DNA of 64,000 nucleotides from the NCBI GenBank assembly GCA_900095095.1, contig FMBT01000324.1, positions 124,001 to 188,000 of the forward strand. The letters are read 5' to 3'. Positions 1-64,000 of this stretch are shown here, one piece after another (positions within the stretch are counted from its first letter, which is position 1; every line of letters starts with the position of its first letter). The position numbers were made by a program, and so were the translations under genes. The notes under the pieces were generated by a model. That model was not told where the DNA came from, ran no database searches, and saw only the letters and a program-made list of their open reading frames with translations. Source of the DNA: Fragilariopsis cylindrus CCMP1102. Its lineage: Eukaryota > Bacillariophyta > Bacillariophyceae > Bacillariales > Bacillariaceae.

Positions 1-88
1 CCTTGTAACTATTGGCTAGTTTTATCGCTTGAATGGGACTACAATTGTCTAACGTATTTTTTTCTCTCTTCTTTTTTTTATCTTTAAG

Positions 89-561
89 ATCACATGGCTA
101 ATGTTAAGGACCGTCTTATATTTGAAAACAAAAAGATCGAGGCTGTTGCATCACGTAAATCGAGTAAGGAACAAAAACTTCGTGCCAAAGAATCTAATTC
201 CAATCGACTTGCAGAAAAGGCCAAGCGGAAAAAAGATCACTTCCAAGAAGTTGAAGAATGGGCGAATTCTGCTGCAAAACAACGTGGTGGGGCCCTTCGT
301 GACGACATGGACGATCACTTTTTGAACAATAGAAACAGTGGTGGTGGTCCAGGCAAGAAGCGTCAAATTGCTGATAAGAAGTTTGGATTTGGTGGAAAGA
401 AAGGACGATTCAAGCAGAATGATCGCAAATCTATGAACGACACATCTAGTTTTAATCCGCGTGGTAATTTTGCTGAAGGGATGAAGAAGTCAGCCAAGGG
501 CGGCGCTGGCGCAGCTAGAACTGGAAAGAGAGCTCGAGACGCAAAGCGGGCTAAAAGATAA
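89..561 (+). CDS. EBP2: EBP2 rRNA-processing protein, C-terminal exon (partial)
   Basis: This is the last coding exon of a nucleolar protein needed for 27S/60S pre-rRNA processing. The 155-residue reading frame from position 94 is very rich in Lys and Arg. It carries the family hallmark KKFGFGGKKG near visible residues 95-104, then a DTSSF motif and a terminal RTGKRARDAKRAKR tail, as in yeast and animal EBP2. The ATG at 94 is probably internal. A pyrimidine tract ends in AG at 87-88, and the exon would then read (x)AT-CAC-ATG, giving the D-H-M seen just before the same helix in EBP2 homologues. The 5' exons therefore lie left of the window. A coiled-coil-like charged helix covers visible residues 5-60. 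Identity is secure; the exact splice site is inferred. Confidence 0.85.
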
Positions 562-1893
562 AGATGAGGCATTTTGATGCAGATTAATACGAAACATAAC
601 TACTAGTAAAGATATAAAAAATTCTGTATCACATTTATAATTTCAAGTTTACACTATACATTCAAACATGGCATGCTACCCCTTCTTATGCTATGCATTA
701 ATTCTTCCTGATTTTAAGTTGGCGACAGTAAGTTGAGTTATGCTTTATCACACCACGACTAGTTATGACTACTAGTGTAATTGAGTAGTTAACTGATGCT
801 GGTAGAGCTTGACAAACACTTAGTAGTTAAAACACACAGCTAAGTATTTATAATATTTATAGTAGAGATGATGGTCATGAGCACCAAGAATTAGTTGCAT
901 TGACAAATGATGTACTGAAAGAGGAATGATGAAGAATAGATAGAAAGTGATCTGAGAGAAGAAACTAAGAGAGCAGCATGGCCCTCAAAGTGCAGGAGGG
1001 GGTGCAATGATGGTAAAGTATTTGGCGAGGATATTCACAGATAACCTTATAATGAATTGTCTTGGTCCATATGTAATTCAACTCTAATACTGTGACAAGC
1101 AATCCATTTATCATTTAGAATACATCATGATGAGATCATGTGGCGGGGTTATCTGATGATATGTGTTCCATTCTTCAAAAAAGCAAAATATGCATTTTTG
1201 AACGTAGAAATTATCTGACATCCTTTCCGATGCTTGTGGGATGTACAAGTCTGTCTATATTGGAAACGAAGGAAAATGCCTTTGTCCGGAAACGTGTCAT
1301 TTTGGACAGAAGTGGTAAGATTTGGCAAGACTGGCGGGTTGGTGGTACTCTACAAGTAATGCCGAATGTACTAGTAAGTCATAATGAATCTAATCTATCT
1401 AATTCAATTCAATTCTCCTTCGGAAGAAGATGGGGGCATGAATGAGCAGAAAATAACTACTGCAGTAGATAGACCGTACACGAGACAAGAAGTTAAGGAT
1501 TAAACGAAACAAAATCTTGTCGTCGTACACTACAAAAACTCTTCCAACAAATGATGCTCATCGAATAAAATAATAATAATTTCGATGCGCCACATTTATT
1601 CTAATGGATACAATAATAATAATAATAATGTAAATCAATACACATCGTAACGAGAGTTGCTATTATATTGCTTGCATTGCATTGCACAGGGCAGTTCTTT
1701 TTCTTTTCCTTCCTTTCCAAATTGATATATATTATATAAATACACATTTGTCTGTTCATTGATGATTTATCGCTTCCCAAGACAAAAAATAAAACACACA
1801 CAACACGGACTTTTAATTTATTATATAAAAGTTATTATCTCTTTTTCTCTGGCCTCATCTATCTTTCATTTGTTAATTATCATTATCTTTACT
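562..1893. other. Intergenic, convergent 3' flanks of EBP2 and ARF1
   Basis: AT-rich gap between two genes pointing at each other. It holds a short (AAT)n tract near 1612-1629 and a 101-codon open frame at 1140-1445 with no recognisable motif, which I do not call. I see no tRNA, ncRNA or transposon. Confidence 0.5.
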
Positions 1894-2910
<1,017 letters not shown>

Positions 2911-4131
2911 ATTGCTTTTTATATATTATTTCTATTGATTTCTAATGGGTGCCGATGTGTATTATTTGTTATGTTTCGAAAGTTTATGATATTACGGAAT
3001 TCAATTCATTCGAGTGGTGAAACAAACAAAGAAGAAATATTTTTTTTAATTTCGTGCATGCTTTCGCCGTGCACATGCCGTTTTCATCGTCATTTGTATG
3101 GTGAACTCGCACAACCGGGAGTTGTTGCGCTGTGCTTTACTTAGTCATAAATGTTTTAGCTATAACCCTAATCAAATGACCCGATTTTATGTGTGAATTT
3201 TTAAGATGGATGGCAATGATACCATACTAGTAGTGTCCCTGAATGAATCAATCCACTGCTGGTGGTTGGTATAGTATATCCTGTAAAAGAAAACCCAACA
3301 CTATCTTGATGTCACAAGTATCACCACCCCTGCCACACTCACTTGTTGGTATCACAAATAATGAATGGAGTGGGGGGTGTTGTTGGATGAGATAAAGATA
3401 AATATGATGCATGCATACAAGCAAGCAACAATGAAGCCTTTTTTAGAAGGTGGAATGGGTGTTGTAATTGAAACCAGGACAAAATTTATGGTAGCAACTT
3501 TCCTAATTGTGACGATGAAGAATACTGAAGTATGACATTTTGGAATCAGTTGCAACTATTACAGTATAGTAGTAGTACACAAAATAAAATGAGACAGCAA
3601 TCAACAACAACACTATGATATATATGTACATTAAGCAATGTTTCCTGGCTGGCACTTTACACTATTGTCAATAATATCTAAATTTCTTTATCATTTTCAC
3701 TATGGTATCATCATCAAGTGTAATTGAGTAAATCCAATCAATTTTTGACCTCAAATTTTGTGTCAATTATGTTCATGTAACTATCGATGTAGTAATGTCT
3801 GCACAGTATTTTCCAGAAGTCGTACAACACACAGACACGCACGACTAGATTCCGATGAAATTTTACACCATCGTGCTCGTCGAATGCCGTGCAATTTTTT
3901 TGAAATGTGAAATCGTGGGATAAATTTGAAATCGTTGAATAGTGGACAAACAACACAAACGACAAATCTAAACAGACAAACAAACCAAACAGGACTTGCT
4001 CACTTTTATCTCCGCGGCGACGTAGCACAGTGAAACATCCTCATAAAAATCGAAATCCCATTGCATTCATCTACGAAAAAAGAAAAGAAAAGAAAGAAGA
4101 AAGCACAGCAGCAGCAAAATCCAACAACATC
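2911..4131. other. Divergent promoter gap ARF1 / RCC1
   Basis: This gap lies between the ARF1 start (minus) and the RCC1 start (plus). Short open frames at 2935-3144, 3352-3555 and 3738-4028 lack motifs and codon structure. The last 100 bases are an A-rich leader typical of a 5' UTR. No repeat or RNA gene is evident. Confidence 0.5.
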
Positions 4132-6283
4132 ATGACGCTAAAGAGAAAAGTGACAGATGAATCGTCGTCAGGATCATTTCAGCGTAACGTGAATTCGAGC
4201 CGTTTTCAATGCCTTGAGGGTACCTACGAGAATTATAAGCATATTTTTTCCGAAGCTGTGAATAGGGAGGAGGACGCTGACCGTCTTTTTAGTCAAATCG
4301 TCGACTTAATGAGCCGTACTCGAAATACTGCTGATGCATATTATCCAAAATCGAATGATGGTGGGGAGGTTGTTGCGATGGGTACAGAAGACACCAACGC
4401 GTGTGGTCTATTGGAAGGTCCTGATGGGGGTCGCCTTTTTGGTAAGTATTATTCTATCTATACTTTCTTTCTTCCAGATATATTCTTTTTATCGCTCCAT
4501 TGCTGATTCTGATAAAATAATGTATACATCTTTATCCTCTCCTTTGATTATAACGTACAAACCATAGAATACGAACCGACTTTAATTCCAAAAAAGAAAT
4601 TATGCGTTACAGGTGAGAAAAGTGTACAGCAAGTTGCGGCTGGAGGGTTACACAGTGTTAGTCTCCATCAAGATGGGACCGTTTCTACATGGGGCGCAAA
4701 CGACGAATATGCTCTTGGTCGAGGAGAAGTCGAAGAAGATGATTTACATCTTATTAAGCCCATTCTCACCTCAGAATCAGGCGATGTCATAAAGGAAATC
4801 ATTCAAATTGGTGCTGGAGACAACCATACTATCTTGCTGGATATTCACGGTAAGGTCCACGTTACTGGTATGTACAAAGATATGGACTCAGGAAAATGGA
4901 GAGATATCGGATCACGAGACGCCCCAATAAAGGGTACTCATAAATTTCCAATTGTGGTTGGAGGTTTTGGAGGAGAAGTTAGCATGATTGATGCTGGAAA
5001 TTCTTGGAATGCAGCCCTTTCAGAAGATGGCTGCTTATACACTTGGGGCATGGGCAACAGTGGCCAACTTGCCCGAAGCAAAAGCATGGGAGCAAATATA
5101 ATCAAAGGAAAATACATCGATTCGACAGGGAAGAACAATGAATATGAAGATCTCGACCTAACAAAATTGTACATGGGTGAGATTATTGTTACTAAGGAGA
5201 AAGATTGGAACGGTGATTATATTATTCAAGAAGATGGTACATTCAAAACATATGATGATTTCAATTATTTCCATGGAAAAATTCGCAACACATTTTTAAC
5301 TCCACAGAAAGTGGAATGGGCTGGAGGAAACTTAGGACTTAAGATAGAAGTCTTGAACTTTTCATGTGGAGACATCCATCTCCTAGTTGTCGCTCGTGCT
5401 CCCGGTGCTTTCCAAACGAGGGTCTTTAGTTCTGGATGTAGCTCCTTTGGACAATTGGGTCATGGTGGAACGAAGAATCTTCATGAATTGACACCTATCG
5501 AAGCATTGGACGATAAAAATATATGTAAAGTTGCTGCTGGAAATTCTCACAGCTTAGCTCTGTCTATGGACGGAAAAAATCTTTACTCATGGGGAAAAAT
5601 TGATGCTGGTGCACTTGGATTATACGACGAGAAGAGAACGCTAGAGTATGATGCGACTTCCTTTCTTGGTACACCCAAACAAGTTGCATTTCCAGATACA
5701 TTGGGAGGAACTCCTCTAGTTGACATTTCTTGTGGTACGGTTATTATGTAGAGTCCATTCGTTGCTTCATTGTGTGCTTTTCTTTATGTTTAGCTATACT
5801 GTTTTGAATTTTGACTCACATGGTGCTTATCTTATTCCTCTCGTAATAACTACACAAACACGCACACAAACAAACAAACAAATATAAACATAAACTTGTT
5901 AGGAGAGACGACTTCGTTCGCTATAACCAGCACTAACTCTGTATATTCATGGGGTTACAACGAGAACTCCCAAACTGGGCACTTCAACGATGGGGAAACG
6001 AATTTGATTCCTCGACCTAGATTATTGGATGTGATTTGTAAGACTTTGCTGATATGCTAGTATTTCGGATGATGTTATTGTAATTGCTGTTGCTATAATG
6101 CTGTTGTCTCATTGTTTTTTCTAAACTTTTGCTCTTCTCTTTGTTCTAATTTTCTATCATTTAGGCGCTGTAAATATTGGACTTAAAAGGGACAGTAAAA
6201 AAATAGTTGCGAAAAACTGTCGCGTGATTCGTGTAGCCGGTGGCGGCCAACATTCTTTGATGGTCATCAACCGCTATCTCTAG
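4132..6283 (+). CDS. RCC1: RCC1-type Ran guanine nucleotide exchange factor
   Basis: Chromatin-bound RCC1 loads GTP on Ran in the nucleus. Four exons, 4132-4441, 4568-5734, 5903-6037 and 6165-6283, give about 576 residues; all three introns are phase 1 GT-AG. The blades read as in animal RCC1: VAAGGLHSVSLHQDGTVSTW followed by GANDEYALGR, then IGAGDNHTILLD, then GMGNSGQLAR, then SSFGQLGHGG, then SWGYNENSQTG, and a last AGGGQHSLMV. The GxNDEGALGR-like motif and an RCC1-style basic start, MTLKRKV, favour the Ran exchange factor over other RCC1-fold proteins. An in-frame ATG at 4030 would add 34 residues, but that stretch is A-rich and looks like leader. An insertion of about 60 residues between blades 3 and 4 makes it longer than the 421-residue human protein. 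Confidence 0.88.
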
Positions 6284-6832
6284 GACTGAAAGAAAATGAG
6301 GATACTTTACTCATGCATATTAATGGTGACAAAATTATTCATGTTCTAATACCTGAGAATCCACTAGACTACCAGTTACTCGAGAATCGAATTTGAATAC
6401 ATCCTAGCTAGACTATGATAAACGGTATATTTAATAATTGGAAGATAAAATTACAGTAGTGTTTCTTTCTATTCTTTTTGTCATATTTTATGTCTGGTAG
6501 ATTATAAAGAAGTCTGATTTTGATAGCCGCGAGTACTAGTGTCAATCGATCGAGCGAATTGCTATCCCACGAAACATCGCACACGCTAATCTTTCAATTG
6601 ATATCATTTACTTACCGTAGAGAGCAGTTCGCGAAAGGATAATTGAATACAATGTTTTGATCATGCGAACATCGACAAAAGCTTTGCATGATGCACAGAA
6701 ATTCATGTTACACATATACATTCTTCTTGTCTGATCTGAATAGAATACGGTCTTGATTTCTGAGTGAATTCCCAGATGAATGGAAAACCCAGACACTCGT
6801 ATGGTATGTCTGGGGATAGTTCTTAATACTAA
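6284..6832. other. Convergent 3' flanks of RCC1 and PGM
   Basis: About 550 bases between stop codons of genes facing each other. I see no repeats, RNA genes or plausible ORF. Confidence 0.5.
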
Positions 6833-8786
6833 TCATACACACTCTTCTTCTAAATCTTGTGCAATTGATTCTATATACAATTTTTGTCGCTCTTCTCGAT
6901 CGTGTCGTTCAGATAATGCGACGAAAGGTTCAACAACGTGACCTTCGGCATCCAAATGCAATTTGTTGACTAGCTTTTCATAACCCGCGAAGGTCAGATA
7001 TCGTTGCTTCCGTTGATACATTTTGTGCTCTAGCTCGTCTCTCATTCTTACGAGCAAAAGCATGTTACCATATTCCGGCGATTGCATTTTATCGTTCAGC
7101 TTGAACCAAAGTTTTCGAGTCTCAAACACAAACTTACGATTGAGATTTTTCGGAAAGGGAGATTCGCTATGTGCCTCGGTCTCGACGTCGTTACTTTTAT
7201 ACTTTTTGTTGCTGTCTTCAGGATCATCATGTTCTAATTTACTGCTGCTAGGCGACGGCACATGATCCTCGTGTAAGCCTTTGGCAATGTTATACAGAAT
7301 AATCCTTTGCCAGTTTCGATTGGTAGTATCACGTTTACTCTGGATGTCTTGGAGTCGCTCCAGGTCGCCCAAATATACCCCGTTAAAGCCATGTTTAACG
7401 TCGGTACCCCACGTATAACTAAATTATGACAGTGGAAAATACCAGATAAGAATACGATAGGAAAAGTTAATAATTTGACGGTACAATTTTTATTTACATT
7501 GTACACAATCCAATTTGCTCACCCTTTAGGTTCAACCATAAATCGAAACTCCAATTCAGTCACGGGGCAAACAGGTCGCAGATCTTTGTCTAGTCGATAA
7601 AGTAGTGGGATACCTGTTGGGATAGACATACCCTTTATATCCTCATCACTAATCCCATCAATATTTTTTATGAGCGTACGTATGGTATTAGCATGAGAGA
7701 CAATTATACACTTATTTCCCGAACGAAGAGACGGACCTATTACGGAATTGTAAAATGGCATGATTCTATCTGAACAATCTTTCAGAGATTCGGTACGACT
7801 TTGTTCTAATTGGTTTTCTGAAAGTTTCCTGTACCGTCGATGATTCCCATGCCAATAAGGATGATCGTCCTCCATTTTTGGAGGGCGGACATCGTATGAC
7901 CGTCGCATTTGCATTACGAGTTCTTGGTCTAATCCCAATTCTCGGTATGCGGTATCTTTGTTGTATCCTTGGAGACTGTGTGTATTTGTTAGAATTATGA
8001 TGCATCATTCAGAATACTTAATCAAACACAATAAAGACAGAGCAAGAATCACAAAAATATAACTTACGCTCCATAGTGCCGCTCATTCAATCGCCATGAT
8101 TTAGTAACAGGTACCCAATGCTGATTTGCCGTATTTAAAGCCATATTACACGAAAAGCTTGCCCGTCTTAGGACTGACGTAAACGCATGATCGAGTTCAA
8201 CACCATTTTCGAACAATAGTCGACCGGCAGCTCTAGCCTCCAATTCCCCCTTTGGCGTTAAGTTTACGTCACACCATCCCGTGTATTGGTTGAGTTTGTT
8301 CCACTCAGATTCACCATGTCTTAATAGAACAAGTGTATAAAGACTATCTTCACCACAATTGGACAATTCAAATGGAGGTGGTGCTGGATCTAAGGGCGTC
8401 CCACCGTTGATAATATTACTGATAAAGGAATCTGTATTTCTATTGCTGTTCACGTTTTCTATATTTCCACCTCTACGGCGCCGAGTTGGAACCATATGAG
8501 GTCCACGTCCTCGTGATTTTTTATTACGACTTGTTCGTCCTATGTAGGCGAGACCGCTTGATTTCTTATCATTTTTGTTGCTACTTTTACTGCTAAAATG
8601 TCTCGATATAGGTCTTATTGTGAGGGAGGAGTGTTGCTGTATTTGTTGTTGTCGTTTCCGTCGAGAACATACTAAACAGTCGAAATCATCATCAACGGGT
8701 AACAAAGACATTCCCCTTGCAATTATTATAAGTGATCCTGTCGGACGACAAACTGTGGAACATCTGGTAGGAAAAAGACTCATCAT
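6833..8786 (-). CDS. Cofactor-dependent phosphoglycerate mutase, organelle-targeted, C-terminally extended
   Basis: This enzyme interconverts 3- and 2-phosphoglycerate. Exons 8786-8068, 7975-7523 and 7418-6833 give 585 residues. The catalytic motif [10 protein letters not shown] has phospho-His at about residue 157, and [15 protein letters not shown] and [11 protein letters not shown] are both present. The second catalytic His lies in [10 protein letters not shown] at about residue 334; the usual Gly after it is Ala. The first 70 residues are basic, Ser/Arg-rich and poor in acids at the start ([19 protein letters not shown]), with [12 protein letters not shown] further on, which resembles a mitochondrial presequence. 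Stramenopiles are known to keep the lower half of glycolysis in mitochondria, which fits. After the mutase domain (ending near 400) comes a charged tail of about 175 residues with no motif I recognise. The family is usually about 250 residues. Confidence 0.9.
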
Positions 8787-9164
8787 GATTGTATTCTATT
8801 CGCAGGAAGCTTCCAAAGTCGAAAATGAATGCAGCTTTGTCGTAAAGGGCGACGACTGTTGATGCAGTCGGTCGGCCGTTGTTGTTGTTATTGTTGTGTA
8901 CAAAGGTTGAAGATCCATCCGCCACTACCGTATCACATACAGTATTTGAATTTACCGATACTGAATTGATAAAAAATTTAAACAAAATCACAAAAATAAT
9001 CTTTCCCATTATTATTACGATTGAACCTTTAAATATTGGGGGAGACGATTTCGCTTATTTTTACTACTTTTCTATTTTTAATGTCAAATGGCAACGCTTT
9101 TAGAAACTTTTTTTAACAAAAGTAATAAAAGGCAGAGAAAACTATCTACCAAGTACTTCTTGCA
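8787..9164. promoter_or_regulatory. Divergent promoter gap PGM / hydroxylase-glycosyltransferase
   Basis: A 378-base gap between two start codons pointing apart. It must hold both promoters and leaders. No TATA box or known site could be picked out with confidence. Confidence 0.4.
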
Positions 9165-11600
9165 ATGGTCATGGAGGATGACACGAAGAATCAAGATTCT
9201 CGGAAGGATAAAGATCAAGAAAACCATCCTATTTTGAGTAAAGATACATGGACTGAATCCTTTACTGATCGGCTGGTAGTTGCCAGGAACAATAATCATA
9301 ATCGCAATGACGGTGATGCATTTGTTCTACTAGAAAATGTTATGGAATCGGGACGAGGGAATAGTTTCTGTAATTGTCTTCGTGGCGAACTTGATTTATT
9401 TCTAGAAAAACTGAAGCCAGCACGAACAAAGGGTGACAACCATGCCGATACTACTATTCTAGAACTATTACAGTCGATGGGAACACAGCAGCTACATCCC
9501 GATCACCAGCCTAAGGAGAATCAACAACAACAAAAACCGCAAATATATTCTTCTGATAGTGTTCGTGGCGACAAGAATCTATTCATATCTAGAGAGTATC
9601 GACGACGAGACTCCTTTGCTACAAGAAATCCATATCTAAATCGGCTCATTGCCACTCTTTCAAACACATTTGAGCGAGAATTCAACTCTACGAGTAAACG
9701 CGTGGATGATAGATTGAAATTAGACCTTTCAATGACGTCAGTTCAGATTGCACTCTATCCTGGAGATGGTAAGAGTGGTTATCGCCGACATTGCGACAGA
9801 CACAACTCTTGCAAAGAAGAAGAAACAGGTAGTAACGAAGCAGACGTTGTAATTCAACAACAACTATCGCCAGATCCATTGACTCCCACATCAAAGAATG
9901 AACGTATCATTACTGCCATTTATTACCTAACGGATGATGATTGGGATGCTGAATTGGACGGAGGTGCACTTCGAATGTTTCATACTGATAATTCGGATTC
10001 AAATTCAAATACTGATGCTACAACCACTGTTAAATCTGATATGGAAGAGACAGATTTTTTCGACGTTGTCCCCTTTCGAGATCGTATGGTCGTATTTCGA
10101 TCTGATAGAATGGAACATCAAGTAATGCCGAGCCTTCGAAGACCACGACTTGCTATCACCCTTTGGTTCTATGGAACTATAGAAAAATTATCGACAAATT
10201 GTGACAGTATTATTACTGAAAGTGGCGATAAAACATCAACCAACGATACCGAATCTATAATATCACGTGAGCTAATTTCATCGCATGGTCGTCATCTTCC
10301 CCCACCGCTACCTATCAGTAGTCCGTCATCCCCACCATTATCGTCAATTGCCTCGCCAGCTGCTGGTTTTGATAGTAATTCAGTTCCAACTATCTTTGTT
10401 TCGATAGCAAGTTATAGAGACTCTGAAACTCGTCCCACACTTGATGCCCTGTTTTCTACAGCCAAAAATCCTAGCCGTATTTTTGCTGGTATTGTCGTGC
10501 AATTGGAGGAGAAGGTAAAATACGACGAAGATATCTGGAACAGTATTATGGCTGGAACTTCTCAAGCAGTGCACTCTTGGAAGCCACAACCGAATCAGGT
10601 ACGTTGCATACGACTCAATGCTCGTGATGCAACTGGCCCTTGCTATGCTCGAGGACTATGCCAAACTCTGTTTCGAGGAGAAGATTATTTTATGCAGATT
10701 GACTCGCATATGCGATTTCGAAAAAATTGGGATGAATATTTGATTCAAACCATACAGGGCCTACAGCAACAGCAGTACCATCAGACTAGTAATGAGAAAG
10801 GTCAATCTAACAACAAAATCGTACTAACAGCGTATCCCGTTGGATACACGCTTCCCAACAATATTCCACAAGAAACACGGGGAACATATCTGGTACCTTG
10901 GAAATTTGACAAGAACGGAATGCTACGACAACGAGGAAGACTTCTCAAAAGATCTGTTGACCAACCTGATATCGGTGGATTGAATCCCAATCTACACAAA
11001 CCTGTACGAGAGTACCCCCTTGCGATAACACATGCTCGTCGACAGTACTTGTATGCAGGAGGATTCAATTTCGGACCTGCCGAAGTAATTACAGATGTGC
11101 CTTATGATATGATGGGAATGCATCATCTATTCTTTGGAGAAGAATTGAGTATGTCTGTCAGATTATTTACTCATGGGTATGATTTGTATTGTCCAAATGA
11201 AACAGTTTGTTATCACTTGTGGAGCCGAGCTCATCGACCAAAAACGATAGATACTGCGACTGCTACTTCGACAGCGTATAAGCAACGACTTCAGAAGATA
11301 TCTATGGATAAAGTGAAGCAACAATTACTTGGAGACCAGATTGGGAAACCCTTCGGGTTAGGGAAAGCACGCACAGCTGCCACCTTTGCCGATAAATTAG
11401 GAGTTGACTTTCGGCGTCAAACTTTTGCACGCGAGGACTGGGAATTTGGCGAACTGTGTTCTGCAGATTTCGTGGGCGAAGACCACAACCGGGTGTGTTC
11501 TCGCTTGTTATTTCCTGAGGATAGTGTTGAAGCGAAGGTAGCATCGCTAGACACTAAGGCAAGAGAATTAATCGGGATGTTTTTAATGGGTATTAATTAA
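9165..11600 (+). CDS. Fusion: 2OG-Fe(II) prolyl hydroxylase + GT60 polypeptide GlcNAc-transferase
   Basis: One uninterrupted 811-residue frame with two enzyme domains. Residues about 50-340 form an oxygenase of the PHD/PhyA type: iron ligands HCD (His209, Asp211), an AIYYLTDDDWDAELDGGALR strand, distal His318 in MEHQVMP and the 2-oxoglutarate Arg328 in RRPRLAIT. Residues about 395-760 form a GT60 (PF11397-like) glycosyltransferase: TIFVSIASYRDSETRPTLDA at its start, NARDATGPCYARG, the metal-binding QIDSHMRF (Asp513, His515), and FFGEELSMSVRLFTHGYDLY near its end. In Dictyostelium and Toxoplasma the separate enzymes PhyA and Gnt1 hydroxylate one Skp1 proline and add GlcNAc to it in the cytosol. 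The lack of a signal peptide or membrane segment here fits a cytosolic place. A low-complexity linker rich in Ser/Pro (about 345-390) joins the domains. Substrate is inferred, not shown. Confidence 0.87.
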   Translation: MVMEDDTKNQDSRKDKDQENHPILSKDTWTESFTDRLVVARNNNHNRNDGDAFVLLENVMESGRGNSFCNCLRGELDLFLEKLKPARTKGDNHADTTILELLQSMGTQQLHPDHQPKENQQQQKPQIYSSDSVRGDKNLFISREYRRRDSFATRNPYLNRLIATLSNTFEREFNSTSKRVDDRLKLDLSMTSVQIALYPGDGKSGYRRHCDRHNSCKEEETGSNEADVVIQQQLSPDPLTPTSKNERIITAIYYLTDDDWDAELDGGALRMFHTDNSDSNSNTDATTTVKSDMEETDFFDVVPFRDRMVVFRSDRMEHQVMPSLRRPRLAITLWFYGTIEKLSTNCDSIITESGDKTSTNDTESIISRELISSHGRHLPPPLPISSPSSPPLSSIASPAAGFDSNSVPTIFVSIASYRDSETRPTLDALFSTAKNPSRIFAGIVVQLEEKVKYDEDIWNSIMAGTSQAVHSWKPQPNQVRCIRLNARDATGPCYARGLCQTLFRGEDYFMQIDSHMRFRKNWDEYLIQTIQGLQQQQYHQTSNEKGQSNNKIVLTAYPVGYTLPNNIPQETRGTYLVPWKFDKNGMLRQRGRLLKRSVDQPDIGGLNPNLHKPVREYPLAITHARRQYLYAGGFNFGPAEVITDVPYDMMGMHHLFFGEELSMSVRLFTHGYDLYCPNETVCYHLWSRAHRPKTIDTATATSTAYKQRLQKISMDKVKQQLLGDQIGKPFGLGKARTAATFADKLGVDFRRQTFAREDWEFGELCSADFVGEDHNRVCSRLLFPEDSVEAKVASLDTKARELIGMFLMGIN

Positions 11601-12321
11601 CTACTAGAACAAGTTGAATTGCAACATTTATGATAGTCTTTTCATATCTCAGTTAATTCACTTGCTCTCTCAACTGTACTATCTCTCATTAATATCGTAG
11701 ATTCTCTCGACAGCAATAAAGTGACTTGCTATAGCTTGTATCTGACATTATTTATCCATCTTTACGCGTATTAGATCTTCGAATGTTAGTAGATATCTAG
11801 TACTTGTAGAATTTCATTACACAGTGCAAATTCTTCTATTTCTTAAAGTCAATCCAGGATTCTTATTCAATATCTTGTTGCTATATGCTCGTACCACAGG
11901 TAATTGTTTGTTGTCCTATCTTCCTGCTTTCAAACTCCCTAATTTGTACTACTGTATTATTGTCCTTATTAGTGATATGTAGTGTGATATGATACTTTAT
12001 TTTTAACGTACTCGAATACGGTATGATATGTATACTCATATCTGTATCTGTCTTTCACAAAATCCGAGCAATCATGAATCAATTGAATTTTTTATTGATT
12101 ACAATTTTATAATTTTGATAATAGATAATAGAAATTATTGTATGCAGCCTTGAGATGCTTGATGATTGACAATGGAAGAAAAAGTAATGCGAATTTACCA
12201 CATAAGCGTATAACCATACCACCGACTACAATTCCCCTACGGTGTATACATTCTACGACACGCTACAAGTTTACTGAAGAATCTGAAGAAGTTTCATTCA
12301 TTTTTGTCCCAGCGACTTGCG
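11601..12321. other. Intergenic between two plus-strand genes
   Basis: AT-rich gap of about 720 bases. An open frame from 12138 to 12365 overlaps the predicted 5' end of the aminotransferase in another frame and is not called. I see no repeat or RNA gene. Confidence 0.45.
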
Positions 12322-14027
12322 ATGTCATTATCCAAAATTGCAATGTCGACTGCTTCTATCCTTAACAAGAACGGCAACAACATGAAATTTACAATTTTTG
12401 GCGTGGTCATCCGAATGGCGATCTTTTACCAGTACAAGAAATGCAAGAAATATTAACGATGATGTGTTCTCCTGCAAATCAAGAATCCCTTAGGGATTCA
12501 CTTCAATATAGTTCAGATCGAGGCGAGGCTACTCTTTTGAAAGAGGTTTCATTGTTCTTGCGTCGACGCACTCTTAAGGATGAATTGCCAGAAGTTTCAG
12601 TAGCAAGCAAAGAAATATTAATAAACGATTCTTCTCCTCCTCCTCCTGAACTGGACATATTTCTCACGCATGGTGTTTCTCATGGCCTTGACTTACTTTG
12701 CACCGCCACAACAAAAAAAGACGATGTCGTTTTAGTAGAACGACCGACATATTTTCTGGCTAAAGATATTTTTACGTCACATAATCTTCGTGTTCAAAAT
12801 CTTCCAATGAAAAAACAACCAGTCACCAAAACCTTGATGGTTGATGTGGAAGCCCTTGGACGAGGGTTGAAAGATGGAAGTATTGATGTACCCCGTATGA
12901 TATACATCGTACCGACCCATCAAAATCCTACTGGGAAGTAAGTAGTTCTTGAAATTAGTTTACATGCCGCTATTTATGTGCTACAGGAGTGATTATTGTC
13001 ATTGATTTTGAAGTGTATAAATTAGCTCACATCTTCCTCAGTACTATGCCTCTTACCGACCGATTAATATTAGTGAAGCTAGCTCGACAATACGGTATTT
13101 TAGTGGCCGCTGATGAAGTTTACCACTTGCTGGATTGGTCATCACCATCAAAAAGACGGCCAGCACGATTTTCCGTTCTTGATCATCTAATATCAAAACA
13201 ATCTGAACCGCTAACCAACGTCGATATCTCTGCAAAAAATAATATAGGACGTATGGGATGCTCTGTGTCGGTGAGCTCATTTACTAAAATATTCGCACCA
13301 GGTAAGTGAATTGAGTAGTCTAACCCTCTTTTTCAAGCAACTAGAATAATTGCCAACTCTCACCGTATCGTATGTTCTATTCTTGGTTGGCTTTGTTGGT
13401 ATTTAAATGAAGGAGTACGATGTGGTTGGATTGAAGGACCGGCGTCTATAATTGATTCCCTAGTTGATGTAGGATACATTCAAAGCCAGGGGGGTTGTGT
13501 TCCATTCGTTGGTAATATTCTACGGACGGCACTCGCAGAGGGCTTACAGGATAGTATTTTGGACAAGTTAATTATTTCTTACAAAGATCGATCAAAAATA
13601 CTATGCGATATCCTTGAATCAGAATCCGGAATTCAAATCCACCATCGTCCCGACGGAGGTTAGTATTAGTAACAGTGAATCGTTTATAGAATTGCTCTTC
13701 GTTTTGGTTTTATCTAACCAACCAACCATCGTTTCATTTGTTATATACCACTTACTATACGTACTCAAAGGTTACTTTTTATGGGTTGAATTTTCGAATA
13801 TCTCAAGCGCAGAAATCTTTGCTGTGTATTGTCTAGATCGTGGTCTTAAATTTATGCCAGGCGTACGGTGTGATTCAGTGCTGGAAGGCTTTGAGCAGAG
13901 TGGCCAACCGAAGGAACTTTGTCAACATTCAGCAAGACTTTGCTTTGCTGATATGGATATAATAGACGTCTCAGATGGAGCTAAGTTGCTCGTTAAGCTA
14001 TACAGAGAATACACTGGAAAATTATGA
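12322..14027 (+). CDS. PLP-dependent class I/II aminotransferase (aminoadipate/aromatic type), one frameshift
   Basis: Fold type I aminotransferase of the Aro8/LysN/MocR-domain group, moving amino groups between an amino acid and a 2-oxo acid. Exons 12322-12937, 13042-13301, 13413-13658 and 13771-14027 total 459 codons if one base is added to the T run at 12395-12399. Visible motifs are FWRGHPNGDLLPVQEM near the N-terminus, VERPTYF, PTHQNPTG, ADEVYHLLDW, the PLP-lysine motif SSFTKIFAPG and VRCGWIEGP, then GGYFLWVEF-like C-terminal sequence split by the last intron. The frame upstream of the T run begins MSLSKIAMSTASIL; a start at 12343 is also possible. The frame carrying GHPNGD has a stop at 12363, so without the correction no N-terminus can be built. 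The amino-acid substrate cannot be read from the sequence. Confidence 0.82.
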
Positions 14028-14657
14028 CAAGTCAATTTGATTAAGGAAGAAAACTTTCTACTTTATAGTATTAACATAGGAAATACGTTTCATAACTCTA
14101 TAGTGGTGCTGCATTATTCTTTTTGTAAAAAGATAAAGCTGTGTCAATGAGATATATTGCTTGACTCGTCATCTTTCGTGTGTGTGTGTGTGTGTTCATA
14201 TCATTATCTCCAAAGGATTTAATTTAATGTCAGCGCACACGGATGCATTTGGTCAATTTTGATATATATATACAAATATATTAAGAAAGTCTAACCATGT
14301 AAAAGAATTGAAGATTCAAATAGGTTAGCAGTCGTGTAATAATTAGCGTTGGAACAGAGGAAAGAAGTAGAAGAAACAGAGAGACAGAAGCAATTTTGTC
14401 GAATCACGATAGGAAGCTTGATCATACGTTGAATGTGGTATGACCAAGGGCAAAGTGACTTCTTTAATCTAGCGCGGACATGACTAACAAAAAGAAATTC
14501 ATGGGCGAAGAATCTTCTCTCTGCAGTCGAAATAGCGCAAACGAATTTAACATAAAATAATAATTAACCAATGTGTTCCTTACATTTTTCTCAACCCATG
14601 TCAATTTTCGTCTTCCTTTGACAATGGATTCGACTATTATAAGTCTCACTGCTACGG
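14028..14657. other. Convergent 3' flanks of aminotransferase and TRM7
   Basis: About 630 bases with a (GT)n microsatellite at 14178-14195 and a short AT alternation near 14261-14270. No other feature. Confidence 0.5.
14178..14195. repeat. (GT)n microsatellite
   Basis: Nine uninterrupted GT dinucleotides in the gap between convergent genes. Confidence 0.9.
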
Positions 14658-15686
14658 CTATTTGCTGCACTGCTGTTGGTGAATTTTTTCTTTCATCACC
14701 TGTTGCGATTTAGAATGTGGCGGAGCAGTAGGTTGTTGAATAGGCGCAATATAATCAGATTCGTCCATTGGATAACTCTTATCTGCATCCATTACGGTGC
14801 CATCCTTTTCTCCCCATCCTGAAAGATCACCACACGCCAGAAAGGATGGTACACACCGCGGCAAAGTATTTGATCCTTCTGGTACGTCTAGAATAGTGTC
14901 ACTATCCAACGACAAATTGCGTACATCAGCAGAATTATTCTTGTTGAATTGCTGACATACAACAAACGATTCGAGAGATGAGTTTCTTGAACTTGTTGGT
15001 TTGGCAATACTGACGCGGTCAAATAGTAGCCGCAACTGCGCATATAAATGATTACTATGCCGACCTCGAAAAATCTTAGCGACGAAAGTTCCACCATCCA
15101 CTAGTACGTGCGTTGTAATTTTAACTGCGCTCATCAACAACTGTGCTTGCTATAGTGTAGTAAGAAAAAATATGAACAGTGAGCAGTTTCTTTCAACATG
15201 AAAAACCAGATAGAAAATATGACAGTTTCATAATCCCATTCTTACCAAATATTCGTCCAGATCATGCAAGCCTGTCACGTCGGGAGCACCATCACATATA
15301 ACGAGCTCAGCGCGTTGCTCGTCTTTCGTTCCATCGTCACTAAATGGTTCCAGGATTAATTTCGCAGTTTCGTAACTTGTTATGTCACCTTGGATGCACA
15401 ATACCCCCGCGATTGGCGCCATAGGCTGAAGATCGACAGCTATGATCTTTGGAGTCTCAGTAGATTCCGATTCTTGATGATCATCAGTTTTTGACACCAA
15501 TTTGTCACTCAAAACCTGAGACCACGAGCCTGGAGCGGCACACAGATCGACCGCTCTGACAACATTATCAAAAATATTAAATTCTGAGTCAATTTGAAGC
15601 AATTTGAAAGCTGACCTTGCTCTGTATCCTTTTTCCTTTGCTCGTCTGTAAAATACATCTCGCTTGTCTCTCGAGAGACGTCCCAT
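14658..15686 (-). CDS. TRM7: tRNA 2'-O-ribose methyltransferase TRM7/FTSJ1
   Basis: FtsJ-family enzyme that methylates ribose at anticodon-loop positions 32 and 34 of certain tRNAs in the cytosol. Exons 15686-15246 and 15149-14658 give 310 residues, the same length as yeast Trm7. It starts [20 protein letters not shown], with catalytic Lys in [10 protein letters not shown], the SAM-binding [11 protein letters not shown], catalytic Asp in [13 protein letters not shown], catalytic Lys in [11 protein letters not shown] and catalytic Glu in SSLESFVV: the full K-D-K-E set. The junction joins DLDEYL to QAQLLMSA exactly as in the yeast enzyme. The C-terminal region carries [12 protein letters not shown], the Trm7 tail that contacts its partner Trm732/Trm734 in yeast. 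Paralogues for rRNA or mitochondria are less like this. Confidence 0.95.
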
Positions 15687-16696
15687 CCTATGTAGTGGAC
15701 AGCGTCATAAAGTGACTGTTGTCTTTGTTTATGCACTTCGCCTTATTTGATGTTTTCAGTTTTGATGATGTGAGAAAATTGGCGGTTTTCACGGGGAGTT
15801 TCACTTGATTTTTTTTTTTCGTTTTCGAACATTCCAGATTCCATTTTTGAATCTGGTTTGATTTGGGGGCATGCTCGCTTCTTTCGGATACCAAAAATTC
15901 AAGGGGGTGATATCGAGAGAAGCATATCATATTCTTCTTGTCAAAAAGAAAGGATTAGTTGCTTCCTGGAGGAGACTCTAACATATATATGGACTTCATC
16001 AGATAATCATCATTGTCTTGATCTTACTCCTAAATGACAAGCAGGAACCCTGCCAAGATACTGTGTGCTGCAGCACATTATTAATTCATCGCGCTTTGTG
16101 TAGGTGGTAGAGAAGCACTATAATAGTATAATCATCAAAAGTATGTCCAACCTGGTCACATAAGGCATAAGATACAGCACAGTCATCATTAGCAGACAGT
16201 TTCTCTTGACGGCTACATCCTATCAGATCAAGAGCACCAGCTACAAAATAAAGTATTGGTAAAGTCTGGATATTGTTAAACTTAAAGAGAGGAAAGGAGA
16301 AAACACTCTCAAAGCAACATTTGGTTGATGTATCTTAACTGACATGGTCTACTCACAACATCTGCGCATACTACTTTATACTTTTCATCCTACCGAATAG
16401 TTAATATAATATGATTTGAGACTAAAGTGTCTAGATGTTGTACTCATCAGGTAAGAAATTAATAATAACATTCAAAAGCTATATTTTATAAAATACTTGT
16501 ATAAAAAATTGCCAACAGCGCAGTAACACATTCAGGATAGAATGATTTCGTTCGATTAGGTGAAGCTTTCATATATATCCTGGTAAGTAGTATACATTGA
16601 CTGATTCAATTCATGACATAACATAAACGAAGAATAAAATACGAGCAGGAGCAGAAAGACTTGTCATTGCTCTCAAAGAGTCAAAGAATCTCGTCT
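15687..16696. other. Intergenic, upstream of TRM7 and downstream of desaturase
   Basis: About 1 kb between two minus-strand genes. An open frame at 15688-15930 is antisense-like noise with no motif. I see no repeats or RNA genes. Confidence 0.45.
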
Positions 16697-18102
16697 TTAG
16701 ACTGTTCGTCCATGAATCCAGCTAAAGCTTCGATCTGGTTCTTCTTCGTTGACCTTTTTCTTCCTATTCATGGATCTTTCAGCTAACTTCTTGTAACGGG
16801 TAGGTAACTTGCAAAGGTATTCGCGCTCTTTCTCGGCTTCACTAGAAAGACCTTCTAGATTTTCTAAATCCCAACGAGCCACCAAGTGTCCAATTATTTC
16901 AGCGTAATCGATGGCAGTGTATACATTCAACTTTTGAGCGATTGCTGAAAAGTCCTCGTACATATTCGCATTAACTCCATCCGTCATAAGCTCTGCAGGC
17001 ATGACGATTTGCCCACGCATCATATCCCCAAAAGTCATAATCAAACCATCTGGGTCTCTCTTAATAATTTCTTCACTAAAGAGTTGGTAGGCCTTTTCAT
17101 GACGAGCCTCATCACCAGCAATTTTACCGCATATTTTTCGTAGTTGTGTGTCCCCATATTCTCCTGCTAGACGACCTACATTACCATGAGAAACTTTAGT
17201 TGCTCGTTCCTGGAAGGATGTGTATACGAAGCCTCTGTATGGATCTTTTTGTGCATCGGGATTAAACCCACTAGTGATCAGATGTTGAATGGTGACTTCA
17301 ATGCTACGCATGTCACATTTACCACCAAGTATAGATATTTGTTTAGAAGATCACCATGTCGATTCTCTTCTGACGTCCAACCACGACTCCATCGAGCCCA
17401 GGGTGAATCTGAGTCTCCTGTCGGATCATCGCAACCTTCGAATGTGTTTAAGAGAGTTTGATAGGTAGGAAGGGCCTCTTCTGTGACCATGTCACCGACT
17501 AGAACCACCATGATCTCGTCAGGTACGCCTGCGGCCATCTTTCTCAATTCCTTTACCTCATCTTCCCAACCTTCCTTGGAAAGATCTGGAAGGAAATCTT
17601 GTGGCTGCCATGCTGCGTCTCCAGTTTCTAGAAGCTACACAATTCAAAAATGTAAGTAAGCAAAGATAGAACGAAGTGTTTTCAATAATGTATAATGTGG
17701 AAGAAATTGTGAGCCAAACTGGGCCTGTATCTATCTTCATTCTTGAAGAAAACTGGACAAAATACAAGACGAACAGTTATACACAACACTTACAATTTCG
17801 TCTACCATCCTATCTGCAATTGGGGCAATATCTTCAATAACTTCAACGTGTTTAGGATATAAAAATACATTAGTTTGAAGTCTTTTGTGCATACTATCCT
17901 TATCAAAATCCACTCCAACAATATCGTCCATTTCTTTCTTAGTTACGACGGAGGGATCAACAGCGACCATCCCCATCTCCATAATCTTATTTGGACGTAT
18001 TGATGCCGACGAACTACATGATGCTGGAGATCGAAAAAACAACGGTGAAGCTTGGAAGGCAAATACATTTGCAACCGTACATAATGCTAACAGGATACGC
18101 AT
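16697..18102 (-). CDS. Plastid stearoyl-ACP Delta9 desaturase, one frameshift
   Basis: Soluble di-iron acyl-ACP desaturase that makes oleoyl-ACP in the plastid stroma. Exons 18102-17794 and 17634-16697 give 415 residues once one base is added at 17325-17326 (a GG pair that should be GGG). The two halves of the frame, NKYLYL before and [10 protein letters not shown] after, align directly with the plant enzyme. Iron ligands are visible: [15 protein letters not shown] and DEARHE. The start at 18102 gives a hydrophobic signal peptide [15 protein letters not shown] followed by FQASP, the A-F cleavage motif of diatom plastid preproteins; an in-frame ATG at 18150 would bury it behind 16 hydrophilic residues. 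Without the correction the protein stops soon after NKYLYL, in the middle of the four-helix bundle. Confidence 0.92.
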
Positions 18103-18948
18103 GAAGTAGCTAGCATCGTAGTGCTGACCACAATGATGATGATTCGTCATTTTTTGCGTTTTTTTTTGTCTTTTGTCTTTTATTAACTAGCTGACACCCT
18201 CAAAAAGTAACGAAAGGATGTATATTAAACTGAATCTCTGACAGTCAGTTCTTAGTAGTGTATGTATTCTACCGATTTATTCTAATTGTTTGTATTATAA
18301 TGTGTTCTGGTTCTTGTAATAAGTATGATCGAAGTATAGCAACAAATGCTGTGTCGACAAAACAAAAATTAGTTATCGTCGTCGCTTATCGTACTCTACG
18401 GTGTATCCAAAGTTCGAAAAAGCGGGCACGATTACAAATTTAAGATTGATGATGTAATAAGTTAACGAGCGCAGGCGTCATCGTGTTTGCGTTTGTTTGC
18501 TGTAGTATTGAATTTTTTGACACGAAATGATTTCCTCGACCCGAACTATTGTCAAAATAGACGTCACAGAAGAAACTGATGACATCACTGTAATTTTAGG
18601 GGAGGATCACAAAAAGAAAATCTAAATAATGCATAATTCATGCTCAGATTAGAACATTTGACTCATTCGACTCAAATAGATTCGTCGTCAGCCATCGCAA
18701 TTAAAAAAATCATTGCTTTTCTTTCTCATCATAAAACATTTAACATGCTACTGTATTCTAAAATACTTGTTCGATTGTTCGAATCATGATTGTAGGGTCG
18801 ATTCTGAGCAAAATAGATAACAATTCGACTATTTGATTCGAAGATGATGGTGAACCAAGAATTCGAAGCAAAGAGGGGTACACAATGACTTTGAAAGTGC
18901 ATGCAACATCTATCTTCCTTGGACTGGAAAAAGTAAAGTAAAATAAAA
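18103..18948. promoter_or_regulatory. Divergent promoter gap desaturase / PPR-SMR
   Basis: A gap of 846 bases between start codons of two plastid-directed proteins pointing apart. It contains a poly-T stretch near 18158-18168 and the weak motif-free open frame 18258-18443. No defined element could be recognised. Confidence 0.4.
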
Positions 18949-21900
18949 ATGCCCTACTGTTTCTTTTCTTTCCGACATAAACGGTCGTGGTGGCGACGAC
19001 GTAATTTCCATCAAATAATTATTCTTGCCATTCCAATAATAATACTCAGTACATGGTGTGGGATTCAAACCGTTGCCTTCGTCGATGTCAGACCAGTCGT
19101 CAGTAACCGTGGTGGAAGTACAAGTACAAGTACACATCGGATACGAGTATTGGCTGATTCGCCTCGCAGTAATAGTAATAGTAATAGTAATACAAAACAA
19201 CACATCAACACCGCCAAAAGAAAATCGAGCAACATCAATCGTCAACAACGTTTTTCTGTCTCCGAATTCGAACGGGTCGTTAAAAATTTGGATGATATAC
19301 AGTCTCCAGTTGGAATTGAAGATTGGATCGTACAACAGCAGCAGCAGCTGCAGCAGCAGCAGCAAACCAATAGTACTTCTTTTTTAACTTGGAGAAGTTG
19401 GAACATTCAAGAACAGGTTCATTTTATAAAATACCTTCAACAACGACATGCATATTCTTCAATCTTATTATTCCTTTCATTGTTGGATTCTGACAGTAAT
19501 GACGATTTCACCGATGTACATAATATTACTAATCGTCAAAATAAAAATAACAAAAAAAAGACTACTAATCGGAGGAGTAATCCTGTGAAAGTATATACAA
19601 CGGCACTGTTTGTTATGTCATCTATCACTGATCATAACTACGATAGAAAAAAAATATCATTAAAAATTCTGGATCAAATGTATCGAAACCAAGTGACACC
19701 AACTACACTAACCTATGTGGCGGTATTTAAAAATGTTCAAGGTAATCCGAAAGATGTTCTACAAATGGTCCGATACTTGGAAAAAGGAGAACGAGAGGGT
19801 GGACCGAATATATGGAGCGCCGAAGTTTATTATGCTGCCATTTACGCATGTCGTACCCCTTTATTTCGTCGTACTTCTACTGACAAGGAAAACAACACCG
19901 ATTCGACCCTTATGAAAGAGGACGCCAATAGTAGAAACGATATTGTACCTAACAACAAAGACTGGCAAACAGCCCTTAGCTTAATGCAACAGATGCAACG
20001 AAAGGGGATCCAACCAACCTCAAAAATTTACCTAGCTGTTCTTGATGTTTTGGCTCAAAACCCTCAAAAACAAGGCAAGTACATGAAGGGCAAGTTAACG
20101 ATTATTAGATCCCTCATCCGACAATATAATAACTCGAGAAGAATTTGTTCTGACCCATTAAACGAGTCCTCGCCACAATCTGACGACGATGATCGGATTT
20201 GGGCGACAGCCCTGAATGCATGTGCCGTAGTTGGTGACTATCCCCAATCTTTACAGTTTCTACAAGAAATGATGTCTTCGACGTGTACGCCTAATCTACG
20301 ACATTGTACCGCCCTTCTCAAGGCTTTTGCCAAAGCTCCAGGTGGTGCACAAGATAATCTTGCAATGACAGCACTAAATGCGATGATGGGAAATATGACT
20401 GCATTTCTGGAAATTCCAGGTACGATATATGAATCTAATAAACTATTGCTGCCTCAGACTGACTTAGACATAGTTGCCCTTAATACCGTGCTTTCGGTTC
20501 TAAACTTTGACGATGCACAACAGCTTTTTGATCGTATTCAGAGGGGAGAATTTATGGATTCAGATGCAGAAGTAATATCTCCTGACCGTATTACGTATCA
20601 CAATCTGTTAGTGGGTTGCGAGGATCCAGAGACTGCTAGTAAAATTGTCAATCAAATGAGATTATCGAGACGAAATCGTTATGGTGCCATCCCTCCGACA
20701 GCGGTGACATATGCACACGCAATAAATGTATGTCAACGCGCTAAAATACCCGACCTTAAGACTGCCAACCAGCTCATTAACTGGGCCAAAGATGATCGGA
20801 TACAGCCCACCGTGTTCATATTTGCTTCTGCCATCTGGACTGCTCAGCGTTGCGGAGACCTCTCTCGCTGTTTGGAGCTGTACGAGGAAATGGAAAGGAT
20901 GGGGTGTATCGCCAACGGAGTAGTTCTAAACGGAATCCTTTCTGCACTTTGCGATAATGGTATGTATACAAAAGCATTGGAGATATTTGATCTTATCAAG
21001 GATCGTGGATTTCAGGTTTCTGCGGTGGGTATGAAACGTTTGGTATTTGCTACGATCCAATCAAGTAAACAGCCAATTGCAGAAGATAAAGAGGCGACGT
21101 TTTTACGGATATTAAGACGCTTGGATCCATATGAACGGCAGGTTAAGATCAGTGGTCCAGTCTTCGAAGCATTGATATCTCTTTATGGATCCATGGGCGA
21201 TATTGAACAAGTTTTACATGTAAAGGAACAAATCAATGGGTGTCTTGATGCCGCTTGTTTACGAGCAACCTTGCTATCTTATACGAGATGTTCAAAAAGT
21301 AGATGGCCAGAAGCAGTGGAATTGCTCCACACTACGATCGTTGAAGGGTCTCCGACACCGGAACGCATTGATCAGACTGCCTTGAGCAATGTGCTTCTAG
21401 TTTGCAGCAGAGCAGACGAGTACGAAGATGGTTTATCACTTCTCAATTTGTATGGAATTCCAACCAATAAATTACCTCGCGGCTCTCCATGTATATCCAT
21501 CGTGGCTCTGAACGCACTAATAGCAGCTTGTGGTCGTGGAGGACGGCCTGATCTTTCTCTGTCTATTTTGAACGAGATATCATGTCGATATAAAAAGCTT
21601 CCAGATAGTAGAAGTTACAGAAGTGCAATCATTGCCTGCAACAAGGCGCAGCATGCGGTGAAAGTCTATGATCATGACAATAGTTCAGATAGGGTATACG
21701 GCAATTATGACTCTGACGCTAAAGAATCGTCTATTGAATGGTGGGAATGTTCTCTCGCACTTTTTAGAAGGATGACAGAAGAAGGGCTTACACCAGATGT
21801 ACAAACTCACTCCTCAATTATCTCGAGCTGCGAGGCTGCTGGTGAATGGCAACGTGCACTATGGGTACTACAAACAATCATTGACAATTCAGCAGGCGGA

Positions 21901-22476
21901 TCTGATGATAATGATGCTCCATCGTCGTTAAATTTATATTGTTGGAACGCGGCTATTAGTGCCTGCGAGAAAGGTGGTGCATGGGTAGAAGCATTAGATT
22001 TGTACGAAAGGATGCTAGAAACAAAGTCATTCAAACCTAATGTCGTAACCATGAATTCTCTGATGGAAGCACTGGACAACGCAGGCCAAAAGGAAATCCA
22101 ACAAAGTATTTATAGCGAAGGTGTGGGGCAGGGACTTGTCGACCCATGGAGATGGACGAAAAATAAGGCAGGGGAACCAATTCTTGCTCTCGATTTGCAC
22201 ACCTTTTCAGCGCCAATGGCAAAGGCTGCGATTAGAAAAATCATGGACAGCTGGTTGGACGAGAAAGATAACACAGGGGGCGGTTTGAGTGGTGATCTTG
22301 TGATTATTACTGGGAAAGGCAAACACAGTGTACGTCTTCCTGTGCTTCAAAGAGTAACAAAATGCGTTTTATTAGAGTACGGAATAAAAGCGGAAATAGA
22401 CAAATCTAATCATGGTCGTATTGTTGTAACGACTGCTGATCTTATGGAATGTTTCAGTGATAAATCTTGGAGCTAG
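18949..22476 (+). CDS. Plastid PPR-SMR RNA-binding protein
   Basis: Single-exon protein of 1175 residues. It starts with a basic stretch and a hydrophobic helix (about residues 22-44, IIILAIPIIILSTWCG) followed by TVAFVDV, a signal-anchor plus AF-type cleavage motif that suggests plastid import. Polar low-complexity runs follow, including two Gln tracts near residues 125-140. From about residue 200 to 1070 come degenerate pentatricopeptide repeats, seen in NQVTPTTLTYVAVFKN, MQRKGIQPTSKIYLAVLDVL, MERMGCIANGVVLNGILSAL, MTEEGLTPDVQTHSSIISSC and KPNVVTMNSLMEAL. Residues about 1080-1170 form an SMR domain with ALDLHTFS and TGKGKHS motifs. PPR-SMR proteins bind organelle RNA in a sequence-specific way and several stabilise or cleave plastid transcripts. 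The target RNA cannot be predicted here. Confidence 0.9.
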   Translation: MPYCFFSFRHKRSWWRRRNFHQIIILAIPIIILSTWCGIQTVAFVDVRPVVSNRGGSTSTSTHRIRVLADSPRSNSNSNSNTKQHINTAKRKSSNINRQQRFSVSEFERVVKNLDDIQSPVGIEDWIVQQQQQLQQQQQTNSTSFLTWRSWNIQEQVHFIKYLQQRHAYSSILLFLSLLDSDSNDDFTDVHNITNRQNKNNKKKTTNRRSNPVKVYTTALFVMSSITDHNYDRKKISLKILDQMYRNQVTPTTLTYVAVFKNVQGNPKDVLQMVRYLEKGEREGGPNIWSAEVYYAAIYACRTPLFRRTSTDKENNTDSTLMKEDANSRNDIVPNNKDWQTALSLMQQMQRKGIQPTSKIYLAVLDVLAQNPQKQGKYMKGKLTIIRSLIRQYNNSRRICSDPLNESSPQSDDDDRIWATALNACAVVGDYPQSLQFLQEMMSSTCTPNLRHCTALLKAFAKAPGGAQDNLAMTALNAMMGNMTAFLEIPGTIYESNKLLLPQTDLDIVALNTVLSVLNFDDAQQLFDRIQRGEFMDSDAEVISPDRITYHNLLVGCEDPETASKIVNQMRLSRRNRYGAIPPTAVTYAHAINVCQRAKIPDLKTANQLINWAKDDRIQPTVFIFASAIWTAQRCGDLSRCLELYEEMERMGCIANGVVLNGILSALCDNGMYTKALEIFDLIKDRGFQVSAVGMKRLVFATIQSSKQPIAEDKEATFLRILRRLDPYERQVKISGPVFEALISLYGSMGDIEQVLHVKEQINGCLDAACLRATLLSYTRCSKSRWPEAVELLHTTIVEGSPTPERIDQTALSNVLLVCSRADEYEDGLSLLNLYGIPTNKLPRGSPCISIVALNALIAACGRGGRPDLSLSILNEISCRYKKLPDSRSYRSAIIACNKAQHAVKVYDHDNSSDRVYGNYDSDAKESSIEWWECSLALFRRMTEEGLTPDVQTHSSIISSCEAAGEWQRALWVLQTIIDNSAGGSDDNDAPSSLNLYCWNAAISACEKGGAWVEALDLYERMLETKSFKPNVVTMNSLMEALDNAGQKEIQQSIYSEGVGQGLVDPWRWTKNKAGEPILALDLHTFSAPMAKAAIRKIMDSWLDEKDNTGGGLSGDLVIITGKGKHSVRLPVLQRVTKCVLLEYGIKAEIDKSNHGRIVVTTADLMECFSDKSWS

Positions 22477-22631
22477 TAGAGTTCGGGCTCATAATAAGTA
22501 GGATATAAATATTCATAGATGATAAAACGAGATCGGGAACTTTCTCTTGATGTTCGATCAAATCAAATCTCTATCTATTCGATTCTACATGCAGTATCCC
22601 TTGTAGGTACACATTATTCGAGCGTTGTAGA

Positions 22632-24071
22632 TCATATGTTGTTTACCTTATCGTATGCCATTACTGCCTGCTCGGCTACAGTTGAAATTCCTACGTTACT
22701 AAGTTCAGTCGAAATAACCTTACAATGATCGAATTCTGCCTTCTTTCTAACGATTGTACCGTTCTTAAATTTTGAAATCTTCACATCGACTTGACCTTTC
22801 CTTGACGTGTTAGTATAAGGAGTATCCACAGTTGTAATGGATCGATCAAGTTTTGCTCTTGGTACATTTCGATAGATTCGAACACCCAAAGTTAAGGTAT
22901 GAATGAATATGAGCTCCAATAGCGTATTAATAGTGTCATCGTCATCGTCGTCATTTAAAATATTATCTTTACACAAACAATGTAAAGTATGGGCTGGTCG
23001 TCCTTTTTTCATCACAATTGGCGTAACCCATACATCAAGTGCTCCATTATCCAGTAATATTTGAATCGCAAATGCCAGATTCTCGCCGGTGATGTCGTCT
23101 AAATTGGTTTCTAAGTGTGTTACATGATCGGAATGAAACAAAGAATTATTCAATGTGTTGTTGTAGTTGGGTATTCCAGAATCATCGGTTTCGCATCCTA
23201 TTACAATAGAAGTCGTATCATCATCATTTTCTTCGACGGTACCCCACCCACTTTGAAGGAGGATAAATGGTGTAACGCGGCACCGTAGTACGCGGATCAG
23301 CGCTGTACCGAATACCGTTGACAACAACACCGATTTTGATTTTGATCGCGAGGGAATAATTTCCAAAGAGTGAAGTAGTTCCTTCATGATGGCAGCTGTC
23401 GGAGATTGGACTGTGGTAATCATTGGTAGAGGTGAACATGAAACTTCTCGAACACCCATCGAATCTAAACATAGAAGTGTAGCAATAGTATAGAAAATGT
23501 GCAAATAAGCTATGTCGACGTTTTCGCGACGAAAGTCATCATCCGATTCTTCATCATCTTGGTTGTTGTTACTCGTATTGATTTTATATTTTCCACTAGT
23601 TTGGACTCTTTCATTTGCATTTAAAATTTCGTTTATGACACATTTCGTCGTTTTAGTAACCCAGTCTGTAAGTGCCTCCCACTTAACGACAGTGTAATCA
23701 AAAGTAAGACTTTTCAAAACGTCCATAATGATATTATGTTTGCTTCTTTCAACGTGAGCAGCAACGTGAGCTGATTGTGTTTGTTTAGCAGTAGTCAACG
23801 ATTGATTGCAAATTGTTACGAAAAGGCCTCCTGATGATTTGTTTTTTACTGCGGTCACCATCATGGATCTACTATTCTTGTTCGCATTGCCAAAAATAGT
23901 TGTCTGAAACCCTTCCAATACGTCGTTTGCGTAGTTTACATCCTTCCCATCTATATAAGCATCCAAGCACGCGGCCAAGAGTGCCTTCTCGCAGAGCAAT
24001 CCGTTGGAGCAATCCACATGTGCTTTGTATCTTTTGTTTAACCTTGAATTTTTTGAGGAATAATCAACCAT
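22632..24071 (-). CDS. larC: LarC-like protein (nickel-pincer cofactor biosynthesis family, DUF111)
   Basis: Single-exon protein of 479 residues. In bacteria LarC is a CTP-dependent cyclometallase inserting nickel into the pincer cofactor of lactate racemase. The C-terminal half matches the LarC catalytic region: LETNLDDITGENLAFAIQ, LLDNGALDVWVTPIVMKKGR, THTLTLGVRIY and VDTPYTN, then KVISTELSNVGIS. The N-terminal half keeps the general order of LarC1 (HVDCSNGLL..KALLAACLDAYI, then a His-rich histidine/alanine stretch AHVAAHVERSKH) but has lost the usual GISGDM motif, reading GLLCEK. An acidic insert DDEESDDD lies near 170-180 and DDDDDD near 355. There is no obvious targeting sequence. I see no lactate racemase nearby. 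The fold assignment is good; activity is uncertain because of the changed N-terminal motif. Confidence 0.83.
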   Translation of the reverse strand: MVDYSSKNSRLNKRYKAHVDCSNGLLCEKALLAACLDAYIDGKDVNYANDVLEGFQTTIFGNANKNSRSMMVTAVKNKSSGGLFVTICNQSLTTAKQTQSAHVAAHVERSKHNIIMDVLKSLTFDYTVVKWEALTDWVTKTTKCVINEILNANERVQTSGKYKINTSNNNQDDEESDDDFRRENVDIAYLHIFYTIATLLCLDSMGVREVSCSPLPMITTVQSPTAAIMKELLHSLEIIPSRSKSKSVLLSTVFGTALIRVLRCRVTPFILLQSGWGTVEENDDDTTSIVIGCETDDSGIPNYNNTLNNSLFHSDHVTHLETNLDDITGENLAFAIQILLDNGALDVWVTPIVMKKGRPAHTLHCLCKDNILNDDDDDDTINTLLELIFIHTLTLGVRIYRNVPRAKLDRSITTVDTPYTNTSRKGQVDVKISKFKNGTIVRKKAEFDHCKVISTELSNVGISTVAEQAVMAYDKVNNI

Positions 24072-24572
24072 TTCCTATCTTAGAATAAGAAAATACTAAT
24101 TGTGCTGTCGTGATTGATGATAATGACGAATGACGATGATACTGAAGTAGCAATAATGAATACTACTGTAGTGGTAATACAGTACTTCAAATAGTAGTAT
24201 GAAATTGAATGTCAATACTACTAGTATCAAATTCAAAATACTTAAAACCCGTAACAGGAATTTTCTTTTGATTTGCCACTTCCCCCTTTTAATATTATCC
24301 CCCAAATCAACAAACAAAGGGTAATAGTACGCTCATGAGTAGTACAGAACGCTGTTCGTCTCAATACAGGTAGTAATAATATTTTTAAAATATGTAAGGG
24401 CTACTAAAAGTAATAGTATGGATACAAAAATAGATGCAAAAAATATAGCTATTCTATTAATTTCACGAGAGGAATCCGGTAGCTGATAGACGGGTAAAAT
24501 TAGGAATGTTCCTATATCTTACACACAGCGATTCTTATACGAGATATTCATGATTTAACTTGGGGTGATTAT
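24072..24572. other. Intergenic, upstream of LarC and downstream of SGNH-like gene
   Basis: About 500 bases, AT-rich, with ACTACTAG-type short repeats near 24140-24240. No gene or RNA seen. Confidence 0.45.
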
Positions 24573-25562
24573 TTACTTGGTGGTCTTCTTATCGTTAGGA
24601 ACATAAATATCAGTTCGTCGACCAAATCTAGAATTCCCCTCGTCATTGTCCTAGTAAATTATGATTGACGATATTTAACATACTTTGATGGTTCATTTAC
24701 CTTAATTTGAATTTCGTAATCATTTTTGGACGAGGGAGAGAAATGGATCCATCAACCCCTTTCAGTATTAGAGCATCAGCACCGATCGGAATTAATTTCT
24801 TTACAGTTTCTCCATTGATCTTCATCTCCCATTTTTTGCTTTCTTCAGCAAAATCCTCAGGACCTAGATGTGCTTCTTCGCAATTGCCCCACTCACAAGG
24901 AGTGAAAATCACGACAACAACCCCATGCGATAGACCAGGCTCATAGCCATAAGCTTTCTTTTCTGCTTCATTTGGAATCGTCAATACGTTCCATCCGTTT
25001 CCTTCTTGTGAGAGAAATGAGTCCTTATGGTCGATACTGATAGTTACTGGGCAATTTTTTGGTGCATGTTGTCATCGCTCCACACCAATTGCATCTCACT
25101 CGTTTGATTCGATACTTCTTTTACTTCTATACCAACATCGTACTGCTCGAGTCCAAAAGGGACAGGACCCCCAGTTCGATTGGTATTGGTAAGATACCCC
25201 AAGTATCTAGTTCTTGACGGAAGGCGTGCTGTATGGCACATACTTTTCTCCTTAAAGAACATGCTTACATTCAAGTCTATCTTTTCTTCTTGTGCGATAT
25301 CAGGATCCAATGAATATAATTTCTGAGGGTAGTCATGAAGCTGACCATTCACAATATCTTCTCCATAAATCTCGTCCTCTTCTTGTTGAAGTCGCTCAAG
25401 CAATATTTCTAAACTTTCAGATTCAGATTTTATCAACTCTTCTAATGCAGCAAGTAATTTCTCCACGAGAAACAATGCAACTGAATGACCTACTATAGCA
25501 TGTGTTTTTCTGAAGAATTTAAAATAAATCAATATAAGAGTTCGATGAGCAGATACGGGTAT

Positions 25563-25597
<35 letters not shown>

Positions 25598-26878
25598 GAC
25601 AGTTGTAAAGACGGTATGGATGTCCACTTACATTCCTGGATGCCAGGGAGCTTTGCCTTCTCTATCTTCGCACATGTCCCTTGAATACTTTTCATCTATA
25701 CACGGTTCTCCCTTTTCAATTACGTCATTACACTTGAAGTTTTTTATATACTCAGGCATTGCATTAATTTCCTCCTTGCTCAGACCGAACGAATCGGGTA
25801 TAAAGTTTTTAAACCACATGTCATCATCTTCGACAAAGATTGACATACCAAGATCATTCAAAACTTCCATGATTCGTTGTTGATCTCCTCTATCGATATT
25901 GATACGAATCGCCATGAATGCAGGCCGACCTGAAGAAAGGGCACCTCGGTAAGCATAATGCATTAATCTTATTGGCTGACCAACATCCGTCATTCCGTAA
26001 TCCCAGCTAAACATATCTAAATCGGATCCGAAAATCTCTTCAAAGCACATCGCAATCTCTGCTGCTGACCCTGTTCCTCCCATGGCATAGTTCCGTCCTT
26101 CAAAGTCAATCCCAATCGAACCAAAGACGTCTTTAAGATCCCTCTCGAGAAATGCTGTATAAGATTCATTGAACAAATTTCCATGTGCTGCAGCAGCAGA
26201 ATGACCACCTGTTGCCCAAACATATTTTCCAAATAATTTATCATAATGGAACATCGTTGACACGTCTTCGTCGTCAGTAGAAATTGTCTGAACTTCGGAA
26301 TTATAATAAATACCTTTGTCGCCGTTGATACAATCACATCCATTGATTTTTTCTTCCTTTTGTTTGAGTACTTTTTGAGCCGAAAGGACTTTGATCGTGA
26401 GCTTTCGTTTCAGTCTATCAAGGGAATGATCACCAAAAGGTAGAAAGGGACGGAAGGATCCATCGTCCTTTATAAAGATCTTGGAAAAATTCTCTTCACC
26501 GTAATCGATCTTTAAGTTTGTAATTAACTGTTCTTTTGCGTCAGTAACTAGCTTTAAGAGATCGCTCCGATCCAAAATATCTTTGCCTTTGAACCGGTCG
26601 TAACGTTCACTGCGAATAACTGTACATTCCTGAAGACACGCGTTGTCGTTTTTCTTTCTAATCTTGTTTCCACCAACAGAAAAACTTCGAATACTGTCAC
26701 TGAATATTGCCATGAAGAGTAAAAATGGTAATAAAACGAGTCCGATGTACCTATAGCGCCGTATCAATCGCATATTATCATAGCCTTCAACATTTTTGCT
26801 GCCAGTTGTGATTTCCATAGCTGAAACCGGCATGATTATATCTGTTTTACCCGACCTTTCCAAACTGATCGCATCCAA
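24573..26878 (-). CDS. SGNH-hydrolase-like type II membrane protein, two frameshifts
   Basis: Exons 26878-25632, 25509-24701 and 24650-24573 give 711 residues if one base is added to the A/T runs at 25055-25060 and 24722-24726. A membrane helix (YIGLVLLPFLLFMAIFSDS, about residues 43-61) follows a cytosolic N-terminus, so the bulk is luminal or extracellular. The next region has WATGGHSAAAAHGN, which resembles block I of SGNH hydrolases, and DMFSWDYGMTD, which resembles a later block; Ser, Gly and Asp are thus available, but I cannot assign all catalytic residues. Later conserved parts are VTISIDHKDSFLSQEG, GWNVLTIPN and VVVIFTPCEWGNC. The restored end, PKNDYEIQIK then DNDEGNSRFGRRTDIY, joins exactly in phase. 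The family is common in diatoms; its substrate is unknown to me. Intron 1 holds an (AT)n run. Confidence 0.75.
25571..25597. repeat. (AT)n microsatellite in an intron
   Basis: Pure TA alternation of 27 bases inside the first intron of the SGNH-like gene. Confidence 0.9.
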
Positions 26879-27238
26879 TTCGTTACTTTATGTTGTGATA
26901 TAAATTGTAAATTTAAATTAAGAAAAAGAAAACACGATTTTGTCGCTATAAAAAATGTATATTTAAATCTTTACTCATTTTTTAGCAAGCCGTCGCGCCC
27001 GGTCGGTTGATGGTCGCGCCGAAAACAAAATTGATCGAACCCAAATCTTTTGTTTTACGCCATTGTAATAATAAATAATATGTAACAGGTCTATAACTAG
27101 ATCTATAAATCCGATAGAATGGATTTTAGTACTGTAGGTGGGGGACGTAATTTATTGGTTGTAATTATGATTATTGAGTAATCGATTCAAAAAAAGTCAA
27201 CTCGTCACGATTGATTGGTTGGCTTATTATTGAATCAA
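26879..27238. other. Intergenic, upstream of SGNH-like gene
   Basis: 360 bases. A GC-richer island at about 26990-27025 with two TCGCGCC copies stands out from AT-rich surroundings, and an AATCAATCAATC run lies at 27230-27244. No gene. Confidence 0.4.
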
Positions 27239-29110
27239 TCAATCAACATTATATTGCCAAATCAAATTCAAAATTTTATCCGAATATGGGATCCGATAGG
27301 AAGTTGTTGATGATGTGCTATTATTATTCCGTACCAAGATGCTATGATCTAATAGTTCACCCAAGTAAAGTCTCAGTTGATGGTCAGCTTGGACTATACG
27401 TTCTGACCTGCATCGTTGAAGTAAATCAGTATAAGGCACCCACTCATTTTTAGAATCCAAATGAAGCCAGGCTAATTGTCGAAGTGATTCTGCATGTGTT
27501 GATGCCAGTGATTTCAGCACAGAGAATATCGATTCATATTGATTCAAATCATCGTCATCATCGTCGTCGTCGTCGTATTTTGTATCTCTCCTTCCTTCGG
27601 TCCGACGGATTGGTTTTAATTCCCCGTTTATACATTGATAATTTTCTGATACCGCTTGCTCCTGCAAGACTTCGGCAATATAAGGTCGATGCGTATGTAC
27701 TTCTTTCCATAACCAATGTAATCGATGACGAGCATTGGAATTCATAAACAATTCTTGTGCATTAATATGGTCTACACTCGCAATCAACCGTATCGCGTTA
27801 AGACCACAGTCGGTTCGGCTTTGAGACACCAACGCTGCCAGAACTTCTTGTGATCGATTATCACACAAACCAATCCCATCAATGTTATGAATGACCAACG
27901 AGACGGGCCGCGAAGTTCTCATTACAATTTTTGCGATATTTTTGGCCACCGCTGTAGCTTTCTGTACGATATACATATCTTCCTGATGTGGAAAGAATGG
28001 TGGTATACGAAAGTAGTCGGTTGTTATACTTCCTTTTTTCGTCCTGTTGTTTTTATCGTAATGTACATGGTAAAGATTTTTTTTCCGAATAGAAGGTCCA
28101 TCCCCACCAAGCCATTGATCAATCAAAAATTGGAGTATTCCATCCACCGTAAGATCACGGTCGAATCCATCAATTTCACACACGTCCCCATCAAGTTCAT
28201 CGTTAGCAAAGCGATGAAGAAGATTTCTTTTAGACCCCACACCGTAAAATAGGAGCGAATGATTGGTCGAAATTAAAAATTTCCAATCTTCAAACGAAGT
28301 GGCGAAGTTTTCCTCTTGGTAGACGCTATCTCACTTAGTTCGTGCATTCGGGCAGCTTCCTCATAGGCTTGCAGTGAAGGGTAGTCAATGGATGCTGTTG
28401 TTCCTGGTTGTTGTGTTAGTGCATTCTTTTTATTTTTTGTCTTCCTAGTCTTTATATTTCCTTTCTTCCCTTTTGGAAAAGTAACTCAGCCCCGGCATCA
28501 GAAGATGCCCATAATTTTCGTTTCTTTCCAACAGTAGTAGGTCCATCAACTATTTGATTTTTATTGTTTGATCGTTTCGTTTCTTTAGATGATGATGACG
28601 ATTGTTGTTTACAATTATTATTATCGTTCCCATTGCTCTTTTTGAGTTTGAAGTAGTCTTTTTCTATCTCCTCGTAAAACCTACGAAATATAAGTTCCTC
28701 TCTAATATCCGCCCATCTTTTGATTTCTTTCTTGTTGTTGATATTGATACCATCATTGGTACATCCTATGCGATCGAAAGCACTTTTTCCTTGCGGAATA
28801 GCAAGAGCGTTTAGTTTATAACAGATATATTTTGCATTGTATACTTCTTTCGATGTTTTTTTCTTCTCTGATTTTGTACATGCACTTATAGTATTGTCAG
28901 TGTCAGTGTAGTGTCGTGCAGTAGTTCATAATTTACTTGATCAACCTTGGTAAAGCCAGTATTTTTCGCAAGCATTGGCCACCAAACGGTACTAAAATCG
29001 TCCTCTTCAAAGCGATAATCAAGTTGGATCGCTGTCATTGTTTCGCATTCTGTGGAAGAGACCTTATTAAACCAATCGTTCATAGTGCCATCATGTCGGG
29101 AAGCAGCCAT
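27239..29110 (-). CDS. ORC2: Origin recognition complex subunit 2, three frameshifts
   Basis: ORC2 is part of the nuclear complex that marks replication origins and loads MCM. The C-terminal 400 residues are clear: HSLLFYGVGSKRNLLHRF (AAA-like P-loop remnant of Orc2), LTVDGILQFLID, VSLVIHNIDGIGL, RLIASVDHINA and HWLWKEVHTHRPY, then a winged-helix tail ending KILNLIWQYNVD. Upstream coding runs on in other frames; adding one base at 28308-28311, 28471-28474 and about 28894-28895 gives one frame of 624 residues from the ATG at 29110. The second part contains a Lys-rich, disordered stretch (KTRKTKNKKN). The N-terminal 70 residues (WFNKVSS, then STVWWPMLAKNTGF) do not match any ORC2 I know, so a separate small gene there is possible. 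The first frameshift position is the least certain. Confidence 0.82.
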
Positions 29111-29815
29111 GTCGAACGGTAGTAGGGATTTCGAGTCGAATGTAAAAAGGAGTGTACACTGTCGTACTCGATTAAAATATATTCAATATGCCACCAGTAA
29201 AAAGAGAGATATTGCACCACAATTCATTGAACAATAATTCGATGTTGTCATTGTACTTTAAAGTTTCCTCATACCTGCCTTAGTACAGTACTTAGTACGT
29301 ATCAATAGAAACTTCAAGGTATGCACATACCGATATGAGAGCACGTCAAAAGATACAAATTTCCCACTAGACAGATGCGACACAGTTGGCGAGTACACAA
29401 CGGTGAAAACGGTTAATACAAAAGGCAACACTCCTATTAATTGAAAAGATGATAGATGATACATAAGCAATTATTGTTTTGTTTAGACAAAAAGAAATTT
29501 TTACCGAGAACAATAATATGAATGTATTGGTACTTCGAAGTTGTTGACAATCGACGCGAAGGGAGTAACAACAATGTTCTAACATTACATTCCCCCAGTG
29601 TTGATTTAATTTGAGACGCCACATCCAAACAATAGAAAAGAGCGCCGCAACGATAACAATACTGTTACTTATTATTCGCATCTAATCTTCATTTCATCGG
29701 ACAGTTCAGTTTTAGCTTTATATTTTCTCGTTCAAGGCAAAAGTTTCAGATAATACAGTAGAGTGCAGTACACTCAAGAGCGACGCAACAAGAAAGCAAT
29801 ACGACATCATACATT
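29111..29815. promoter_or_regulatory. Divergent promoter gap ORC2 / membrane protein
   Basis: About 700 bases between start codons pointing apart. TAGTAC-type short direct repeats occur at 29280-29300. Open frames at 29258-29681 lack motifs. No E2F-like site was seen here, although ORC2 genes are often E2F-controlled elsewhere. Confidence 0.4.
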
Positions 29816-31010
29816 ATGGCATCTTCACGACGACATGTTCCTGTATCATCTTCTCCTTTAATAGCTACGCTTTTGATACTGATTTTATCAACGACGTATT
29901 TAAGTAACTTCACAATAGCCTTGGATATTGAGTTTGACTCAATTCAATGCGACACTAGTCTTTCCGCATATGTCTTGGATGGTGATCTTCAAATGACATG
30001 CGATGACGGATCTAGTACAAAATGTAGTTTCGGTCAAGATGCAGTGATTAGCGGTACACGTAAGTTTCATCGTCGTTTCTTTTAGAACAACAGCAAGCAG
30101 GTAGTTACGTAGTGCCGAGATTGCACTACCACCAGCAGGATTTATGGCATCTGAATATTTAATCTCAATTCTGATGTATGGTGTGATGCACTATGAGTGA
30201 TCCTTTATCTAACAATGTAACGTTCCGTTTTACTCATTCACATATGTCGTGTATAGTGCAGTACCATAGTTTGAATCAATACAGCTCCAACGGTCTCGGA
30301 TATGTGTCTGCCAATCTTCGACTCATGAGCGTTAGATATGATCTCCTTGAATTGTTCCCCATTGATTTATGTGGAGACTGGATCGAATCATATACTGGTA
30401 ACAGCAGTGAGATTTGTCCAGGATGGGACGGATCGTACTATTTCTCCTTGCCATATACACTTCCCTATGACAAAGACGACATTACTACATGGTTAGCGAC
30501 AGGGTGCGTTGGTAATATGCGATCATGACTGTATTGAGTATTATTCATTGAAGCCCTTCATTTTTCGTTCTCGTTTCGATGATTCTAACATCGTCTCTCG
30601 CTCGCTCGCTAACACACACACACACACACACTCGCAGGTGGCAAGGCGTTTCTAGACTAAATATCTATGCAGGGGCTTCCGCTAGTAGCACGTTGTTGAC
30701 CGACTGCAAACTATACTGGCATGTATATGTAACACCACCAACTGACGAAGTTGATGGATGGAAGCAATTGCCATCGGGTGCTCAAGTCGGGGTCGTCGTT
30801 GCTTCAATATTGGCATTCTTTTGTTGCTGTTGTTCTTATCTAACTTGCTGTCGGCGGCGAAGGAGGCACGTGGCGAACAATATCGAGAGCGATGATGGGG
30901 ATTTGACGGCTTTCAAAGTCCTTGACGATAAAGAAGACAAAAGAAAAGGAAGAAAAAAGAATAGATGGAGTAAATCTATCTATCGCGACTTTGTCGCGAT
31001 AGATAGATAA
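29816..31010 (+). CDS. Type I membrane protein with signal peptide and Cys-rich membrane segment
   Basis: Exons 29816-30059, 30257-30503 and 30638-31010 give 287 residues. A signal peptide (about residues 14-36, PLIATLLILILSTTYLSNFT) is followed by a luminal domain of about 180 residues with paired cysteines (IQCDTSL, MTCDDGSSTKCSFG, DLCGDW, EICPGWDG, LTDCKL) and a WLATGWQGVSRLNIYAG strand restored by splicing. One membrane helix, VGVVVASILAFFCCCCSYLT (about 205-226), is unusually rich in Cys, then CCRRRRR and a basic tail KGRKKNRWSKS. The membrane-proximal cysteines could be palmitoylated (inference). I do not recognise a function; diatom genomes contain related secreted or surface proteins. 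The acceptor of exon 2 was chosen because it alone keeps the frame. Intron 2 ends in an (AC)n tract. Confidence 0.72.
30611..30631. repeat. (AC)n tract beside a splice acceptor
   Basis: Ten AC units directly before the acceptor of the last exon of the membrane protein gene, replacing the usual pyrimidine tract. Confidence 0.85.
30974..31008. other. Perfect 16-bp hairpin overlapping a stop codon
   Basis: The left arm 30974-30989 and right arm 30993-31008 are exact reverse complements around a TTT loop. The hairpin encodes the last residues of the membrane protein (SIYRDFVAIDR) and includes part of its stop codon. Confidence 0.9.
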
Positions 31011-32196
31011 CAAATATTTGCTAGAGTAGATATTCGTATGCTCTATATGAGATGTGTTGGTATTTCTACATGGTTCGTTGAATATTCGTCATTGTACCAG
31101 AGTCAAAACCCAACTGATATTCCAATACAACATAATGATTACCAATTGTCACCGGTACAGTGATATATCATCTCATTTTGGCAGATATTTCCTCTGCATT
31201 GTACCTAGTGCCTGATATGCCCTTTGCACCTGGAGACAAGCTTGAAGTTGAAATACCAGCTGCTTATATTATGTCTTCATTTACTTGAAGATAGATAATG
31301 AATGGAGTAAATTTTAAGTTGATCAAGTACTTACTTACTATGTCTCCCTGATAGATACGCACAATTAAATAAGTTGCTTGGTAAAAATAGAGAGGAAAAT
31401 CTTGTATAAAGAGCAGTGTAGTTAGCTGTGCTGATCTCAGCTAAACAAGAAAAGAGGTATATGCTCAAGGTTCCCAGCAAATTTTTAGTTAGTTACCAAC
31501 CAAGTTAGGTCAACCGAAAGCGTGTTTTTAGAAGAGAAGACCATACAAAAGCTTAAGTAAAATATTTCCATATTGATGTTTTCATATGTCATTAGAAACA
31601 ATAGGCACATAATAAAAGAGAGTAGGAAATGATGGGATTATTTAGGTAGTTTTCTGCTTTAGATAGGTCAACAATAATATATTTTGCAAATTGTTTGATC
31701 AAATAGCCCAAAGTATGTATTTTCCCTCCTCATTAGCAAGGATTTTGGAAACCACACACTTCAGCTACATTCAGTGAAGGTTTTATAAATTTCCGAAACA
31801 TCATTTTTTCATCATTGTTGCAGGTGTGTTTTTGCCTACCTCCCCATCTTTGTATACCGTATCAAAAAGAAATACCTGCATCAATAATATCTTCATCATC
31901 ATCCTTGAAAATAACTGATACACAGTAACTTACTGACAGCTATAATTACACAGCATACGAGTCTGCCTTAGTATTATATTATGATAGACTTCGAGCTCAC
32001 GACTAAAAATAAGATATTATATAACAACGATGGGGGACGTACGTACTTCAAGGAAGTACTTGAACTTCGTGACTGACTCTTCGTGAAGGAAAACTTGTGT
32101 CACTCTATTACAATAGAGTAGAAAAGATGTAGAATTTACTTACTCTGCATCAATTCACTATCCATGCTATGTTCACGTTGTCATAACTAAGATACT
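31011..32196. other. Intergenic between two plus-strand genes
   Basis: Nearly 1.2 kb, AT-rich. A cluster of short repeats of ACTTC/GAAGT at 32040-32090 could fold locally. No ORF, RNA gene or transposon signature. Confidence 0.45.
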
Positions 32197-34144
32197 ATGC
32201 ATCGCAAAATAAATGTTATCATGATGAATGTCCCCGTTGCTATATTTCTACTGTTTATGCACTTGCAGCTGCAGCTGAATTTTCAGACCGTATCCAGTTT
32301 TCTTCCAATGCATACCAAAGAACTATCGAACAAACGAATAGCAAAAACAAGGACTTCGGACGACGACGACCGCATTTGCTTTCAATTGGTTTGGACTAGG
32401 AAATAATGACAGTGAAGGCGCGGATCAAAATTCTTCCATAGGCATAACAAACACACAACAAAAAGATTTCGTAAGCTCTGATTGGTTAAGTAACCTACCA
32501 TCTTTTGCAACTAAAGGGTCCGAATCGGCAGACATCGTCATCATTGGAGGAGGTGTGAGTGGTCTATCAGCTGCTATCACCGCAGCAGAAGCAATTAATA
32601 AAAACCAACAAAAAAAGAACATTATTCTCCTCGAAGCAAATGAAAAATTAGGTGGCCGCGTCACATCGGAAAAAACAGACGACGGATTTGTTCTTGACGT
32701 AGGATTTGCCGTGTTCATTGAGGAATATCCAGAAGTTAAGAAGATACTCGACTACGATGCACTTGAACTGAAACAATTTTTACCTGGTGCTAAAGTTAAA
32801 CTGAAGGGCCGTAAAGAACTGGCAAGAGTTTCCGATCCTTTGCGCAACCCATTAGATATCGTCGATTCCGTTCTTTCACCGATAGGGTCTTTACTTGATA
32901 AAGTAAAAGTTTTACCATTGGTTCTGAACGTCCGCCTGAGTTCAATCGAAGCTCTTTTTAGTGAGGAAGAAACTGACACCGAAACGGCTTTAATCGAACG
33001 ATGGGGGTTTTCAGATAATTTTACCAACACATTTTTAAAGCCATTCCTTGAAGGTATTTTCCTGTCTCCACTTTCGCAACAATCATCGAGAATGTTCTCC
33101 TTTGTCTTCAAAATGTTTTCTGATGGATCAGCTGCGTTACCAAAAGGTGGAATGATAGCTGTGACTAATCAGCTTGTGGAAAAGGCAGAATCCTTGGGCG
33201 TACAGATCATAACTGAAATGCCCGTTACAAGAGTTTTGACGAGTGGAGGTAAGGACAATGATAATATCATTATTGAATGCAAGGGCGATACCCAACGGTG
33301 CTTTGAAACATCTTCTGTGGTGGTAGCAACGGATGGACGGATTGCAAAAAAGATCATAGGTAATGTAAAGGGATTCGAATCGTTGAAGGATATACCAGAT
33401 CAGCCACAATTATCAGTAGGCTGTGTCTATTATGCTTTCGAAGGGAAAGCACCGGTGAAAGAACCAATTCTAGTTTTGAATGGAATGACTGAAGATAATG
33501 AGCCAGTAAATAACGTTTGCTTTCCATCCATGGTGAATGAAGGGTATGCACCGGAAGGATACAATTTGTGCAGGTAAGGAAAGATTAAAATTAATTTGGT
33601 TTGTTTGCTTGTCTGTTCTGGGGTGTAAAACGACCGTTTCTAAATACCTTTTTACCTTTTCTAGCGTAACTATTCTAAGCGAGGCGATGACACTGTACAA
33701 AAATCGACCCGATGAGCTAGATCAAGCTGTCCGACGTCAACTAGGGTGTTGGTTTCTCGATTATCAGAGCGATATTATGGATAAGTGGGAACTGAAGAAG
33801 ATTTTTTATGTAAGAAAATATAATTGGCAGTAGAAATTCTGATATTTTCTTGAGGGTGTGTTCGTTTTTCTGAATCTTTTTTTCCTTTCTAAATCTTGCT
33901 CCTTTTGCAGGTTCCCAAGGCACAACCTAGCCAATACAACGGACCGTTCCCAGCTTCTTTCAATGGTGCCAGATCGAGCACCAACTTTTTTGGTAAGGAA
34001 TTACCAAAAGGATTTTTTGTTTGTGGAGATCACATGGCGACGGCAACCTTAAATGGAGCAGTTGAATCAGGTGTAAGAGCTGGCACCGATGTCGCTAGGG
34101 CGGCATTGTCTACTCCAGTACAGAATGCGGTTTTAGCCGAGTAG
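32197..34144 (+). CDS. Plastid FAD-dependent amine-oxidase/phytoene-desaturase-like oxidoreductase, one frameshift
   Basis: Exons 32197-33573, 33665-33809 and 33911-34144 give 584 residues if one base is removed near 32343-32347 (an A run read as five, four expected). The N-terminus has a hydrophobic signal (VPVAIFLLFMHLQLQLNF) followed by VSSFLP, an ASAF-like plastid motif. The FAD Rossmann motif DIVIIGGGVSGLSAAI, then EANEKLGGRVTSEK and DGFVLDVGF place it in the amine oxidase superfamily with phytoene desaturase and protoporphyrinogen oxidase. The C-terminal FAD-contact motif GFFVCGDHMATATLNGAVES matches. AFAFNWFGLGNN reads in frame only after the correction. The plant homologues of this subgroup are poorly defined, so substrate is left open. 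Confidence 0.82.
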
Positions 34145-34463
34145 GAATAATCTGTCACTACCTCGGAAGTACATTAACATAATAATGTGCCGTTTAAAGC
34201 AGTATATTCAAGTACATTTAACTTGATCCTATCCATATTTCTAATTGCGTGTCAAGCGGATTGAACGACTGAAATACTAAATATGTTTGGCTATACCATT
34301 TCGAATCACTTAGACAGAAGACTTTAGACGAAATGAATTTCATGTCATTCCTATCATCTGTGTATATCAGTAGCTTCTAGGGTTTTATTTTACATATTCT
34401 AATTATTGCAGGCAGAGATTTTATATTATAGCAAATGTCAACTCTATCCTGTCATAATCGCTA
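34145..34463. other. Convergent 3' flanks
   Basis: About 320 bases between stop codons; nothing recognised. Confidence 0.45.
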
Positions 34464-36340
34464 CTATCTCTGCAGAACCGCTTGGGTGGAATAAAAATTG
34501 TCACTCGTACTTACTGTTTTCGTTGTCACAAGTTCCATTAAATCATGTAAGAAGCCCGTCACGTGACTTTGATATCCAGGTTGGACTGTTTCTGGAGGAG
34601 GTGCTGAAGGGTTTACATTAACTTCCAATAGGTATACGCGGTCGTCTTCGGTCACCATCAAATCTAGACCTGCAATGGCAAACTTATGTGGCAGTACCAT
34701 ACATCCACCGCTGTTGTCATTCTCTTCGTCTAAAACAGATGCGCTCATAGCTACCCTTCGTTCGATATCTGGAAGTAATGCATCAAATGCTTTCGCTACG
34801 AATGATTCAACTTTTGTGTTCAGATTCCTATTGATGAGTTCTGGTTCATCCTGGAAGAAGCTTTCGGTCATACGTTTCTGTTATATGAGCATCTCTATCT
34901 CGCTCGCCCGATTCTTCTTCTTCGGAGGCGGGGACCGGTTTGCTTGCTATACGAATTTCATGTCGATTGTAGATGAACATTTTTATCAGGTCTTCTTCCT
35001 CCTCTCCATCAAGAGGCTCAGTTAGCAAGACATTTGTTTCAACGCAAACCACGTAGGTTCTGATATGGAATTTACGTCTATCACGAATTAGAAGACAAGG
35101 TTTCACTTCGGCCTGAAGAACCCAGCTAGGGATACGCCCCTTTTCTGCAATCAACTTGTCCAAAAACCCCTCTTCTGATGTAGCTTCTTTACGATTTTTT
35201 TCGATTATGGCATGAATTTCATCAGAGTCGCGGACGAAGTACACACCGGTTCCTCTGCTTCCCATCGGCTCTTTAAGGACCGCAATACAAGTCGAGGGAT
35301 CAACAGGGGCAGGGGCAGGGGCACGCGTAGGACTCTTACTTGAGCTACGACCACCACGCTGGTCTTTTCTTTCTCCCAACAGGGATGGCAACGAATCTCC
35401 AACCAAATTCTTGCATTCCTCCTATTCAATATTATCGATTAATAGAAGGAAAAGAGGCAAACAAACGTTTTTCATTGTGAATAAAACTATATATGGAACA
35501 TTTCAGGTCCACAAAAAAAAAAGATACTACCCAGAAAATACACAAAGTAATCATTTACATACCTTGGTCACATCCCTATTATCGATAAACCGAAATTTCA
35601 TTATGAATATCATATGCAACATAACAAATTATATGAGAGAATAAGTAAAGAGAAAGAGATGTATAAGATGATACGTGCGTACGTACGTATATAGGAAAAA
35701 TTCAGTTTCCAACCCCTTGCAACAATATAATTATCATTTAGTATACATACCAATTGATCAGTTGAGATGGTGGCGATATATCCATATGCTCGCACCGACA
35801 TCGTCTGAGAGTACGAGCCAATTCATCTTTATCATCGAGACCATCAAAGGCTTGAGAGGTGCCATGGAATGCTTTCAGGGTCATCTGTCCAGTGTTATTG
35901 TTATTGTTCGAAACGACTTCAATTTTCATAATACAATGGGTATCGGACGTCGTCGAGTTCTTTTGTTGTCTCCGACGACCCCTATTCGTATTACTGGTGT
36001 TACTTGCCCTTGCAATAGCTGCCAAAGCTGCGAACTTGCCTGACGGAAGATCATGCGAATCGTCTACGGTAGTGATTGTTTCATAATTTCCACTATTACA
36101 AACCTCTTCTATTGCCCATTTCCAAGGCTCACGAACGGAGACGAAAATATGATTATCTTGAGACTGTAGCGGGCCGATAGTATTGATAGTATTGACGTTA
36201 CTGTTGATGTTGCTGTTCACGGGTTGTTCAGTTGCCGGTTCAGGTTCAGGGACGGGAACAAGATCTTTCAGTTTATGGTTGGATCCGTGATTACCAACTC
36301 CAGCGATATTCTTCTTGAGTTTCTTCAGCGTTATATTCAT
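34464..36340 (-). CDS. Tubulin-tyrosine-ligase-like ATP-grasp protein with 13-base microexon, one frameshift
   Basis: Exons 36340-35751, 35575-35563 (13 bases) and 35421-34464 give 519 residues if one base is removed from the AAA at 34875-34877. The junction over the microexon reads QLINW-DVTK-EECKNLVGD, and each intron is GT-AG. The TTL domain (about 200-505) shows CIAVLKEPMGSRGTGVYFV, the nucleotide loop, then WVLQAEVKPCLL, KFHIRTYVV, and near the end KFAIAGLDLMVTEDDRVYLL followed by EVNVNPSA, holding the Asp, Glu and Asn that bind ATP-Mg. TTL-like enzymes add Tyr, Glu or Gly to tubulin or other proteins; the amino acid added cannot be read here. Residues 1-190 are poorly conserved, with Asn-rich runs. 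A 45-base in-frame stretch near the end could be spliced but is too short to be a likely intron. Confidence 0.82.
35563..35575 (-). other. 13-base microexon of the TTL-like gene
   Basis: Bounded by AG and GTATGT; it supplies the third base of the Trp codon and four whole codons (DVTK). It is required to keep the frame between the two large exons. Confidence 0.7.
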
Positions 36341-37050
36341 CGTGTCGTTATTAAGTTTGCAAGTCTTTCCTTTCTATTTCTATCCTTATTTTTCACTGTC
36401 TGTGTCAACCAAAAAGTGAATGGATTACTATTGCTGGTACCCGATACAATTGAGAGTGTTACAATACTGCAACACTGATCCACTAGCTTTACATTTAGTA
36501 GTAATAGCAGTAGTGGTAGAAAGCTTGTTTTTTAGTAGAGCTAGAGCCAGATCGAAAATCGAAAATCGAGAGCGACGAGCTGCTAGAGCTAGCTAAATTG
36601 TTAGCTACAATAGTAGTGTAACTGGCTCATGGCTAATTGCCGCCACTAGCACTACCGGTAGATTGTTTTGTATGGTGAAGAATGATACAATTCTTAGGCA
36701 ATTACCGCAACTACACACGTCAGGCTTGAAAATGCACAACATAACCTTTCCATTGTTCGCGGTGTTGCGACGAATAAGCATTCTTGATATGCCCTTTTTT
36801 CTGTGACGTTCCAGTCACGACGTGCGTGATTAATTTAATTAAGGGCGTTTTTAAGCAAATAAATGACGACAAATCAAATCGAATCGAATGAATCAATCGA
36901 ATCGAATCGAATCGAATCGAATGAATCAATCGAATCGAATCAATAATCGAAGTCTTTTGTAACAAATCTTCTCAAATTTAAAATCTTCCAGAATAAAACA
37001 AAACAAGTCAAAAAAGAAACAAACTCGATCAGCATGGTATAAAAATCAAA
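36341..37050. promoter_or_regulatory. Divergent promoter gap TTL-like / LDH2-family gene
   Basis: About 710 bases between start codons pointing apart. It contains two adjacent ATCGAAA units near 36552-36566, an AGCTAGAGCTAGCTA-type palindromic patch near 36583-36610 and the GAATC satellite described separately. Confidence 0.45.
36871..36950. repeat. (GAATC)n minisatellite with higher-order unit
   Basis: About 80 bases of GAATC/TCGAA pentamers. A longer unit of about 35 bases that includes a GAATGAATCAATCGAATCG variant occurs twice. Confidence 0.85.
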
Positions 37051-38638
37051 ATGCTTGGTCGAGCCTATCTACAAAGGACAAGGAGATCAATCACAATTAT
37101 TGTATCCTCTTCAATCGATCGACAGCAACAGGTTCTCTCATCGAATTTTCCGTCCAGTTATTATTCGACAACGTCGTCGACGATGGATAAAGTAGTAACA
37201 AAACAGAAGCATCTGACGCTGAATGAGGTAGAGCGCATTTGTCAGCGTGCTCTTTCCGCCTCGGGGCTCAATGATATTGCGACAGCTGCTGTTACAGACG
37301 CCGTGACAACCGCTGAGCGTGATGGATGCAAGAGTCATGGATTATTTCGAATTAGTGGATACTGTGAGGCCTTATTGAATGGAACAGTGGATGGTACAAT
37401 ACATCCAAAGGTTAAAGATGCTGCACCTAGTGTAGTGAGGGTTGATGCTGGTAAGTTAAGTATACAAGTAATGGTATCGAAAACTATGATAACTATTTAC
37501 AACTTCGCGGTGTAATTTGACGTCTCTCTCTCTCAAACACACGCTCTCTTTCTCATAATATAATATACTATCATTAAAAAACGTGATGGTATCGAAAACT
37601 ATGATAACTATTATAATGCGACGTCTCTCTCTCTCAAACACACGCAATCTTTCTCATAATATACTATAATATACTATACTATACTTTCATCTAAAAAAAG
37701 GTGGTGGTTTTGCCCCTCCAGCCATTCTTGCTGGTCGCAATTTGGCGATCTCAAAAGCTCGTACAAATGGGATTTCATGTTTATCGATCCATAATAGTGT
37801 TCATTATGCAGCTTTGTGGTGGGAGGTCGAATCGCTCGCAAGAGAGAATCTAGTCGCACTCGCTTTTGTCAACTCCAGGAGCTTCGTCGCTCATCAACCA
37901 GGTGGTAAGCGCAAAATTTATGGTACGAATCCAATGGCATTTGGTTTCCCAAGAGCTGCTACTGCTCCTGCTCCTGCTGTTGGGCAGTGGTCAGATGCAG
38001 CTTTGTCTGATGAAATACATGGTCCATTGGTCTGGGACCAGGCATCCGCTGCTATGGCACGAGGTGAGATCCAATTATGCCAAAGAGATGGTCATACATT
38101 ACCCGAGGGTGTGGCGATTGACCGCGATGGAAGTCCAACCACGTCACCCGACGCAGCGCTCGCCGGTGCACAATTGCCTGTAAGTTCTTGTTGTGCTTTT
38201 TTAAGACTGATTTTCCTTCAGTAACAGTTTGTAAATGTGTTCTAATACTTCTGCTTTTTGTTGCTGTAGTTCGGTGGTCACAAGGGTAGCGCAATAGCAT
38301 TGATGGTCGAGCTACTGGCTGCAGGCCTCACGGGCTCCCAGTTTTCGTACGAGGCTGCAGACGACAGTGATGACTCGGGAGCCAACAACAGCCCATCAAA
38401 TCATGGTGAGCTAATAATTCTGATCGATCCTGTTGTAACGTCCGGTGGCTGTGATGGTTACCTACAGCATTGCGAAACGTTATTCGAGCGGATCCTAGAA
38501 GAAGAAGGCACCCGACTGCCAAGTATGCGACGGTACGCAAACAGAAAAAAGACCCCATTGGAAGGGATCACGATCCCATTGTCATTATATGACGAGATCG
38601 TCGCGCTCGGAGATGCTCGACGAGATGACATTTTGTGA
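37051..38638 (+). CDS. LDH2/malate dehydrogenase type 2 family oxidoreductase
   Basis: NAD(P)-dependent enzyme of the LdhB/YlbC/DpkA family, which covers malate, sulfolactate, ureidoglycolate and piperideine-2-carboxylate reductases. Exons 37051-37450, 37701-38179 and 38270-38638 give 415 residues. Motifs are ERDGCKSHGLFRISGYCEAL, VRVDAG joined by splicing to GGGFAPPA, the active-site region SIHNSVHYAALWW, YGTNPMAFGFPR and FGGHKGSAIALMVELLAAGL, and near the end GITIPLSLYDEI. The start at 37051 gives a basic, Ser/Arg-rich leader (MLGRAYLQRTRRSITIIVSS) that could be a mitochondrial presequence; an internal ATG at 37183 (MDKVVTKQ) would give a cytosolic form. A Thr/Pro/Ala-rich insert (TAPAPAVGQWSDAALSDEIH) replaces a short loop. 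Substrate cannot be assigned. Intron 1 contains a tandem duplication. Confidence 0.88.
37471..37700. repeat. Tandem duplication of about 115 bases inside an intron
   Basis: Copy 1 starts at 37471 and copy 2 at 37586, both with ATGGTATCGAAAACTATGAT and then a shared CT-rich block GACGTCTCTCTCTCTCAAAC. Copies differ by a few small indels. The pair fills nearly the whole first intron of the LDH2-family gene. Confidence 0.85.
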
Positions 38639-39499
38639 TCTCTCGTGAAGACTGATGATTGAATTGTCGGAATAATTCCATTTCGTCACACCTCGCCTCG
38701 CTCGACTATACGAGCTAAAACGCAGGGACTTTTTAATGGCTCTAGGGACTGAAAAAATGCTGCATGCCAAATTCATTCGATGAAAAATCAGAATCGAAAG
38801 AGCAGATTTTAACATTAAGACAACAAAAAGATCGACAAAAGCGGTATTACGACTTTGTGTGGCAGAAGTAGTAATCATCTGTGATGTGGATGGCTTAGTC
38901 TCTATCTTTTGTCGATCGTCAATTTCAGAGTGAGCTACTGCTAATACGACTGTCAAAAATTTGCATCAATGGTTGCAGTCCTTGTATCTCAGCTCAAAAA
39001 AAAGCCAACATTTAGTTATCACTTGTTCAAAGCTCTCTAAAAGAGTTAAAGAATCTAATAACCATTTCAAATTTTAGAATACTAATAATACATTTGTTAA
39101 TGTATTCGCTATCTGGTTCATATATTTTTTGTATACCTACTTCTATCATAATCTTACTTTAGATTTGAGCCAAACTATGGTTCTAGATATATAAATATCA
39201 ACATAATATTATAACTTTTCTTGCTGAAAATCTTTTTACCGGCAAGACTAAAATATTAAAAACTACAAATGGGACTCAGACGGGACTGAATATCTATGTG
39301 ATGTGATGGATTATTTTCCTCGTCACCACGAGAACGAAAACGACATCTGGAACTACAAATCTGCGCCCATCATGAATATTGTTCTGTACAGCTATTAGTA
39401 GGAACACTATTCTCTCGTCGTCGTCGATAGGTCGTTAAGAACACGCATCTTCACAAAATAATCGAAAGCAGAAGGATTACGGAAATTAATAATACAACT
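38639..39499. other. Intergenic between two plus-strand genes
   Basis: About 860 bases, AT-rich. An antisense open frame at 38585-38956 overlaps the end of the upstream gene and lacks motifs. Nothing else seen. Confidence 0.45.
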
Positions 39500-41793
39500 A
39501 TGTCGTCGAGAATACCATTGTCAACGTCAGAGGAAATGATGCTTTCGCCCCGTCGATTAAAAAGTATGTTGTACTTTTGCGGATTAGTCTTTCTCGTCAG
39601 CAGTAATTTCTGCTGGCAAAGGGTTTCTTCCTTTTCTACTCGTCTCCCTTCATCATGTGGTAGCACGGCACGTAACAATGATAATAGAAGCAACCATCAG
39701 CAGATACAAATACAACAGGAGGCAATTAATTGTTATCAGCGCTCATCGTCCATTCTGATATTGGCAGCAGAGTCTTCTTCTTCGTCGTCCGTGTCTTCTC
39801 CTGAAACAACAACAACAACAACAACAGCGGAAGAAATTCAAGTTCTATTTTCAAAGTATTGTGATGAAGATCGTCTTATAAGCAAGAAAACAATTGAATC
39901 GATGCCACCATTTGATGATATGCTGGTAAGAATACCTTTTTCTCCAAGTTTTTCAGTAGTTTTGTGCCGCAATATTATATCATATATAATATCATGTAAA
40001 AAGAGTCGAATTTTATTTTATTTTATTTTATTTGTGAAGAATGTTTGTTGGCGGGCCGAGGAAGATGAAAAATGCTCTAGAATTACTCCGCGACAATGCA
40101 GGATAAATCATACCAAACACGAGGCTATCATGTGAACATTGTACATATCTTCTTTTACTACTATTATTACTACTACCTTTATTGCATGCATGAAGAGACT
40201 TGATAATGATGGATAGAAAATATCAAATTTTCAATTTTATTAATTCTCAATTCCCCACCACTTTTTTCTGCATTGTGTTCTTTTTATTTGTTTTGCTCTG
40301 ATAAACAGGGGGATGGTGATCTTCTACCAATCGAGTTCAATGATGTTTGGGAAGCTGTACCAAAATCTGCAGATGATTCGTCACGTGTAGACGACGTCTC
40401 CTTTATTCAGATCTATCGTGATGTAGATGATCTTTTTGAAGAAGACGACGATGAAGAGGATGAGGATGACGATAGCAGTGTCGAATCGTCGTCTAAGGAT
40501 GGTAATAAAGATGATGTATTGAGTGAAAATAATAAGCTAGACATTGAATTGTTGAAGATTTACATGTCAATTTCTAACGAAGATGGATTAATATCAAAGG
40601 ATGTGCTCATGGAGTGGGATGAAGTTCAAGGTCTGATAGAAGATGGACTTCTTGGGGAAGATGAATTTGATGAATTGTTCGATAAAACATCAAAAAATGG
40701 AATGCTTGATGATAATGGTTTCTACCATTTTAATGTGGCACTGGAGGACTTGTTTGTTTTCGATGATGATGATGACGACGACGACGATGACAATGATGAC
40801 GCGTCTACAACAACAGAAAATGCCCCAAGATCCATGATAACAGAGGACGACCTTCCACCTGGTGTCTTATTTTCACAGCTTTGCGATGGAGATTATCTCG
40901 TTGGAATGGACGAACTTAATTTATGGACGGAACTCAAAGATATGCTAAAAGAGGGTGACCTGTTACCAACTGAATTACTAGCGATGTATAATAAACTTGT
41001 CACGCCAGATTCCTCGGGTAAACTAAATGAAGCTGGATTTCTAAAATTATATGACGAAATTGACAACCTTTTTGAAGAAGATGATGATGACGACGACGAC
41101 GACGACGACGACGATAACAACAAAGAAGAAAATGCCGTACAACAAGTTGCTGCCTCCGAAAAAAGTCAAATGGAGAATATGAGGGTAAAGGAAGATTTGC
41201 TCTCATTTCTCGATATTATTCAAGACTCTGACGACGCTGAGCCTTGTGGACTCAGTGCAGAAGAGTCCGATCAAGAACAAGTTCTCAATATTTTAAGCAT
41301 TTTAGAAAAACAAACAACAAATATAATCAAACAAAAGGATATTGTACTGTCTGACCTTGCAGGAAATTGGGAACTTCTATATACAAGTTCGGCTGGTATG
41401 AAGTTTAATAAGGGGCTTAGTGGAATTGGTGGAAGCTTTCCCAATGGACGCTTTGGTGGACTAAACCAAAAACTTACATTCACGAAATATGTCAGTGATC
41501 TGGAATACAAAGAACGAATTGAAGTAACTCCATCCAGTGCTTCCTTTGATGTTACTGTTACTGGTAGCTGGGACCTACGAACAAGTGTCTCGTTATTCAC
41601 TGGACTGCCGACGATTATCATGTATCTTGAACCGGACAGAGTAAAGTATGTTCTCGGCTCGACTCGAGCTGACCACTGGAAAAGTCTCGGACCGACGAAC
41701 AGAATGGACCTGTCTTATTTAGATGATGATATACGAGTTATGAGAGGTTGTACGTCGACAGATACTCTTTTGATATACCGAAAAATATCATAA
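39500..41793 (+). CDS. Plastid fibrillin/PAP-domain protein with three acidic EF-hand-like modules
   Basis: Exons 39500-39925 and 40309-41793 give 636 residues. The N-terminus has a signal-like helix (SMLYFCGLVFLVSSNFCW) followed by VSSFSTR, an ASAF-type plastid motif. Residues about 112-390 hold three modules of 85-100 residues with the same order: LF..YCDED.LIS, then GDLLP.EF, then a Tyr-x-x-(V/I)DxLFE segment, each ending in a run of Asp/Glu. The first module is split by the intron. Residues about 460-636 match a PAP/fibrillin domain: LAGNWELLYTSSAGMKF at its start, FTKYVSDLEYKERIEV, then a lipocalin-like end VMRGCTSTDTLLIYRK. Fibrillins bind lipids in plastoglobules and thylakoids. The modules may bind calcium, but a canonical 12-residue EF loop is not complete. 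I know of no name for this architecture. Confidence 0.85.
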
Positions 41794-41983
41794 TTCAAGC
41801 ATTGGAGGAGAATATAGCATATATATTATGAATTCGATACATAGTAGAAATAGACATATTATAAACGATTTATATTTGCTGGAAAATTAGCTATATATTA
41901 TTGTTACTACCTACGTACAAACACATCAAGTGATTTTCATGAAGCTAGAGTTCTTTTTTGTTTGCTCCCTTCTCTGCTCCTTT

Positions 41984-43902
41984 CTATATTACCCCAGACA
42001 AAGTTGTGTGGTTCAAATCGTCCCAATCCATTCTTCTAATCTTTGCAACAATACGACTCAGTCGCTCCATTCCAATCTCTAATACTTCCGGTGTAATCCA
42101 TGCGAAGCAAATCCGGTACATTCCTGGCATGCGTTCTCTTTGTGATTCACCTGGTGTCAGTATCAGACGAGCATGATCGATCAATAACTGTGATAATCGC
42201 TGTTCCCATTCCATGGTCTTTTTTGGTAGTAACGAACTAAAATCTACGTACACAAACTGGCCAGCAGAAGCTGGGACATACGGTAAAACCATTTCCTCCA
42301 ATTTCTGTGTACAAATATGGTAAGACCGAAGAAGACGAACTCGACATTCGTCTAAGTACAAGTCAATAAATGCATCGTCCGTTAATAGCTCTGAAACTAC
42401 CATTTGTATAGGATTACTGACACTTCCAAAGATGTTAAGATTTGCCAATCCGTCTAGGAAGGTTTCATTTTGACTGTATACAATCCCCACACGTAAACCC
42501 GATCCAAAATCCTTTGAAAGGCTCCAGACAAAGTGCACATCAGTGCCAAGTTGGTTGTTGAGTGTTTTTAGGATAGATTCAAATCCATGACCATATTTCT
42601 GGTGCGTGGCGAGAGCATAAATTTCATCAACAATTGTATGTAGGTGTCGTTTTCGAGCCCAAGTTACAGCATTCAGCATTGTCGTTTTGTTATAAATGAC
42701 ACCCAGCGGGTTATTCGGGTTGGTGATCAATAAAAACCTTGGGTTTAGTCCTTGCTGTTATTTGATTTTGCGAATTATGTGCGACGATTCCGTGCGATGT
42801 ACCAGCAGAATATAACGAAAGATTAACAAACAACAACGGAAGATTAGATTATAAGGTCTTATGCACGCGTACATCGCAATCATCACGGTCTATTGGCAAG
42901 CAAAAGAGCATAATTTTGGAAAAACTTACCGATTTTGCTTCAATGTAGGCCAAATCAAGTTCTTGCGGCGTAGGTCCATAAGTTGGATTAGTCATATGAA
43001 CAGCAAATGGGACTGGGAAGAGCGATGAAAAAGAAAAAGAAGAAATGAGAGGGGAACATTTAAAAAAAGAAAATGGAACATAAGATACAACAGTAACCCT
43101 ATTAAGTAAATGAAAACACTGAGAGGGGAAAATTCTTACCAATACCTGCCACAACAGACATGTCATTTTCAAATGCAGCATAATATGGTGCAGGGATTAA
43201 ACAACAATCACCCTCATCACCCAGTAGATAAAATAAACCATTCAATATACCCGCTGCTCCTGATCCGATTCCAATATGAGCTGGATTTATAGACTGCAAG
43301 GCTTGTTCAAGACTTACACCGGCTCCAGCAGCAACATGCTGCTTCTGCAGTGATTCTTGAGTCGGCCCTTCGTCATCTACTAGGTTGTTAGTAGAATCGT
43401 TGGTTGTTGTATTTATACTTCTTGTATGCAAAAATCGTTTCGCTAAAAAGTATGAAGCTGCCTGTCTTGCTACAGGTAAACCGAGAAAGGAATTATAACA
43501 ATATACAATTGGATCGGAAAATGCAGCAGCTGTTGTTGCAGGATTTAGTAATCGTTCCGATAGTAGATCTATTGCTAATTTGTTTTCTGCCATACATAAT
43601 AATACAAACCCATCAACTCTATCTATAGGATCACATGCATACTGCAATCCGTTCAAAAACGCCTCCAAATATGACGTTGCTGGTGATATTGCTCTCCTGC
43701 AACGACGTGATACCTGTGTAGTTGTTGTATTTGTATCATCACTATCATTATTATCATCGTAATGTTGATGAAAAACTTGTCCAGAATTTCTTTTACGTTC
43801 TCGTTCCTTGCCAATAACTCGTATTATCCATAGCGAACTTACACCAAAAAGTATCGATGAAATAATAGTGATGGAGCGTTCCTGTGAAAGATCTTTCGGC
43901 AT
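41984..43902 (-). CDS. ACC-synthase-like class I/II aminotransferase, membrane-anchored
   Basis: Exons 43902-43140, 43012-42930 and 42754-41984 give 538 residues. The PLP fold is like 1-aminocyclopropane-1-carboxylate synthase: MAENKLAIDLL, GSGAAGILNGLFYLLGDEGD, APYYAAF, then HMTNPTYGPTPQELDLAY, LLITNPNNPLGVIYN, DEIYALATH and SLSKDFGSGLRVGIVYS with the PLP lysine. The last motif is one residue shorter than the plant SLSKDxGxxGFRVG form. A hydrophobic helix at residues 11-28 (TIISSILFGVSSLWIIRVIG) suggests a membrane anchor or signal. Proteins of this group in non-plants often act as aminotransferases or C-S lyases rather than making ethylene precursor, so ACC synthesis is not claimed. Confidence 0.85.
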
Positions 43903-44229
43903 GATATCTTTTGTAGTTTGATCCTATTGTGTTTTGCTGGTAAATAAACCGATGATGATACAAATAGCTTGTACTGTACCGTATGCGATTTAGGTATGAT
44001 GATGGCGATGCACAAGTTTTTTAAATTCTACTTTTGGATTTTGGTTGAAATGTTGAATACTGTAACGTTAGTTGATAGTGTCAGGTGGGGGGTCAAATCC
44101 ACTAATTAATTTATACCAAATCCACTAATTTCAATACCAGAAATTAAAAGGATATCTTCCTTTCCTCCTTCCCCCTCTTCATACCTCCACCTTCTCATCC
44201 CCTCTCCCCGACGTATCACCGTCTATCGA

Positions 44230-44300
44230 TGCCGCCCAACCAACTCGAACCACCGACCTTCCTACACTATTGGCTTGGTATACCACTACACTACACTAGT
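44230..44300 (-). mobile_element. tRNA-like sequence with Pol III A and B boxes (possible SINE head)
   Basis: On the minus strand an A box TAGTGTAGTGG (44293-44283) and a B-box-like GGTTCGAGTTG (44251-44241) are 31 bases apart, as in tRNA genes. The D stem can pair. The T stem and acceptor stem cannot, so it is not a working tRNA. It may be a SINE head or a tRNA relic. Confidence 0.4.
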
Positions 44301-44842
44301 TAACTAATTTTATTACAATGCTTCAGAAGAGATTTAGTATTTATACTTTAGTTTTACACGGTATTCCCGCAAATAACACGAAAAATCACGTAAATAACGC
44401 GACAATACAAAACAGTGACGTAAATAACACGTATAATACAATCATCGCCTTACGGCTTCCAAAGAGATCTTTTATATACATGTTCGGTGCAGTGTAACAG
44501 GTGACCGACGCATAGATTTGACAGACCGTACGCGAAAAGATGCGTACGTTCCGTCAATCCATGTCGTCTCGTCTCGTGAGGTGCATGATGGGAAGTTAAT
44601 GTTAAAAAATAGTGGATACCGTAATGCTAGCGCGAGATGGGTGTTGCGCGAGACTAGAAAAAACGCGTTAAAAAATAGTGGATTTGAAGTGCGCGTTTTG
44701 GTGGATTTGGTGGAAAAAGATGGTGGATTTGTCCTAGGACCATAGTGTCAAGTGTCAAGTGATCATCAAATGCAAGGAATTGAAGCGCGTCACTACTGCA
44801 CGTTAAATAGAGAAGTTTGAGTCCCGTAACTTGTACTTACTA

Positions 44843-45058
44843 CTTCCTCCAGCTAGCGCTAAATATAGGCGCGCTATGGTTTGAAAATTAATACGCGCTA
44901 AACGACTCTAAAACCTTAATTCTACTCACAAAATGCGAAATGTACGAAAAAATAGAAATAAGCGAAGATTTTTCGAAGATTTTAAGGGTTCAAGGTACTT
45001 TTATCTTTTAATAATTCCAAGCGATAGCGCGCTTGCATTTAGCGTTAGCTGGAGGAAG
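44843..45058. mobile_element. Stowaway-like MITE, 216 bp, with 35-bp inverted repeats and TA duplication
   Basis: The ends are inverted repeats: the left starts CTTCCTCCAGCTAGCGCTAA at 44843, and the reverse complement of the right end starts CTTCCTCCAGCTAACGCTAA at 45058. Over 35 bases only four differ. Both ends are flanked by TA (44841-44842 and 45059-45060), the target duplication of Tc1/mariner elements. The terminal CTTCCTCC resembles the CTCCCTCC ends of plant Stowaway elements. There is no open frame inside, as expected for a non-autonomous element. Confidence 0.85.
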
Positions 45059-45446
45059 TATTATGATGATACAATTATTATTGTTTTTAAAAAATAAAAT
45101 AAGTCTACATAATAATACAGTAAGTTACGACTTGGCTACCGGTAGAGAATTACTATTGTTTTTGTTATCAATTAACTTATGTATATGAAGACAGTACTGC
45201 ATACAATATGCACAATCAAGAATTAGAACCGTCGTCCTAGCTTGCAGCAGAGCTGTACATTGTACCACTAACAGTATCCAGTATGATCATAAATACAAAA
45301 TTGCGTTTATCATTAACTGCTTACTTATAGTACTCATGTTATGGTTCCCTACAAAGCCATTTGCGACAAATTCAAAAATAACATTATAATAACATAATAC
45401 CTCCACTATGCATGTGGTTTTCTTTCTCTGTCTTCCCCACCATTCA

Positions 45447-47003
45447 TTATTCGTTTGTACTTTTCATTTCCTTTTCTTTCGCTTCCTTCTCTTTCCTTTC
45501 CTGGGTTTTTTTCCTTCGTTCCTTCATAATTTTGACCGCAGTAGATTGTCTTTCTTGTGGAGTTAGTTCGTTAGATTTCCTACTAGAATTAAGTATATCA
45601 TGTGAGGCATTTCGTAAAAATTCTGGTAGAGCTGGCACTGACGATAGTAGTGTACGAGAGGAGGCCATCGTTGAAGACGATGACGTACTATTACTAGATA
45701 TTAGACCCATGGGTAATGGAGATGGAAAACTTCTACCATTTCCACCATCACCTAACAAGAGACTGTTCATAGCATCCACAGCTTCATCGTGACTTAAGGT
45801 ACCGTAGGAAAATCCACCATTTTCGATCAATACCCGCCCTTTCCAGAATTCTGTAACGGTCTTGACTAAGTCGATCGCAACATCCTTTTTTTCCACAGGT
45901 GATAGTCTAAGAAAACGTTCTTTTTCTATCTTAAGCATTACATCAAGTCGGTTATTACCAACGATGTTAGACTCTTTACTTAGTGTTTTGCAATCACTTG
46001 CAAATACGATGTCCATTCCTTGATGGGCTAGTACGACCTCCCCATTGTTCATGATACGAGATAATGCTCCCGAATTGATTTTTGAAGTACCAAATTTCAT
46101 GGCGCGTTTCATAAATGAGGATGACACACTACATCTGGACGTTTTTTTCTTGTCCAATGTCAATCCAGAATCAAACGAATTCGAACGTCGTAACAAAGAA
46201 CTTCTACGTCCTCGTTTCTTATTATCTGGCTTCGTGGTATTTCCACCATCAAAGGAGGGGAAATCTTCAACAAGAAAGTCCACAGAAGCCGCATATATCG
46301 ACATGGGTTCGAAAAGATCTTCTTCGTCTTCCTTTTTAATGGCTGCTTCCCAATCATAAAGTGCTCGTGTATCTGCAATCAAATTTGATGCAGATTGAGA
46401 ACGTCGGAGTGAGGGTTGCCGTGTCTCGTTCATACTTCTTTCGATCAGTTCATTATCATTATCATTATCATTATCATTATAACTATCATAATTCATTGGC
46501 ATGGGTTCGAAAATTCCTTCTTCTTCGATCACTTCGATTTCCTCGGTTCGCGATTTGAATGTTTGTCGGATAAGCAGCTCGGAATCGTTTTCGTTGAGTT
46601 CTCTCCATTCACAATGAACGGTGTTACTATCGTTGCTGTCGTCGCTACTTGAGCTTGGTACTGCCTTGACAATGAACCGTCCTCGACGCTTATTACAATC
46701 TGAACTCTGATCACGGCCGCATGTATCATTATTACTATTGTTATCGGTATGTTTAAGACAGGTTATATCCATAATAGTTCTAATAATTTTATCACACTCT
46801 TCATGGTTGTTGTCGGAATAATTTGTATTGTAACTATTCTCATACATATCAATTAAAACTTTAAAACGATTGTTCCCAATTTGATCGATTTGATTTTCCA
46901 ACAAGAAAAAACAACCTGCTGTCCGTTCTTCGGCGAGGACGTCAAAGTTCTTCACCTCAATAATAGGGGAAGGATTATTTTCTTTAGACATACTATTATT
47001 CAA
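45447..47003 (-). CDS. DUF6824 double-domain protein
   Basis: Single-exon, 518 residues. Two divergent copies of the DUF6824 domain, abundant in diatoms, are visible. The first (about residues 17-160) reads NFDVLAEERTAG, QIGNNRFKVLIDMYE, RRGRFIVKAV and CEWRELNENDSELLIRQTF. The second (about 345-430) reads DIVFASDCKTLS, IVGNNRLDVMLKIEKERFL, VEFWKGR-like FWKGRVLIENGG and HDEAVDAMNSLLLG. Both lack the GRGG glycine motif of typical copies, although the G-N-x-R core is kept. Between them lie Ser- and Asp-rich disordered regions, two short LFEPM/IFEPM repeats and a (TCATTA)n-coded Asp-Asn run near 46447-46485. The C-terminus is basic and coiled (KIMKERRKKTQERKEKEAKE). The domain is often proposed to bind nucleic acid; I can only say nuclear regulatory protein is possible. 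Confidence 0.72.
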   Translation of the reverse strand: MNNSMSKENNPSPIIEVKNFDVLAEERTAGCFFLLENQIDQIGNNRFKVLIDMYENSYNTNYSDNNHEECDKIIRTIMDITCLKHTDNNSNNDTCGRDQSSDCNKRRGRFIVKAVPSSSSDDSNDSNTVHCEWRELNENDSELLIRQTFKSRTEEIEVIEEEGIFEPMPMNYDSYNDNDNDNDNELIERSMNETRQPSLRRSQSASNLIADTRALYDWEAAIKKEDEEDLFEPMSIYAASVDFLVEDFPSFDGGNTTKPDNKKRGRRSSLLRRSNSFDSGLTLDKKKTSRCSVSSSFMKRAMKFGTSKINSGALSRIMNNGEVVLAHQGMDIVFASDCKTLSKESNIVGNNRLDVMLKIEKERFLRLSPVEKKDVAIDLVKTVTEFWKGRVLIENGGFSYGTLSHDEAVDAMNSLLLGDGGNGRSFPSPLPMGLISSNSTSSSSTMASSRTLLSSVPALPEFLRNASHDILNSSRKSNELTPQERQSTAVKIMKERRKKTQERKEKEAKEKEMKSTNE

Positions 47004-47628
47004 TATTAATATATTTCAATTATCACCGTAGCAATGAATCAATGATATATATTAGGATGCAAGAAAGCAATACGAAGATAGATGTTGTGCCATTGACAAC
47101 AAAAACTTGTCATGCCTTGTTATTGTTCTCCTATGGCGACATACGATTGTCTCTGAACTTCGCTCACGTTAAATGACGAAGAAGACCACATCTTGAAAAT
47201 CAATAAATTTGGATCTACTACTGTAGTAAAAGATATAAAATTCTTCGCGCGCGCCAAAAATAATAAGCCCATGCCGATAAAGAAGTACGGCATACATTAT
47301 TACCGCAGATGAGTGTAGGACCTATGAGTGAACATATTATTAGAGTAAGTTAGTTGGTGTGCTAGATAAAATACACACAGCATCAATCAACATCAGCCCA
47401 ATAAAAACAATAGATCAACTAAGCTCACGATTTATCATAACACACAATTTACATACGCAAGTAGGGGTCTTTTAGTGTTTAGAAGTGCTTGTGAGGTTAG
47501 ATGCATTTAAAATTTGTGCAACTAACTAAATAAATTGTACCTAAAGAAAAGAAGTAAGATGAATATCTACTAGCTAGTATTGGCAAAGTTCCAGGAATAC
47601 CTTGAGCCTTCACGGCTTGAGATATCGA
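47004..47628. other. Intergenic, promoter of DUF6824 gene
   Basis: 625 bases. The only notable site is the GC-rich E2F-like motif at 47247-47260. No ORF or repeat otherwise. Confidence 0.45.
47247..47260 (-). promoter_or_regulatory. E2F/DP-like site upstream of the DUF6824 gene
   Basis: On the minus strand the bases read TTTTTGGCGCGCGC, an exact match to the E2F consensus TTTSSCGC, about 245 bases upstream of the DUF6824 start codon and in AT-rich DNA. Function is inferred only. Confidence 0.35.
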
Positions 47629-49516
47629 TTACCGTTCGGGGAATGCTGTCCATGGACGCATATCATAAGCACACTCACACTCCTCCGGGATTGTTAACTT
47701 CGCAGCCGTATTATTATTGGAACAATGTAAATATGTGAATTCAATAGCTTTCAATATTTGTTCTTTTTGTTTCTCGGGAACATTAGGTAGTAATGGAGAA
47801 TAATCAGATCCTAACCGTGTAGCAATACCAGGAGTATAACCCCATCCGATTCGACTTTTTCCTATATTCTCCTCCCTTGACAGCTCAAAATCCCAACTCT
47901 GAAGGTTTTTGTCAAACACAGCGTATCGATCCTTTGCATAGTCAAGCATTCCGTATGACTTAATCAAGTTGTGACACCATACAATCTGCCCAAACGAATA
48001 CACGTCATTTACGATACCTTTGTGCCAATTTTCGATCCAATCTTTACCCAAGGCATCTACCTCTGCATCATGCAACCTCTTAGAAACGTTCTTTACTTTC
48101 TCTATCATTTCTTCTTTACGATTAGCCATCATATACGCAGCTATAACTGGTTCATCCAAATCACTCGGTCGGGCAGCGCCAATCGTAATCGTATGAATGG
48201 GCGCACTTTGTTCGTCTATGTGCTCATGATTCCACAACCATAGGGGACCATACTGAATTGGTTCTAGATCTGGAAGGATCAAAGATCGTAACTTTTTTGA
48301 AGGTGCATACAATTTTCCGCCCTTGTCGTACGGACTATAACAACATTTTAGTAATTTATTAATTAAAAACATGGTATGAGCAAAAACAAGATGCATGTGG
48401 AAAAACACAACAAAATAAACAATGGTTAATAACTTACCTGATGATGAAAACACCCATATCCTTTTCTTTCATGAGTCGGATATTATCCAAGTTTCCTCCA
48501 CATTGCCCCCCTCCACTTGCGGTATAACTCCCCAAAAAATGATAATGTATGTTCGCGTATTCAAATTGGTCCGTTTCGATACAACGTTTAATCAATTCTG
48601 GTTGACCGTGTGTTGAAAATCCAATGTGTTTAATTTTTCCTTCAGCTTGATATTCCTTGATGATATCCATGAGATTTTCATCGTCTTCGTTCTGAAACAT
48701 AAGATCGTATGCGAAGTCCATATTAACACCATGAAAGGAAAATAAATCTATGTAATCCAGTTGTAATAGTCGGAAACTCGTTTCGAGTGTCTTCCGAAAG
48801 TCTTTTGCTGGCATACAATTGACCTTGGTTTGAATAATCAAATCTTCTCGTTTGATCCCTCTATCGAAAATTGATTTAAAAGCATGACCAATCTGCAATT
48901 CACTACTTCCATATCCTCTAGCAGTTTCAATATGATTTATTCCAAGATTATGAATAGCATGATACATTGTTTCGGTCAAGTTATCCTGGCATTCCTTGGA
49001 AACCTTTTCAAAATCATTCATGGTACCATCCCATGTTTGCTGAAATCTCATACACCCTAATGTCACAATAGGTATCTGAATTCCTGTTTTTCCGAATCGA
49101 ACCTTAGGAACTTTGATATTACATGACAATGATGATGACGATGATGATGAGGCGAGAATATCACACGATGAGACAATATTCAATAATCCATATTTAAGAG
49201 TTTCCTCCCCATCGTCGTCATCATCGCCATCATGACCACCATCCGTGTTATTATTATTATTGTTCCTATCTACCATATCAACAAGATCCAACATGCTGCG
49301 TCCAATCTTAACAAGACGATCTTCGTCCCTCGATGATTCAGATTCGAGAAATTTAGATGATGCTTTTTGGAGGAACTTTCGAGCTATAGATATAGATAAT
49401 GCGTTCGGATGAACGACATCATTCTCTGGTAGACTATTTTGCTCTTCTTTTCCTTCATTGATGGCAGAGCGTGCATATTCATTGAGATGTAGTTGTGACA
49501 TTTTTCGCGGATTCAC
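47629..49516 (-). CDS. Aldo/keto reductase family oxidoreductase
   Basis: Exons 49516-48438 and 48334-47629 give 594 residues. The AKR barrel (about residues 140-400) has KTGIQIPIVTLGCMRFQQTW, HIETARGYGSSELQIG, IIQTKVN, DYIDLFSFHGV, IKHIGFSTHG and GVFIISPYDKGGKLY across the splice junction. Of the catalytic tetrad, Tyr (YGSSE), Lys (QTKV) and His (SFHGV) are present but the Asp of DTA is Glu. An Asn/Asp-rich N-terminal region of 130 residues precedes the barrel, and a C-terminal region of about 190 residues (PVIAAYMMANRKEE, DWIENWHKGI, YTPGIATRLG) follows; in the COG1453-like group the tail is also long. Substrate is unknown. No targeting sequence is seen. Confidence 0.86.
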
Positions 49517-49925
49517 TTGTTTTCAAAAGTTATCAGAAGAGGAATAAGGCAGGCAAGAAGGTGTAGTCTACAGGTATGTATGATGTGTGTTTGATGTTTG
49601 ATTAGTAGTTAGTTAGATTGTTTGATTATTCTCAATTCATTATTCGTCCATCATTTATCATTTCAACTTCCAACTAACATCAAACAGGGCCAGGCCGTCA
49701 CACTTTTCGCTCCGCGCGAATTAATCACAAAATCCAGTCCCGAATTCGAACCAATCCATCATCCATCGAACCACCTTAAATTCAAAAATACAAAATACAT
49801 CATTGGAATCATTGGTTAATGGACAATTTGAACGCAAAATCCTTATCGAACATCGAACGTCGTCCATGATAACTTCTTCATTAACAGTCCATACCAACAC
49901 AATAAGAAACTAACATTCATCTTCA
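49517..49925. promoter_or_regulatory. Divergent promoter gap AKR / topoisomerase II
   Basis: About 410 bases between start codons pointing apart, with TTGATTAGTAGTTAGTTAG-like short repeats near 49600. No defined element. Confidence 0.4.
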
Positions 49926-52900
49926 ATGCTTCAACGTTTCTGTGGACAATCGTTTAAATTCAGAAATAGATCTTTGGTCTCTTTTGGATTCAATACCTAT
50001 GATTCGACGAGAATCTCAACAATCATCTCGCCATCATGCAGCAATAATGATATTTACAACGTTTCTGCAGGGCATTTTTTCTCCTCTTCTACAGCGACGA
50101 CAAGTGTCACAGAAAGGAATTCGACAGAATCAAAACTGGATAATATAAATGAAAGATCTGTAGAGGAACAATACATCAGAAAAACTCCACTTGAACATGT
50201 TCTTTTGCGTCCCGGTATGTACGTTGGCCCAACTGAACGTCTTCCACCTATTGATTGTTGGGTTTTAGATCCTTCCCCGAAACCGCTCGGTACAAAAAAG
50301 AACATCTCATTTAAGATGATACAAAAGGAATACGGCTTAATACCAGCATTGCAAAAAGTTTTCGATGAGATCCTAGTCAATGCAACAGACAATCAATTGC
50401 GACACCCAAAATCTTGTACGTTACTAGATGTATCCATCGAACAGGGGAGCAAGAGCAAAGAACCGATTATTCGCATATGGAACAATGGGAAAGGGATACC
50501 AATTAAAATCCACAAGGAAGAAAATATGTACCTTCCTGAAATGCTCTTTGGTCACTTATTGACTGGAAGTAACTTCGATGACACTGAGAAACGACTTACG
50601 GGAGGTCGACATGGTTACGGTGCCAAACTTTCCAACATCTTTTCCAAATCATTCACAATAGAAACAGTTGATTGTCGACAACGACTTCATTATAAACAAA
50701 CGTGGACTAAGAATATGACAGAAGCGGGAGAACCGCAAATCACAACGCTAGATAAGTCCGATGCAAAAGAGGACTATACCTGTATTAGCTTTGTTCCTGA
50801 TATACAACGACTTTCAGGTGATCCAAAAATAACAACAATTAATAATCATGATTATGCCTTAATGTGTCGACGAGTCGTCGATGCAGCAGGGTGTGCTGCG
50901 GGGAAATTAGAAGTCATTTTAAATGGACATGATGTATCAATGGAGTCTTTTGCAGACTACATCAATCTATACAGAAAAAAAGATAAATTGTCATCAGAAA
51001 TGTGCTATACAAAGATAGGGTCCCGGTGGAATGTAGGCATTGGACTGTCAGATAGTAACTCATTCGTGTCAGTATCATTTGTGAATGGCATGTTCACGTC
51101 GAGAGGAGGAACACATATCAATGCTATTATCAATCAAGTGGTCAAACGCATTCAAGAAAAGGCCACAAAATCTGATCCAAGTCTCTCAAATGTCCTAACA
51201 CCGGGTCTAATACGTAGGAATATATTTCTGGCATGTAACGCATATATCGAGAATCCAACTTTTGACTCACAAATGAAAGACCACCTGACGTCTAATCCAA
51301 GCAGTTTCGGAAGCTCGTATACTCTCACTGAAAAATACCTTAAAGAACTAGTCCGAACCGAAGAGAATGGAGGACCAGGTATCGTTGAAGAAGTATTACG
51401 TGTAGCCAAAGGACAACAACAAGCAAATCTTTTCAAACAGGTCGGAGGAAAGAAGACCAAGCGGCAGCTACTTTCAATACCCAAGCTCGAAGATGCACAC
51501 AATGCAGGTTCGAATGGTGATTCGAAATGCACTCTAATACTGACAGAAGGAGATTCTGCAAAAGCATTGGCGGTTGCTGGATTAGAAATTATTGGAAGAG
51601 ACAAATTTGGTGTTTTTCCTCTCCGTGGAAAGTTTCTCAATGTTCGTACCTGTCGAGTAGATCAACTATCAAATAATGCGGAAGTGAAGGCCTTATTTGC
51701 AATTCTTGGACTCAATTTTGATAAGGAGTACGATACTATGGAAGAACGCAACGAGCTTCGATATAGCCACATTATGCTCATGACAGATCAAGACGAGGAT
51801 GGATCACATATCAAGGGACTGGTAATCAATTTCTTTCGTCACTTTTGGCCGAAATTGTTGAAACCAGCAGTCGACGAACCTTTTGACCAACCGTTTCTCT
51901 CGTCTTTTGCGACACCCCTTCTGAAGGCAATTAGAAAAATAGTAAAAAATACCTATCTTTTTACTCCGTGGCAGAATACAATGCATGGCGAGCCTCCCTT
52001 ATTGGTACCAATGATGATATCGGGAAATGGAAAGTTAAGTTCTATAAAGGACTCGGTACTAGTACGCCAGCAGAAGCCAAAGAGTACTTTTCTGCATTCG
52101 ATAAACATCATGTACCGTTCATTTGGAAGTCAGAATTAGATGGTGAGCTTCTAGATAAAGTTTTCGACAAGTCTAGGGCAGCTGACCGTCGGGATTGGAT
52201 CACTAGTGTATACGACCCTGAATCAACCTTATCATATGATGCCGAAGGTCGTATCACTTACGAAGACTTTGTGAACAAAGAAATGATTCACTTTTCCAAC
52301 AGCGATAACGTCAGAAGCATACCAAGCGTAATCGACGGACTTAAACCATCCCAAAGAAAAGTACTGCATGCCTGTTTCAAGAGAAAGTTAAAATCTGAAA
52401 TCAAGGTTGCTCAGCTTAGTGGCTATTGCGCTGAACACACTGCTTATCATCATGGTGAAGCTTCCTTACAGTCAACTATCATCGGAATGGCTCAAGACTT
52501 TGTTGGATCAAACAATATCAATCTGTTGGTCCCGTCAGGTCAGTTTGGTACGCGTCTAGCGGGGGGAGAGGACGCAGCTTCTCCACGTTACATTTTTACG
52601 CACTTATCTCCTATTACCAGATATCTCTTCCCAGAGGATGATGATATGCTCCTTGATTACCTCGAGGACGATGGTCAATCGATCGAGCCAAAATTCTTTT
52701 GTCCAATCATTCCTTTACTGTTGGTCAATGGTACTCAAGGCATCGGAACTGGTTGGTCCACATTCATTCCACAGCACAAACCGTTGAGTGTTGTAGACTA
52801 TATTAGAGCGAAGCTTGACCAAACACTTAGTATTCCTCAGATTGAGCCATATTCGCGGGGATTTGAGGGAGTTATTGATCGCCAAGAAAATGGTTACGCA

Positions 52901-53701
52901 AGCTACGGAAGGATGCGTATTCTCGACGACAAAACGATATTTATCGACGAGCTACCAATTGGTATTTGGACTAATAACTATAAGACTTTTTTATTGAAGA
53001 TGCAATCAAAGGGAACTATTGTTGACTTTAAAGAAGACCATACAACTACAAAGGTTTCGTTTACAGTGAAACTGAAATCTGCCGAACTTCACAGAATGCA
53101 ACAATCGGGGTTGGAAAAAGCTTTTAAGCTGAACTCGAATCTTCCAATGACAAATATGAATGCTTTTGATGACCAAAGTGCGATTCAGAAATTTGTTTCC
53201 GCAGAATCAATTGCTGATACTTACTTTCCGGTAAGAATGTCTCTTTACCACGACCGAAAGTCAATGTTGATGTCAGAAATGAATTATAAAACTTCCGTCT
53301 TGGAAAACAAGGCCCGTTTCATCCAACTAGTTTCGGAGGGGCAAATCGAACTACTTGGTGGTAAAATGTCAAAAGATAAATCATTTTCTGTGCTTGAATC
53401 GTTTGGATTCAGTACAACGGACGAACTGAATCAACTTCGCAACAATAATAGCATTTACCGCAAACAAATTCATGAGGATTCGAGTGGTAACGATGTTAAT
53501 ATTGTGGAACAGGACACAGACAACGAGACGTCTTCGTTCGATTATCTCTTCAAGATGCCATTGTCATCTCTAACCAGTGACAGGATTGGAGCATTAAAAA
53601 AAGAGTCATCCCAAACAACGTCTGACCTAAATGCGATACGGGAGTTGCAACCAGAAGAAATATGGTTATCTGATTTGGATAAACTAGCCCAATATTTATA
53701 A
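49926..53701 (+). CDS. TOP2: DNA topoisomerase II, organelle-targeted, one frameshift
   Basis: Type IIA enzyme that passes one duplex through another using ATP. The frame is intact to about residue 677; one base added to the T run 51958-51962 joins it to the second part, for 1258 residues. Motifs: FDEILVNATDNQLRHP (ATPase), LTGGRHGYGAKLSNIFS, TEGDSAKALAVAG (TOPRIM Glu, about 540), MTDQDEDGSHIKGL (acidic triad, about 619), FYKGLGTSTPAEAKEY, IPSVIDGLKPSQRKVLHACF and catalytic Tyr in SPRYIFTHLSP near residue 889, then GTGWSTFIPQH. The usual Asn of GRNGYGAK is His here. The first 40 residues are basic with almost no acids (MLQRFCGQSFKFRNRSLVSF), like a mitochondrial presequence, and the long nuclear C-terminal tail is absent. 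A second, nuclear gene would be expected elsewhere. It ends 72 bases from MSH5. Confidence 0.92.
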
Positions 53702-53773
53702 AATAATAGATTTCGCTACGCTATTGAAGTAGACAATAGTTGTAATAATAATAATTCCACCTTTGAAGTTCAA

Positions 53774-56700
53774 CTACTCGTGTGGGTTTACTTTTTCTAG
53801 AAGAAGAAGCAAATGCTTGACTTGCTCGTCACTGCATGTGCCACTTTCCCAGGAATCTACCGATGCAAAGAACGCGAGCATATATCTCTCTGTTGCTGAA
53901 AACTTCGGGATTTGTTTTGTTGCCTCTGGCAAAGGCCGGATGAACTTCCTCGCTCTCATGGTCTGAATTATCTCCTTGGCGCGATCAATCACAGTGTGAC
54001 TAACTCCAGCGTTCTTCGCACAAATAAGACCAGCCGACGAAGAAGCAACGCCATCTTCCAGCTTGAATAAGGGTGTTGCACTGTCATCGTCGCCATCTGG
54101 TAAATGAATTGCCATACGTCGAGCTCGAATCCCAGCATCTTGGTCCTTAATGACATTCATTGTGAACAGCTCTAAAAAATGAGTTGTGCATACTGATTTG
54201 CATTGAATTTTTGACAGTTGTTTCAATGCCGCTCCTAATATTGCAATTCCTGATGCCGGATTTGTACCTTTACCAAATTCATCGATAAGAACAAGAGATT
54301 TGGGAGTCGCCTTGAGAATTATAGAGGCCATTTCGGTGAGTTCTAGTTGGTAGCTACTCTGGGGTCTGCTGCATGTTTCAATGGTCGAAACACGTGCAAA
54401 AATTTGATCTGTTATGGAGATGATGGCTTGTGAACATGGAATAAAGGAGCCTATATGAGCCATGTAGACGAGCAGTCCTACTTGTCTTAGATAGCAACTC
54501 TTACCCGAATAGTTACTTCCAGTAACACACAAAATACGATCCAAGTCATCAATTTGGACGTCATTTGTCACAAATTCTCTCTCGCAAATAATTTCTTGAA
54601 GTGGGTGACGCCCATCTTTGATATAAATCACTTGACGACGCTTCTGCTGCTGCTGCTGCTGCTGTTGGGATTGGGATTGTACAGAGACAACATCATCGTC
54701 GTCAATCAAACGTGGTCGAGTGAATCCTAAGTCAGATGCACAGTCTGCAAAAGATAATATACAATCTAAGCTTGATAAAGCTTTGAAGCATTCACGAAGT
54801 TCATTTTCCGTTTCGAGAATGTCCTCTTCCAACTCCGTCACGATACTCCTTTCCGTATCTTTAATAAGACCATCTAAATCGCCAATTTCATCGTCCATGT
54901 TTCTCACTTCATCGCATTTGAAAAACACTTCACTGTCTTGCTGAAACTGATGAACAAAATCGTCTGGTAATTTAATTTGAGCATGAGAAATTAAATCTTT
55001 GTTCAACCCTACAAGATATCCAATCTGCGGCACGAAGACGACCGACAAACCATCAAGTTGATTGTGTTTTTGGAAAAGATGATTGGCCAGCTCCGCCAAA
55101 GTGTCCTCGAGATATTCGTACTGCTCCTTCCACAAATCCAATTCTTCGTGAAAGCCATGACGAATGACCAGCGTTGCCTTTTTGTTTTCTATTGTTAGTT
55201 CTACGTCAACAATAGCAGTAATGCGTTCCCGTAAATCAATCAAGTCTTCCACATTACACTGAGAATGCAATTCAGAGAAGTATTGGGAGCATAATTTTTT
55301 CGACGAATCGGGTTGTTGTGCATCCATGAACGACAGGATATCGTTTCGGAGAACGTTACTGATAGAGATTGCAGCCGATAAAGTCGTTGTCAAAATCAAG
55401 AAATCGTTCGGCTTGGTTGTGCATTTTTGGATTCGTAGTAAAATTTTATCAATTGGGCCAACATTTTTTAGTAGACTCAAGAGAACACCCACTGAAGTCT
55501 GCATTGTAGGATGTAGGAAGAATTCTGTAGCATCATGTCGCGTGCGGATGGCTTCCAAGTTTATCAACGGCTTTAGCATCCACTCTCGTAGTAATTGTCT
55601 TCCACCTCGACCTTTTTTGATGACAAGACACCGAAATGAAATCATAGCAAAAATACAGAAAGAAAACAGGGTAGGTTGTTAGCATAAGAGTGATAGTAGT
55701 ACTTTGTAATAAAGCTCTGCAATCACAGTCTATCTGTTCTTACTTTTTGTCCGATCCAACAATGAATATAAACTAAAACCTTCCTTAGAATTGCCCTGAC
55801 CTTTGGCGATTAGCGGATGGTGTTCAGTGGAAAAAATATGTAACGCTGAAAAGGTCGATGGTGAAATAGTCATATAAGCTGATGTTTTGGCATTGATAAT
55901 CTTATTGATGATGATATTGCTCCCTTCCTCTAATTGGAAGACTGTTGACTGAAGATACGAAAGAAGAGCCCCAAGGGCTTGGACAAGGACCTTGGAATCA
56001 AAGTCGATGACCTTAAAAAATAGAAAAGAACGATGGCATTAAAAAGTGAGAGGAATAAATTGACAAAATTGACAGAACCAGTTCACCATGTGCACACAAG
56101 AGGTACAAGTACTTACAGCTGCCAAGTAGTGAAAGCTAGATGGACGGAACATTGCTATTCCACCATTCGAAACAGAAGAATTTAGAGGAAAATTTCTACT
56201 TGAATCGTGGTGGTGTTGGTTTTGTCTCGCTTCTTGTTTCAGCATGGAAAGTACGTGTAATTTCTGTACAATGATCGTCTTGCATAAACGAACGTCAAAC
56301 GTTCCTGATTTCAGAAGTCGATATGGAATAGAAGATGATGAAAAGAGTGTGCTAGATTCTTCACCACCCGCTACATTAATACGAGCCGAAGAGACAGATT
56401 TATTTGTAGAAGGTCCTCTACTTTCGTCTACGTCACCCGTTACAACGTCGTCTTCTTCTCCCTCCTCCTCTTCTTCTTCATTGGCTGGAAGATGTGGAGG
56501 TGTACGTGTAACCATCTGCAAAAGCGGGGCATTATTGACGATGCGATTCCTGGGATAGAAAAGAAGGAATGAAAAAAATTCAATCGAAGGTTAGAAACAA
56601 GCAGAGATCGAAATCAATCCACTTCACTTCACTGAACACACACACATATATACACGCGCAAATGCTTACCCCACCAACACCTAAACAAAATAAATTATGA

Positions 56701-57315
56701 AGAGAAAACAGAAGGGCATTAGAAGTCATTTGATTTGTCGTCGTACCAACTCTAAAGGTAAACACGATTGTTACTCCATACCATGTTGGGTCTTGTTACT
56801 TGCAAAAAGCGTTCTACCAAAGCTTCTGTCTCGTATCCAGTAGCAGTACAATTCTCGACCGTGATTTCATTTTTTTCTTCATTATAGCAACAAAATGCAA
56901 TATTTGGTCCCTCTAAAACTACTGACATAGCGCAAAGACTTGGTTCCAGTGGAGCAGCTGTAGCTGCTGCTCTTACTGATGATGATGATGATGATGATGA
57001 TGATGTGCCTGCTGTTGCTCGAACTCGAACGCTTCCGTGACGAATGACTGACTCCTCGTCTATTCCAAATACTCTTTCATTGCTTCTACGTCTACTACTT
57101 CTACTACTAGATGAGTTATCGTCGAATTGTTGGTCGTGGTGTTGGCTTCGTGGTGTCCCCGTGACAAATGGTTCATAGCCACTCCTTTCATCGTCGTGCG
57201 AGCCTAAGAAAACAGATGACGCATCTTTCCTCACATCATCACGACCACCACTCCTTCCACTGCTGCACGTACTAGTGTTGCTATCAAAGTTCCTGTCAAT
57301 CGAAGTTCTTTCCAT
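53774..57315 (-). CDS. MSH5: MutS homologue MSH5 (meiotic recombination), with 11-base microexon
   Basis: MSH5 pairs with MSH4 as a clamp that stabilises meiotic crossover intermediates. Exons 57315-56782, 56680-56670 (11 bases), 56549-56117, 56011-55744 and 55611-53774 give 1027 residues. The N-terminal ribonuclease-H-like domain MSVVLEGPNIAFCCYNEEKN follows a long Ser-rich leader. The splices read NMVLVGNRIVNNAPLL, then LAAVIDFDSKVLVQALGALL, then DRTKSRGGRQLLREWML, all as in MSH5. Walker A is GSNYSGKS (about residue 780), followed by CYLRQVGLLVYMAHIGSFIP, and Walker B LVLIDEFGKGTNPASG; the mismatch-recognition FxE domain is absent, as in MSH5. A (CAG)n-coded Gln run sits at 54648-54665 and a (GAT)n-coded Ser run near 56983-57004. 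Presence suggests the organism keeps meiosis. Confidence 0.93.
56670..56680 (-). other. 11-base microexon of MSH5
   Basis: Bounded by TTTAG and GTAAGC. It encodes VLV plus two bases of a Gly codon and restores both phase and homology (PNMVLVGNR) between exons 1 and 3. Confidence 0.75.
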
Positions 57316-57585
57316 TCTAAAATATTATATATCTTGATTTAAAATATGCCATGAGGTTGTGCGTAATTTAAAAAAAAAATTGATTTTGTCGGCCTCTTTC
57401 AAAGTCGCTCCTTATTACCGTATGATCCACACGCAAAGGCAGAATGCAGTGCAAAACGCGCAGAATTTGTACACATTCGCTCGAGATTTTGTGGTCATCA
57501 TGAATGGCAAAACAACTACAGTACATAGAATTGAGTCAAATGCAGATGATGGGACATGAATGAGTTATTGCACCCCCCCCCCCCC

Positions 57586-57668
<83 letters not shown>

Positions 57669-58332
57669 CCATATGCATATGCATATGATTAAAGTGGTAG
57701 GCAGTGCAGCATGTAAATCAATCAATATAAACACTACTTACTCAGCAGAACCCACACTTACTCAATCAATCAATCAATCAAGCGAGTTGACCATGTTCTT
57801 AAAATATCTCTCAATGGTATCAGAATTATGTGGGGGGGAAAGGCAATAAATAGAATAAGGGTGTCCACCAAACATCATAGAGGTGTGTGTAGTACTTAAT
57901 GTTTTTGTAAGACCAGTGGTAACTGGTAAGACATAATTCAGTAAGTTAACTGTGTGATTTTTATGTGGAAAAAAATCAACCCATTCTAAAACTTGACATC
58001 AATTCGACATCATAGCTTCTCCATGTATAAAAATGAGTTGTTGTTTGATTTTTAAACCTAGGACCTTCTATTCTTCTTGGAATAAATTGGCTAGACAAAC
58101 ACATACAAATTAAAGAATACACCAAAATGGTAGATAAGTTGTATACAAATATATAACTTGTTATTTAAAAGCTGCAGCTTTGCTCCTCAACTTCTTAGAA
58201 AGAAGAAAAGTCAACAGTCTACCCGCCTATTATTCTATATTAATTGTGTTTACTTTGGTACATCCCCAAATTGATCTCACCTGCATCTCTACGTCCAGTA
58301 TATATAGTCTTTGTTCTGCTAGTTGATCTTTT
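57316..58332. other. Intergenic with large compound microsatellite
   Basis: Upstream of MSH5. Beyond the compound microsatellite it holds an AATCAATCAATCA run at 57760-57780 and a small ACCAGT..ACTGGT inverted repeat near 57913. No gene seen. Confidence 0.5.
57573..57670. repeat. Compound microsatellite (C)n(TC)n(AC)n
   Basis: A run of 14 C is followed by seven TC units and about 35 AC units with ACAT interruptions, ending in CATATG repeats. Confidence 0.95.
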
Positions 58333-59618
58333 CTAACCCAGTTTTGTGCACAGTTTCGATATCATATGATTCATTTTGTACTTTGTTTTCTTTGCTTGTA
58401 TTACTCTGCTAGATGATCTTTTCTTTCTTAAACACTTGAACACATTTGTCAGTGGATTGTTGGCAAATTTCTTTGTTTTCATTCTCTTTGATAGTTTCCT
58501 TGACACTTTTGTCTTTGTTGGTTTGTCCTGTGTGAAGTGTCGCCATATTGGTTTGCTGTTTTCTTTTGCTAGTTCCTTCACTCGTTTCATGCTATGGTCA
58601 ATGACTAATTTCCATCTGTTAATCCATTTTTTCAATTGTTGATTTGTATCTTATAGTTTAGAACCAATTGTTTCATCGTATATCTTTAATTCGTCTTCTG
58701 GCAATACCATTTCTTGTAGCGTATACATGTGAGCAACCTTCTTTGAGAGAGAGTCATATTCTGCTACTATTCTACCTCCTAAGACTGGTTTGTTTCTATC
58801 AATGCATCTGTCTGTCCATATCTCTTGTATGATTGGTATGATGGCTTGGAAGAACGCATGGAAGGCTTCTGTTTTGTTCTTCTTCTTAGATTTGTTTTTA
58901 TCCATGGCTGCTTTCTTTTTCTTATTCCTTTGTGCCTTCGCATATTCTCTTGGGTGTTTTAATTTTCTTCTAGTCGTATATGCTTTCTGTTGTATTCTCC
59001 ATTGTTTTGAGAATTTTCCCCTGAGTACATAATCCCAACCTATTACAACCTGTTCATCTATTAAAATAGCCTGTACCTTTTGTCCATGTTTTCTTGACCC
59101 CTGTGTTTCAATTTTCTTCTAGTCGTATATGCTTTCTGTTGTATTCTCCATTGTTTCGAGAATTTTCCCCTGAGTACACAATCCCAACCTATTACAACCT
59201 GTTCATCTATTAATAGCCTGTACCTTTTGTCCATGTTTTCTTGACCCCTGAGCCGTAATATCACTGTTGATACTGATTCTCCATTAAAGTATGTCATTAG
59301 TCCTTCCCTCAATATATCACAGAGTTTTGGATTGACCATGTTTCCCAATAGATTGATTTGATTGAGAACCTTCTTTCTTATGCTTCTTCTATTTGCACAT
59401 TGAAATACTTGGTCATCATCTTCTTTGTCTCGTCCACATGATGCACATCTCTGATCATGGAAGTGATCCCTTTTGTGAACCCTTTCTCCTGTGGGCAGTT
59501 TCTTGATACAAAATTTGTGCATCCACTGTATTCCTTTTGTGGACAGATATTTCCTATACAAAGTTGTATACAAATAGAAACAGTGTGTTGTGCATGATCT
59601 CTCGAAGAAGGTATACAA
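58333..59618 (-). pseudogene. Decayed transposon-type ORF (retroelement C-terminal region)
   Basis: Three broken frames on the minus strand read as one degenerating protein: 59618-59061, 58905-58651 (with its reading extending upstream) and 58635-58333. The first part has a Zn-knuckle-like RCASCGRDKEDDDQVFQCAN and then GWDCVLRGKFSKQW; these are the kind of tail found after the reverse transcriptase of LINE-like elements, although no RT catalytic domain is present here. The second contains VAEYDSLSKKVAHMYTLQEM and the third KKWINRWKLVIDHSMKRVKE, then KPIWRHF. Stop codons separate the parts, and a 149-base tandem duplication breaks the first. Lys-rich runs suggest nucleic-acid contact. Assignment to a retroelement is an inference; a cellular pseudogene of a repeated family is possible. 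Confidence 0.55.
58954..59249. repeat. 149-base tandem duplication
   Basis: Copy 1 is 58954-59102 and copy 2 is 59103-59249. They differ by a handful of bases and a 2-base indel (ATTAAAATAG against ATTAATAG) that puts the duplicated part out of frame. Confidence 0.92.
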
Positions 59619-60033
59619 TTAAGATTTCTTTTTTCTACTAAAGAACAATGCCTCTTACTGCATAAGATATAAAATACTGAAAATTTAGGCTAGGAAAGTA
59701 TATAGCTCACCACATCATTCAATTCCAAAAACAGCTAGTTGCATTCTTCCATACATATTGCACTACATCACGTTAAACACACAACAGCGCCTCTTTCCCT
59801 GTCTTCTCCTCTACTAACTTAATATCGAATAAATTTAGTACAATATTGTTAGATAAGATGAACACATTTTCCTATAGTTTCATAGTAGATTATAATTAGT
59901 AATATTATATTATGGCTTAAAACAAGACAATTTAACTTTGTTTTCCGTAAACTTTTGTAGGGTGTTTGTGTAGGCCACTTCGAATTTAAAGCTTTCGCAT
60001 CACGTAATAAAATGAATTAATGACTTGAGAAGA
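59619..60033. other. Intergenic, downstream of PRP4
   Basis: About 415 bases; AT-rich, nothing recognised. Confidence 0.45.
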
Positions 60034-61816
60034 TTATTTCCAGAGTTTCAATGTTTTGTCAAAACCACACGTGACAACACTGTCTTTCAAAATGCCCGCT
60101 CCCATCACCTTCCCTTCATGCCCCCTTAGTGTGGCCAGCATCTTCCAATCACGACTCGACCAGACTTTAGCAGTTCCATCAAAAGAACTAGATACCAGAT
60201 ATTCACCTGCACTTACTCCATCGTGACTATGTGTCTGCTGCTCAAATCGAAGTTGCGTCACCAGCTTTGAGTGGGCTGGTACTGATGCAAATTGTTTGCG
60301 TTTCCGCAAATCCCACACTTTGATAAATCCGTCGTCGCCAGCAGTCGCCAGTTGAAATCCATTGGAACTAAATTCTGTGCATAAGACACGTTTAGCATGA
60401 CCCTGTAATGAAAAGAGCAAAGAAAATGGAGTGGATATAAGGACGCATTCTTTTCTTTTATCTGACCAAAAACATTTCAAGATTAATTAGTGTGAGAGAT
60501 AACCACTTACCATAAAGTGATGGACAGATTTACCGGTGCGAAGATCCCATAAATGAACAACCTAGAAATTATGAACGTAAAAATGAGATTATCAGTAACA
60601 AAATGGACATCAAAAGAACAATCTACCACCAATGATATTAACTTACTCCTCCATAGTCAGTCGTGGAACATAACGATCCATCGGGATGGAAGCCCACACC
60701 ATATACCTCTTTATAATGTCCGTCTTGTAGAAGAATTTCACCACCAGTTTCAACGTCCCAAAGTCTCCAAGTGTGGTCATGGCTAGTGGTTACAACATGA
60801 TTTCCTTCAGGATGAAACGCAACCTTACAAAGACGCGATGCATGTCCCTTCAGATGAGCTACTTCTTCTATTTGAATGGATGGTATCGAATTTCCGTTGG
60901 GTTCTGATTCTTCCTCCATGGTTTCTTGTTCTTGCACTTCCTGGTGAACCTTCCACAATTTTGCAGTCAAATCGATCGAGGCGGTCGCTAACATGTCACT
61001 ACCACCAACTGCATCTCCTCTCTGGCACGGTCGTAGAGCAATGCCCATGATGCGATCTTCGTGAGCCAATCCCTTTTCTGAAACAAGATTAAGCGAGCTA
61101 TCCCATAGTTTAACCGTTCCGTTCCAGCTTCCTGTTGCAACCATAGACGACGACGTTGCGATACAGGAAAGAGGTCGACTATCTCCGTACTGAGATCCTT
61201 CCAGTCCCAATCTTTTTATTGTCTTGTACATTTTTAGGCATTCTTCATCAATACGACTCACCTCAATAAAATCAGTATCTTGATGGTTGCTATCCTTTTG
61301 CTGTTGTTGATTGTCCTTTAGATTGTTGAGTGAAGTCAAACGGGTTCGTTTTCGTTGCCACTGAACACGATAGTTGCGTTCTTTGTCCAATCGCACTCGT
61401 GCTCGCTCTAAAGAATACCGAGTAAAATTTTCTCGTGCTCTAATGAGTTCAGAAGATGCCCTGCTATATTTCGTTATTTCTTCTTCTTCGTCGTCATCGT
61501 CAACAATTGCCTGTCCTTCGTTTCCCTCCTGTTTGACGTGCTCCTCAGTAATATCACGTCTAGCCAATTCCATTCGCAATCGGTCCCTTACATTAGCTAG
61601 ATTCTCTCCAAACAATCGAACAGGAAGGCTCATGCTCCGTAGCGCTTGACGTACATCATTGGGTAATGTTGGGACGTCGATAGAAAATGCACGCTGCTTG
61701 GCTTCAATCTCCAACATGAGCAGCTGATTTTTCTCTTGTGCGTTTTTCGACGCGGATGTCAGTTCAAGTACTTCGACTTGATCAGCCACATTGGAATTTC
61801 CCATTGACGACGCCAT
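60034..61816 (-). CDS. PRPF4: U4/U6 snRNP splicing factor PRP4 (WD40)
   Basis: PRP4 scaffolds PRP3 on the U4/U6 di-snRNP in the nucleus. Exons 61816-60647, 60561-60511 and 60402-60034 give 529 residues. The N-terminal SFM (splicing factor motif) reads LPNDVRQALRSMSLPVRLFG then ENLANVRDRLRMELA (about residues 50-85), the feature that separates PRP4 from other WD40 proteins. A charged helical linker follows (ARENFTRYSLERARVRL). Seven WD repeats follow: ATGSWNGTVKLWD, ATASIDLTAKLWK, VTTSHDHTWRLWD, STTDYGGVVHLWD (rebuilt across the first intron), ATAGDDGFIKVWD, VSSSFDGTAKVWS and a last VTCGFDKTLKLWK at the very end. The middle exon is 51 bases, in phase. Confidence 0.95.
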
Positions 61817-62414
61817 GATAAGAGAGTGGTTCTATTCGTGTTGTCTTCTGAATAAAGAAAAAGGTAACTACCCTCTTACAAGAAGTGCTGATGTCGATAC
61901 TGGTATGTTTGTTTGTGATCTCTTGTTATTGTTGTAGATACAAAGATGGATTAGATTGAAGATCGATGGATGATGAGGTTAGTACTTACTTAGTCTCAAA
62001 TATTGAATGTGTCACGGGAAAATTGCACTACTGCTCTTTTCTTTCGGAATATAAGTTGAAAACATCTAAAGATCTAGAATTGCAGGTGTTCTTTATTCTT
62101 TATTCGATAGCAGTACTCACACTGCAAGTATAAGCCTCCTATCTAGATACAGTCCAATTAGGGTATTTTCCTTCTTCCTGTCTACTTTTCTATTATTATC
62201 TATCAGTTATTGTAGGCGTGTCTCAAATAATAGTCAATGTGTAAACTACCATTCTGGATATTATATTCTATTCATATATATATATATATACATATTTATA
62301 TATATGCGTGTGCTCTTAGTATACTAGTCAGCCTATGATAAGCATGTTCAGCGGCGACTCAACAAATTCAGTTCTTTTTTGTCGATGCACCAAAAAACTT
62401 GTCTAAAGAAATTA
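61817..62414. other. Intergenic, upstream of PRP4
   Basis: About 600 bases. Contains the (TA)n tract at 62273-62306. No ORF or RNA gene. Confidence 0.45.
62273..62306. repeat. (TA)n microsatellite
   Basis: AT alternation of about 34 bases with two small interruptions. Confidence 0.85.
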
Positions 62415-63923
62415 TCAAGAAGGAACTCTACCTAGCAAGAACTTAGCTCTATCAAGACCGACTTGGTCTACAAATCGGGGTAGCCATCGGTAAATTTCTT
62501 CCTGACAACAAGTAGTAGAATCACTAACCTCAGCCAATTCTTTCCATTGGTCGAAAACCCTGCGTTTGTCACCCTTAGATTGGAATCTTTTCCACCCTCC
62601 AGCATAATGCATAAGATAAAAAGGAGACTGCTTGAAGACTGGGACAGGTCTTATACATTCGTCTCTGAATGGACGATGTATGTTACTAGGTTCCATTGAT
62701 AAGGTTGTGTTAGAAATATTACCAATATTCATAAAAACCTTACCAAACCTATTCTTCGAAAAGTCTTCTTTTTTTGCGTGTTGTTGAAATTTTAGAGTAC
62801 CAAGAGAATCGTAGTCAAAATTTGCTTTTGCGAATTCTTTAATTTCGATGGAATTGGGACAGGTAAAATTTTCAAGTGCTCCGAAAGAAACTCTGGGCAG
62901 AGTATGACACGATTTCAATGGTTGTTGTATGCTGTAAAATGAATTGATTATATCAATAACTGTTGAATTTGAATCTCTTTGTGGTAGGTTTATTCTCAAC
63001 CCATATGTTTCATTCAGTTGTAGTCTGTTCTCGTTTGTCGCATTTGTAGTTGCTGCTGCTAAATCGTTTGATCGCTTTGTTCGTCCGCAGTTATGTGATT
63101 TATTGCCACGAATTCATCTGTGTCTCCCAAAGTCACCCAACGAACCTTTTTTTGTTCCATAAAATTTGTACATACTGTAACATAATCATAGTTGACTGAG
63201 CGTTAGTGGTAGTTATGATTCTTTTTTTCCGTCGAATAATAACAATAATAATAACAGTTAAGCATCAACGACGTATAATGAAATACAGGCGTATCAATCA
63301 GATAATCCACGTATCATATCATTGTATTTTATATCATACGTACCGTTATCATAGCCTTCTGTTTGTGCAACAACGAGAATGGGCCAAATATTGAATCTCA
63401 TGATCGATTGTACTACTATTATTCGATTGTGTTGTATTTACTGTATGTTTTCGATTTCGGTACCGATTTAAAGTTCCTTCTTCATTGAATTCACCATGAA
63501 TATTTTCAAATATAGAAACATTGACCATCCAAGATTTTAGATCTGTATTTGATATTCTCCATTTTCGTAGCACAGTGTTCGGATCTTCGAGATTACCTTC
63601 ATCAGATACTACTAGTAAATATCTCAATGGTAAAACAGTGTAATGATAAGGAATCCATTCCGTTAATAGATCATTGTCACCTTTAACAATTAGACATGCT
63701 CCAAAGCTTTCACCGGGACGAACTGAAGACAGAATGGGATTCTGTGCATTCGTATTGTTATACACACTTGACAATATTCTCTTGTGAAATTCCAAAAGTG
63801 GTAAGCCTTCCCAAACGTTAAGAGTGATAGGATTGTTAGCAACGCAATTGTTTGGAATCGTATCTTCCTTTGTCTTTTAGTATTAGTAACTCCAGCAGGG
63901 AGCAGGAGAAGGGTCGACGTCAT
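62415..63923 (-). CDS. GT-A-type glycosyltransferase (GT92/DUF-like diatom family), three frameshifts
   Basis: Exons 63923-63340 and 63174-62415 give 448 residues once one base is added at 63813-63815, 63362-63364 and 63076-63078. The N-terminus is a type II signal anchor (FQTIALLTILSLLTF, about residues 23-37) with basic residues before it, so the catalytic part is in the Golgi or ER lumen. Motifs in order: GACLIVKGDNDLLTEWIPYH, LPLRYLLVVSDEGN, then TLGDTDEFVAIN with the metal-binding DxD, SCHTLPRVSFGALENFTCP, GKVFMNIGNIS, NIHRPFRDEC, and HYAGGWKRFQSKGDKRR at the C-terminus. This motif order is found in a large diatom family distantly like GT92 galactosyltransferases. Sugar and acceptor are unknown. 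The donor GTATGA was chosen because only it joins MITV to LCTNFMEQ. Confidence 0.7.
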
Positions 63924-64000
63924 GAAACGAAGAAGGCATTCGTGATCGTGAGATTACGTGTGGCAGTCGAGTTATGGTATTTTACTCAATACTAGTACGA
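63924..64000. other. Upstream flank of the glycosyltransferase
   Basis: Last 77 bases, likely promoter or leader; too short to interpret. Confidence 0.3.

Follow-up and report, generated by a model that had tools for sequence, protein, structure and literature searches.

In other protists, a hydroxylase and a sugar-adding enzyme modify one proline of Skp1, a part of ubiquitin ligases. These enzymes, PhyA and Gnt1, are separate proteins in Dictyostelium and Toxoplasma; the diatom gene described here has the same enzyme families and the same expected reaction order, and its N-terminal half is nearest to Dictyostelium PhyA, whereas its two halves are fused. A hydroxylase and a transferase for the new hydroxyl also share one chain in animal LH3 and mimivirus L230, in which a collagen lysyl hydroxylase is fused to a glycosyltransferase; however, these proteins act on collagen and differ from the diatom protein in modified residue, transferase family, and compartment.

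A fused enzyme of the water mould Pythium, reportedly named Phgt in a 2019 abstract, is said to have rescued a Dictyostelium phyA knockout but not a gnt1 knockout, and it reportedly gave no sign of processivity or processive kinetics. The same study reportedly proposed a second Skp1 as a bypass, and the Pythium Skp1 isoforms are said to be very similar to each other. The title of the published reference announces a bifunctional hydroxylase-GlcNAc-transferase fusion for Skp1 in Pythium ultimum, and passages in PMC7864055 and PMC9485057 place Skp1 modification in this species. A passage of the review PMC8724618 describes enzyme pairs of the Skp1 pathway as frequently fused, and a passage of PMC3515798 includes diatoms among the groups with Skp1 pathway-like genes. 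This kind of fusion is therefore not new, as it is already known from Pythium. Going by the title, the Pythium case would share with the diatom case both activities in one protein, a stramenopile host, and differently modified Skp1 isoforms; in contrast, the host here is a diatom, and one diatom Skp1 lacks the proline outright. The diatom fusion is named nowhere in the portions of the literature covered by our search, the core pathway papers being outside that scope, and it may already have been reported.

We predict that the diatom gene encodes a cytosolic bifunctional Skp1-modifying enzyme of the Pythium type, and we assign this reading a probability of roughly 0.8.

Fusion gene and its domains

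The window is the whole 64-kb stretch of DNA that was analyzed (contig C69, positions 124001-188000) within a genome of 67.9 Mb in 818 contigs. The gene and its parts are located in the window as follows:

9165..11600, + strand: prolyl hydroxylase-GT60 fusion gene, single frame, 811 aa (ORF, Pfam)
9744..10172, + strand: 2OG-Fe(II) prolyl hydroxylase core, residues 194-336, with iron ligands H209, D211, and H318 and 2OG-binding R328 (Pfam, residue check)
10185..10388, + strand: Ser/Thr/Pro low-complexity linker, about residues 341-408 (sequence composition, frames)
10389..11327, + strand: GT60 GlcNAc-transferase domain with DSH metal motif at 513-515 (Pfam, alignment)

The ORF begins with ATG, has its stop within coordinates 9165-11600, and runs for 811 uninterrupted codons, whereas ORFs in 30 random 64-kb sequences, generated with an order-2 Markov model built from the window, reached 231 codons at most. 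A sequence-only reading of this DNA had proposed one unspliced frame for both domains, and at the DNA level this was borne out. The residues on which that reading relied (H209, D211, H318, R328, and D513-S514-H515) were all found at the positions claimed, and the families that it assigned to the two halves were recovered by Pfam with scores well above the cut-offs: 2OG-FeII_Oxy_3 (PF13640) at residues 194-336 (E 2.2e-16) and GlcNAc (PF11397) in two stretches, the best at residues 473-721 (E 2.6e-65). NCBIfam assigned no family to the fusion protein; in PHROGs, residues 409-753 matched a phage glycosyltransferase family, and there was a weak oxygenase match. Single-sequence structure prediction yielded a mean pLDDT of 31.3 and was unusable.

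The fusion gene is single-copy in the assembly, with only one other DNA match, 44 bases on contig C522. This stretch (C522:89989-90032) matches the gene's 3' end at 91%, and the frames near it resemble, by eye, fragments of copia-type retroelements.

One alternative is that two genes have been read as one, either because the hydroxylase and the GT60 protein have separate transcripts or because the join is an artefact. The fusion is seen at the DNA level, and the linker is of low complexity, with a second-position GC (0.58) that differs from that of both domains (0.42 and 0.41); this elevation is expected from Pro/Ser/Thr codons. Third-position GC is low throughout (0.25 in the linker, 0.30 and 0.34 in the domains). 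However, over linker residues 341-405, both other forward frames contain stops and the fusion frame contains none. No in-frame Met occurs between residues 321 and 462, and Met 462 already lies inside the GT60 domain, whereas profile positions 1-41 of PF11397 match window positions 10389-10511 (residues 409-449); a separate glycosyltransferase protein would thus need a start from another exon. Given these observations, the 811-codon ORF, and the same enzyme pair joined in Pythium according to the paper title, we consider two separate genes highly improbable and favor a single bifunctional protein.

The N-terminal half of this protein is a PHD/PhyA-type hydroxylase, as judged by sequence comparison, with Dictyostelium PhyA as the closest solved structure by a modest margin. 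When residues 1-340 were compared with solved chains, PhyA (6T8M) ranked first with 47.4 bits, and PHD2 (Egl nine homolog 1) reached at most 42.0 bits; with the full-length query, a PHD2 entry (42.8 bits) and PhyA (42.7 bits) were level, which is why the margin is modest. Based on a passage in PMC7864055, 6T8M comprises DdPhyA residues 60-284. All four residues H209, D211, H318, and R328 align with PHD2, and H318 and R328 align with PhyA.

Related genes in the genome and beyond

Of the genome's 46 PF13640 matches, two (on C439 and C343) were inspected besides the fusion gene. When an 81-residue PhyA fragment was aligned against the genome, the fusion gene was the top match (48.4 bits), followed by C439 (34.7), C216 (34.3), and C343 (27.7). 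The gene at C439:38109-38414, to which C216 scores similarly, encodes a PHD-like prolyl hydroxylase that is not fused and is extended by a long stretch at its N-terminus; its protein scored 50.3 bits with Trichoplax PHD, 48.5 with PHD2, and 32.5 with PhyA, and it is nearer to the animal PHDs than the fusion protein is. We rejected this gene, together with the similar-scoring C216, as the Skp1 enzyme based on a PhyA score lower than that of the fusion gene.

For the C-terminal half, PF11397 has at least 20 matches in the genome, and outside the window these fall on eight contigs. Matches on C439 and C213 have the same top score and layout and were counted once, as duplicates of a single locus; the other GT60 loci thus number seven (C469, C564, C439, C306, C109, C90, and C164). 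A passage in PMC8724618 credits diatom, oomycete, and other protist genomes with up to four such GlcNAc-transferase genes; with the window included, we counted about eight loci here. Within the DxH motif, D and H are invariant in all six aligned GT60 sequences from this genome.

Alternatively, the fusion protein could glycosylate hydroxyproline in the Golgi or in secreted proteins for the cell wall, as other GT60 enzymes would. Each of the seven other GT60 loci has, beside or within the match, an ORF with a hydrophobic, Golgi-like 19-mer (mean Kyte-Doolittle hydropathy 1.81 to 3.09); splicing of these ORFs to the GT60 matches is assumed, and on C90 and C164 the hydrophobic segment is in the C-terminal piece. 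In contrast, the fusion protein has no hydrophobic segment (maximum 0.90 by the same measure, which reflects hydropathy only), so that on hydropathy it lacks the N-terminal membrane anchor expected of a Golgi GT60 polypeptide alpha-GlcNAc-transferase, and its hydroxylase half is of the PHD/PhyA type. A role in cell-wall glycosylation is therefore very improbable in our judgment, and a cytosolic Skp1-modifying enzyme remains our preferred reading. The fusion partner and the missing hydrophobic segment suggest that the GT60 domain is of the Skp1 Gnt1 rather than the Golgi subtype.

We also searched for relatives of the fusion protein among viral, prokaryote, and phage sequences, a scope in which absence of the fusion says little about eukaryotes. 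In viral contigs, the fusion protein had no pattern match, and none of 10 stretches found with the GT60 alignment was confirmed; in a second collection, of genome contigs, none of 20 stretches was confirmed. Among phages, TBLASTN did not find the same fusion, and the three records that it returned matched the GT60 half only. These records (AP018399, OP883945, and OP752703) are large phages of Xanthomonas and Stenotrophomonas with a GT60-like transferase at 24-26% identity to the C-terminal half.

Enzymes that might act later in the pathway were sought in the same genome. On C117 (78447-80774), Pfam places a GT2 stretch in the last third of a 775-codon frame (563-618 of 746, 26.8 bits), at which position NCBIfam gave weak glycosyltransferase matches; PHROGs gave none. 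An early stretch of this frame resembles a sulfotransferase motif (by eye, unconfirmed), and a hydrophobic segment near residue 708 (mean hydropathy per 19-mer 1.97) may be an intron read as coding. Toxoplasma PgtA has the domain order GT74-GT2, according to a passage in PMC6939170; the C117 frame is a weak PgtA candidate only, since its first part is matched by nothing. Five of the six GT8 matches were read by eye, and no clear Gat1 was found among these five; several of them had hydrophobic N-termini and one resembled UGGT. GT32 has 23 unassigned matches in the genome.

The neighborhood within the window looks ordinary: nine of ten further frames have a Pfam match (the DUF6824 one below the cut-off), with families that include PPR, ORC2, MutS, type II topoisomerase, and WD40; no Skp1-pathway gene was seen among these 10 scanned neighbors. 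A 479-aa ORF at window positions 22632-24071 (- strand) was matched by PF01969 (E 4.4e-41) and by NCBIfam LarC2 (E 3.5e-34), which makes its product a nickel insertion protein of the LarC type.

Silicic acid transporters have 27 matches in the genome, the best of which (E 1.1e-226 and 2.4e-226) cover nearly the whole profile. Because a few silicified protists outside the diatoms have such transporters as well, they are a strong, although not absolute, indicator of a diatom; they agree with the diatom host that the sequence-only reading had named.

Skp1 genes

PF01466 identified five Skp1 matches in the genome (on C83, C816, C299, C560, and C438), whose first exons were identified by eye. Skp1-A, encoded on C83 and by a near-copy on C816, has the target proline in the motif NDFSPEEE (C-terminus FNITNDFSPEEEAQVREENKWCEEA). 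The sequence-only reading had called for a Skp1 with the conserved C-terminal proline and had named Skp1 as the likely target; Skp1-A supplies that protein within the same genome. In alignments, the Skp1-A proline falls opposite the first Glu of EEEE in PDB SKP1 chains (NDFTEEEE; species taken as human). This Glu is residue 147 of human Skp1, and a passage in PMC7864055 equates Glu147 with Dictyostelium Pro143 and Toxoplasma Pro154.

Skp1-B, located on C299 and C560 (99.8% identical in DNA), has Gln at this site in the motif NDFSQEEE (FNISNDFSQEEEAQVREESQW), and it aligns with Skp1-A at 62% identity over the exon compared. On C299 (103606-106746) and C560, Skp1-B looks intact and is otherwise a normal Skp1 match, with an Ala- and Glu-rich tail. 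A third, divergent Skp1 gene on C438 has SPEEE; the proline is thus kept in two of three Skp1 genes and lost in one.

The bifunctional enzyme might instead act on the proline of some other cytosolic or nuclear protein, as Skp1 is the inferred substrate and both domains were matched at the level of families. However, the Dictyostelium PhyA fragment finds the fusion gene best in this genome, and the genome encodes a Skp1 with the modifiable site; another substrate is therefore unlikely, if less so than the two alternatives above, and we retain Skp1 as the predicted substrate.

Discussion

If the fusion protein is a cytosolic Skp1-modifying enzyme, its activities, substrate, and oxygen dependence would follow those of the known pathway. 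With O2, 2-oxoglutarate, and Fe(II), the PhyA-like N-terminal domain would hydroxylate Skp1-A on the only proline close to its C-terminus (NDFSPEEE), and the GT60 domain would then add alpha-GlcNAc from UDP-GlcNAc onto the hydroxyproline. This GlcNAc would start a short glycan, which in turn would alter how Skp1 engages F-box proteins. The fusion would most simply provide equal dosage and a common dedication to Skp1; hand-over of the hydroxyproline between the active sites is possible, but channelling between them would not be required. With Gln at the site, Skp1-B would form SCF ligases that ignore oxygen control, as a bypass.

This proline-to-glutamine Skp1-B is the most interesting addition to the observation of the fusion. 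A tentative extension, which we hold to be possible but rather doubtful, is that the cell runs two parallel SCF channels: given enough O2, the fused enzyme would hydroxylate and glycosylate Skp1-A, whereas Skp1-B would stay permanently outside this control. In that case, the ratio of Skp1-A to Skp1-B expression would set the strength of oxygen's hold on the proteome, and the setting would be a cell that produces O2 itself in daylight and is possibly hypoxic at night.

The fusion itself leaves the known picture of the pathway unchanged, and our prediction would now place a fused Skp1-modifying enzyme in a photosynthetic protist. With a modifiable and a non-modifiable Skp1 in one genome, this diatom would come with an internal control for studying the effect of the modification.
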